Positions 1-34,529 of a stretch of 34,529 nucleotides of DNA are shown here, in pieces. The notes below the pieces were generated by a model, which had not been told where the DNA came from, ran no database searches, and was given only the letters and a program-made list of their open reading frames with translations. Source of the DNA: a virus; the IMG/VR virus record IMGVR_UViG_3300029258_000545, positions 1 through 34,529 of that record; one strand, given 5' to 3'. A program made the translations under genes and the position numbers. Numbering within the stretch: the first letter of the stretch is position 1; every line of letters begins with the position of its first letter.

Positions 1-1
1 G

Positions 2-22
2 AAGATCGCGATCTTTTTTTAG
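2..22 (+). terminator. short palindrome followed by T-run at window start
   Basis: A perfect 14-bp palindrome, AAGATCGCGATCTT, is followed directly by further Ts. It could be a weak rho-independent terminator for genes upstream of the window (the right end, if the molecule is circular). The stem is only about 5 bp around CGCG, so the call is tentative. Confidence 0.35.
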
Positions 23-80
23 TTAGAAAAGTTTCCAGGGGACACCACCACCACAAGGGAAAAGGGAAAAGGGGGTTGAA

Positions 81-443
81 ATGCCATTATTGGGATATCA
101 AAAAGAATTTGCGGCATTGGTTGAATTTTTTATAAAGCGGCAAACGGTCCGGGCCACGCGGAAACGGCCTTTTAAGGCGGGCGATCGGCTTTATCATTAT
201 TCCGGCTTGCGAACCAAGCAATGCCGGAAGTTGTTAGAAACCGATTGCATATCGGTTGCCGATATCTTGATCGATAAAAAGGGCGACGTCTATATCGACG
301 GCCGTTGCATGTTCGAAAGCATGAAAGAATCGTTTGCATTCGCGGACGGTTTTCGACCGTTGGGCGAAGCATGGGCGCGCATGTTGGAATTTGTCAAGAT
401 GAATCATGGCTTGCCGTTCAAGGGTCAATTAATCAAATGGTAA
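81..443 (+). CDS. ASCH-like small phage protein
   Basis: Protein of 120 aa. The N-terminal third has the pattern KRQT(V/I)R..RK.P.K.GD.L..Y.GLRTK.CRKL, which I recognise from small phage proteins with an ASCH/PUA-like fold. ASCH domains are thought to bind RNA or modified nucleotides; the substrate here is unknown. The start has a strong ribosome site (AAAGGGGG, 6 bases before ATG). It is the first of four closely spaced genes ahead of the terminase small subunit, and DUF1643 follows after 10 bp. The family call rests on motif resemblance only. Confidence 0.6.
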   Translation: MPLLGYQKEFAALVEFFIKRQTVRATRKRPFKAGDRLYHYSGLRTKQCRKLLETDCISVADILIDKKGDVYIDGRCMFESMKESFAFADGFRPLGEAWARMLEFVKMNHGLPFKGQLIKW

Positions 444-453
444 AGGGGGCGAC

Positions 454-945
454 ATGTATCGAAAGGGCGCGATATTTTCGGATGATCGGGTTTATCGTTA
501 TTCATTGTGGAGGTTTTGGGACCGTTCAAAAAGCGGGTTGAACGGCGCCGTTGTTTTTGTTGGGTTGAATCCGTCGACGGCGGACGAAACGAACGACGAT
601 CCGACCGTCAGGCGTTGCATTAACTATTCGCGGGATTGGGGTTTCGGCGGGTTGGTAATGTTAAATATTTTTGCGTATCGGTCGACCGACCCGAAAAATT
701 TAAAACAAATTGAAGACCCGATCGGACCGCAAAACGATTTGACGATCAAGAATATAAGTAGTCATGCCGCCGTTACCGTTGCGGCATGGGGCGCGCATGG
801 GGACCTTTTAAATCGCGGTTTCAAAGTAATGTCGTTATTGACAAGGCCGCATTATTTGGCATTGACCAAAGACGGCGCGCCGCGGCATCCATTGTATTTA
901 AGAAAAGATTTAAAACCCATTCCGTTTGAAAAGGGGACGCCATGA
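454..945 (+). CDS. DUF1643 family protein
   Basis: Protein of 163 aa. It carries the DUF1643 signature: FVGLNPSTAD (residues 36-45), DDPTVRRC, W.FGGL..LN.FAYR.TDP and a conserved AAWG near residue 110. DUF1643 is a widespread phage and bacterial family with no established reaction; a nucleic-acid or nucleotide-related role is often guessed. The stop overlaps the next start (ATGA), so the two are probably translationally coupled. The ribosome site is AAAGGGGGC. Family assignment is firm; function is unknown. Confidence 0.8.
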   Translation: MYRKGAIFSDDRVYRYSLWRFWDRSKSGLNGAVVFVGLNPSTADETNDDPTVRRCINYSRDWGFGGLVMLNIFAYRSTDPKNLKQIEDPIGPQNDLTIKNISSHAAVTVAAWGAHGDLLNRGFKVMSLLTRPHYLALTKDGAPRHPLYLRKDLKPIPFEKGTP

Positions 946-1121
946 ATAAAATTATAATCATATGTTTATTCTTGTTCGGGTTCGGCGGTTGTTTGACGGT
1001 TAACCATCGAATTTTTATGGGGCCGGGGTCTTATATAGTTATTCCCGGCGACGGCGACGTCGAACCGGAACCAAAGGAACAAACAAAGGACCCGCGGGAC
1101 GAATCAGTCGAGAGGACATAG
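942..1121 (+). CDS. small predicted lipoprotein
   Basis: A 59-aa protein beginning MNKIIIICLFLFGFGGC: a short positive N-terminus, a hydrophobic stretch and a lipobox-like GFGGC with the cysteine at residue 17. This predicts signal peptidase II processing and lipid anchoring, leaving a mature peptide of about 43 aa rich in acidic and proline residues. The ATG overlaps the preceding stop and GGGG lies just upstream. It could be an outer-membrane exclusion lipoprotein or an orphan o-spanin, but it is far from the lysis genes and not notably proline-rich. No family recognised. Confidence 0.6.
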   Translation: MNKIIIICLFLFGFGGCLTVNHRIFMGPGSYIVIPGDGDVEPEPKEQTKDPRDESVERT

Positions 1122-1125
1122 GGGA

Positions 1126-1668
1126 ATGCAAAGCATTTCCGTATTAAAAGGCCGACACGCGGGCCGACCGATTGCGATAATGGGCGGGGGGCCGAGTTTA
1201 GCGGACGATCTAAAACGCATACCGCGAGACGCCGTCAAAATATCTGTCAATCAACATGCGTTATATATTACCGGCGCCGATTATGTTGTCACGTTGGACG
1301 ATCCGACGGGGGACCCGGTCGCGATAAAAATGTTTAACCGAGTAAAGGGCGCGCTGATCGGCAAGGCGGAAGGGCATGTCGATTATTTGTTTGATGTCCG
1401 ATTTTGGTATGGCCAAAGCGGGCATTCCGCCGCATGGGTCGGGTGTTACATGGGCGGGGACCCGGTTTTATTATGCGGTATGGATTTATATCAAGGGCCA
1501 AAAATGTATTGTGAGGAAGTCGAGGACCCGGCCGGCGCGATCGGGTTGAAAAATAAACCGTTAAAAAATCATGTTAATAATTGGCGATCGGCCTTTTCAA
1601 AATGCCCGAATGCCGAACGAATACGCGCAATGTCGGGGCCATTGGTTGACGTTTTCGGAATCTATTAA
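1126..1668 (+). CDS. DUF115/MptE-like Rossmann-fold protein, copy A
   Basis: Protein of 180 aa. The N-terminus GRPIAIMGGGPSL (residues 13-25) is the glycine-rich nucleotide-binding loop of DUF115/MptE-like proteins, the Rossmann module also found in Maf glycosyltransferases that transfer CMP-activated nonulosonic acids. SVNQHAL, LLCGMDLY and the C-terminal SGPLV are further blocks. It is a clear paralogue of the protein at 33128-33724; the most divergent part lies around residues 60-95. The next gene (small terminase) starts immediately after its stop. Sugar transfer is an inference from family context; a pterin or sugar-phosphate role is also possible. Confidence 0.6.
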   Translation: MQSISVLKGRHAGRPIAIMGGGPSLADDLKRIPRDAVKISVNQHALYITGADYVVTLDDPTGDPVAIKMFNRVKGALIGKAEGHVDYLFDVRFWYGQSGHSAAWVGCYMGGDPVLLCGMDLYQGPKMYCEEVEDPAGAIGLKNKPLKNHVNNWRSAFSKCPNAERIRAMSGPLVDVFGIY

Positions 1669-2289
1669 ATGGAAGTAACATGCAATCGATTGTCAGAATG
1701 GACCGGGATCACACGCAGGGTTATTAAAAAGCGCCTTGATAGTTTGACGCCGGTCGGCAAGGGTCCAGGCAACGCGATCTTGTGGGAGTCGCGCGAAGCA
1801 TTGCCATTGATATACGCGCCGGCGGCGAAGGTTATCGCGGACAATGGATCGGGAAATTGGGCGGAAGAACGCGCCCGGTTAGCAAAGGAACAGGCCGACG
1901 GGCAAGCGTTAAAGAACGCGAAGGATCGCGGCGAATTGATCCCGGCGTCAAAGGTCGCGGAAACATGGGGGCGGATTGTAACAGCGGCGAAATTGCAATT
2001 TTTAGCGTTGCCAGACAGACTAAGCCAATTGCTTGAAACGGCAAAATCGATTGACGACCGGCGCGCGTTGATCGATGCGGAAGTTAAGACGATCCTGGTC
2101 GCATTGTCGGACGACAAGGACCCGGACCTTAAACCTTTAAAAGCAAAACCGAAGCGGAAGGCGAAAAAGAAAACGAAACCCAAAAAGAAAAAAACGCCGG
2201 CCAAGCGGAAACCGGCGGCGAAGAAAAAAGTAGGGAAGAAAAAGGCCGCGAAATCGAAAAAGAAGAAAGCAAGGTCAAGCATGGCTTGA
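1669..2289 (+). CDS. Nu1-type terminase small subunit with lysine-rich tail
   Basis: Protein of 206 aa. Residues 1-50 form a lambda Nu1-type winged helix (MEVTCNRLSEWTGITRRVIK, then a basic segment and a YAP block). The middle (ARLAKEQADGQALKNAKDRGEL) matches the Nu1 helical region that follows the DNA-binding domain. The small subunit recognises packaging sites and recruits the large subunit. Unusually, the last 50-odd residues are a Lys/Ala/Pro-rich tail resembling histone H1 or HU-like tails, absent from lambda Nu1. The start abuts the previous stop with no obvious spacing, suggesting coupled translation. terL lies 1.7 kb downstream rather than adjacent. Confidence 0.8.
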   Translation: MEVTCNRLSEWTGITRRVIKKRLDSLTPVGKGPGNAILWESREALPLIYAPAAKVIADNGSGNWAEERARLAKEQADGQALKNAKDRGELIPASKVAETWGRIVTAAKLQFLALPDRLSQLLETAKSIDDRRALIDAEVKTILVALSDDKDPDLKPLKAKPKRKAKKKTKPKKKKTPAKRKPAAKKKVGKKKAAKSKKKKARSSMA

Positions 2290-2375
2290 TGTAGCAAGAC
2301 CCGGCACGATTAGGCGGGGCGACATACGGCAAGACAGGTCAAGGAACCATTAATCTTTTATCAGGGGGTGTTATC
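2290..2375 (+). repeat. intergenic leader repeat, copy 1
   Basis: The segment contains CGGCACGATTAGGCGG (2302-2317), ATACGGCAA (2324-2332) and an AT-rich block before a GGGGG ribosome site. The first two elements recur in the same order at 2941-3001, and TACGGCAA again at 3531. It contains no ORF. It could be a protein-binding or RNA element linked to packaging or to the flanking gene cassette. Confidence 0.5.
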
Positions 2376-2936
2376 ATGCGGGTTGCTAAAGTAAATTTAA
2401 GAAGTGTTTCACCTTATAGTCAATCGAGATTTCACGACACAGAAAAATTAGACAAGGAAATTCCGAAAGATTACGAGGATCGGACATGGCGGGAACGGTT
2501 GCACGTTGACAAGGACGACAACGTCTTTATTCCGCCGATGGCATTTAAAAACTGTATAGCGGAAGCGGCGAAGTTTTTGTCGATCCAGATTCCGGGAAAA
2601 GGAAAGGCTACATATACAAAACATTTTGAAGCGGGGGTTTTGGTTACTGACCCGTTGAACCTGGGCATTAAGAAGGCGGACGTTCAAGGCGAATGGTTAT
2701 TCGTCCCGGCCGACGGAATGCGAGGCGGAAAAAAGCGCGTAATGAAATGCTTTCCAATTATTCACGAATGGGGCGGGACCGTTGTTTTTTATGTTCTTGA
2801 CGAAACGATAACGGCGGACGTTTTTGAAAACCATATCGGCGAAGCGGGGAAGTTTATCGGCGTCGGTCGTTTTCGTCCGCGAAACAATGGTTTTTATGGC
2901 CGGTTCGAAATCGAAAGCGTTGTTTGGGAACAATGA
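2376..2936 (+). CDS. conserved phage protein of unknown function
   Basis: Protein of 186 aa preceded by a strong GGGGG ribosome site. The sequence looks soluble and mixed alpha/beta, with no membrane segment. The C-terminus has a striking glycine/arginine block, GEAGKFIGVGRFRPRNNGFYGRF (first 20: GEAGKFIGVGRFRPRNNGFY), suggestive of nucleic-acid or phosphate binding. I have the impression of similar phage proteins but cannot assign a family. It sits between the small and large terminase genes, flanked on both sides by related repeat leaders, so it may be a mobile cassette or a packaging accessory. Confidence 0.7.
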   Translation: MRVAKVNLRSVSPYSQSRFHDTEKLDKEIPKDYEDRTWRERLHVDKDDNVFIPPMAFKNCIAEAAKFLSIQIPGKGKATYTKHFEAGVLVTDPLNLGIKKADVQGEWLFVPADGMRGGKKRVMKCFPIIHEWGGTVVFYVLDETITADVFENHIGEAGKFIGVGRFRPRNNGFYGRFEIESVVWEQ

Positions 2937-3044
2937 TTCGCGGCACGATTCGGCGGAGCATGGCGGAATTCGGCGTAACACGTTGGGGCGGGATACGGCA
3001 ATGCAAGACAAGGCAATATTAACTTTTAAAAAAAGGGGTTGAAA
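2937..3044 (+). repeat. intergenic leader repeat, copy 2
   Basis: CGGCACGATTCGGCGG (2941-2956) matches copy 1 at 15 of 16 positions. ATACGGCAA follows at 2993-3001, then GCAAGACAAGGCAA and an AT-rich tract before the AAAGGGG ribosome site of the next gene. There are several internal CGGCG/TGGCGG repeats. No ORF. Confidence 0.5.
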
Positions 3045-3530
3045 ATGAATAAAGGCGATTTTGAATTAAGCATTGACACAATGTTGGTTTATGAAAAACT
3101 GATAACGATAGGGGAAGGGGAAACGATCATATATGAAGACATATCGGCTATTATACACCGCGACATAATGGAATGCCGTCATATTTTAGATTCAGCGCGA
3201 CGAAAGGCATTAAATCAAGACCGGATCGTTTTCGATTGCGTCCGAAATGTCGGTCTTAAAAGATTAGATGATAAATTGATCGCATGTATAGGGGACGGAG
3301 TTATCCCAAAATTGCGTCGCGCGATCCACAGGGGCCGGAAAGCGTTACATTGCGTCAAGGATTTTGATTCTTTGTCCAATGTTGAAAAAGTCAAACATAA
3401 CGCGAGCCTTGCGGTTTTGGGCGCGGTTGCCGTGTTCACAAAGCCGAAAAAGGTCGCAAGGTTGGAAGCGTCAATCAAGGATTCGCCGAGGTTGTTGTCA
3501 TTACCGGAAACATTCGAACTGTTTAAATAG
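3045..3530 (+). CDS. hypothetical protein
   Basis: Protein of 161 aa. The ATG at 3045 is preferred over an in-frame TTG at 3039 because AAAAGGGG ends 6 bases before it. The N-terminal half is acidic (a short helical DTMLVYEKLITIGEGETIIY block) and the second half is basic. A central hydrophobic stretch (ASLAVLGAVAVF, about residue 120) is too short for a convincing membrane helix. No family recognised. It lies in the cassette region between terS and terL. Confidence 0.65.
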   Translation: MNKGDFELSIDTMLVYEKLITIGEGETIIYEDISAIIHRDIMECRHILDSARRKALNQDRIVFDCVRNVGLKRLDDKLIACIGDGVIPKLRRAIHRGRKALHCVKDFDSLSNVEKVKHNASLAVLGAVAVFTKPKKVARLEASIKDSPRLLSLPETFELFK

Positions 3531-3621
3531 TACGGCAAGGCGGGACGCGACGCGACCAGACACGTTTTTGCGAGATGACGCATAATGTTGCGAGTCAAGG
3601 CAAGAAAACCAAAGGGGCGTA
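3531..3621 (+). repeat. intergenic leader with degenerate GGCAAG repeats
   Basis: It begins TACGGCAAGGCGGGACGCG and contains GTCAAGGCAAG near its end. These elements resemble the leaders at 2290-2375 and 2937-3044, but the CGGCACGATT core is missing. No ORF. It ends in the AAAGGGG ribosome site of the next gene. Confidence 0.35.
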
Positions 3622-3987
3622 ATGTCAAAAGATAATTGGCAAGATGGATTGACGGCGGAATTAAGATCGCAGATTCAAAGGTCGGCCGACGATATTTTCG
3701 CCCTTATTCAAAACATGGATATCGGTTTAAATGCAAGAAAGAAAAATAATATCTTAATTATTCAAAACGTGAACGTAAAACAGGAAGGCGACGTCGTCCC
3801 AATCGATCCCGACGACCTTTATTTGCAGATCATAAAGGAAATAATAAAAGTCGGGGGCATTAAGACGTTTTTAAAAATTGTTTATGATCGGTTTATATCG
3901 CATTGCGGAACAAAGGCCGCGGCAAGTCGTCAATTGGGCGTATCGTTAAGGTCATTATATAATTACAAAAAGAAAGGGGCCGAATAA
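3622..3987 (+). CDS. Fis-type helix-turn-helix protein
   Basis: Protein of 121 aa. The last 30 residues (CGTKAAASRQLGVSLRSLYN, then YKKKGAE) form a Fis/NtrC-type C-terminal helix-turn-helix. The N-terminal 90 residues are helical and do not match a known effector domain. Its stop overlaps the terL start by one base, so it is coupled to packaging. It may be a DNA-binding packaging accessory or a late-gene regulator. A Nu1-type small terminase already exists at 1669, so a second terminase role is less likely. Confidence 0.65.
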   Translation: MSKDNWQDGLTAELRSQIQRSADDIFALIQNMDIGLNARKKNNILIIQNVNVKQEGDVVPIDPDDLYLQIIKEIIKVGGIKTFLKIVYDRFISHCGTKAAASRQLGVSLRSLYNYKKKGAE

Positions 3988-5912
3988 TGCAACAACTGGC
4001 CATTGACTATAATTACACCGATCCGAACGTTGAACAGGTTCGCGCCGAGGTTATTTCATTATGGGCGCCGCCGCCGGCGATCACCGTCGCGGAATGGGCG
4101 GAAGAAAACCGCATCTTGTCGGCGGAAAATTGCGCGTTGCCGGGACCGTATCGCGTCGCGGTTACGCCGTTTATCCGGGAACCCCTGGAATGCGTTACCG
4201 ACCAGGACATTGAAAAGGTTGTTATGCAAAAAAGCGCACAAGTCGCATGGACCGACGGCGTTGTCAATAACGTTGTCGGGTATTATATCGACCATGATCC
4301 GGCGCCCATGTTGACGCTATTCCCAACCGATAACATGGGGAAACGATATTCGAAAGAAAAGCTTGACCCGATGATCCGGGATTGCAAGGCGTTAAACGGC
4401 AAGGTCGCGGAAAAGAAATCGCGGGATTCTAAAAACACTATGACGTCTAAGAATTTTAAGGGCGGACACCTTGAGCTTGTCGGATCAAATTCGCCCGTCA
4501 ATTTGTCGTCGTCGCCGATCCGCGTTGTTATTATCGAAGAACCGGATCGATGCGCGGCGAATAGCGGGGGCGAAGGAAATTCAATTAAATTGACGATTGA
4601 ACGATCGAAATCGTTTCATAATCGAAAAATCATCCTTGGCGGATCGCCGACAATCAAGGGCATGTCGGAAATTGAGCGCGAAATGAATATGTCGGACAAG
4701 CGTTATTATTACGTCCCATGCCCTAAGTGCGGCGCTTTTCAAAGGCTTAAATGGTCAATGGTTATTTGGGATAAGCAACCCGGCCGGGATCATCCTGTTT
4801 TCGGCGACCATGTCCCGGAATCGGCGCGGTTGCGTTGCGATCATTGCAAAGGCGAATTTTCGAACGCGGAAAAGAATCAAGCGTTGTCAAGGGGCTATTG
4901 GGAAGCGACCGCGGAGTTTACCGGAACGGCCGGTTTTTATATCAACGAATTATATTCCCCTTTTCCAAAAGCGAAGTTGTCAGATATCGCGGCGAAGTTT
5001 TTAGAAGCAAAGAAGGTATTAAAAGCCGGCGATCCATTGTTAATGATTACATTTGTCAATACTTCACTTGGCGAAACATGGGAAGAAAAAGGCGAAGGCG
5101 CTGAAAAAGACGACATTATCGACCGGGTCGAAACATACCGCAAAAGCGATATCGATCCCGGCGTTTTGGTCATTACCGCGGCCGTTGATGTCCAGGACGA
5201 CCGCCTTGAATATGAAATCGTCGGTTGGGGCATTGGCGAAGAAACATGGTCGCTTGATTATGACGCGATCGAAGGGGACCCGGAACGCGCGCCAGTTTGG
5301 AAGGCGCTTGACGAGGTCCTTGAAAAGAGGTTCACGCGGAACAAAATCGATTTGCGGGCATCTTGTGTTTGTATCGATTCGGGGGCGCATACGAACGCGG
5401 TTTATAAATACGTCTTACCGCGGCAGGTCCGCCGGGTATATGCGATCAAGGGTTCGTCGAAGGAAGCGGAACCGATTGTCGGCCGGCCGTCGAAAAGATC
5501 ATTAATGAAGGGATTGAAATTATATCCGGTCGGAACGGACACCGCGAAAACGGTTATAATGGGCCGATTGAAGATAGAAGAACCGGGGCCGGGTTACTGT
5601 CATTTCCCGGATCATTACCCGGACGAATTTTTCAAGCAATTGACGGCGGAAGAATTGGTCACGCGTTATAGGAACGGGGTCGCCCGGCGCGTATGGAAGA
5701 AAAAGCGGCCGCGAAACGAAGCGTTGGATATCCGGGTTTATAATTTGGCGGCGTTTAATATTTTGAACCCTAATTTTACAAAGATCGCGCGCAATTTAAA
5801 GGCAAAGGAAGCAAGGGCTAAAGACAAACCGGATACACCGAAGGAAAAAGAAGCCGTTGTCCCGCGCGGGCGTCGACCCGGCCGGCGGCGTAATTATGTC
5901 AATCGGTATTGA
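3987..5912 (+). CDS. terminase large subunit (GpA family)
   Basis: Protein of 641 aa, the expected length for lambda GpA-type terminases. In order: VAEWAEENR.L near residue 34; a deviant Walker A-like KSAQVAWTD at 82-90 (lambda GpA also deviates here); Walker B VVIIEEPDR at 180-188; a zinc-binding CPKC (245-248) and CDHC (284-287); and the nuclease core AAVDVQDDRLEYEIVGWG with Asp401. It translocates DNA into the prohead and cuts at packaging sites. The C-terminus is basic and arginine-rich. Start overlaps the preceding stop (TAATG). Confidence 0.95.
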   Translation: MQQLAIDYNYTDPNVEQVRAEVISLWAPPPAITVAEWAEENRILSAENCALPGPYRVAVTPFIREPLECVTDQDIEKVVMQKSAQVAWTDGVVNNVVGYYIDHDPAPMLTLFPTDNMGKRYSKEKLDPMIRDCKALNGKVAEKKSRDSKNTMTSKNFKGGHLELVGSNSPVNLSSSPIRVVIIEEPDRCAANSGGEGNSIKLTIERSKSFHNRKIILGGSPTIKGMSEIEREMNMSDKRYYYVPCPKCGAFQRLKWSMVIWDKQPGRDHPVFGDHVPESARLRCDHCKGEFSNAEKNQALSRGYWEATAEFTGTAGFYINELYSPFPKAKLSDIAAKFLEAKKVLKAGDPLLMITFVNTSLGETWEEKGEGAEKDDIIDRVETYRKSDIDPGVLVITAAVDVQDDRLEYEIVGWGIGEETWSLDYDAIEGDPERAPVWKALDEVLEKRFTRNKIDLRASCVCIDSGAHTNAVYKYVLPRQVRRVYAIKGSSKEAEPIVGRPSKRSLMKGLKLYPVGTDTAKTVIMGRLKIEEPGPGYCHFPDHYPDEFFKQLTAEELVTRYRNGVARRVWKKKRPRNEALDIRVYNLAAFNILNPNFTKIARNLKAKEARAKDKPDTPKEKEAVVPRGRRPGRRRNYVNRY

Positions 5913-5925
5913 TTAGGGGTTAAAC

Positions 5926-6138
5926 TTGGATAATAAGATATTGATCGGCAGGGATAATATAAAAAGTTTTATCGGAATTACTTCAAATGAATTATTTCAG
6001 CAATTCATTACAAGTGGAATGCCGGCGAAATTAATTAACGGCCGTTGGTACGCGCACAAGGACAACGTCGAATTATATTTTAAAAATATAACCAATATAA
6101 AAAACAAAGGAAGAAAGAATTTTGAAGGGACAGCATAA
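5926..6138 (+). CDS. small HTH-like protein, TTG start
   Basis: Protein of 70 aa. TTG is used as start because AGGGG lies 7 bases upstream and no in-frame ATG would keep the domain. The core (IGRDNIKSFIGITSNELFQQ ... GMPAKLINGRWYAHKDNVELYF) resembles the MerR/excisionase-like winged helix found in small phage DNA-binding proteins. Its 3' half is clearly more AT-rich than terL, hinting at recent acquisition. It is followed by an unusual non-coding segment with repeats (6139-6292). Exact family unknown. Confidence 0.6.
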   Translation: MDNKILIGRDNIKSFIGITSNELFQQFITSGMPAKLINGRWYAHKDNVELYFKNITNIKNKGRKNFEGTA

Positions 6139-6166
6139 AAGTATGTCAAGACCCTTTAATGTATCA

Positions 6167-6199
6167 TTTCCGACCTATTTCCGACCTATTTCCGACCTA
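6167..6199 (+). repeat. three perfect 11-bp direct repeats
   Basis: TTTCCGACCTA occurs three times head to tail (6167-6177, 6178-6188, 6189-6199), followed by TTTCGC. The spacing is close to one helical turn, so a protein could bind all three on one DNA face. It is non-coding and lies between an HTH-protein gene and an iteron-like palindrome. Confidence 0.8.
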
Positions 6200-6229
6200 T
6201 TTCGCAAAATCAGCAAAAACCCCATGTTA

Positions 6230-6284
6230 CCGTATTATCAAAAATGATAATCGCAAAACGAGGTTTCACCATGAGGTAATACGG
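6230..6284 (+). promoter_or_regulatory. iteron copy nested within an inverted repeat
   Basis: TATTATCAAAAATGATAA at 6233-6250 is identical over 18 bp to an iteron in the replication origin (30342-30359). Around it, CCGTATTA (6230-6237) and TAATACGG (6277-6284) are perfect inverted arms. The right arm overlaps the region just before the gpW-like start, so a folded RNA or bound protein could affect that start. This looks like a remote initiator or regulator binding site. Confidence 0.6.
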
Positions 6285-6292
6285 GGTTGTCC

Positions 6293-6877
6293 ATGTCAGA
6301 TATTTCAACAACGGAACCGTTGTCATTTCGCGCCGGCGATAAAGTTCAATGGAAGATTTCAGATTCAGATTACCCGGCGTCCGATTCTTATGTCCTTAAA
6401 TACTATCTTACCAAGGCGGGCGAAACACTAATCACGTTGACCGCGGCCGCGTCCGGGGCCGACCATTTAATCACGATCGCCGCGGCCGATTCCGCAAGTT
6501 ATGATCCGGGAATATATTCATATCAAGCGCGCATCGAAAAAGACACGACGAAGGTTACACGGAAAGAAGGCGTAATCCAGGTTTACCGGGACATTTCCGG
6601 GGACGCGACCGGCGTTACGTTGACGGCGGCGCTTGCGATCGGCGACCCGGTCCTTGAATTGCAATTCTGGATGGCCGTTCAAGCTAATATTATGGCGCTT
6701 TTAGCGGGGAAGGCTTTAAAAGACAATCAATCGTATTCAATCGCCGGCCGGTCTTTAAGCAAGTATACGCCGGCCGAATTAATTGAACTATTGGCATATA
6801 TCGAAAAGAGATCGAGCAGGTTAAAGCGAAAATTAGGATTGACGCGCGGACAAAAAATTCAAGTTCAATTTTCTTAA
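6293..6877 (+). CDS. gpW-like head-tail joining protein
   Basis: Protein of 194 aa, start ATG at 6293 (ACGGGG upstream); an in-frame TTG at 6287 is less likely. The C-terminal 45 residues (SIAGRSLSKYTPAELIELLA followed by YIEKRSSRLKRK) resemble the gpW family, which sits in the portal neck. The N-terminal part (FRAGDKVQWKISDSDYPASD) is an extra beta-rich domain seen in several phage proteins at this position, making this longer than lambda gpW (68 aa). Its place between terL and portal agrees. Confidence 0.7.
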   Translation: MSDISTTEPLSFRAGDKVQWKISDSDYPASDSYVLKYYLTKAGETLITLTAAASGADHLITIAAADSASYDPGIYSYQARIEKDTTKVTRKEGVIQVYRDISGDATGVTLTAALAIGDPVLELQFWMAVQANIMALLAGKALKDNQSYSIAGRSLSKYTPAELIELLAYIEKRSSRLKRKLGLTRGQKIQVQFS

Positions 6878-6886
6878 AGGTTCAAT

Positions 6887-8371
6887 ATGTCGATTATTAA
6901 ACGCTTGACGGGTTTATTTAAGGGAAGTCGAAGCAGGGATCGCGCGCGGCGATCTTATCAAATGGCGGACAATTCGCGCCTTTTAAAAGATTGGCCGACG
7001 ACCGGCGGGACCGCGGACGCGGACATATACGCAAGCTTGCGACCGATGCGGAACCGATCCCGGCATCTTGCAAAGAATAATGATTATGCAAAACGATTTT
7101 TTAATCTTCTAAAGGCGAACGTTATCGGGCCGACCGGAATTAAATTACAAGCGCAATCAAGAAACGAAAAGGGCGAACTTGATAAAGCGGATAACGATTA
7201 TATCGAATCGGAATGGAAAAATTGGAGCAAGAAAGGGATTTGCACCGTCGATGGAAAACTGTCATTGATCGATTGTCAAAAGCTATTCATTGAAACCGTC
7301 GCGCGCGACGGCGAAGCGATTGTCCAGAAAATTAGCAATTGGCCGGGGAACCGATATCGGTTTGCGTTGCAAATGATTGAACCGGATTTATTAGACCATG
7401 AATTAAACAAGCCGCTTCAAAACGGGAACTTGATTCGGTTAGGGGTCGAATTCAATAAATGGCGCCGCCCGGTCGCGTATTGGTTCAAAAAAAGTAACAT
7501 GCCGTCGACAATATATTCCGAAAGTTTTGACCATTATACCCAACATGAACGAATTCCCGCGAGTGATATTATTCACGAATTTATTGTCGAGCGCGTTGGA
7601 CAGTCGCGCGGGGTCCCCTGGATGGCGACGGCGGGGCGACGGTTGCAGTTGTTGGGCGGGTACGAGGAAGCGGAGGTCGTCGCCGCGCGGACCGCATCGG
7701 CCAAAATGGGCTTTTTTAAATCGGAAAGCGGGGACGAATTTGTCGGCGACGAAGATATCGCGGACGATCCGACGGCAACGGCAATAATGAACGCGGAACC
7801 GGGAACATTCGAAGAATTGCCGGCCGGATTGGATTTTGTCGAATGGGACCCGCAACACCCGGTTTCCGCTTATGAAGCATTTGTTTTGTCTATATTGCGC
7901 GGGATCGCGTCCGGGTTGAACGTTTCTTATGTATCGCTTGCAAACGATTTGCGTAGCGTTTCCTATTCGTCCATAAGACAGGGGGCGCTTGACGAACGGG
8001 ACGCATGGCGAATGTTGCAAGGTTGGATGATCGAACACTTTAAAGCGGATATATACGAAAATTGGTTGAACATGGCTTTAACGGTTGGCGCGTTGAATTT
8101 GCCGCCGCGAAAGATCGACAAATATCGCAACGTCATTTGGCAACCGCGCGGTTGGCAATGGGTCGACCCGCTTAAAGAAACCAAGGCAAACGAAAACGCC
8201 GTCAAGAACGGATTTAAGAGTCCGCAGGAAGTCGCCGGCGAACAGGGCCGGGATTATAACGAGGTCCTTGAACAGATCGCCGCGGCCAAAGATTTAGCCG
8301 AAAGTCACGGCTTGAAATTAACGGTTTTTAGTGATGGGGGTCAAAATGGAAAAGAAAACGGAACTAATTAA
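6887..8371 (+). CDS. portal protein (lambda family)
   Basis: Protein of 494 aa. Features of lambda-family portals: an N-terminal RSYQMA / NSRLLKDW block, SRHLAKNNDYAKRFFNLLKANVIG (GPTGIKLQAQS) near residues 60-90, DGEAIVQ, IEPD.LDHELN, GQSRGVPWM, and SYSSIRQG (about residue 362). It forms the dodecameric ring at the capsid vertex. The C-terminus includes FKSPQEVAGEQGRDYNEVLE, typical of the family. It ends 26 bases inside the protease-capsid gene. AAGG ribosome site. Confidence 0.95.
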   Translation: MSIIKRLTGLFKGSRSRDRARRSYQMADNSRLLKDWPTTGGTADADIYASLRPMRNRSRHLAKNNDYAKRFFNLLKANVIGPTGIKLQAQSRNEKGELDKADNDYIESEWKNWSKKGICTVDGKLSLIDCQKLFIETVARDGEAIVQKISNWPGNRYRFALQMIEPDLLDHELNKPLQNGNLIRLGVEFNKWRRPVAYWFKKSNMPSTIYSESFDHYTQHERIPASDIIHEFIVERVGQSRGVPWMATAGRRLQLLGGYEEAEVVAARTASAKMGFFKSESGDEFVGDEDIADDPTATAIMNAEPGTFEELPAGLDFVEWDPQHPVSAYEAFVLSILRGIASGLNVSYVSLANDLRSVSYSSIRQGALDERDAWRMLQGWMIEHFKADIYENWLNMALTVGALNLPPRKIDKYRNVIWQPRGWQWVDPLKETKANENAVKNGFKSPQEVAGEQGRDYNEVLEQIAAAKDLAESHGLKLTVFSDGGQNGKENGTN

Positions 8372-10265
8372 AACAGGGGTTTTTTATCGCATGATAGACG
8401 GCGGAGTCCGCAAGATGGACGAAGAAAAGCGGACCGTCGAATTATCTTTTTCTTCCGAAGCGCCGGTCGATCGATATTTCGGGGAAGAAATACTTGACCA
8501 TGAACCGGGAAGCGCCCGCATGGATTTTTTAGATTCGGGCCGGGCGCCGCTTTTAAAAGATCATTGGATGGATCAACAAACGGGCGTTATTGAATCCGCC
8601 GAAGTCGGGGCCGACCACATGGGCCGGGCGACCGTTCGATTTGGTAAATCGAGCCTTGCCGACGAAGAATTCATAAACGTTGTTGACGGTATTCGACAAA
8701 ATGTAAGCGTCGGATATCGCATACATGAAATGGTACTTGAAAAGCAATCCGACGACGGGGACGTTTATCGGGTTACGGATTGGGAACCATTGGAAATTTC
8801 ACTTGTTAGCATTCCCGCCGACGCATCCGTCGGGATTGGTCGGGACGTAAAGAAGGACGACCGGGAATTTGACACATTAATTATTCGTAAATCGGAGGTC
8901 GTAAAAATGGAAGAACCCAAAAAGAAAGTCGATGCAAAGAAAACACCGGAAGCACCGGAAACGCCGGCAATCGATCAGGCAGAGATTGACCGGATTAAAT
9001 CAGAAACCGCAAAGGCCGAACAGAATCGCGCCGCGGATTTAATCGCCCTGGGCGAAATGCATAATTTCCGCGACGACGCGATCGCGGCCATTAAAGACGG
9101 AAAGTCCGTCGATCAATTCAGACAGTTTGTTCTTGATAAGTTAGGCGAAAAAGGCTTGACGCCGGTCGAAGACCAGGACCCGGAAATCGGCTTGACGGGG
9201 CGCGAAGTAAAAGCCTTTTCCTTTATCCGGTTGATTCGGTCCCTTGCCGATCCGAAAGACCCGAAGTTAGCAGAAGCCGCGGGATTCGAACTTGAATGTT
9301 CGCGGGCCGTTGCCGATAAGATGCGAAAGACGCCGCGGGGCGCGTTTATTCCCTGGGACGTTGTAACGGACGGGAAAAGGGATATTAACACGACCGACGA
9401 CGCCGCGCTTATCGCGACAAACCTGTTACCCGGATCGTTTATCGATGTCTTGCGTAATAAGCTTATTATAAGGCAAGCGGGCGCGCGAATCCTTGATGGG
9501 CTTATCGGAAATGTCGCCATTCCAAAGAAAACCGCGGGCGCTTCTGTTTATTGGGTCGCGGAAGGGATTACAACGAATCCGACCGAATCCGAAGCGACAT
9601 ACGGAACGGTTTCATTGAGTCCGAAGACCGTCGGAACATATACTGAAATCACGCGGCAGATGCTAAATCAGTCGACACCGGCGATTGAAATGTTGACCCG
9701 CGACGATTTGGCCGCGGCCGTTGCGTTAGGCATTGACCTTGCCGGCCTTCATGGGACCGGGGCGAACGATCAACCGACCGGAGTTGCCGCAACAAGTGGC
9801 ATTGGGAGCGTTGCCGGCGGGACAAACGGCGCCGCGCCGGATTGGGCGGATATCGTCGACCTTGAAACGGCCGTCGCGATCGATAACGCCGACGTTGGAA
9901 ACCTTGCCTATATCACAAATGCCAAGGTTAGGGGCAAGCTGAAAAAGACACTTGTCACGGCGACATACGGCGACGTCATGGTTTGGGGAAAGAATCCCGA
10001 TCCATTGAACGGATATCCGGCGCATGTAACGAACCAGGTATCAAGCGCATTGACCAAGGGTTCGTCAAGCGGCGTTTGTTCGGCGATCTTTTTCGGCAAT
10101 TGGGCCGACCTTATTATCGGCATGTGGGGCGCCCTTGATCTATTGGTCGACCCTTACACCTATTCAAAGTCGGGCGGGTTGCTTGTAAGGGCCTTGCAAG
10201 ACGTTGATGTCGCCGTTAGGCATGCCGAGTCATTCGCGGCCATGTTAGACGCATTGACGACATAG
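8346..10265 (+). CDS. prohead protease - major capsid fusion protein
   Basis: Protein of 639 aa. ATG at 8346 is preferred (GGGGG 7 bases upstream) over GTG 8331 or ATG 8334. Residues 1-170 are an HK97-type (S78) prohead protease: KDHW.DQQTGV with His73 and NVSVGYRI with Ser121. Residues 188-290 are a charged, coiled-coil-like scaffold segment. Residues 300-639 are an HK97-fold capsid protein (TNLLPGSFIDVLRNK, IPKKTAGASVYWVAEG, TEITRQML, LHGTGANDQPTG). Protease, scaffold and shell therefore lie in one frame. An internal start at 8907 could give capsid alone. Overlaps the portal by 26 bases. Confidence 0.93.
   Translation: MEKKTELIKTGVFYRMIDGGVRKMDEEKRTVELSFSSEAPVDRYFGEEILDHEPGSARMDFLDSGRAPLLKDHWMDQQTGVIESAEVGADHMGRATVRFGKSSLADEEFINVVDGIRQNVSVGYRIHEMVLEKQSDDGDVYRVTDWEPLEISLVSIPADASVGIGRDVKKDDREFDTLIIRKSEVVKMEEPKKKVDAKKTPEAPETPAIDQAEIDRIKSETAKAEQNRAADLIALGEMHNFRDDAIAAIKDGKSVDQFRQFVLDKLGEKGLTPVEDQDPEIGLTGREVKAFSFIRLIRSLADPKDPKLAEAAGFELECSRAVADKMRKTPRGAFIPWDVVTDGKRDINTTDDAALIATNLLPGSFIDVLRNKLIIRQAGARILDGLIGNVAIPKKTAGASVYWVAEGITTNPTESEATYGTVSLSPKTVGTYTEITRQMLNQSTPAIEMLTRDDLAAAVALGIDLAGLHGTGANDQPTGVAATSGIGSVAGGTNGAAPDWADIVDLETAVAIDNADVGNLAYITNAKVRGKLKKTLVTATYGDVMVWGKNPDPLNGYPAHVTNQVSSALTKGSSSGVCSAIFFGNWADLIIGMWGALDLLVDPYTYSKSGGLLVRALQDVDVAVRHAESFAAMLDALTT
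8907..10265 (+). CDS. internal start: scaffold-capsid product without protease
   Basis: Within the fusion gene, GGAGG at 8894-8898 lies 8 bases before an in-frame ATG at 8907. It is one of the few canonical GGAGG sites in the genome. A 452-aa product starting MEEPKKKVDAKKTPEAP would carry scaffold and capsid but no protease. This would supply excess capsid subunits over protease, as separate genes do in HK97. Whether it is used needs protein data. Confidence 0.5.
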   Translation: MEEPKKKVDAKKTPEAPETPAIDQAEIDRIKSETAKAEQNRAADLIALGEMHNFRDDAIAAIKDGKSVDQFRQFVLDKLGEKGLTPVEDQDPEIGLTGREVKAFSFIRLIRSLADPKDPKLAEAAGFELECSRAVADKMRKTPRGAFIPWDVVTDGKRDINTTDDAALIATNLLPGSFIDVLRNKLIIRQAGARILDGLIGNVAIPKKTAGASVYWVAEGITTNPTESEATYGTVSLSPKTVGTYTEITRQMLNQSTPAIEMLTRDDLAAAVALGIDLAGLHGTGANDQPTGVAATSGIGSVAGGTNGAAPDWADIVDLETAVAIDNADVGNLAYITNAKVRGKLKKTLVTATYGDVMVWGKNPDPLNGYPAHVTNQVSSALTKGSSSGVCSAIFFGNWADLIIGMWGALDLLVDPYTYSKSGGLLVRALQDVDVAVRHAESFAAMLDALTT

Positions 10266-10288
10266 TCGGCGCTTAATTAACGATACGC

Positions 10289-10318
10289 GGGGCCGGTTGA
10301 AATGCCGGTCCCGATTTT
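10289..10318 (+). terminator. stem-loop after the capsid gene
   Basis: GGGGCCGG (10289-10296) pairs with CCGGTCCC (10305-10312), an 8-bp stem with one G-U pair and an 8-base loop, followed by GATTTTGA. The T-run is short, so it may be a partial terminator or an mRNA-stabilising 3' hairpin that keeps capsid expression high relative to downstream genes. Confidence 0.5.
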
Positions 10319-10349
10319 GAATTCAAAACCATAGAAAGCGAGGTTTATC

Positions 10350-10784
10350 ATGGTTGAAAAAAACTTTGATTTAGAACATAGCGTTTCGCAAGTCCACGAC
10401 CCGGACACCATGACGGGCGACGCCGACGGCGCAAGCGTTGACATGGTCGATTATGATCGATGCACGTTTCTTGCGTTGGTCGGGGCATCGGGCGACACGT
10501 TGAGCGCGACGGTCAAGGTCGAACTGGAAGTCGAGGAATCCGACGACGATTCAAGCTTTACGGACGTCGCCGACGCGGATTTGACATCATGGGTCGCCGG
10601 GGTCAATGACGGTTGTTTCGGAGTTATCGACGCCGCCGCCGAAGACGACGCCGTTTATAAGACGACCTATAAGGGTTCAAAGCGATATGTCCGGCCGGTA
10701 ATTAATATCGTTGGGACGCATTCGAACGGAATTCCGATCGGGATTGTTGCGATCCGACACGGCAAGCATGGCGACAGTCTTTAA
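10350..10784 (+). CDS. putative capsid decoration/cement protein
   Basis: Protein of 144 aa, acidic and beta-rich (VDMVDYDRCTFLALVGASGD, DDSSFTDVADADL, YKGSKRYVRPVINIVGTHSN). This pattern is common in phage genes directly following the major capsid gene, usually annotated as hypothetical and suspected to decorate the shell. It has no signal peptide or membrane helix. It has its own ribosome site (GCGAGG) and follows a stem-loop after the capsid gene. The structural role is inferred from position. Confidence 0.55.
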   Translation: MVEKNFDLEHSVSQVHDPDTMTGDADGASVDMVDYDRCTFLALVGASGDTLSATVKVELEVEESDDDSSFTDVADADLTSWVAGVNDGCFGVIDAAAEDDAVYKTTYKGSKRYVRPVINIVGTHSNGIPIGIVAIRHGKHGDSL

Positions 10785-10859
10785 TAAATGGCGATAACAA
10801 CAAAAACCGCGGGCGCGCTTATATCCGGGCGCGTTCGCATTAACAAGGGGGCGGGGACC

Positions 10860-11192
10860 ATGAAAGTAAAAGCGAAAAGGGACATTCATACATCAAAGGG
10901 GCATACGCCGGAAAATTCAATTGTTGATTTACCGGAAGCCGAAGCGAAAGAACTGTTAAAAATCCGGCGCGTTGTTGCGGTTATTGAACCGGAACCGTCC
11001 GAAGATTGGGACGATTTCAAGAACGGTTTCATTCGGAAAGGGGCGGACAAATTCAAGGAGTTTGTCGATCAAAACGCCGAAGAATTCGCGGAGGCGCCGG
11101 ACGAAATAATCGAAGCCGCACAAAAGAAATGGACGCGATTCTTTCCAGGCGAAGAATCACCGTTCCGGGACGTTGCCGACGATGAAGAATAA
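10860..11192 (+). CDS. hypothetical head-region protein
   Basis: Protein of 110 aa if started at the ATG at 10860, which has a very strong GGGGGCGGGG leader. An upstream in-frame ATG at 10788 would add 24 residues but has a poor site. The first 45 residues (MKVKAKRDIH ... IVDLPEAEAKELLKIRRVVAVIE) match small phage proteins lying between capsid and connector genes. The remainder is acidic and helical. It ends inside a 40-aa reading frame on the same strand. Function unknown. Confidence 0.6.
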   Translation: MKVKAKRDIHTSKGHTPENSIVDLPEAEAKELLKIRRVVAVIEPEPSEDWDDFKNGFIRKGADKFKEFVDQNAEEFAEAPDEIIEAAQKKWTRFFPGEESPFRDVADDEE

Positions 11193-11304
11193 AACCCATG
11201 TCCCGGACCCGGCCAAGATGTCGGGTCCGGTAGTCGAAAACCGGGAAAAGGACCTTGGCAGGAAGATTGTCAAACGCCGGCCGTTGAAAAAGAAAAAGGA
11301 TTGA
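11182..11304 (+). CDS. possible 40-aa basic protein
   Basis: ATG at 11182 lies within the end of the preceding gene in another frame. The 40-codon frame ends at TGA 11302-11304, one base before the next start at 11306. It neatly fills a 113-bp gap in a tightly packed region. The product ends KIVKRRPLKKKKD and is strongly basic. There is no good ribosome site, so it depends on coupling or is not expressed. Confidence 0.4.
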   Translation: MKNKTHVPDPAKMSGPVVENREKDLGRKIVKRRPLKKKKD

Positions 11305-11305
11305 C

Positions 11306-11608
11306 ATGGCATTTACCGAAGATTTTGACAATTATTTTGATACGGACGATTTCGCGGTAGCCGCATCATGGACGCCGAACGGCGGGGAAGCAACAACCGT
11401 CAATGGCGTATTCGACGGCGAATATTTTGACGACGTCGGCGGGTCCGTCGGGATCGAAAGTTCGCAACCGCGTTTTACATGTGCGGCGGCGGACGTTCCG
11501 GCCGTTGCACAGGGCGACGCAATTGTCATAAGCGGGACGACATACGAAATTGTAAACGTTCAACCGGACGGAACCGGGGAAGTCGTATTGATATTAGAGG
11601 AACAATAG
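11306..11608 (+). CDS. head-tail connector protein (gpFII-like)
   Basis: Protein of 100 aa. MAFTEDFDNYFDTDDFAVAA, then PRFTCAAADVPAVAQGDAIV and ISGTTYEIVNVQPDGTGEVVLILEE, is the usual pattern of lambda gpFII-type head completion proteins, whose C-terminal beta-barrel carries the GD.I.I.G..Y.V......G....L.L motif. It sits in the order expected for head completion, just before the tail terminator. AAGGA lies 7 bases before the start. Acts at the head-tail interface. Confidence 0.75.
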   Translation: MAFTEDFDNYFDTDDFAVAASWTPNGGEATTVNGVFDGEYFDDVGGSVGIESSQPRFTCAAADVPAVAQGDAIVISGTTYEIVNVQPDGTGEVVLILEEQ

Positions 11609-11611
11609 CAA

Positions 11612-12019
11612 ATGGCGCATAAAAGAAAATCAATACGGGATGCGGCCATAACCTTATTGACCGGGCTAACAACAACCAAGGCGAACGTTTTCGCGTCGCG
11701 GGTTTATCCGTTGAAATCGGCATCCTTGCCGGGTCTTTTAATTTACACCGTTGACGAAGAATCCGAACAAGCCGGGGACGGTTTAGATCGAATGTTGACG
11801 CTTGCGGTCGAAGGCCATGTCCAAGCGGTCGGGGGGGCGATCGACGACACGTTGGACACGATCGCCGAGGAAGTCGAAGCGGCGATCCCGGAAGGAACCA
11901 AATTCAGCGGAAACGCGATCAATTCTTATCTTGCGTCAACGGAAATCGAATTCGACGCGGAAAGCAAAAAGCCGGTCGGTATCATTACCTTAAACTTTAA
12001 CATCGAATATTTAACATAA
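11612..12019 (+). CDS. tail terminator protein (gpU-like)
   Basis: Protein of 135 aa. The N-terminal helix (RKSIRDAAITLLTGL), the block VYPLKSASLPGLLIYTVDEE and the LDTIAEEVEAAI helix are characteristic of lambda gpU-type minor tail proteins that cap the tail tube and join it to the head. It follows the gpFII-like gene and precedes the tail tube gene, the standard order in lambda-like phages. Start spacing to an AGAGGA ribosome site is long (about 9 bases). Confidence 0.75.
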   Translation: MAHKRKSIRDAAITLLTGLTTTKANVFASRVYPLKSASLPGLLIYTVDEESEQAGDGLDRMLTLAVEGHVQAVGGAIDDTLDTIAEEVEAAIPEGTKFSGNAINSYLASTEIEFDAESKKPVGIITLNFNIEYLT

Positions 12020-12032
12020 AAGGGGGCCTAAA

Positions 12033-12434
12033 ATGGCAGTTAAACACGGAAACGAAGGCGTCGTTGAGGTTGCGTCCAATGCAGTTACAGAGGTTCAATC
12101 ATGGACATACGATCAAGAGGACGTCGCGCCGGCCGAAATAACGTCAATGGGCGATACGGAAGCAACGCCTTTAATGTCCGGTTGTATCCGCGGAAAAGGG
12201 ACAATAAGCGTTTTGTTAGACGAAGCAGATTCGACCGGGCAAGTTGCGCTTGATACCGCGGTCGGGAGTGATACGGGCGTCGTATTGCATTTATACGGGG
12301 AAGGGAAAACGGGGTCCTATGAGTACACCGGGACGGCCAAAATTACGAAAGATGGAAGGAATGTCGACAAGTCAAAACCCAATGAAATGACCTTTGAATT
12401 TGTTGGAGTCTTGACGCGGACCGCAATTTCATAA
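12033..12434 (+). CDS. major tail tube protein
   Basis: Protein of 133 aa. GNEGVVEVASNAVTEVQSWTY, ITSMGDTEATPLMSGCIRGK and GTAKITKDGRNVD match short phage tail tube proteins of the phage-tail-protein-2/TIGR02126-like type (family names from memory). It polymerises around the tape measure. It is shorter than lambda gpV because the C-terminal Ig-like domain is absent. AAAAGGGGG ribosome site. Order (terminator, tube, chaperone, tape measure) is the expected one. Confidence 0.8.
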   Translation: MAVKHGNEGVVEVASNAVTEVQSWTYDQEDVAPAEITSMGDTEATPLMSGCIRGKGTISVLLDEADSTGQVALDTAVGSDTGVVLHLYGEGKTGSYEYTGTAKITKDGRNVDKSKPNEMTFEFVGVLTRTAIS

Positions 12435-12467
12435 AAATAATATCTATAAAACGGGGGGCGGGTTGCC

Positions 12468-12806
12468 ATGACAAATGTTATTGAGCGCGCAAAGGCGCAT
12501 TTTGCACAAGAGGGGCCGAAAGAAATAGAGGTCCCGGAATGGGGCGACGAAAACGGGCCGTTGATTATTTATTCGTCGCCCATGACATTACAGGATCGCG
12601 ACGTTTGTCTTGAACAGGCGGGCGGGCCGAATCTAAAATTTCATTTATATGCAATTATTCGAAAAGCAAAGGACGCCGACGGAAATCCGATATTTACCAA
12701 GGCAGATAAAAGCGATCTTCTTTATAAGGTCGATCCGTCGGTTTTGATTCGGGTCGGGGCCGAGATCGTCGGAACGACAAGCGTCGAAGGAATGGAAAAA
12801 AATTAA
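12468..12806 (+). CDS. tail assembly chaperone (G-like)
   Basis: Protein of 112 aa, ending at TAA 12804-12806. It occupies the G position between the tube and tape measure genes and carries typical chaperone features (RAKAHFAQEGPKEIEVPEWG, PMTLQDRD, FTKADKSDLLYKVDPSVL). These proteins hold the tape measure during tail assembly. The gene ends in a run of seven As immediately before its stop, the slippery site for a longer frameshifted product (12468-12946). GGGGGGCGGG leader upstream of the ATG. Confidence 0.85.
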   Translation: MTNVIERAKAHFAQEGPKEIEVPEWGDENGPLIIYSSPMTLQDRDVCLEQAGGPNLKFHLYAIIRKAKDADGNPIFTKADKSDLLYKVDPSVLIRVGAEIVGTTSVEGMEKN

Positions 12807-12946
12807 AAAGCGACCCGGTATTGTTCGACGAATATCGGGTCGCGGCATTTTTGCATAAAACCCGCGGCGAAATAATGCAAATGACGATCAAAGAATATTT
12901 TGGTTGGCTTGCATTTTTAAAAATTATTGAAGGGGACTCGTCATAA
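12468..12946 (+). CDS. frameshifted tail chaperone (G-T-like)
   Basis: A -1 shift on A AAA AAT (12797-12803) bypasses the stop and continues with 47 residues starting LKSDPVLFDEYRVAAFLHKT and ending FLKIIEGDSS, about 159 aa in total. The extension ends at TAA 12944-12946, whose last A is the first base of the tape measure ATG. This is the gpG/gpGT arrangement of lambda, where the long form recruits tube protein to the tape measure-chaperone complex. No independent start codon or ribosome site explains the extension. Confidence 0.88.
12797..12843 (+). promoter_or_regulatory. programmed -1 frameshift signal
   Basis: Slippery heptamer A AAA AAT at 12797-12803, in the correct phase, then a 6-base spacer, then a 13-bp stem: GCGACCCGGTATT (12810-12822) pairs with AATATCGGGTCGC (12831-12843), one G-U pair, 8-base loop. 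The zero-frame stop lies in the spacer. Heptamer, spacer and hairpin match the classical stimulated frameshift layout. Confidence 0.88.
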
Positions 12947-14172
12947 TGGCCAAAGGCGTTAAGTTTGACATCAAGGCACAAAACAAGACCGACGCGGCCT
13001 TTAAATCCGTTAAGGGCAATTTAAAATCAATAACCGGCGGATTGGGGGGCATGAAAACGGCCATGTTAGGCATCGGCGCGGCCGTCGGCGGCGTTTATGC
13101 GTTGGGAAAAGGCATTTCCGTCGTTACAAAGGCGGCCATGGCGCAACGCGACGCGGAAAACAAATTAAATTCGGTCCTGGAAGCGACCGGACACGCGGCC
13201 GGGTTCACATTGCCGGAACTTAAAAAAATGGCGTCCGGCTTGCAAGATGTCACGACATACGGCGACGAAACCATATTGTCGGGAATGTCGATACTTGCGA
13301 CGTTTAAGAATATCCGGGGCGAAGGGTTCGAACGGACGACAAAGGCCGCGCTTGATATGTCAACGATATTAAAAACCGACATGAAATCATCAATGATAAT
13401 GTTAGGCAAGGCGTTGAACGAACCGAAAACCGGATTGACCGCGTTGACCCGCGCCGGCGTTACCTTTTCCGATCAGCAAAAAGAGCAGATCAAAACAATG
13501 GTCGAAGCCGGGGACGTTGTCGGCGCGCAAACAATAATATTAAAGGAATTGGAATCGCAATTCGGCGGCGCCGCGGAAAAGGCCGGCGGGCCGTTTGACA
13601 AGGCGCTTAAGCAATTAAAAAACACGTTCGGCGATTTATTGGAGGAAGTCGGGTTCGCCATTGTTGACAATGAACAGTTTGCGGAAGTTTTAAGGATTTT
13701 AAAGGAGTACGTCGCCGACCTTATTCCGGTTGTTACCGGGTTGGTTCAACGTTTCTTTGATTGGTTGGGGCCGATCGATCAATTACGCGGCAAGCTTGAT
13801 ATGTTTTTGCATACAGTAAAAACGATGTTATGGCCGTTACAGCAAGCATGGAATTTAATGAAGTTGGTCGGGAAGGGAATCGGGATCGGGGCGGCCATGG
13901 CCGTAACCGGCGTTGAAAAAATAACAGGAAATTACGACACCGGGACAGGGCCGGCGGGATTGCCGCGGGACGGTCTTTTTTATGGACATCAAGGCGAAAT
14001 CGTTATGGACGCGGCGGAGTCAAGCGCGGCGCGATCCGGCGCGGGCGCCGGCCGAATTAATATCACAATTGCACCGACCTTTATGTCGGGCGATCGTAAC
14101 GCGGCGCGGGAAGTCGCGCGCGAAATAGGCCGGGAATTAAACCAATTAAATATAAGGTGGGGGACCGCGTAA
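12946..14172 (+). CDS. tape measure protein
   Basis: Protein of 408 aa. The N-terminus (FDIKAQNKTDAAFKSVKGNL) and the following hydrophobic segment (GGMKTAMLGIGAAVGGVYAL) are typical of tape measure proteins, as are KALNEPKTGLTALTRAGVTF and the helical middle. A second hydrophobic stretch is at residues 310-330. It sets tail length. At 408 aa it is short compared with lambda gpH (853 aa), so a short tail of roughly half lambda's length is expected. Its start overlaps the stop of the frameshifted chaperone (TAATG). Confidence 0.9.
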   Translation: MAKGVKFDIKAQNKTDAAFKSVKGNLKSITGGLGGMKTAMLGIGAAVGGVYALGKGISVVTKAAMAQRDAENKLNSVLEATGHAAGFTLPELKKMASGLQDVTTYGDETILSGMSILATFKNIRGEGFERTTKAALDMSTILKTDMKSSMIMLGKALNEPKTGLTALTRAGVTFSDQQKEQIKTMVEAGDVVGAQTIILKELESQFGGAAEKAGGPFDKALKQLKNTFGDLLEEVGFAIVDNEQFAEVLRILKEYVADLIPVVTGLVQRFFDWLGPIDQLRGKLDMFLHTVKTMLWPLQQAWNLMKLVGKGIGIGAAMAVTGVEKITGNYDTGTGPAGLPRDGLFYGHQGEIVMDAAESSAARSGAGAGRINITIAPTFMSGDRNAAREVAREIGRELNQLNIRWGTA

Positions 14173-14173
14173 C

Positions 14174-14917
14174 ATGGCGACATGGGCCGTTAAGTTTTTT
14201 CCTTATAATATCCTTGAACTTGGAACCGTTACAGTTACCGGCGACCCGGATTCCGGTTATCCAGAGTCGCGCCTTTTCGATCGCGCGATTTCTCTATTTT
14301 GGAAAGACACGGTCACGGAAGCAAAGAATTTTGTTGTTGACCAAGGCGCAACCGGAAATTTGGCCGTTGATTTCTTGGCGATCGAAAAGCACAATTTCGA
14401 CGGCGAAGACATGCAGTTTCAATATTCGACCGATAATTTTTCGGCCGATATCAACGACGCCGTAACGGATTGGAACCAAAGCGGGAACGGTCAAATAATA
14501 AAAACCTTGTCAGAACTAACAAAACGATATTGGCGCGTTACGTTGTCGTCAATGGCTAATCCGCAATGTTCGGAAATCTTTGTTTCAAAAGGATATTCGT
14601 TTAACGCCTTGCGCGAAAATCCGCCGGCCGGCCGGGACATTTCAAATGTCCGATGGAACCGGACCGTTGGCGGCATTGAACGTTCAACCAAGTTTGGCGA
14701 CAAAAGAAAATCGCGGAATTATACTTTTTGGTTATCCGCTTCCGAATGGACCGATTGGGAAACGGTCATATCGTATTTGAACGATTACGCGAAACCGTTC
14801 TATTTTATGGACCATAAGGGCAGTTATTTCATGGCGAAATTCGCGGAAGAACCAATCTATAATTTTGACCACAACATATATACGCGCGTCACGGTTCGAA
14901 TAATCGAACAATTATAA
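14174..14917 (+). CDS. distal tail-like protein
   Basis: Protein of 247 aa. An N-terminal beta-rich domain with PESRLFDRAISLFWKD and GYSFN blocks resembles discoidin/galactose-binding-like modules found in tail-tip proteins. The C-terminal part (WLSASEWTDWETVISYLNDY, KPFYFMDHKGSYFMAKF) resembles distal tail/minor tail proteins. It starts one base after the tape measure stop. In siphoviruses this position holds the distal tail protein linking tube and hub. Family assigned by position and general resemblance only. Confidence 0.6.
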   Translation: MATWAVKFFPYNILELGTVTVTGDPDSGYPESRLFDRAISLFWKDTVTEAKNFVVDQGATGNLAVDFLAIEKHNFDGEDMQFQYSTDNFSADINDAVTDWNQSGNGQIIKTLSELTKRYWRVTLSSMANPQCSEIFVSKGYSFNALRENPPAGRDISNVRWNRTVGGIERSTKFGDKRKSRNYTFWLSASEWTDWETVISYLNDYAKPFYFMDHKGSYFMAKFAEEPIYNFDHNIYTRVTVRIIEQL

Positions 14918-14930
14918 TTAGGTGGTACAA

Positions 14931-17612
14931 TTGAAAACCTTGTCAGCATTTGCAACCGCGGCGATTGATAGTCCGCATATCGACCCGATTCGTTTAGTTG
15001 AATTAACGATCGGGTCAACGACGTTGTATTTATGCGACCGCGTATTCGGCGACGATGGGCTTTGTTCATTCGACGGCCATATTTACGAACCGTTTATATT
15101 AGCATGGGGGACCATTACGCCGGGCCGAATCAACCCGGTTACATATAAGGGCGAACCGGGCGAACCATCGATCACGATCGATAATTCGAAACCGATCGGG
15201 GGGGCGGATCGGTTCACGACATTATTCGCGTCAAATGATCCGCATTATTGCACGATTACGATTTCGGATATATTCGAAGGCGCAACGGCCGAAGCCGACA
15301 AGGTCCCGTTGTTTGTCGGTCAAATAGAAGACACGCTTGAAATGACGCTTGATCGCGTTACCCTATCCATATCAAGTTATGACCTGGATATAATCAATAA
15401 ATTTTCTCATTCGATATTGACGGCCGACGATTATCCAGGGGCGGACCCGGACGATATCGGAAAAATGATTCCGCAAATTTACGGAACCGTCAAACGATCG
15501 CCATGTCTTTCAGTCGATGCCGGCGGAAAGTCGACGATCACCGAAGACATGACGGATTCGTCGCCCGGACATTCTGACACGTTGGATATTTCAGACGCGA
15601 CCGCCTTTCCATTGACCGGATCGTTTACGATCCAGATTGACGCGGAGCAATTATTGATTTCTTCCCGTTCCGGCAACACCTTAACAGTCGGCGGGCGCGG
15701 TTACAATTCGACGACGGCCGTCGCGCATGATTTGGGGGCGCCATGCGCGGAGATACAAACGGAGTATGTTTACATTATCGCCGATCATCCGGTTAAATCG
15801 ATTGACGTTGTATATGTCGACGGCATTCGACAAACGACCGGATTTACGGCATACACCGGGCAAAGCGGCGACGAATACAGCGGATACGCCGGCAAAGCGG
15901 TTGTCGTCTTTTCAGCATTGCCGACATTTACAAAGCAAGTTAATGTCGACGTATCGGACACGATCGATGTTGACGACACGATCGACGTATCGGACACGAT
16001 CGATGTTGACGACACGATCGACGTATCGGACACGATCGACATATCGGACACGATCGATGTATCGGACACGATCGGAGTCGACACCGGATCGCATGGCCAT
16101 TCAGCATCAGGTTATGAAACTATTATTTGGACCTTTGACACCTATTCCGTCACCGGCGGGGCGATATCTTTCCCCTGGGCCGCGATAGATTCAGATTGGA
16201 ATACGGCGGCCACGTTTGACAGCGCCGCAGACGTTATGACCGTTCAACCGGGTTATTATCGGGATTACTCCGGTCCGCCTTATCAATTCCGGGTTTGTGC
16301 AAGATCGGGGGCATTTGACGGGGGGACGATTACCTTTACATGTTTTGGTGTAACGGTTTCAATGGTTGCGTCAAATACGACATACCGTTCTTCATGGACG
16401 GCCGTTTCATCGGGTTGGGACACATGGGCCGAAATGAACGCATTGTCGGGAACCATTAATTGCACCGGAGCGCCGGCGACACAGTCCAAGGTTGCCGAGG
16501 TTTGGGTTGAAATTAGATATTATGTGAGTGTATCAGCGAGCGCCGCAACGGGCGTCGCAAAGACCGGGTCCGCGACAAAGACCGGGTCCGCAACAAAGAC
16601 CGGGTCCGCGACAAAGACCGGGTCCGCGACAAAGACCGGGTCCGCGACAAAAACGGGCGCCGCGACAAAAACGGGAACCGTTACATTGACCGGGAATTCA
16701 ACCGCGGAAACCGTAATCGGAATACGGATCGCGGTTGATTGCGACGGTTATCTTGACGACGGCGCCGGGACATACACCGGGACGCCGTCGGCGTTGATAG
16801 AACGGCCGGACCATATCGCGAAGCATGTTTTAATCGATCGATGCGGATTGACGTCGGACGAAATCGATTCGACGTCATACGCCGCGGCAGGGACATATTA
16901 CGCCGCGGAATCGTTTGTTTTGGGGTTTGTTATCCTTCAAAGGCCGAACGTCCGATCATTGTTGAACCGGATCGCGCGTCAATCGAGGTCAATCGAATTT
17001 TGGGACGCCGGCGCCCATTTCTTAAAGCCGATTCAGTACGCGGCCATTGATAAGACAATCGACGGAAACCGGGTCGATTTAGGTCAAATATGGCTATCAT
17101 ATACCGACCGGGTTAATATCAAAAATACTATTATCGGCCGGTATGGTCGACAGTGGTCGGGGCATGACGACGAAGAAACGGCGGACAGGGCCGTCGTTAC
17201 CGCGATCGATGCGGCAAGCGTTTCTAATTTGGGGACATTGCAGGGGGACCCGCTTTCTTTTCCATACGTTGCCGGGGAAGTGCAAGCACAAGCTTTATTG
17301 GATTGGGCGCTTGACGATCTAAAGGGCGCCCGTCTAATGGTCGAATTTGCCGGCGGTTATTATTTGGAAGATATACAACGCGGCGACCTTATCGGGTTTG
17401 ACGTCGACAACGACGAAACAATTAATTCCGCATTGTTGGGCCTTGTTTCGTACTACCTTGACGCGTTCAGAGTCCTTGAAAAGAGTTACAGAAACGACGG
17501 CGCGATCCAATTAAAAGCGGTCGTTGCCTATGTAATTGATTTTATGACGACCGAGGCGGGCGATTTCATTACTACCGAAGCGGGCGATTTATTAATATTA
17601 GAAATAGAATAG
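14931..17612 (+). CDS. tail tip hub protein with two tandem-repeat linkers
   Basis: Protein of 893 aa. TTG at 14931 has AGGTGG 5 bases upstream; GTG at 14922 has no such site. Residues 1-280 are a hub-like beta domain (IRLVELTIGSTTLYLCDRVF, GEPSITIDNSKP, VPLFVGQIEDTLEMTLDRV). Residues 341-382 are seven 6-aa repeats of (V/I)(S/D)DTID type. A Ser/Thr-rich beta domain follows, then six TGSATK-like repeats (545-580). The C-terminal third (ALIERPDHIAKHVLIDRCGL) is again hub-like, ending with TTEAGD twice. It probably sits at the tail tip and contacts the fibre. Confidence 0.7.
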   Translation: MKTLSAFATAAIDSPHIDPIRLVELTIGSTTLYLCDRVFGDDGLCSFDGHIYEPFILAWGTITPGRINPVTYKGEPGEPSITIDNSKPIGGADRFTTLFASNDPHYCTITISDIFEGATAEADKVPLFVGQIEDTLEMTLDRVTLSISSYDLDIINKFSHSILTADDYPGADPDDIGKMIPQIYGTVKRSPCLSVDAGGKSTITEDMTDSSPGHSDTLDISDATAFPLTGSFTIQIDAEQLLISSRSGNTLTVGGRGYNSTTAVAHDLGAPCAEIQTEYVYIIADHPVKSIDVVYVDGIRQTTGFTAYTGQSGDEYSGYAGKAVVVFSALPTFTKQVNVDVSDTIDVDDTIDVSDTIDVDDTIDVSDTIDISDTIDVSDTIGVDTGSHGHSASGYETIIWTFDTYSVTGGAISFPWAAIDSDWNTAATFDSAADVMTVQPGYYRDYSGPPYQFRVCARSGAFDGGTITFTCFGVTVSMVASNTTYRSSWTAVSSGWDTWAEMNALSGTINCTGAPATQSKVAEVWVEIRYYVSVSASAATGVAKTGSATKTGSATKTGSATKTGSATKTGSATKTGAATKTGTVTLTGNSTAETVIGIRIAVDCDGYLDDGAGTYTGTPSALIERPDHIAKHVLIDRCGLTSDEIDSTSYAAAGTYYAAESFVLGFVILQRPNVRSLLNRIARQSRSIEFWDAGAHFLKPIQYAAIDKTIDGNRVDLGQIWLSYTDRVNIKNTIIGRYGRQWSGHDDEETADRAVVTAIDAASVSNLGTLQGDPLSFPYVAGEVQAQALLDWALDDLKGARLMVEFAGGYYLEDIQRGDLIGFDVDNDETINSALLGLVSYYLDAFRVLEKSYRNDGAIQLKAVVAYVIDFMTTEAGDFITTEAGDLLILEIE
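15951..16076 (+). repeat. seven 18-bp tandem repeats, in frame
   Basis: Units of type GTATCGGACACGATCGAT alternate at first with GTTGACGACACGATCGAC; seven units run without gaps. Each encodes six residues such as VSDTID or VDDTID. Such in-frame arrays can expand or contract without breaking the protein. Confidence 0.95.
16563..16670 (+). repeat. six 18-bp tandem repeats, in frame
   Basis: Units ACCGGGTCCGCGACAAAG, four near-identical followed by two slightly diverged, plus a decayed seventh to 16688. They encode TGSATK repeats, a flexible Thr/Ser/Lys linker. Confidence 0.95.
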
Positions 17613-17621
17613 GTGTCCATT

Positions 17622-19112
17622 ATGGCAAATAAAAAAATATCCGAACTGACAGCATTGACCGAAGCGGCATCGGCGGACCTTTTGCCTATTGTTGACGATT
17701 CGGAGTCGGAAACCAAAAAAATTACATTGGCGAATTTAATCGCTTCTATGTTGGAAGCAGAAAAAATGGCGCCATATCAAAACATATTGACAAATTCGGG
17801 GTTCGGAGTTTGGAGCAATTCGACGCTTGAAAATTATGGGGCCGCTATTGCCGACGATGATTGCGCGGACGATGATACAGCAGATTGGACCAAGGCGGGG
17901 ACGGCCGCTTTGTCTTTTGATACCGATCATTATGAGTTTAGCACTTCCGGGGGGGAGGGCCGGACATCTCTAGGAAACCTATCATTTAAAGCCGGACATC
18001 TCTATTTAATACAATGTGATATCAAGGACGGGACACAAGCGGGGGCGACCCTGCAATTAAAGGCATACGACGGCGCTAGTCACTACACCGAGGTTACAAC
18101 AACGGCGGGATGGGTAACTGAATCTTGTTTATTTGAGGCAGGATCAACAACAGCAACTGGATGGGCAGGTATTTATGAAACGGACGATCTAAGTGGCAAT
18201 AATATTGAGATTAAAAACTTTACTTGTTACGAAGTAACGCCGGGTTGCATTGCGGCGAATGCCTTGGGGCCGGACGGATGGAGTCACCATACAAGCGGAG
18301 TCGATTTATGGCGGGAACCGAACGGCGACAATACAAAAAGTGGTTCATATTTTGCCATGAAAATAACGCCGGCATTACAAGATGATTATGTTTATTTTCC
18401 CAATGCGACAATTGCAACGTTTCCGTTTTGGTATAAAAGATTTCAAGGCAAAACTTTAACCTTTGGGGCATGGGTTAAATCATCAACGGCAAACGACGCC
18501 AGAATCGCAATATATACTAGTGAGGACGGCTATACTTATTCATCCTACCATTCGGGCGGGGGTAGTTACGAATGGTTGGAAGTAACGGCGACAGTCAATG
18601 CCGCGGCAAGTAGTTTATACGCTATGATTAGATTTAGCAACGCGTCGCCCGGAACCGCGTATATGTCACAACCGATTCTTGTCTTTGGGTCGTCAATCGG
18701 CGAAGGAAATTATTCAAGTACACCGGGGGAGTGGGTCTATACCGAGGCGCCTATCATTCCCGCCGATTGGACCTTAACAACAAGCGGGATAAGCACCGGG
18801 GCCGCCATTATAAACCTTGAGGTTCAATCAAAAGGCATGATCCCAAAAGGTGCATTGGCGGTTTTACTGTTAGCGACCGCAAGAGATTCTAACAGCGCCG
18901 GGGGAGGAAATTGTTATATCCATTTCGGGAGATCATCGTCTAATTATTATGCCTTGCGCGTTGATATAGACGAAATAGACGACGATCTAAAAATCAGTAA
19001 TAGCGGCATTGTCCCTTGTGATTCAAATGGTGATATTTATTATTCCGCAACGGCGACAGGATCAGGGACAATGGACGTTTCGCTTAATATTGTTGGCGTT
19101 CAATTAAGATAG
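17622..19112 (+). CDS. tail fibre / receptor-binding protein
   Basis: Protein of 496 aa, ATG at 17622 (AGGTG upstream). The N-terminus KKISELTALTEAASADLLPIVDDSE is the typical attachment segment of phage fibres (KISEL....D.....V......KI). It is followed by two carbohydrate-binding-like beta-sandwich regions (about residues 55-210 and 230-380, the second with FPFWYKRFQGKTLTFGAWVK). The C-terminus is Ser/Gly-rich beta. It probably recognises a surface sugar. No chaperone or enzymatic motif is visible. The region 17.8-19.1 kb looks more AT-rich and mixed in codon use than the hub gene, as expected for a fast-evolving receptor-binding gene. Confidence 0.75.
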   Translation: MANKKISELTALTEAASADLLPIVDDSESETKKITLANLIASMLEAEKMAPYQNILTNSGFGVWSNSTLENYGAAIADDDCADDDTADWTKAGTAALSFDTDHYEFSTSGGEGRTSLGNLSFKAGHLYLIQCDIKDGTQAGATLQLKAYDGASHYTEVTTTAGWVTESCLFEAGSTTATGWAGIYETDDLSGNNIEIKNFTCYEVTPGCIAANALGPDGWSHHTSGVDLWREPNGDNTKSGSYFAMKITPALQDDYVYFPNATIATFPFWYKRFQGKTLTFGAWVKSSTANDARIAIYTSEDGYTYSSYHSGGGSYEWLEVTATVNAAASSLYAMIRFSNASPGTAYMSQPILVFGSSIGEGNYSSTPGEWVYTEAPIIPADWTLTTSGISTGAAIINLEVQSKGMIPKGALAVLLLATARDSNSAGGGNCYIHFGRSSSNYYALRVDIDEIDDDLKISNSGIVPCDSNGDIYYSATATGSGTMDVSLNIVGVQLR

Positions 19113-19121
19113 GGGTTTAAC

Positions 19122-19544
19122 ATGGAATTAAAAATAAATCAGACCGGGGACCATAACGATTATTTCACCTTAACGGACGACGCCGGGAACAAATATCCTT
19201 GGCATTGCCGGGAAGGGGTCAAGCAAGACCCGGAAAAGGTTTTATTGTTGATCCGCCGGCGGGAATATCCGACCGCGATCGCGGGCCGGGATTACATCGT
19301 CGACGAAGGTCAAAGCGAACTGGAAGCATTCGAAGAATGGATCGCCGACGGCGCCATGTTGAGAAACGACGACGGCGAATATTCGGAAAAGGCCGAACGG
19401 GTTTATTGGGTTTCAACGCATCCGACGCCGGAACGTATAATCGACGGCGAAAAGATCACCGGGGACACTTTGGCCGCATTAACGAACGCGAAGACAATCG
19501 CGGAATTAAAACAGGCGTTGATAACGATATTTAAGGGCGGATAA
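19122..19544 (+). CDS. hypothetical protein next to fibre
   Basis: Protein of 140 aa, acidic and soluble. FTLTDDAGNKYPWHCREGVK and the aromatic-rich YWVSTHPTPERII are the clearest blocks. It lies directly after the fibre gene, where tail-fibre assembly proteins often lie, but I see no family signature. AGGGG ribosome site. Confidence 0.65.
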   Translation: MELKINQTGDHNDYFTLTDDAGNKYPWHCREGVKQDPEKVLLLIRRREYPTAIAGRDYIVDEGQSELEAFEEWIADGAMLRNDDGEYSEKAERVYWVSTHPTPERIIDGEKITGDTLAALTNAKTIAELKQALITIFKGG

Positions 19545-19561
19545 TTAAAAACGGGGCGATT

Positions 19562-19843
19562 ATGGATTGCAACCAATGTAAAGAGCATTCCGGGCTTGTT
19601 GCGAACATAGACGGTTTATGCAAATTCAAGGATAAAATGACAGACCCGACCGGGACCATTGAAAGATTATGGTCCGCGATCGACAAAAAGATTTCAAAGG
19701 GTTTATTGATAACGGTCGTCGTCGTTGTCATTGGATTAATCGGAACGCTTTTCGGATTGGTTTATAATTCCAATCAACAAATATTAACAGAATTCGCGAC
19801 CATGAAGGCCGACATTGCGACCATAAAGGCATTAATTAAATGA
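19562..19843 (+). CDS. single-pass membrane protein of the lysis cassette
   Basis: Protein of 93 aa. The N-terminal MDCNQCKEHSG has a CxxC pair, followed by an amphipathic helix, one membrane segment (about residues 45-68, KGLLITVVVVVIGLIGTLFG) and a short C-terminal coiled-coil-like helix (ATMKADIATIKALIK). This layout recalls XhlA-like or accessory holin proteins. The stop overlaps the endopeptidase start (ATGA), tying it to lysis. Holin, antiholin or accessory role cannot be decided from sequence. Confidence 0.65.
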   Translation: MDCNQCKEHSGLVANIDGLCKFKDKMTDPTGTIERLWSAIDKKISKGLLITVVVVVIGLIGTLFGLVYNSNQQILTEFATMKADIATIKALIK

Positions 19844-20241
19844 TAATTCAATCACCGACAGGGAAAGGCATTCGGAGCGATCCGGCCGGCGACGGTCATT
19901 TCGGCGCGTCCAGGGGGTCCCGGATACATAACGGGGCCGATTTCGAATGTGTCCCGGATCAATTGGTTACATGTCCGATCGAATCCGGGGTCCTTGTACG
20001 CGAGTCGCGGCCATATGCCGACGATTCGCGATATAAAGGCGTCGTAATAAGAAGCGACCGGATACATATCAAAATGTTTTATTGCGAGGTTCTTGATCGA
20101 TTGGTCGGGACGAAGGTTCGACAATCGCAACCGATCGCCGTCGCGCAGGATATTTCAAAGAAATACGGGGGCGGCATGAAACCCCATATTCATTTGCAGA
20201 TTGACAAGATCGATCCGACACTTTTAATGGAGGTTGATTAA
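19840..20241 (+). CDS. M23-type peptidase endolysin
   Basis: Protein of 133 aa. Zinc ligands of the LytM/M23 family are visible: His30 and Asp34 in SRIHNGADF, and His116/His118 in KPHIHLQ. M23 enzymes cut peptidoglycan cross-bridges. There is no signal peptide, so release through a holin is expected. It is shorter than many M23 proteins and lacks a separate cell-wall-binding domain. Between two membrane-protein genes, overlapping the first by four bases. Confidence 0.85.
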   Translation: MIIQSPTGKGIRSDPAGDGHFGASRGSRIHNGADFECVPDQLVTCPIESGVLVRESRPYADDSRYKGVVIRSDRIHIKMFYCEVLDRLVGTKVRQSQPIAVAQDISKKYGGGMKPHIHLQIDKIDPTLLMEVD

Positions 20242-20242
20242 T

Positions 20243-20542
20243 ATGGACCAATTAAATTTATGGCTATTGATTATTTTTGTCTTTTTTCAAGTGGTCGATT
20301 TCTATTCGACAAAACGGATCATTATCGATCGCGGTGGCCGCGAAGTGAATCCAATATTATCAAGGCTATTTGATGCGGTCGGTGTTATTCCCGGTTTGAT
20401 TATATCGAAGGGCGTTATATCCGCGGTTATGATTTATTTCACGATCGCGAACATGGGGCATTGGTTGATAATGACCGTCCTTGCCGCATTGATCTTTTAT
20501 TATACGGCCATGTTGATTAAATATAATATTATGAGCATGTAA
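20243..20542 (+). CDS. three-helix membrane protein (DUF5658-like), candidate holin
   Basis: Protein of 99 aa. ATG at 20243, with GGAGG 8 bases upstream; an in-frame TTG at 20234 is less likely. Three membrane segments: about residues 5-21, 46-68 and 71-92. The motif DFYSTKRIIIDRGGREVNPI between helices 1 and 2 resembles the DUF5658 family. Its place in the lysis cassette makes it a candidate holin or antiholin, but the 3TM holin downstream is the better match. Confidence 0.65.
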   Translation: MDQLNLWLLIIFVFFQVVDFYSTKRIIIDRGGREVNPILSRLFDAVGVIPGLIISKGVISAVMIYFTIANMGHWLIMTVLAALIFYYTAMLIKYNIMSM

Positions 20543-20571
20543 AAACCGATCGCAACATATGGGGGCTTAAA

Positions 20572-21132
20572 ATGGATTGGAAAGAATTAGGGAAAAAGAT
20601 AGTCGGCATTGGCGCGCCGTTATTGGGGACCGCGATCGGCGGACCGGCCGGCGGCGCCCTGGGGTCGATCCTGGGGGCCGCGTTGGGTTCAAGTGGGGAC
20701 CCGGAAGGGATCGCGGCGGCGATCGATGCAAAAGGCGCGGGCGCATTATCGATCTTGACCGAGTTTCAAACGACATACAAAATCCGGTTGGAAGAATTGG
20801 CCGTCGATCGCGCCCGGATCGAAAGTCAAGAACGGATCGCGGCCATATCACAAGTCAATGCGACCATGCGCGCCGAAACGACGTCGAAATATTGGGGTCA
20901 ACGGAATTGGCGACCATATAACGGGTTTCTATTCGGAACGGCCGTCGTCTTGATCTATTTCATATTACCGATCGCAGGGGCGGACGTCCCGGACGTCCCG
21001 CCTACCATGTGGATTCTTTGGGCGTCGGTCCTTGGCATTACCACAATTGGCCGGAATGCCGAAAAGAAGGCCGCGGCCGGCGATACGAATCCCGGATTAT
21101 TGGGTCAAGTATTGAGCGCTATTAAAAAATAG
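20572..21132 (+). CDS. holin of the GTA/3TM family
   Basis: Protein of 186 aa. The segments QVNATMRAETTSKYWGQRNW and RPYNGFLFGTAVVLIYF are the signature of the 3TM holin family (gene-transfer-agent holins, PF11351 from memory). Hydrophobic regions: a glycine-rich N-terminal segment (8-40), residues 116-138 and 144-162. It permeabilises the inner membrane to release the endopeptidase. It is the last gene of the late operon; a double-hairpin terminator follows within 40 bases. GGGGG ribosome site. Confidence 0.82.
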   Translation: MDWKELGKKIVGIGAPLLGTAIGGPAGGALGSILGAALGSSGDPEGIAAAIDAKGAGALSILTEFQTTYKIRLEELAVDRARIESQERIAAISQVNATMRAETTSKYWGQRNWRPYNGFLFGTAVVLIYFILPIAGADVPDVPPTMWILWASVLGITTIGRNAEKKAAAGDTNPGLLGQVLSAIKK

Positions 21133-21134
21133 AG

Positions 21135-21207
21135 ATCGCGCGCAACCCCAAACAACCCCCGCGCGATTGAACCCGGTCCTTTCTTGATTGAAGGGCCCGG
21201 GTTTTTT
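21135..21207 (+). terminator. late-operon terminator, double hairpin
   Basis: Two stem-loops follow the holin gene. First, ATCGCGCG (21135-21142) pairs perfectly with CGCGCGAT (21160-21167). Second, AACCCGGTCC (from 21170) pairs with GGGCCCGGGTT (to 21202), ending in a run of six Ts. A strong rho-independent terminator for the whole late unit. Confidence 0.85.
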
Positions 21208-21238
21208 GTGCAAAATAAATTTCGGGTTCGTTGCTTGT

Positions 21239-21469
21239 TTAAGCCTGTTCGTTATCGATCATTTTTCTAATTTCAATTGCATCTACCCTAGCATTTTCCA
21301 GATGCGTTATAAGTAGTGGGACATCATCTGGATGAACAATTATCTCTGCAGGTACATCGTAAGGGTTTGCTTGTTTTATAACAACATGCCCCTTTTGGCC
21401 TGCAAAAACATTAATTTGGTCGCGTTGCTCGATGATAAACTCTGGCCCTTCATTATTAGAGTCTGACAT
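21239..21469 (-). CDS. small hypothetical protein (moron candidate)
   Basis: Protein of 76 aa on the minus strand between the late terminator and the attachment site. AGGAGG sits 7 bases before the ATG, a canonical site unlike the G-run sites of the phage genes. The sequence (INVFAGQKGHVVIKQANPYD ... IIVHPDDVPLLITHLENA) looks like a small soluble beta-alpha domain; I have an impression of similar plasmid and phage ORFs but no function. Codon and base use is more AT-rich than the late genes, suggesting separate acquisition. It faces away from late transcription. Confidence 0.65.
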   Translation of the reverse strand: MSDSNNEGPEFIIEQRDQINVFAGQKGHVVIKQANPYDVPAEIIVHPDDVPLLITHLENARVDAIEIRKMIDNEQA

Positions 21470-21529
21470 GAATATACCTCCTAAATCTATAGTTGTTGTC
21501 TTGAGCCGCGGAGTTTGCCCGGTTATTTA

Positions 21530-21547
21530 TTGGTAATACATTACCAA
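21530..21547. repeat. inverted repeat, putative integrase arm site
   Basis: TTGGTAAT and ATTACCAA form a perfect inverted repeat with a 2-base spacer. The same TTGGTAA half-site occurs on the other side of the tRNA core at 21694-21720. Probable arm-type sites for integrase or excisionase. Confidence 0.55.
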
Positions 21548-21596
21548 AATTGAAAAGCGCCGGCTTTTTTAAGGCGGCCTAAGTTATTGTTTTTAT

Positions 21597-21643
21597 TGGT
21601 GGAGATGATCGGGATCGAACCGACGACCTGTACGTTGCGAACG
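21597..21643 (-). other. attP: attachment core: 3' part of tRNA-Ala(CGC)
   Basis: On the minus strand this is a tRNA from the anticodon loop (TTCGCAA, anticodon CGC) through a good T-arm (GTCGG-TTCGATC-CCGAT), acceptor strand CATCTCC, discriminator A and CCA. U70 fits the G3-U70 pair of tRNA-Ala. The 5' half is absent: upstream of the loop only CG of the expected anticodon stem remains. The integrase is close by. This is the classical identity segment that would rebuild a host tRNA on integration. Phage genes on both sides point to attP. Confidence 0.8.
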
Positions 21644-21693
21644 CGGTAATTGTTTGGAAACCCTTTATTGACGCGGGTTTTCGGCGCTTGATT

Positions 21694-21720
21694 TTGGTAA
21701 TACATTTTTTGTGTTACCAA
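21694..21720. repeat. inverted repeat, putative integrase arm site
   Basis: TTGGTAATACA (21694-21704) and TGTGTTACCAA (21710-21720) are inverted arms with one G-T pairing, separated by five Ts. It lies at a similar distance from the core as the repeat at 21530-21547, on the integrase side. Confidence 0.55.
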
Positions 21721-21761
21721 TAGGAATGTTCCAGCTTAAGGTAGTAATATTAAAAATATTA

Positions 21762-22568
21762 TTAATTTACATAATTATGTTTCTCGCAATATTTTGCCTG
21801 AAAATCAGCATATGCTGTGCGGGAGTTACGTTCAACGGTTTCAGTACCGTAGTACATATAGGAGAATCCAGAGGTGTGTTTATTCCCATAAATATCTTCG
21901 TAAACGATTTCCCCAAACACATAAACCCGCTTCGACCCTTCTTTAATTGCATCAATGTCTTTATCAGTAAATATATACCTATTTGGCAATTCTTTGATGA
22001 TAGGAATATTATCTGTTATAGTCTTAGGGCTCATTACTATCAAACCCTCTTCCGTGTCCATCATAGATTTAAGGTCATCAATATTATCTGTTCCAGGTGG
22101 TTCAAGCACTCTCATCCCAACAAATCTTTTAACATTAATAGCAAAGGTATTTCCGCTATTCCCAAAAAAGATATAGGCTTGTGCGGCGTTAGCAGTATTA
22201 AAGCCATAAAAATAGCCAGGCTTGGCGTAAACATAGGCTCTATTTTGGATTTGAGCGGCTCTTTCAGACTGTTCAGACGACGATTTCATTTGATCAAGTT
22301 GTCCAGACGTAGTATTCCATTGGAAACAAGCAATTCCGACATTAACAACAGTAGCGATTGCGATAACTATTGTAGCGCGTTTTATAGCGTTTTGACTAGT
22401 TTGGTTTTTGTTTTTTTCGGGATATTTTGTTTTGCTGTCGGATGTATTATTTTCTTCATGTATGGAATTTGGGGGGGGATCAATAGAAGGAAGAATATTA
22501 TTCTTGGTTTGATTTTTGTTTTTTTGGGGTATTTGCCCTTCACTCTTGGTTTCGGAATTTTGTGTCAT
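21762..22568 (-). CDS. membrane-anchored hypothetical protein (moron candidate)
   Basis: Protein of 268 aa. The ATG at 22568 is chosen because GAGGGG is 8 bases upstream; an in-frame GTG lies at 22577. Residues 1-60 are polar and Asn/Lys/Gln-rich. One membrane helix follows (about 65-84, RATIVIAIATVVNVGIACF), then a coiled-coil-like TTSGQLDQMKSSSEQSERAA and a beta-rich C-terminal domain (YVYAKPGYFYGFN, YIFFGNSGNTFA). It is strongly AT-rich compared with the phage body. The architecture is common in cargo genes of islands and prophages. An exclusion or defence role is possible but unproven. Confidence 0.6.
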   Translation of the reverse strand: MTQNSETKSEGQIPQKNKNQTKNNILPSIDPPPNSIHEENNTSDSKTKYPEKNKNQTSQNAIKRATIVIAIATVVNVGIACFQWNTTSGQLDQMKSSSEQSERAAQIQNRAYVYAKPGYFYGFNTANAAQAYIFFGNSGNTFAINVKRFVGMRVLEPPGTDNIDDLKSMMDTEEGLIVMSPKTITDNIPIIKELPNRYIFTDKDIDAIKEGSKRVYVFGEIVYEDIYGNKHTSGFSYMYYGTETVERNSRTAYADFQAKYCEKHNYVN

Positions 22569-22658
22569 GTATGGCACCCCTCTATTAATGTAAATTATGT
22601 TTTATGGACACTGAAATTTTTTGAGTTTTTTTTCGGGATATCTCCTTAATTAATACAA

Positions 22659-22684
22659 TAAAAAACCCCACCTAAAAGACGGGG
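22659..22684 (-). terminator. rho-independent terminator after integrase
   Basis: On the minus strand, CCCCGTC - TTTTA - GGTGGGG forms a 7-bp stem (two G-U pairs) followed by six Ts. It begins seven bases past the integrase stop and separates integrase transcription from the cargo gene downstream. Confidence 0.85.
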
Positions 22685-22691
22685 CAGTCCG

Positions 22692-23825
22692 TTACCAATC
22701 AAGCGGAGGCAATTTTTCAATAACGTCGCGCTTTAATTCCGTATCGACATGTTGATATATTCGCGTCGTCGTATCGGGCCGGGAATGTCCAAGCAGTTCG
22801 GACGTTGCTTTTAAGTCGGACCCGGCGCGCAAAGCGGCCGTTGCGAACGCATGTCGGAAATCATAAGGACGAAGTCGTCGGGAAATCCCGGCGTTTTTTT
22901 TGGCCGTTTTAAAAGAACTAATAATCGTTTTCACCGGGCGCCCGCGAAATTGGACGATGTATTCGCCGGCGCCGTTTGATTCGTCCAGGGCGCGCCATTT
23001 CCGCAAAAGGTCGGCGAAGTCTTTATGCAGGGGGACGGAACGGGATCGCGGGCCGTTCTTTTTGGCGGACCGGATAAAGATCGATCCGGCGCCGAAATCG
23101 ACGTCGGTCCATTTAAGGGTTAATAATTCGACATGGCCAGGTCGGATTCCGGTATAATACGAGATCACAAGGGCGCGCAATAGATGGGGCGGGGCTTGTT
23201 TTAAAAGCCGGCGGGTTTCGTCCGCGGTCGGGGGCGCGATAATTTCGTCGTCGCGTTTCGGTTTCTGATATCCGGCCGCGGGATTATGGGTCAAGTATTT
23301 GTTGGCGACCGACCAATTAAGGACCGCTTGAATGTCGCACAATTCACGATGAACGGTCGACCGTTTGATATATGCCGGCGCGCCGTCGGGTCCGGTTATA
23401 GGCTTTTTCTTCCGCAGGGTCCCGCCGGGACCGTGACATATCGTTGTTGTCTTTTGGGTTTTTAATCTTTTGGCGACGTATTGGTCGAATCGCCGCGGGT
23501 TTAATTTGATTGCCGGCGTTTGTCCTAATTCTGGAAGAATGACATTCGCCATTTTTATTTTTAAATAGGCCATGGTTGATTGTTCGATAATACCGACCCG
23601 CGATTCTAAATAAGCATTGACCAATTCAAAAAAAAGCGGCGAACTGTTTTTCGGGGTCCGTCGTTTCCAAGGTCTATTGTCTAATTCCTTATCGCGCTCG
23701 CGGGCTTTTTTTTCGCCGTCGATACCACGGCCGAAATATTCGCGGGTCCGTTCCGGGGCGTCTTTTATGGTCCCCTTTCGATATTGGACGATCCATCGGC
23801 CGTCTTTTAATTTATGAAAAGACAT
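22692..23825 (-). CDS. int: tyrosine-type integrase
   Basis: Protein of 377 aa. Catalytic residues by eye: Arg228 (TGIRPGHVELL), Lys255/256 (RSAKKNG), Arg324 in YDFRH, His347 (LLGHSRPDTTT) and nucleophile Tyr357 (RIYQHV). The usual HxxR histidine is Tyr321, a variation seen in some family members. Residues 1-55 resemble an arm-binding domain (DGRWIVQYRKG), 60-180 the core-binding domain. No clear ribosome site precedes the ATG, so translation may be weak. It likely acts on the tRNA-Ala core 1 kb away. It lies downstream of the repressor in the same direction, so they are probably co-transcribed. Confidence 0.93.
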   Translation of the reverse strand: MSFHKLKDGRWIVQYRKGTIKDAPERTREYFGRGIDGEKKARERDKELDNRPWKRRTPKNSSPLFFELVNAYLESRVGIIEQSTMAYLKIKMANVILPELGQTPAIKLNPRRFDQYVAKRLKTQKTTTICHGPGGTLRKKKPITGPDGAPAYIKRSTVHRELCDIQAVLNWSVANKYLTHNPAAGYQKPKRDDEIIAPPTADETRRLLKQAPPHLLRALVISYYTGIRPGHVELLTLKWTDVDFGAGSIFIRSAKKNGPRSRSVPLHKDFADLLRKWRALDESNGAGEYIVQFRGRPVKTIISSFKTAKKNAGISRRLRPYDFRHAFATAALRAGSDLKATSELLGHSRPDTTTRIYQHVDTELKRDVIEKLPPLDW

Positions 23826-23857
23826 AATAATTATTTGTAATAAATTATAATATTTGA

Positions 23858-24274
23858 TTATTTCGTTGATTTATAGTCGTCAAGCGAAATAACACGGCGG
23901 TCTTTTTTGCGACGTTCAGTTACGCCGTCCCATTTCTCATTTACCCCTGGTAAAAGTTTGTCGATGCTTTTCATAACCTTGTTCAATTCCCGATCGTTCA
24001 TTTTTTCAACCAAGGCACAATATTCCTTGATGAGTTTTGACCTTTCACTTTTCTTTATAAAATCAGTGATGTTTTCAAAGCCTAAAAAAACAACCGATTT
24101 ATTCAGAAGATCATAACTGCCCGGTCTTTTCCCGTTTAACACGTCGCCTATATGCCCGGCCGATATTCCAATATGTTTTGCGATATCTGATTTTGTCAAA
24201 CCTTGTTCTTTTCGAGCTTTGTTAATTTCAGCGGCCAAAGCAAACCTGTCTGGCATCCCGTCAATATTAAACAT
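23858..24274 (-). CDS. CI-like repressor (XRE family)
   Basis: Protein of 138 aa. Residues 12-55 contain an XRE helix-turn-helix (EQGLTKSDIAKHIGISAGHI). There is no LexA-like peptidase domain; the C-terminus is helical and charged. Such short repressors usually need another signal for induction (antirepressor or anti-CI) rather than RecA cleavage. GGGGGG lies just before the start. Transcribed leftward from a near-consensus promoter at 24309-24337, with integrase behind it. Confidence 0.8.
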   Translation of the reverse strand: MFNIDGMPDRFALAAEINKARKEQGLTKSDIAKHIGISAGHIGDVLNGKRPGSYDLLNKSVVFLGFENITDFIKKSERSKLIKEYCALVEKMNDRELNKVMKSIDKLLPGVNEKWDGVTERRKKDRRVISLDDYKSTK

Positions 24275-24308
24275 AAATACCCCCCTTAAATGAGTTCAAT
24301 TAAGGCGC

Positions 24309-24337
24309 ATTATATTCGAATAAAACGAACAAGTCAA
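24309..24337 (-). promoter_or_regulatory. leftward repressor promoter
   Basis: On the minus strand, -35 TTGACT (24337-24332) and -10 TATAAT (24314-24309) with a 17-base spacer, close to the sigma70 consensus. The palindrome TATTCGAATA lies between the elements, a possible operator. It reads towards the repressor. Confidence 0.75.
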
Positions 24338-24356
24338 TAAAATTAATATATCCCGA

Positions 24357-24369
24357 TTTTACCGTAAAA
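24357..24369. promoter_or_regulatory. small inverted repeat, possible operator
   Basis: TTTTAC and GTAAAA are separated by one C, just upstream of the rightward -35 box. It shares the CGTA core with the larger inverted repeat at 24389-24409, so it may be a second repressor or Cro site. Confidence 0.4.
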
Positions 24370-24374
24370 AGTAC

Positions 24375-24402
24375 TTGACATTTCGTTATTATCGTATATA
24401 TT
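24375..24402 (+). promoter_or_regulatory. rightward early promoter (PR-like)
   Basis: -35 TTGACA (24375-24380) and -10 TATATT (24397-24402) with a 16-base spacer. It reads into the Cro-like gene at 24431. A perfect inverted repeat covers the -10 region. Confidence 0.7.
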
Positions 24403-24409
24403 ACGATAA
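24389..24409. promoter_or_regulatory. operator: perfect inverted repeat over the rightward -10
   Basis: TTATCGTA (24389-24396) and TACGATAA (24402-24409) are perfect inverted arms around TATAT. Occupation would block the rightward promoter, as expected for a CI/Cro operator. Confidence 0.7.
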
Positions 24410-24430
24410 AATCGAAAAAGGGGGCAAATT

Positions 24431-24640
24431 ATGAAGGAACGATTTAAAAGGTATGTGGTCGCGAGGCGCTTAAATGTCAGCAATGGTCACCTATCGGACA
24501 TCTTGAACGGCAAGGTGGAAATGGGAAAGCGAACCGCGAAGGAAATCGGAAGGCTTATCGGCCAACCATGGAACAAGGTTATTGCCATGGAGCCGGATAC
24601 GGTCGAAGCGGAATTAATTCGCGCGGCCGGGGGCGAATAG
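24431..24640 (+). CDS. Cro-like regulator (XRE family)
   Basis: Protein of 69 aa, mostly one XRE helix-turn-helix (RRLNVSNGHLSDILNGKVEM followed by GKRTAKEIGRLIG). It is the first gene of the rightward early operon, divergent from the repressor, the standard Cro position. AAAGGGGGC ribosome site. Its last base overlaps the GTG start of the next gene. It shares SxGHxxDxLNGK with the repressor, so the two probably read related operators. Confidence 0.82.
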   Translation: MKERFKRYVVARRLNVSNGHLSDILNGKVEMGKRTAKEIGRLIGQPWNKVIAMEPDTVEAELIRAAGGE

Positions 24641-24843
24641 TGGGCTTAAAAAAGATCAAGCCGGCCGATCTCCTTCTTGTTGAAATTCGCCGAATGTATC
24701 GCGAATTAGGGGTCGCGATCGCCGAATACGAATCGCAAACAACGAAGGTCGACCAGGGCCGGGAAAATAAAGGGGTCTTTTTAAGGGACCCGACAACCGG
24801 CGAAAAGATTATCGTAAAAACAAATGGACGCGGGTCCGCATAA
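24640..24843 (+). CDS. small hypothetical protein, GTG start
   Basis: Protein of 67 aa starting at GTG 24640, one-base overlap with the Cro-like stop, GGGGGC upstream. N-terminal helix (ADLLLVEIRRMYRELGVAIA), basic C-terminus (DPTTGEKIIVKTNGRGSA). Its stop lies in the loop of a strong terminator. Position between cro and the first early terminator makes an antitermination or regulatory role conceivable, but no family is recognised. Confidence 0.6.
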   Translation: MGLKKIKPADLLLVEIRRMYRELGVAIAEYESQTTKVDQGRENKGVFLRDPTTGEKIIVKTNGRGSA

Positions 24844-24862
24844 AGCGGAGTCGCGTTTTTTT
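24828..24862 (+). terminator. early-operon terminator 1 (tR1-like)
   Basis: ACGCGGGTCCGC (24828-24839) and GCGGAGTCGCGT (24845-24856) form a 12-position stem with a small internal mismatch and the loop ATAAA, followed directly by Ts to 24862. It overlaps the end of the 67-aa gene. Its position two genes after PR resembles tR1 of lambda. Confidence 0.8.
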
Positions 24863-24893
24863 ATCAATCTATCAAGGAAAGGGGGCCGGGGAA

Positions 24894-25070
24894 ATGAAGG
24901 TCGTTTGTGCATGGTGTAAAGACGTCATGCGGCCGGGACCGGCGGACCCGGTTTCGCATGGGATATGCGAAGAATGCCGGAATAAAATTCTAAAGGAAAG
25001 GGGGACCGATGGAAATAAAACATGCGGCGAAAGTAATCGGCCGGGCATGGATCGACAATGGAAAGATTAA
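24894..25070 (+). CDS. small zinc-ribbon protein
   Basis: Protein of 58 aa. CAWC (residues 5-8) and CEEC (25-28) form a four-cysteine zinc-binding pair, with an extra cysteine at 44. Strong GGGGGCCGGGG leader. Small proteins of this type are common in phage early regions; they may bind RNA polymerase or nucleic acid, but nothing specific is visible. Its 3' part overlaps the next gene in another frame by 62 bases. Confidence 0.65.
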   Translation: MKVVCAWCKDVMRPGPADPVSHGICEECRNKILKERGTDGNKTCGESNRPGMDRQWKD

Positions 25071-25188
25071 CGGATATCGGCCGATATATTCAAGGCGCGA
25101 GATCAAGCGCGGGAAGCATAAGGGCCGGGTCGAAGTTACGGTCCGCAACGGCGCCGGGTTTCGCAAGTTGATAATCGATAACCCATAA
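25009..25188 (+). CDS. small basic hypothetical protein
   Basis: Protein of 59 aa with a strong AAAGGGGG ribosome site, starting inside the zinc-ribbon gene in the +1 frame. The product is basic and beta-rich (YRPIYSRREIKRGKHKGRVE). The long overlap of two small genes each with a good ribosome site is unusual; one may be expressed more than the other. No family recognised. Confidence 0.55.
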   Translation: MEIKHAAKVIGRAWIDNGKINGYRPIYSRREIKRGKHKGRVEVTVRNGAGFRKLIIDNP

Positions 25189-25205
25189 ATCGAAAGGGGG
25201 ACACA

Positions 25206-26321
25206 ATGAAAAACGGAATAAGCTTAATGGACCTTGCCGCCGAATTGACGCGGCAACAAGACACGCGCCGCGATTTTATCGCGGACACAAGGACAACGCC
25301 AGTTATGGTTAAGGAACGGGAAGAAACGGTCGAAATTCCGACCGCGCTTGAAATGCAGATCGGCGACGACAAACATACAATCCGGCCGCATGCGTTACGG
25401 CAGATTGGCGAACGGTTGAAAATTCCGGCAAAGTATGTTGACCGATTGGCGGCGGATCATCCCGACATGTTGGCGTATAATATCAACGCGCTTTTTTCAA
25501 GGGAACCGGAATCAAGAATGATTCGAACTTTAGACGGAAATGTCCGCGCTTTTCTATCTGACAAATATAGACCGCTAGACAATTTCGATTTGGCAAATGC
25601 AACATTGCCGCATCTTGCAACGGCGGGCGCGGAAATTCAATCTTGTAATATCACAGAAAGCAAACTTTACATTAAAGCGATCCGGGCGGACCTAAAAGCG
25701 GAATTGCCGCCGCCGCCGGGGGTTGAAATGGGGACCGGACATAATTTCTTTGTCGAAACGGTCCAGGCCGGTTTGACGATCAGTAATTCGGAAATCGGGG
25801 TCGGACGATTGGCAATACAACCGGGCATTTTTACCGAACGATGTTCCAATTTGGCGACGTTTACAAGCACAAGCTTTTTCAAGGTCCATTTGGGGCGCAA
25901 GATCGGCGGTCAAGACGAATCGGTATTATGGGAAGTCCTTTCAGATAAAACGAAGGAATTATCCGACGCGGCGATTTGGGGACAAGTCAACGATCTGACA
26001 ACCGCCGCAATGGACGGGACATTATTTAAAAAGATTTGCGACGACCTGATAAAAGCAAGGACCGACGTCATAACGAAAGACGTCCCGGACATGATCGAAT
26101 TAACACAAAACAAATTCGGTTTCACAAAGGAAGAAACCGGGGGCATCCTTGCCGAACTTATCCAGGGCGGCGATTTGTCGCGGTATGGGTTGCATGCGGC
26201 GGTTACGCGGCATTCTCAAAATATTGATGATTACGACCGGGCGTCCGAACTGGAAGCGATCGGCGGCAAGGTTATTGAATTGAAACCGACGGAATGGGCG
26301 GAGATTGCGAAGGCGGCATAA
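25206..26321 (+). CDS. DUF932 family protein
   Basis: Protein of 371 aa. Blocks typical of DUF932 phage/plasmid proteins: IRPHALRQIGERLKIPAKY (72-90), RAFLSDKYRPLDNFDL (about 118-133), FFVETVQAGLTISNSEIGVG and SRYGLHAAVTRHSQ near the C-terminus. The family is common in mobile elements; its molecular function is not established. It is the last gene before the second early terminator. GGGGG ribosome site. Confidence 0.85.
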   Translation: MKNGISLMDLAAELTRQQDTRRDFIADTRTTPVMVKEREETVEIPTALEMQIGDDKHTIRPHALRQIGERLKIPAKYVDRLAADHPDMLAYNINALFSREPESRMIRTLDGNVRAFLSDKYRPLDNFDLANATLPHLATAGAEIQSCNITESKLYIKAIRADLKAELPPPPGVEMGTGHNFFVETVQAGLTISNSEIGVGRLAIQPGIFTERCSNLATFTSTSFFKVHLGRKIGGQDESVLWEVLSDKTKELSDAAIWGQVNDLTTAAMDGTLFKKICDDLIKARTDVITKDVPDMIELTQNKFGFTKEETGGILAELIQGGDLSRYGLHAAVTRHSQNIDDYDRASELEAIGGKVIELKPTEWAEIAKAA

Positions 26322-26376
26322 TTGACGATTGAGATTTCCGCCGGTCCGATCAACCGCGCGGGAATGATAAAAGGGG

Positions 26377-26418
26377 CGGGGCATTATGGGGCCATAAACC
26401 TATGATGTCCCGTTTTTT
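26377..26418 (+). terminator. early-operon terminator 2
   Basis: CGGGGCATTATGGG (26377-26390) pairs with CCTATGATGTCCCG (26399-26412) over 14 positions including three G-U pairs, loop GCCATAAA, then six Ts. It stands between the DUF932 gene and the nuclease/recombination genes. Confidence 0.85.
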
Positions 26419-26446
26419 ATTAATTCATTAAATGACGGGGGTTGAA

Positions 26447-26932
26447 ATGGGGAAAATAGGGGAACAGTTAATCAAGGAATCACGATCGCTTTTCGTTGGC
26501 GCGTTGCGTTATTACCAGAACGATTTAAACGCCGCATATTTGAAAGCGGAAAACGCGCTTGACGTTGGCATCAAGCTTTCATTCGTCCCGGACCAAGAGG
26601 GCATTAAACCGGAATTGACAATCAATTTTGTTGCGGAACGGAAAAAACAGAAATTCACCGGGCGCCCGATAGACGAAGATCAATTGTCTTTATTCGTCGA
26701 AGGAAGGGCCGACAAGGGGCCGGCAAGGACGCCGGCGGATCGCCGGGGGCCGGTCGGAAACCCGGCGTTTTATCTTTACGGCGGGATTGGAAGCAAGATC
26801 AAGGCGCGGCGCCATATGCGGGACGGTAAAAAAACGGCTTGCGGGGTTGACATCAAGGGCATTGTCGACGTTGCGCTTAAGTGGGAACGCGTTACATGTC
26901 CAGATTGTTTGTCTTTAAAATTAGCGGGGTAA
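26447..26932 (+). CDS. hypothetical protein with C-terminal zinc-finger-like motif
   Basis: Protein of 161 aa. ATG 26447 has GGGGG 6 bases upstream; the in-frame ATG at 26432 has no ribosome site. N-terminal half is helical then beta (ALDVGIKLSFVPDQEGIKPE). The C-terminal half holds RRHMRDGKKTACG and TCPDC, a His/Cys set that could bind zinc. It is the first gene after terminator 2 and near recombination genes. No family recognised. Confidence 0.65.
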   Translation: MGKIGEQLIKESRSLFVGALRYYQNDLNAAYLKAENALDVGIKLSFVPDQEGIKPELTINFVAERKKQKFTGRPIDEDQLSLFVEGRADKGPARTPADRRGPVGNPAFYLYGGIGSKIKARRHMRDGKKTACGVDIKGIVDVALKWERVTCPDCLSLKLAG

Positions 26933-26936
26933 TACA

Positions 26937-27497
26937 ATGAAATATTTATCCGTAACGACGGTCTTGAATCCGTTTATTGATTTTTCAATGGTTCGCCCGG
27001 ACGTCTTGACCGCGGCGTCGGATCGCGGGACGAAGGTTCACCATATTTGCTTGAAAGTTTACGCGGCCGGCATTCCGGCGTTGTCGATCCCGGAAGATTG
27101 CAAGCCATATGTTGAAAGCTTTAAGCAATGGTTCGACGAATGGGTCGACGTCGTCGCGGGCATTGAAGCGGAATTTATCGACAAAACGTTCGGGATCGTC
27201 GGGCATATTGATCTTATTTGCCGCTTGATCGACGGACGCATCGTAATTGTTGATCTAAAAACGCCGGCCGTTGAATCGCCGACCTGGAAGGCGCAATTGG
27301 CCGCGTATCGATATTTAGTCAATCTGTATTACGAAAAGAACAGACTAACTTATCGTATTTCGGCGGCAAACGGTTGCATGTCGTTACGGTTGAAACGGAA
27401 CGGCCGGCCGGCGGCGGCGACGCCTTATCAATATTCAAACGATGATTTCGCCGCGTTCATGTCGGCATTAAACGCGTATCGATATTTTAAATCATAA
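26937..27497 (+). CDS. PD-(D/E)XK nuclease, RecB/Cas4-like
   Basis: Protein of 186 aa. Motifs of the RecB-like nuclease fold: GTKVHHI with His35/36, GHIDLICR with Asp92, IVIVDLKTP with Asp106 and Lys108, and WKAQLAAYRY with Gln120. It is probably the exonuclease of a phage recombination module, resecting DNA for the annealing protein downstream, in the manner of Exo/Bet. Four bases after the preceding gene. Confidence 0.82.
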   Translation: MKYLSVTTVLNPFIDFSMVRPDVLTAASDRGTKVHHICLKVYAAGIPALSIPEDCKPYVESFKQWFDEWVDVVAGIEAEFIDKTFGIVGHIDLICRLIDGRIVIVDLKTPAVESPTWKAQLAAYRYLVNLYYEKNRLTYRISAANGCMSLRLKRNGRPAAATPYQYSNDDFAAFMSALNAYRYFKS

Positions 27498-27510
27498 AAG
27501 GGGAAACGCC

Positions 27511-27702
27511 ATGAACAAGGCAAGGCGCAAAGCGTTAGAAGAAATCTATAACCAATTAGAGATATTGGCCGGGGAAGAACAAGAAGCCTTTGACAACATG
27601 CCGGAATCTTTGCAGGGGTCCGAACGCGGTCAACGGATGGAAGAATATATTGACAATATAGAAACGGCAAAAGGCGAAATCGAAAACATTATTTTTAATT
27701 GA
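27511..27702 (+). CDS. small coiled-coil phage protein
   Basis: Protein of 63 aa, entirely helical and acidic (ALEEIYNQLEILAGEEQEAF, NMPESLQGSERGQRM, EYIDNIETAKGEIENIIF). Small proteins with the pattern AFDNMPESLQ.SERG are familiar in phage recombination regions, function unknown. AAAAGGGG upstream. Confidence 0.65.
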   Translation: MNKARRKALEEIYNQLEILAGEEQEAFDNMPESLQGSERGQRMEEYIDNIETAKGEIENIIFN

Positions 27703-27713
27703 AGGGGGGCAGT

Positions 27714-28466
27714 ATGTCTTTAAATTTAGATTTCACGGAAAAGGGACCCGGCGAAGAAATGGACGCTTTTAATTTGGACGCCGAGGAAAAGACGCCGGAA
27801 CCGATCGAAGATCAACCGCCGGTCAAGCGCGAATACGATCTTGACGCGATCAAGACGCTTTTCGCGTCATATGATCCAAGGTTTGAAAGTATTAAAGCGG
27901 TCGCGGTCGCGTTGGAAGTAAAGGACGACGACACCGCGGCGACCGCAACGGAAATGATCGGCCAGGGATCGAAATTAATCAAAGCATTGGACGCAAAACG
28001 GAAGGAAATCATAAAGGACCCGGACGCATATGTCCGGGGTGTTAATTCGATCGTTCGGCAAGTCAAGCAAAAGGTCGAAGGCATCGTCAAGATGCTTAAA
28101 AATCAAAAGTTGGGGCCGTATCATTACAAAAAGGAAATGGATCGGCGCAAGGAAGAAAAGAAGGCGAAGGACACGGCCGCGGCAATGCAAAAGGAGATAG
28201 ACAAGGCCGCAGAAAAAGCCGGCGTCGAAACGGTAAATATGCCCGATCCGGTTATCCCGAAAAAAACCGAACCAATTCGGACGGACGTCGGGACGTCGTC
28301 AACCCGTATGGTTTGGGATTTTGAAATATCCGAACCCGAAAAGGTCCCGGACGATTACAGGGTCATTGACGAAAAGAAAATCAAAAGGGCGATTGACGCG
28401 GGCATTCGCGATATTCCGGGGGTCCATATTTACGAACGGCCGCAAGTCAGCGTTAGAACAAATTAA
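27714..28466 (+). CDS. recombination-associated phage protein
   Basis: Protein of 250 aa; ATG 27714 preferred (GGGGGG upstream) over TTG 27699. N-terminal acidic segment, then a helical coiled-coil middle (about 85-170, GSKLIKALDAKRKEIIKDPD and KKEMDRRKEEKKAKDTAAAM), and a C-terminal block YRVIDEKKIKRAIDAGIRDI / PGVHIYERP seen in phage proteins that travel with annealing proteins and exonucleases. Likely an accessory of recombination; enzymatic motifs are absent. Confidence 0.65.
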   Translation: MSLNLDFTEKGPGEEMDAFNLDAEEKTPEPIEDQPPVKREYDLDAIKTLFASYDPRFESIKAVAVALEVKDDDTAATATEMIGQGSKLIKALDAKRKEIIKDPDAYVRGVNSIVRQVKQKVEGIVKMLKNQKLGPYHYKKEMDRRKEEKKAKDTAAAMQKEIDKAAEKAGVETVNMPDPVIPKKTEPIRTDVGTSSTRMVWDFEISEPEKVPDDYRVIDEKKIKRAIDAGIRDIPGVHIYERPQVSVRTN

Positions 28467-28471
28467 CCATT

Positions 28472-28550
28472 GGGAAGGCGGCCGCAATCTTCATTGAGAT
28501 ACGGGGAAACGTTCTATCTTTTTAATTTTGTGGGGCGCCGTCGCCTTCCC
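28472..28550 (+). promoter_or_regulatory. long-range inverted repeat in the annealing-protein leader
   Basis: GGGAAGGCG (28472-28480) and CGCCTTCCC (28542-28550) are perfect inverted arms 61 bases apart in the 108-bp leader of the next gene. The mRNA leader could fold here, leaving the ribosome site (28564-28570) just outside the stem. Function unknown. Confidence 0.45.
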
Positions 28551-28574
28551 GACGATTTTCGAAAGGGGGACATT

Positions 28575-30074
28575 ATGAACGATAAAGCATTAGTCGAGTT
28601 TGAAGGCGTTGGAAACAGTATTCAAGAAATAATCGAAGCATGTTTGCCGACGACAATGGGGACCGCGAAAGACGTTGTCGCATCGTTGCACCTTGCGGCC
28701 GGCGTTATCAAGATGCGGCAAATATTAGACAACCCGCAAATCAAAGAAATGATCGAAGCGTTAAAGGATTCGCCGTTAGGTTTTATTACCGATCGAAGTC
28801 CGGCGGCGATTGAAAACGCAAACAGGAAACAGAAAACACTTAAACCTTATACTTGGAATGAAATTCGCGAATGCGTCGCGGAAGCGTTGTTAAAGGGTTA
28901 TCGCATTACTAACAATGAAATGAATATTTTGGCGGGCCGATTCTATGCCGCGAAGGACGGTAAATATCGACGCATTATAGAATGGCCGGGAATTACCGAT
29001 TTTGAATTCCGTAACAGCGCGCCGGCATATACGACCGAAGACCGGATCGGGTATCAAGGGCGAAAGGATACGGTTCAAGTCGCCGATGTCGAAGTCGGGG
29101 CGACCTGGAAGCAAGACGGGGAACGTCGAACGATTGGGCGAATTGCCGGAATGGAAAAAACGGCAAGCGATAGTCAAGTTTTCCGCATTCGCGCGCATGG
29201 GGGCGACGACGACGCGGTCGTCGGGAAGGCTTTGTCTAAATTATTTTCGCGCGTCTTGATGCGGATTAGCGGTCAAATTATGCCGGAGTGTACCGACATT
29301 GACCTGGACGGATCGCCGGAATCAAGTTCAGATATTATAGACGTTGAACAGGCATCCGGCGCGGGAAACATGGAAATCGAAAACGCAATCGCGGATTTTG
29401 ACGATAAAAGGGCCGCGTTGGGTTTAGACGCCGACAAAATGGCCGAATTCGTTTCCCTTGCCGCGGCACAAAATCATATCACAGACGCCGAAGTAATGGT
29501 CGAAGCGTTGAAAGACTTTGACGGATTTATTTCGGCATTCAAAAAAACCTATCCCGAAGCGGACCCGAAAGACGAAACCGGGAACGCGCCGGCGGAAGGG
29601 TCCGAAATATGGGGCGCGTTTGTAAAGCGTTGGAAGAATTTAGCGCCTAGAAATTTCCGGGCCTTTTATGATTCGCAAAAAGACAAGTTCGAAACGGCGC
29701 CGGAATGGGTCAAGCAGGAAACGCGGGAAAAATGGGCGCGTCAATTCAAGGGCGAGATATGCCCGATTGACGAAAAAGACCAAAGCGAGGCGTCAAATTC
29801 AAGCGACGACGACGAAACCATAGGCAAGGGCGCGACGGAAGATAATGTCGAGGGCAATCGGACAGGGAAAGACGGGAACGTCGATCCTGGGGCAAATACG
29901 GACGACGAAGAATTAAAGGCGTTAATGGAAACGGAAGAATGGCAAGTGATGATCGAATTAAAAGAAAAATATCCGTCAATATTTAAAAAGATTGCCGGGT
30001 CCGAAGTCCCGAAAACTTTAAAGCGCGTAAATGAAATCATAGACCAAGTAAACGCAAAATTCACCGTTTTATAG
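28575..30074 (+). CDS. probable single-strand annealing protein (RecT-like)
   Basis: Protein of 499 aa, ATG 28575 with AAAGGGGG. Residues about 95-235 (WNEIRECVAEALLKGYRITN, NILAGRFYAAKDGKYRRIIE, then the GGDDDAVVGKALSKLFSRVL block) resemble a RecT/Redbeta-like family in which a GRFY or YVT block precedes a prediction of beta strands. The C-terminal 240 residues are acidic, with a DDD/E-rich linker (about 415-460), possibly for protein contacts. With the exonuclease upstream it would form a phage recombination pair. RecT membership is inferred from motif and context, not certain. Confidence 0.6.
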   Translation: MNDKALVEFEGVGNSIQEIIEACLPTTMGTAKDVVASLHLAAGVIKMRQILDNPQIKEMIEALKDSPLGFITDRSPAAIENANRKQKTLKPYTWNEIRECVAEALLKGYRITNNEMNILAGRFYAAKDGKYRRIIEWPGITDFEFRNSAPAYTTEDRIGYQGRKDTVQVADVEVGATWKQDGERRTIGRIAGMEKTASDSQVFRIRAHGGDDDAVVGKALSKLFSRVLMRISGQIMPECTDIDLDGSPESSSDIIDVEQASGAGNMEIENAIADFDDKRAALGLDADKMAEFVSLAAAQNHITDAEVMVEALKDFDGFISAFKKTYPEADPKDETGNAPAEGSEIWGAFVKRWKNLAPRNFRAFYDSQKDKFETAPEWVKQETREKWARQFKGEICPIDEKDQSEASNSSDDDETIGKGATEDNVEGNRTGKDGNVDPGANTDDEELKALMETEEWQVMIELKEKYPSIFKKIAGSEVPKTLKRVNEIIDQVNAKFTVL

Positions 30075-30096
30075 GGGGGGGCAAGCGGGGTCATAA

Positions 30097-30897
30097 ATGG
30101 CGGATAACGGACCGCAGATTGAAAATGGCTATACAAGAATCGCCGATGAAATTATCGATGCATTGGCGCGTTATCGAATACCGGGCGAACAAATGCAATG
30201 CCTTTTTTTAATAATTCGGAAGACATACGGGTATAATAAAAAGGTCGATTCGATCTCCTTATCTCAATTCGTTGACGGAACAGGATTAAAGAAGCCGACG
30301 GTTTGTCGCGCATTACGCGAATTAAAGGAAAAAAACCTAATTATTATCAAAAATGATAACGGGGGCGGCAAAGAATACAGGTTTAATAAGCATTACGGGA
30401 CATGGCGCCCGTTATCAAAAAAGATAATATTATCAAAAAAGATAACAAACGTTATCAAAAATGATAATAAACCGTTATCATTTTTGAGTACTACAAAAGA
30501 TAATATAGATAGATATATATATAATCTTCTTTTCTGTTTTTGGAATGAACAAAAAATTATTGTTCATAGAAAACCAAACCGGGACATTAAGACCGCTTTA
30601 AAAAAGGCTTTAAAGGATTATGAAATCGAAGATATTATTGACGCCTTTTTTAATTATTCCGCGGTCGTAAAATCAAAAAAACATTATTTTTCGCACAAGT
30701 GGACCTTGAAAGATTTCATAAATCGGGGCTTGCCGAAATTTGTCAACGAAGCGGACCCGTTAAATAATTTTCTTGACGATAAATTCAAAGATGAAAATTC
30801 GGAATATTTCGGGACATGCCCTGGATGCGGCCGGCCGAATATTGAATTGACCGAAAAGGGCATTTGTCTTGAATGCACAAGAAAGGGGGTAAAATGA
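30097..30897 (+). CDS. replication initiator (lambda O-like)
   Basis: Protein of 266 aa. The N-terminus (QIENGYTRIADEIIDALARY, RKTYGYNKKVDSISLSQFVD, GLKKPTVCRALRELKEKNLI) is the winged-helix origin-binding domain of phage O proteins. Residues 83-130 are encoded by the iterons of the origin. The C-terminus has a zinc ribbon (Cys241, Cys244, Cys257, Cys260), not present in lambda O. No P- or DnaC-like helicase loader follows, so host functions or an unrecognised gene must load the helicase. Stop overlaps the next start (ATGA). Confidence 0.85.
   Translation: MADNGPQIENGYTRIADEIIDALARYRIPGEQMQCLFLIIRKTYGYNKKVDSISLSQFVDGTGLKKPTVCRALRELKEKNLIIIKNDNGGGKEYRFNKHYGTWRPLSKKIILSKKITNVIKNDNKPLSFLSTTKDNIDRYIYNLLFCFWNEQKIIVHRKPNRDIKTALKKALKDYEIEDIIDAFFNYSAVVKSKKHYFSHKWTLKDFINRGLPKFVNEADPLNNFLDDKFKDENSEYFGTCPGCGRPNIELTEKGICLECTRKGVK
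30342..30540 (+). other. replication origin: iterons and AT-rich region inside the O-like gene
   Basis: Four 16-bp palindromic iterons of type TTATCAAAAATGATAA or TTATCAAAAAAGATAA lie at 30344-30359, 30412-30427, 30430-30445 and 30452-30467. A partial inverted copy (GTTATCATTTTTGA, 30474-30487) and a half-site (30494-30503) follow. An AT-rich segment (about 30500-30530, GATAATATAGATAGATATAT) comes next. This mirrors lambda ori: initiator binding sites within its own gene next to an unwinding region. Confidence 0.8.
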
Positions 30898-31376
30898 CGA
30901 ACGGAGAAACGGCATATATTGGGATCGATCCCGGAATGAGTAAACAGAATCCCGGCGCGGCCGCGCTATTGGTCGACGACGGGTTCGTCGCCTTTTACGA
31001 TTGGCACGATCCGAATTCGGCGGCCGATGTCATGCGATTATGGGGCGACCAATACAAGATATTGGGAATCACAATCGAAAAAGTATGGGCGCGACCGGGC
31101 GAAGGTCACACTTCAAAGTTGTTAGAAAACTTTGGATTCTGGCAGGGTGTCGCGCGGATCATATGTCGGCCGGATTTATACAAGCCGAAAGAATGGCAAC
31201 AAATTATCCCAAATCACTTTAAGGGAAAGGCGAAAGAAAAATCGATCGCCGCCGCAAAATTCTATTTCCCGGAAATTAAACCGCTAATTTATCTTAAAAA
31301 ACATGCCGGCCGCGCCGATGCTTTATTGATTTGCGAATACGGAAAACGAATGAATCGATTTAAAAAAGGGGTTTAA
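30894..31376 (+). CDS. RuvC-like Holliday junction resolvase
   Basis: Protein of 160 aa. RNase H-fold acidic residues: Asp12 in YIGIDPG, Glu62 in ITIEKVWARPGEG, Asp142 in HAGRADALLICEYGK. The pattern matches phage RuvC-like resolvases. It would resolve recombination or replication junctions before packaging. ATG 30894 has GGGGG 4 bases upstream and overlaps the initiator stop; an upstream in-frame ATG lies inside the initiator gene. Confidence 0.82.
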   Translation: MTNGETAYIGIDPGMSKQNPGAAALLVDDGFVAFYDWHDPNSAADVMRLWGDQYKILGITIEKVWARPGEGHTSKLLENFGFWQGVARIICRPDLYKPKEWQQIIPNHFKGKAKEKSIAAAKFYFPEIKPLIYLKKHAGRADALLICEYGKRMNRFKKGV

Positions 31377-31377
31377 T

Positions 31378-31542
31378 ATGCCGGTTTTAATTATTGAACA
31401 GGACCCGATATCGAAAAAGGTATTAATCGACGACATTGAATCAAAAATTAAAATTGAAAAAGAGTTATGTATTAACGGTTCAACGGTTATAGCGATCGAA
31501 AACAGGCCATATCCGACAACGCATCATATTGACAAACATTAA
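31378..31542 (+). CDS. small hypothetical protein
   Basis: Protein of 54 aa starting one base after the RuvC-like stop, with AAAAAAGGGG upstream. Beta-alpha pattern (MPVLIIEQDPISKKVLIDDI), His-rich C-terminus (TTHHIDKH). Its last codons run into a 10-bp tandem repeat. No family recognised. Confidence 0.55.
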   Translation: MPVLIIEQDPISKKVLIDDIESKIKIEKELCINGSTVIAIENRPYPTTHHIDKH

Positions 31543-31588
31543 CAAACATTAACAAACATTAACAAACAAGTTAACAATCATTAACAAA
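31531..31588 (+). repeat. 10-bp tandem repeats
   Basis: (G/A)ACAAACATT three times in a row (31531-31560), then diverged copies AACAAACAAG, TTAACAATCA and TTAACAAATA. The period equals one helical turn and every unit is A-rich on one strand. It lies mostly in the gap before 31611. Could be a protein-binding array, a bending element or slippage product. Confidence 0.8.
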
Positions 31589-31610
31589 TAAGATCGAACA
31601 GGGGGCGCTT

Positions 31611-32207
31611 ATGATTTCCATTAATTTTAAATCGAACATTAAGACATTCACGAAGGGATTGACCCGGATTCAAAAGAAACAGGTCCCGTTTGCAACCGCG
31701 CGCGCTTTAACATGGACGGCGCAAGATTGCCAAAAGGCGTTGCAAGACCGGGCCGCGACCGTTTTTAATAATGTCAAAAAATGGTGGTTAAAACAGCAAC
31801 CGACCGGAATCAAGATCATTGCGGCGACAAAAGCGCGGTTGATATCGTCCGTTTATACAAAGGCACATTTCACGGAATTACAAGAGGAAGGCGGAACGAA
31901 AACGCCGTCCAGGTCGAAAAACCTTTTAATTCCTTCCGACAAGGTCCCAAAGTCCAGGCGCAAGGCCGGCGGCGCCGGAATCATGTTGAAAACAAAGAAC
32001 GTCTTTTCGACGGCCAAGGGCGTTTATCGTCGCAAGGGCGGGGCAAAGCGCAAGAATCAAAAACGCGAATTATTGTTCCACAAGGACAAACGCGCGACCG
32101 TTCGTCCGCGATTTGGTTTCCGGCGGACCGCGGCCGGGATCGCGGCGCGGAAGTTCAAGCGGAATTTTTTCAGATCGTTAGAAAAGGCGCTTAAATCGGC
32201 GCGATAA
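31611..32207 (+). CDS. minor tail protein Z-like / basic protein
   Basis: Protein of 198 aa, strongly basic. The N-terminus (FTKGLTRIQKKQVPFATARA, LTWTAQDCQKALQ) resembles phage minor tail Z or neck-type proteins, and the C-terminus is rich in Arg/Lys (KGVYRRKGGAKRKNQKRELL). It lies between replication genes and DUF5131, far from the head and tail genes, so a nucleic-acid-binding role is an alternative. AGGGGGC ribosome site. Family resemblance is moderate. Confidence 0.5.
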   Translation: MISINFKSNIKTFTKGLTRIQKKQVPFATARALTWTAQDCQKALQDRAATVFNNVKKWWLKQQPTGIKIIAATKARLISSVYTKAHFTELQEEGGTKTPSRSKNLLIPSDKVPKSRRKAGGAGIMLKTKNVFSTAKGVYRRKGGAKRKNQKRELLFHKDKRATVRPRFGFRRTAAGIAARKFKRNFFRSLEKALKSAR

Positions 32208-32218
32208 AAGGGGTTGGC

Positions 32219-32359
32219 ATGGGGACACGGCAAGCGAAGCGGAACCGAAAAGAGATCAAGCGCCTTTGGAAAGATTATATTCAAGACGCAAAAACCTTGT
32301 CGCTATGGAAGCGCGTCAAGTTCGCATTTGCCATAATATTTAAAATCGAAGGGGATTGA
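32219..32359 (+). CDS. small basic protein
   Basis: Protein of 46 aa. A basic N-terminal half (TRQAKRNRKEIKRLWKDYIQ) and an amphipathic hydrophobic helix near the C-terminus (KRVKFAFAIIFKI). It has AAAAGGGG upstream and ends two bases before the DUF5131 start. Small phage proteins of this kind are common; function unknown. Confidence 0.55.
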   Translation: MGTRQAKRNRKEIKRLWKDYIQDAKTLSLWKRVKFAFAIIFKIEGD

Positions 32360-32360
32360 T

Positions 32361-33131
32361 ATGTCTAAAATCGAATGGACGGACAAGACCATAAACCCGG
32401 CCGTCGGTTGTTCGAAGATATCGTCGGGTTGCAAGCATTGTTACGCCGAACGCATGGCGCGGCGTCTAAAGTCAATGGGATATCCGCAATATCAAAGGGT
32501 AGTCAACGGGGACGGTTGGACCGGGAACGTTGCATTTGTTCGGAAGGAACTTGAAAAATCGTTGCATTGGAAAAAGCCGCGAAAGATATTTGTCGGATCA
32601 ATGGGGGACCTTTTTCACGGCGAATATTATATCAATCGGTTTATGCAGATATCAAAAATATTCACGCAACGGCCGGAACATACGTTCCAGATTTTAACGA
32701 AACGGCCGAAAGAAATGTCGAAGGCGGTTCAAGCATGTTACGCATGGCGCCCGCCGCCGAATGTATGGCTTGGGGTTACGGTCGAAAATCAACGATATGA
32801 CGGCCGAATATTAGACTTGATGGATATCCCGGCCGCGGTCCGATTTGTATCAGTCGAACCGATGTTAGGGCCGGTGGATTTACATATTGGCGATAACCAA
32901 GAAGCTGTCATTTGGAGACGATTACACGGCGGCAGTTATCAACGCGAGTTTATCCATTGGGTTATATGCGGCGCCGAAACCGGACCCGGCAAGCGGCCGA
33001 TGTCGATTGAATGGGCCTTTGATTTACAGGAACAATGTCGCGCGGCCGGCGTTCCGTTCTTTTTCAAAAAGGATTCAAAAGGGGAATATCCCGCAGGGTT
33101 GGCGCGGGAATTTCCAAAGGGGGCAATATGA
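32361..33131 (+). CDS. DUF5131 family protein (phage Gp37/Gp68)
   Basis: Protein of 256 aa. Family signature: SKIEWTDKTINPAVGCSKIS, then SGCKHCYAERMARRL with a Cys-x6-Cys-x2-Cys cluster (residues 17, 24, 27), VGSMGDLFH, ILTKRPKEM, WLGVTVENQ, VSVEPMLGP and ICGAETGPGKRP. The cysteine cluster recalls radical-SAM enzymes and the family is often predicted as such, but the reaction is unknown. It appears widely in phages. Stop overlaps the next start (ATGA). Confidence 0.88.
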   Translation: MSKIEWTDKTINPAVGCSKISSGCKHCYAERMARRLKSMGYPQYQRVVNGDGWTGNVAFVRKELEKSLHWKKPRKIFVGSMGDLFHGEYYINRFMQISKIFTQRPEHTFQILTKRPKEMSKAVQACYAWRPPPNVWLGVTVENQRYDGRILDLMDIPAAVRFVSVEPMLGPVDLHIGDNQEAVIWRRLHGGSYQREFIHWVICGAETGPGKRPMSIEWAFDLQEQCRAAGVPFFFKKDSKGEYPAGLAREFPKGAI

Positions 33132-33724
33132 GAAGATCACCGGAATATAAAAAAGACGTTACCAATATGAGACTTGACATAAAACAATTAAAGGGCCTTT
33201 ACGAAGGGCGCCCGATCGCGGTCCTTGGCGCCGGGCCGTCTTTGCCGGCGGACCTTGAAAAAATCCCGGATGAATCGATCTTGATGTCGGTCAATTATCA
33301 TGCGCTTCTAATTGCCGAATGCGATTACATGGTTTTCATGGATCAAAAGCGCAGAATGCCGGCGGAGCAAATTCAAGCGATCGAAACGACGTCCGCGATC
33401 AAGGTTTCACAGTATATTGAACAAAGCGACGTTGATTTATCCGGCGTTGATTATTGGAATGGCGGAATGTCGTCAACGTTGGCGACATGGTTCGCATGTT
33501 ACCTTGGCGGCGATCCGGCCCTTTTATGCGGCATGGACCTATTTCGCGGCAAGAAACCATATTTTCACGAAATAGACGAACCGCCGAAAATTGCGCAGCA
33601 AAGGGCATATCCTATTGAAAACCATTTGAACGCATGGCGCCCGGCGTTGACACAATGTCCGCATTCCGAACGTATCCGGGTTGTTTCCGGGCCATTGGTT
33701 GAAATCTTCCCGCTTTATAAATAA
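33128..33724 (+). CDS. DUF115/MptE-like Rossmann-fold protein, copy B
   Basis: Protein of 198 aa, ATG 33128 with AAAGGGGGC. GRPIAVLGAGPSLPADL (about residues 27-43) is the nucleotide-binding loop; SVNYHALLIAECDYMVFMD and YLGGDPALLCGMDLFRGKKP follow, and the C-terminal SGPLVEIFPLY matches copy A at 1126. Immediately downstream is a KdsB-like cytidylyltransferase, which strengthens a CMP-sugar link as in Maf-type glycosyltransferases. The two copies probably act on related but not identical acceptors. Confidence 0.62.
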   Translation: MRRSPEYKKDVTNMRLDIKQLKGLYEGRPIAVLGAGPSLPADLEKIPDESILMSVNYHALLIAECDYMVFMDQKRRMPAEQIQAIETTSAIKVSQYIEQSDVDLSGVDYWNGGMSSTLATWFACYLGGDPALLCGMDLFRGKKPYFHEIDEPPKIAQQRAYPIENHLNAWRPALTQCPHSERIRVVSGPLVEIFPLYK

Positions 33725-33733
33725 GGGGGCTTT

Positions 33734-34429
33734 ATGAAAATATGCGCGGCAATACCGGCCAGGCTAAGATCAAGGCGCGTCCCGGAAAAGCTTTTGATCG
33801 AGATCGGCGGCAAGACCGTTATTCAACATACAGTTGATCGCGTCCTTGAATCGTCGTTAGTCTTGACGGAAGTTTTTATAATAACAGATTCGGCGCGCAT
33901 CCGTCCCGCCGGGGCAATTAATGTTTTGCGTCGCAAATCATACGAAAACGGGACGGCGCGAATATGCGACAATCTTGATCGCATCCCGGCCGAGTATTCG
34001 CATATTCTAATTATATTGGGCGATCAACCGCTATTGAACCCGGACCATATTGATAAAGTGATATTTTATTCATCGGATTGTTCAAGCGCAATCAATACAG
34101 TTGTCGCGCCTTGTTTCGATCCGTTTAACATGTCCATTGCCAAGGTGGTTTTGAATTGTCGGAACGGCATAACTCATATATCACGGCAACCGATCGGAGT
34201 ATATCAACACATATCGCTTGTTCTGATACCGCGGGGAATTTTGGGACGATATAACTCCATGAAACCGACGGCAATTCAAGACATGGAAAATAACGAATGG
34301 ATAAGGTTTTTATTTAATTGCGTTCCAATGCGGGCGCATATTGTCGCGGAAGTTGAAAGGGACTTAAATACGCCGGAAGATTTGCAATATATCCAGGGCG
34401 CGATATCGGCGCAACGTCTTAATCCTTAA
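33734..34429 (+). CDS. KdsB/NeuA-like cytidylyltransferase
   Basis: Protein of 231 aa. IPARLRSRRVPEKLL (residues 7-21) is the CTP-binding loop of CMP-KDO and related synthetases, followed by GGKTVIQHTVDRV, ITDS, ENGTARICD and LGDQPLL (Asp97). KdsB enzymes are about 245-250 aa, so this one is slightly short, with divergence in the C-terminal half. It should activate a sugar acid with CTP, possibly KDO or a nonulosonate. Pairing with DUF115-like proteins suggests sugar addition to a phage or host surface. Function beyond cytidylyl transfer is inferred. Confidence 0.78.
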   Translation: MKICAAIPARLRSRRVPEKLLIEIGGKTVIQHTVDRVLESSLVLTEVFIITDSARIRPAGAINVLRRKSYENGTARICDNLDRIPAEYSHILIILGDQPLLNPDHIDKVIFYSSDCSSAINTVVAPCFDPFNMSIAKVVLNCRNGITHISRQPIGVYQHISLVLIPRGILGRYNSMKPTAIQDMENNEWIRFLFNCVPMRAHIVAEVERDLNTPEDLQYIQGAISAQRLNP

Positions 34430-34529
34430 CAGGGGGGCCGGAATAGCACCGAGGGGGCGTTTAAACAGGGGGGGCATAGGTTGGCAAAGGGTAAATGAAA
34501 AGCGGGTCCTTTCAACCAAAACACCGCGG
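34430..34529. other. non-coding right end with G-runs
   Basis: No ORF of significance. Several ribosome-site-like G-runs (34432-34437, 34453-34457, 34468-34474) stand without genes. ATG 34495, with AAAGGG upstream, opens a frame that leaves the window after 11 codons; joined to the left end of the window it would give an 18-aa peptide. It may be part of a packaging site or a degraded gene. Confidence 0.35.

Follow-up and report, generated by a model that had tools for sequence, protein, structure and literature searches.

A Probable Lambda-Type Programmed -1 Frameshift in the Tail Assembly Chaperone Gene of a Phage

The tail assembly chaperone gene described here very probably carries a programmed -1 ribosomal frameshift of the lambda G/GT type (probability about 0.94). 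The window, the whole 34,529-nt stretch of DNA analyzed (IMG/VR record IMGVR_UViG_3300029258_000545), had been interpreted in this way by an earlier sequence-only reading, and both the anatomy of the locus and its relatives point in the same direction. The case for an ordinary G/GT frameshift is built on conservation of the heptamer phase and of the extension, on the fit of the fused product to a single PHROG, and on the annotation of the homologous gene in the phages RcCronus and RcRhea. What the sequences show directly is the anatomy, the conserved phase, the conservation of the extension as protein-coding sequence, and, in relatives, stop codons that confine the shift site. The device is well known; what the window adds is a rare slippery heptamer and a strong hairpin. 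A second chaperone product, GT, is predicted for the phage of the window.

Anatomy of the Chaperone Locus

All elements of the locus lie on the plus strand. The zero-frame gene G (12468-12806) encodes a 112-aa tail assembly chaperone (PHROG 16513, E 1e-6), directly followed by the gene for a 408-aa tape measure protein (12946-14172; PHROG 27166, E 2e-46). Both the chaperone identity and the tape measure neighbor had been proposed beforehand, and this gene order is the one expected of a G/GT locus. The 3' end of G reads ATG GAA AAA AAT TAA, so that the slippery heptamer A AAA AAT (12797-12803) stands in X XXY YYZ phase to the zero frame and, as in most relatives, abuts the zero-frame stop codon TAA (12804-12806). 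The -1 frame is open for 47 codons (12803-12943) and closes with a TAA (12944-12946) that shares one base with the tape measure ATG (12946); this T extension (12803-12946 with its stop), joined to G, gives a 159-aa GT protein. A 6-nt spacer, TAAAAA (12804-12809), separates the heptamer from a 13-bp stem predicted by folding, with a 5' arm at 12810-12822, an 8-nt loop at 12823-12830, and a 3' arm at 12831-12843 that contributes one G·U pair (G12818·T12835). Upstream, AAGGA (12787-12791), 5 nt 5' of the heptamer, is a possible Shine-Dalgarno (SD)-like element of uncertain role. The sequence-only reading had located the heptamer to the exact base, and its spacer holding the stop, its 13-bp stem, and its 47-residue extension ending on the tape measure start were all recovered.

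The fused 159-aa protein matches PHROG 16513 at 53 bits with both parts covered, vs. 30 bits for G alone, so the family, which it fits along its length, already represents the fusion. A profile of the extension, built from the other loci with that of the window left out, matched the extension of the window at 1.1e-16, with no other hit in the window. Neither G nor T gave a significant match in Pfam, and no convincing relatives were found among solved structures. Relatives of the tape measure protein occur mostly with other chaperones. Farther along, positions 14922-17612 encode a protein of 896 aa, without a PHROG match, in which short repeats (SDTIDVDDTIDV and TKTGSA) form two internal stretches, and an integrase together with a helix-turn-helix regulator on the minus strand (22692-24274) suggests a temperate phage.

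Conservation of the Heptamer and Extension

Relatives were collected from the viral and genome contigs searched and from phage records, giving 55 non-redundant loci with the window included. By the criterion set in the sequence-only reading, relatives that keep the extension and lose the heptamer phase would have undermined it; 51 of the 55 have an X XXY YYZ heptamer in phase, with its last base 0 or 3 nt from the zero-frame stop that follows, and the -1 extensions of these 51 span 45-61 aa. The most frequent heptamer is A AAA AAC (29 loci), followed by G GGA AAC (10), A AAA AAG (8), and A AAA AAA and A AAA AAT (2 each), the last being carried by the window and by L087, a contig from a Rickettsia-symbiont MAG. 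Among the four remaining loci, the overlap lacks a heptamer in L100 and L179, whereas that of L171 and L176 lies farther upstream. The extension is conserved in 11 loci whose -1 frame, like that of L179, opens at most 10 nt before the zero-frame stop; in the 11, this -1-frame stop leaves only the heptamer region for a shift. A separate pattern search, combining A AAA AAT next to a stop with a D..[EV]L-like extension, returned 60 contigs, none with the chaperone family.

Strength and Recurrence of the Hairpin

The region 12804-12860 folds with a minimum free energy (MFE) of -25.5 kcal/mol (z -5.3 against dinucleotide shuffles). Under a stricter null of 20,000 synonymous recodings that preserve the -1 peptide and the codon usage of the phage, the MFE was -10.2 +/- 3.6; only 5 of the 20,000 recodings were at least as stable as the native sequence, and a perfect stem of at least 13 bp at a suitable spacing arose in 90. 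Given the shuffle z and the 5 recodings as stable, it is unlikely that the stem merely follows from the peptide it encodes or from base composition. The plus strand of the 34.5-kb window holds only three other perfect 13-bp short-loop stems, G·U being counted as a pair. No simple pseudoknot was found (no 5-6-nt match to the loop within 117 nt downstream), nor were there matches in Rfam, in a tRNA search, or in an exact-match search for this hairpin in viral contigs. Elsewhere in the window a cluster of inverted repeats (30342-30657) includes two imperfect long ones and one perfect 13-bp repeat.

Among relatives the picture is more varied. Hairpin z-scores against synonymous recodings average -1.09 over 53 loci (t-test p 9e-6, with loci that are not independent), and the extremes are L004 (-5.0) and the window (-4.7). 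The earlier description of the hairpin as unusually well formed thus holds insofar as its z is the second most negative of the 53, and is to be qualified insofar as a minority of relatives have similar ones. A sliding 42-nt structure profile of 51 loci has a minimum at +6 past the heptamer (mean -1.43; below -2 in 15 of 51) and climbs to about -0.5 by +15. A second low about 210 nt upstream of the heptamer, inside G (mean z -1.29; 17 of 51 below -2), means that the profile has features besides the one at +6; this upstream excess is absent in the window (z -0.4). Comparable hairpins recur at spacings of 4-7 nt with differing sequences and loop lengths, and L005, with nearly the same extension as the window, has none. 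Because of this variation, and of L005, the hairpin counts as recurrent and not strictly conserved. Among isolates, the hairpin of phage R4C is strong (z -3.6) and those of HTVC111P and HTVC112P have 7 bp.

A Possible Upstream SD-Like Element

SD-like stimulators of -1 shifts are described 9-14 nt upstream of the shift site (PMC5009743). The AAGGA of the window, at 5 nt, falls short of this range, the one expected of the optional stimulator at dnaX/IS911-type sites. Across the family, SD-like 4-mers precede the heptamer in 33 of 51 loci vs. 15.9 +/- 3.0 expected under synonymous recoding, an excess concentrated 6-7 nt before the heptamer, part of which may come from shared ancestry.

Proposed Mechanism

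Shifting itself and the rate at which it occurs, a stimulating effect of the hairpin, and what G and GT do in tail assembly are inferred. Most ribosomes would terminate at the TAA at 12804 and release the 112-aa chaperone G. A minority would slip back on A AAA AAT by a single base, tRNA-Lys and tRNA-Asn both re-pairing on AAA AAA, while the 13-bp hairpin stands at the mRNA entry, at a distance of about 6 nt; these ribosomes would read 47 further codons to yield the 159-aa GT. By analogy with lambda, G may bind the tape measure protein, with recruitment of the tail-tube protein falling to the T part, so the slip rate would set the G:GT ratio. In the established model for such sites, the P- and A-site tRNAs slip in tandem while a structure lies ahead of the ribosome (PMC4066793); the same source gives heptamer-structure spacings of 5-8 nt. 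The stem of the window starts 6 nt past the heptamer, within this range, as at dnaX/IS911-type sites, and is for this reason counted in favor of the frameshift reading.

Two observations count against it. One is the AAY-type A-site codon: for E. coli, the same source reports that A-site codons made entirely of purines or of pyrimidines shift better, that AAY is less shift-prone than AAR, and that A AAA AAC, in an assay of all 64 heptamers, is of low efficiency (PMC4066793), though such E. coli efficiencies may not be those of the host. The other is the absence of a hairpin in many relatives, L005 among them. A strong hairpin may make up for a heptamer that is weak; across the family, a pairing of weak heptamers with stronger hairpins was not significant (z below -2 at 14 of 48 non-AAG vs. 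0 of 10 AAG sites; Mann-Whitney p 0.13). That the family tunes its G:GT ratio by combining an SD-like element at 5-7 nt, a stop-abutting heptamer, and sometimes a compensating hairpin is a tentative and rather doubtful proposal, in which the SD spacing is non-standard, the heptamer in most cases belongs to a class weak in E. coli, and the strong hairpin is found in some members.

Alternative Explanations

It is rather unlikely that frameshifting is real and the hairpin incidental, the heptamer and adjacent stop being sufficient. In most relatives the hairpin is not significant (z below -2 in only 13 of 53), L005 carries the extension without a stem, and prokaryotic sites do not always show structures (PMC4066793); yet the stem of the window lies far beyond the synonymous null at the correct spacing, and its equivalents at 4-7 nt arise in unrelated stem sequences. 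Reading the stem as a transcription terminator or attenuator is very improbable. A terminator scan does list it, followed by GGCATTTTTG, and the other strand, too, has a T-rich stretch after the stem, but the T run begins 4 nt past the stem, the scan gives 22 such sites vs. 15 expected by chance, and tail genes continue downstream on the same strand. Read on the minus strand, the stem has a mismatch in place of the G·U pair and folds less stably (-16.1 vs. -21.6).

The -1 product might also be reached without a shift of the ribosome. Slippage of RNA polymerase would produce it from an altered mRNA, and the heptamer does sit in a run of seven A's (12796-12802), slippage being established at runs of nine (PMC5009743). 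However, the G GGA AAC of 10 of 51 relatives contains no long homopolymer, the run at several A AAA AAC sites is just six A's long, and the codon phase is always the same, making polymerase slippage highly improbable. Less credible still is a separate gene in the -1 frame, reached by reinitiation after the zero-frame stop. A TTG at 12821 lies in that frame with the stop close by, but in 25 of 53 relatives the first 10 codons of the extension include no ATG, GTG, or TTG, the match of the fused protein to one family runs without a break, and the in-phase heptamer would be left unexplained. Ribosomal frameshifting at the heptamer remains the preferred reading.

Related Systems and Significance

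The heptamer of lambda is G GGA AAG, from which the A AAA AAT of the window differs, as had been remarked at the outset, being also rare in its own family; dnaX uses A AAA AAG, and its -1 frame gives a shorter product. In lambda, the G/GT gene precedes the tape measure gene and a -1 shift near the end of G yields a short and an extended chaperone (PMC5009743), and the window is alike in position, in the site of the proposed shift, and in its two predicted chaperone forms. At E. coli dnaX, an A-run heptamer is followed by a 3' stem-loop of about 11 bp and preceded by an SD-like element (PMC5009743). The window resembles it in all three respects, whereas its -1 frame leads to a longer product and its SD-like element is nearer than 9-14 nt.

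Closer counterparts exist in Rhodobacter phages RcRhea and RcCronus (Cronusvirus; PHROG 16513), whose chaperone is deposited as a joined CDS and was published as a -1 translational frameshift (PMC4882933). Their G and T parts are homologous to those of the window, their heptamer likewise abuts the stop, and the tape measure gene comes next, with an extension of 46 aa vs. 47; they differ in a G GGA AAC heptamer, a TGA stop, a different hairpin, and the frameshift annotation itself. Dinoroseobacter phage vB_DshS-R4C likewise has the homologous gene, a heptamer abutting the stop, and a strong hairpin about 5 nt after it, but its heptamer is G GGA AAC and its deposited record has the short product only.

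Two features of the window are individual, its rare A AAA AAT (2 of 51) and a hairpin far beyond what the peptide requires; it is not unique, since a minority of relatives, R4C among them, have comparable hairpins. The chaperone family offers a set of natural variants, with five heptamers, with and without hairpins, in one protein family, which let one ask how phages attain the frameshift rate they need using heptamers weak in E. coli. The deposited records of at least 8 cultured relatives (R4C, HTVC026P, HTVC202P, HTVC111P, HTVC112P, CRP-406, CRP-821, and CRP-811; loci L260, L083, and L323-L328) list the short chaperone alone, and in each the heptamer and -1 extension are present, unannotated.
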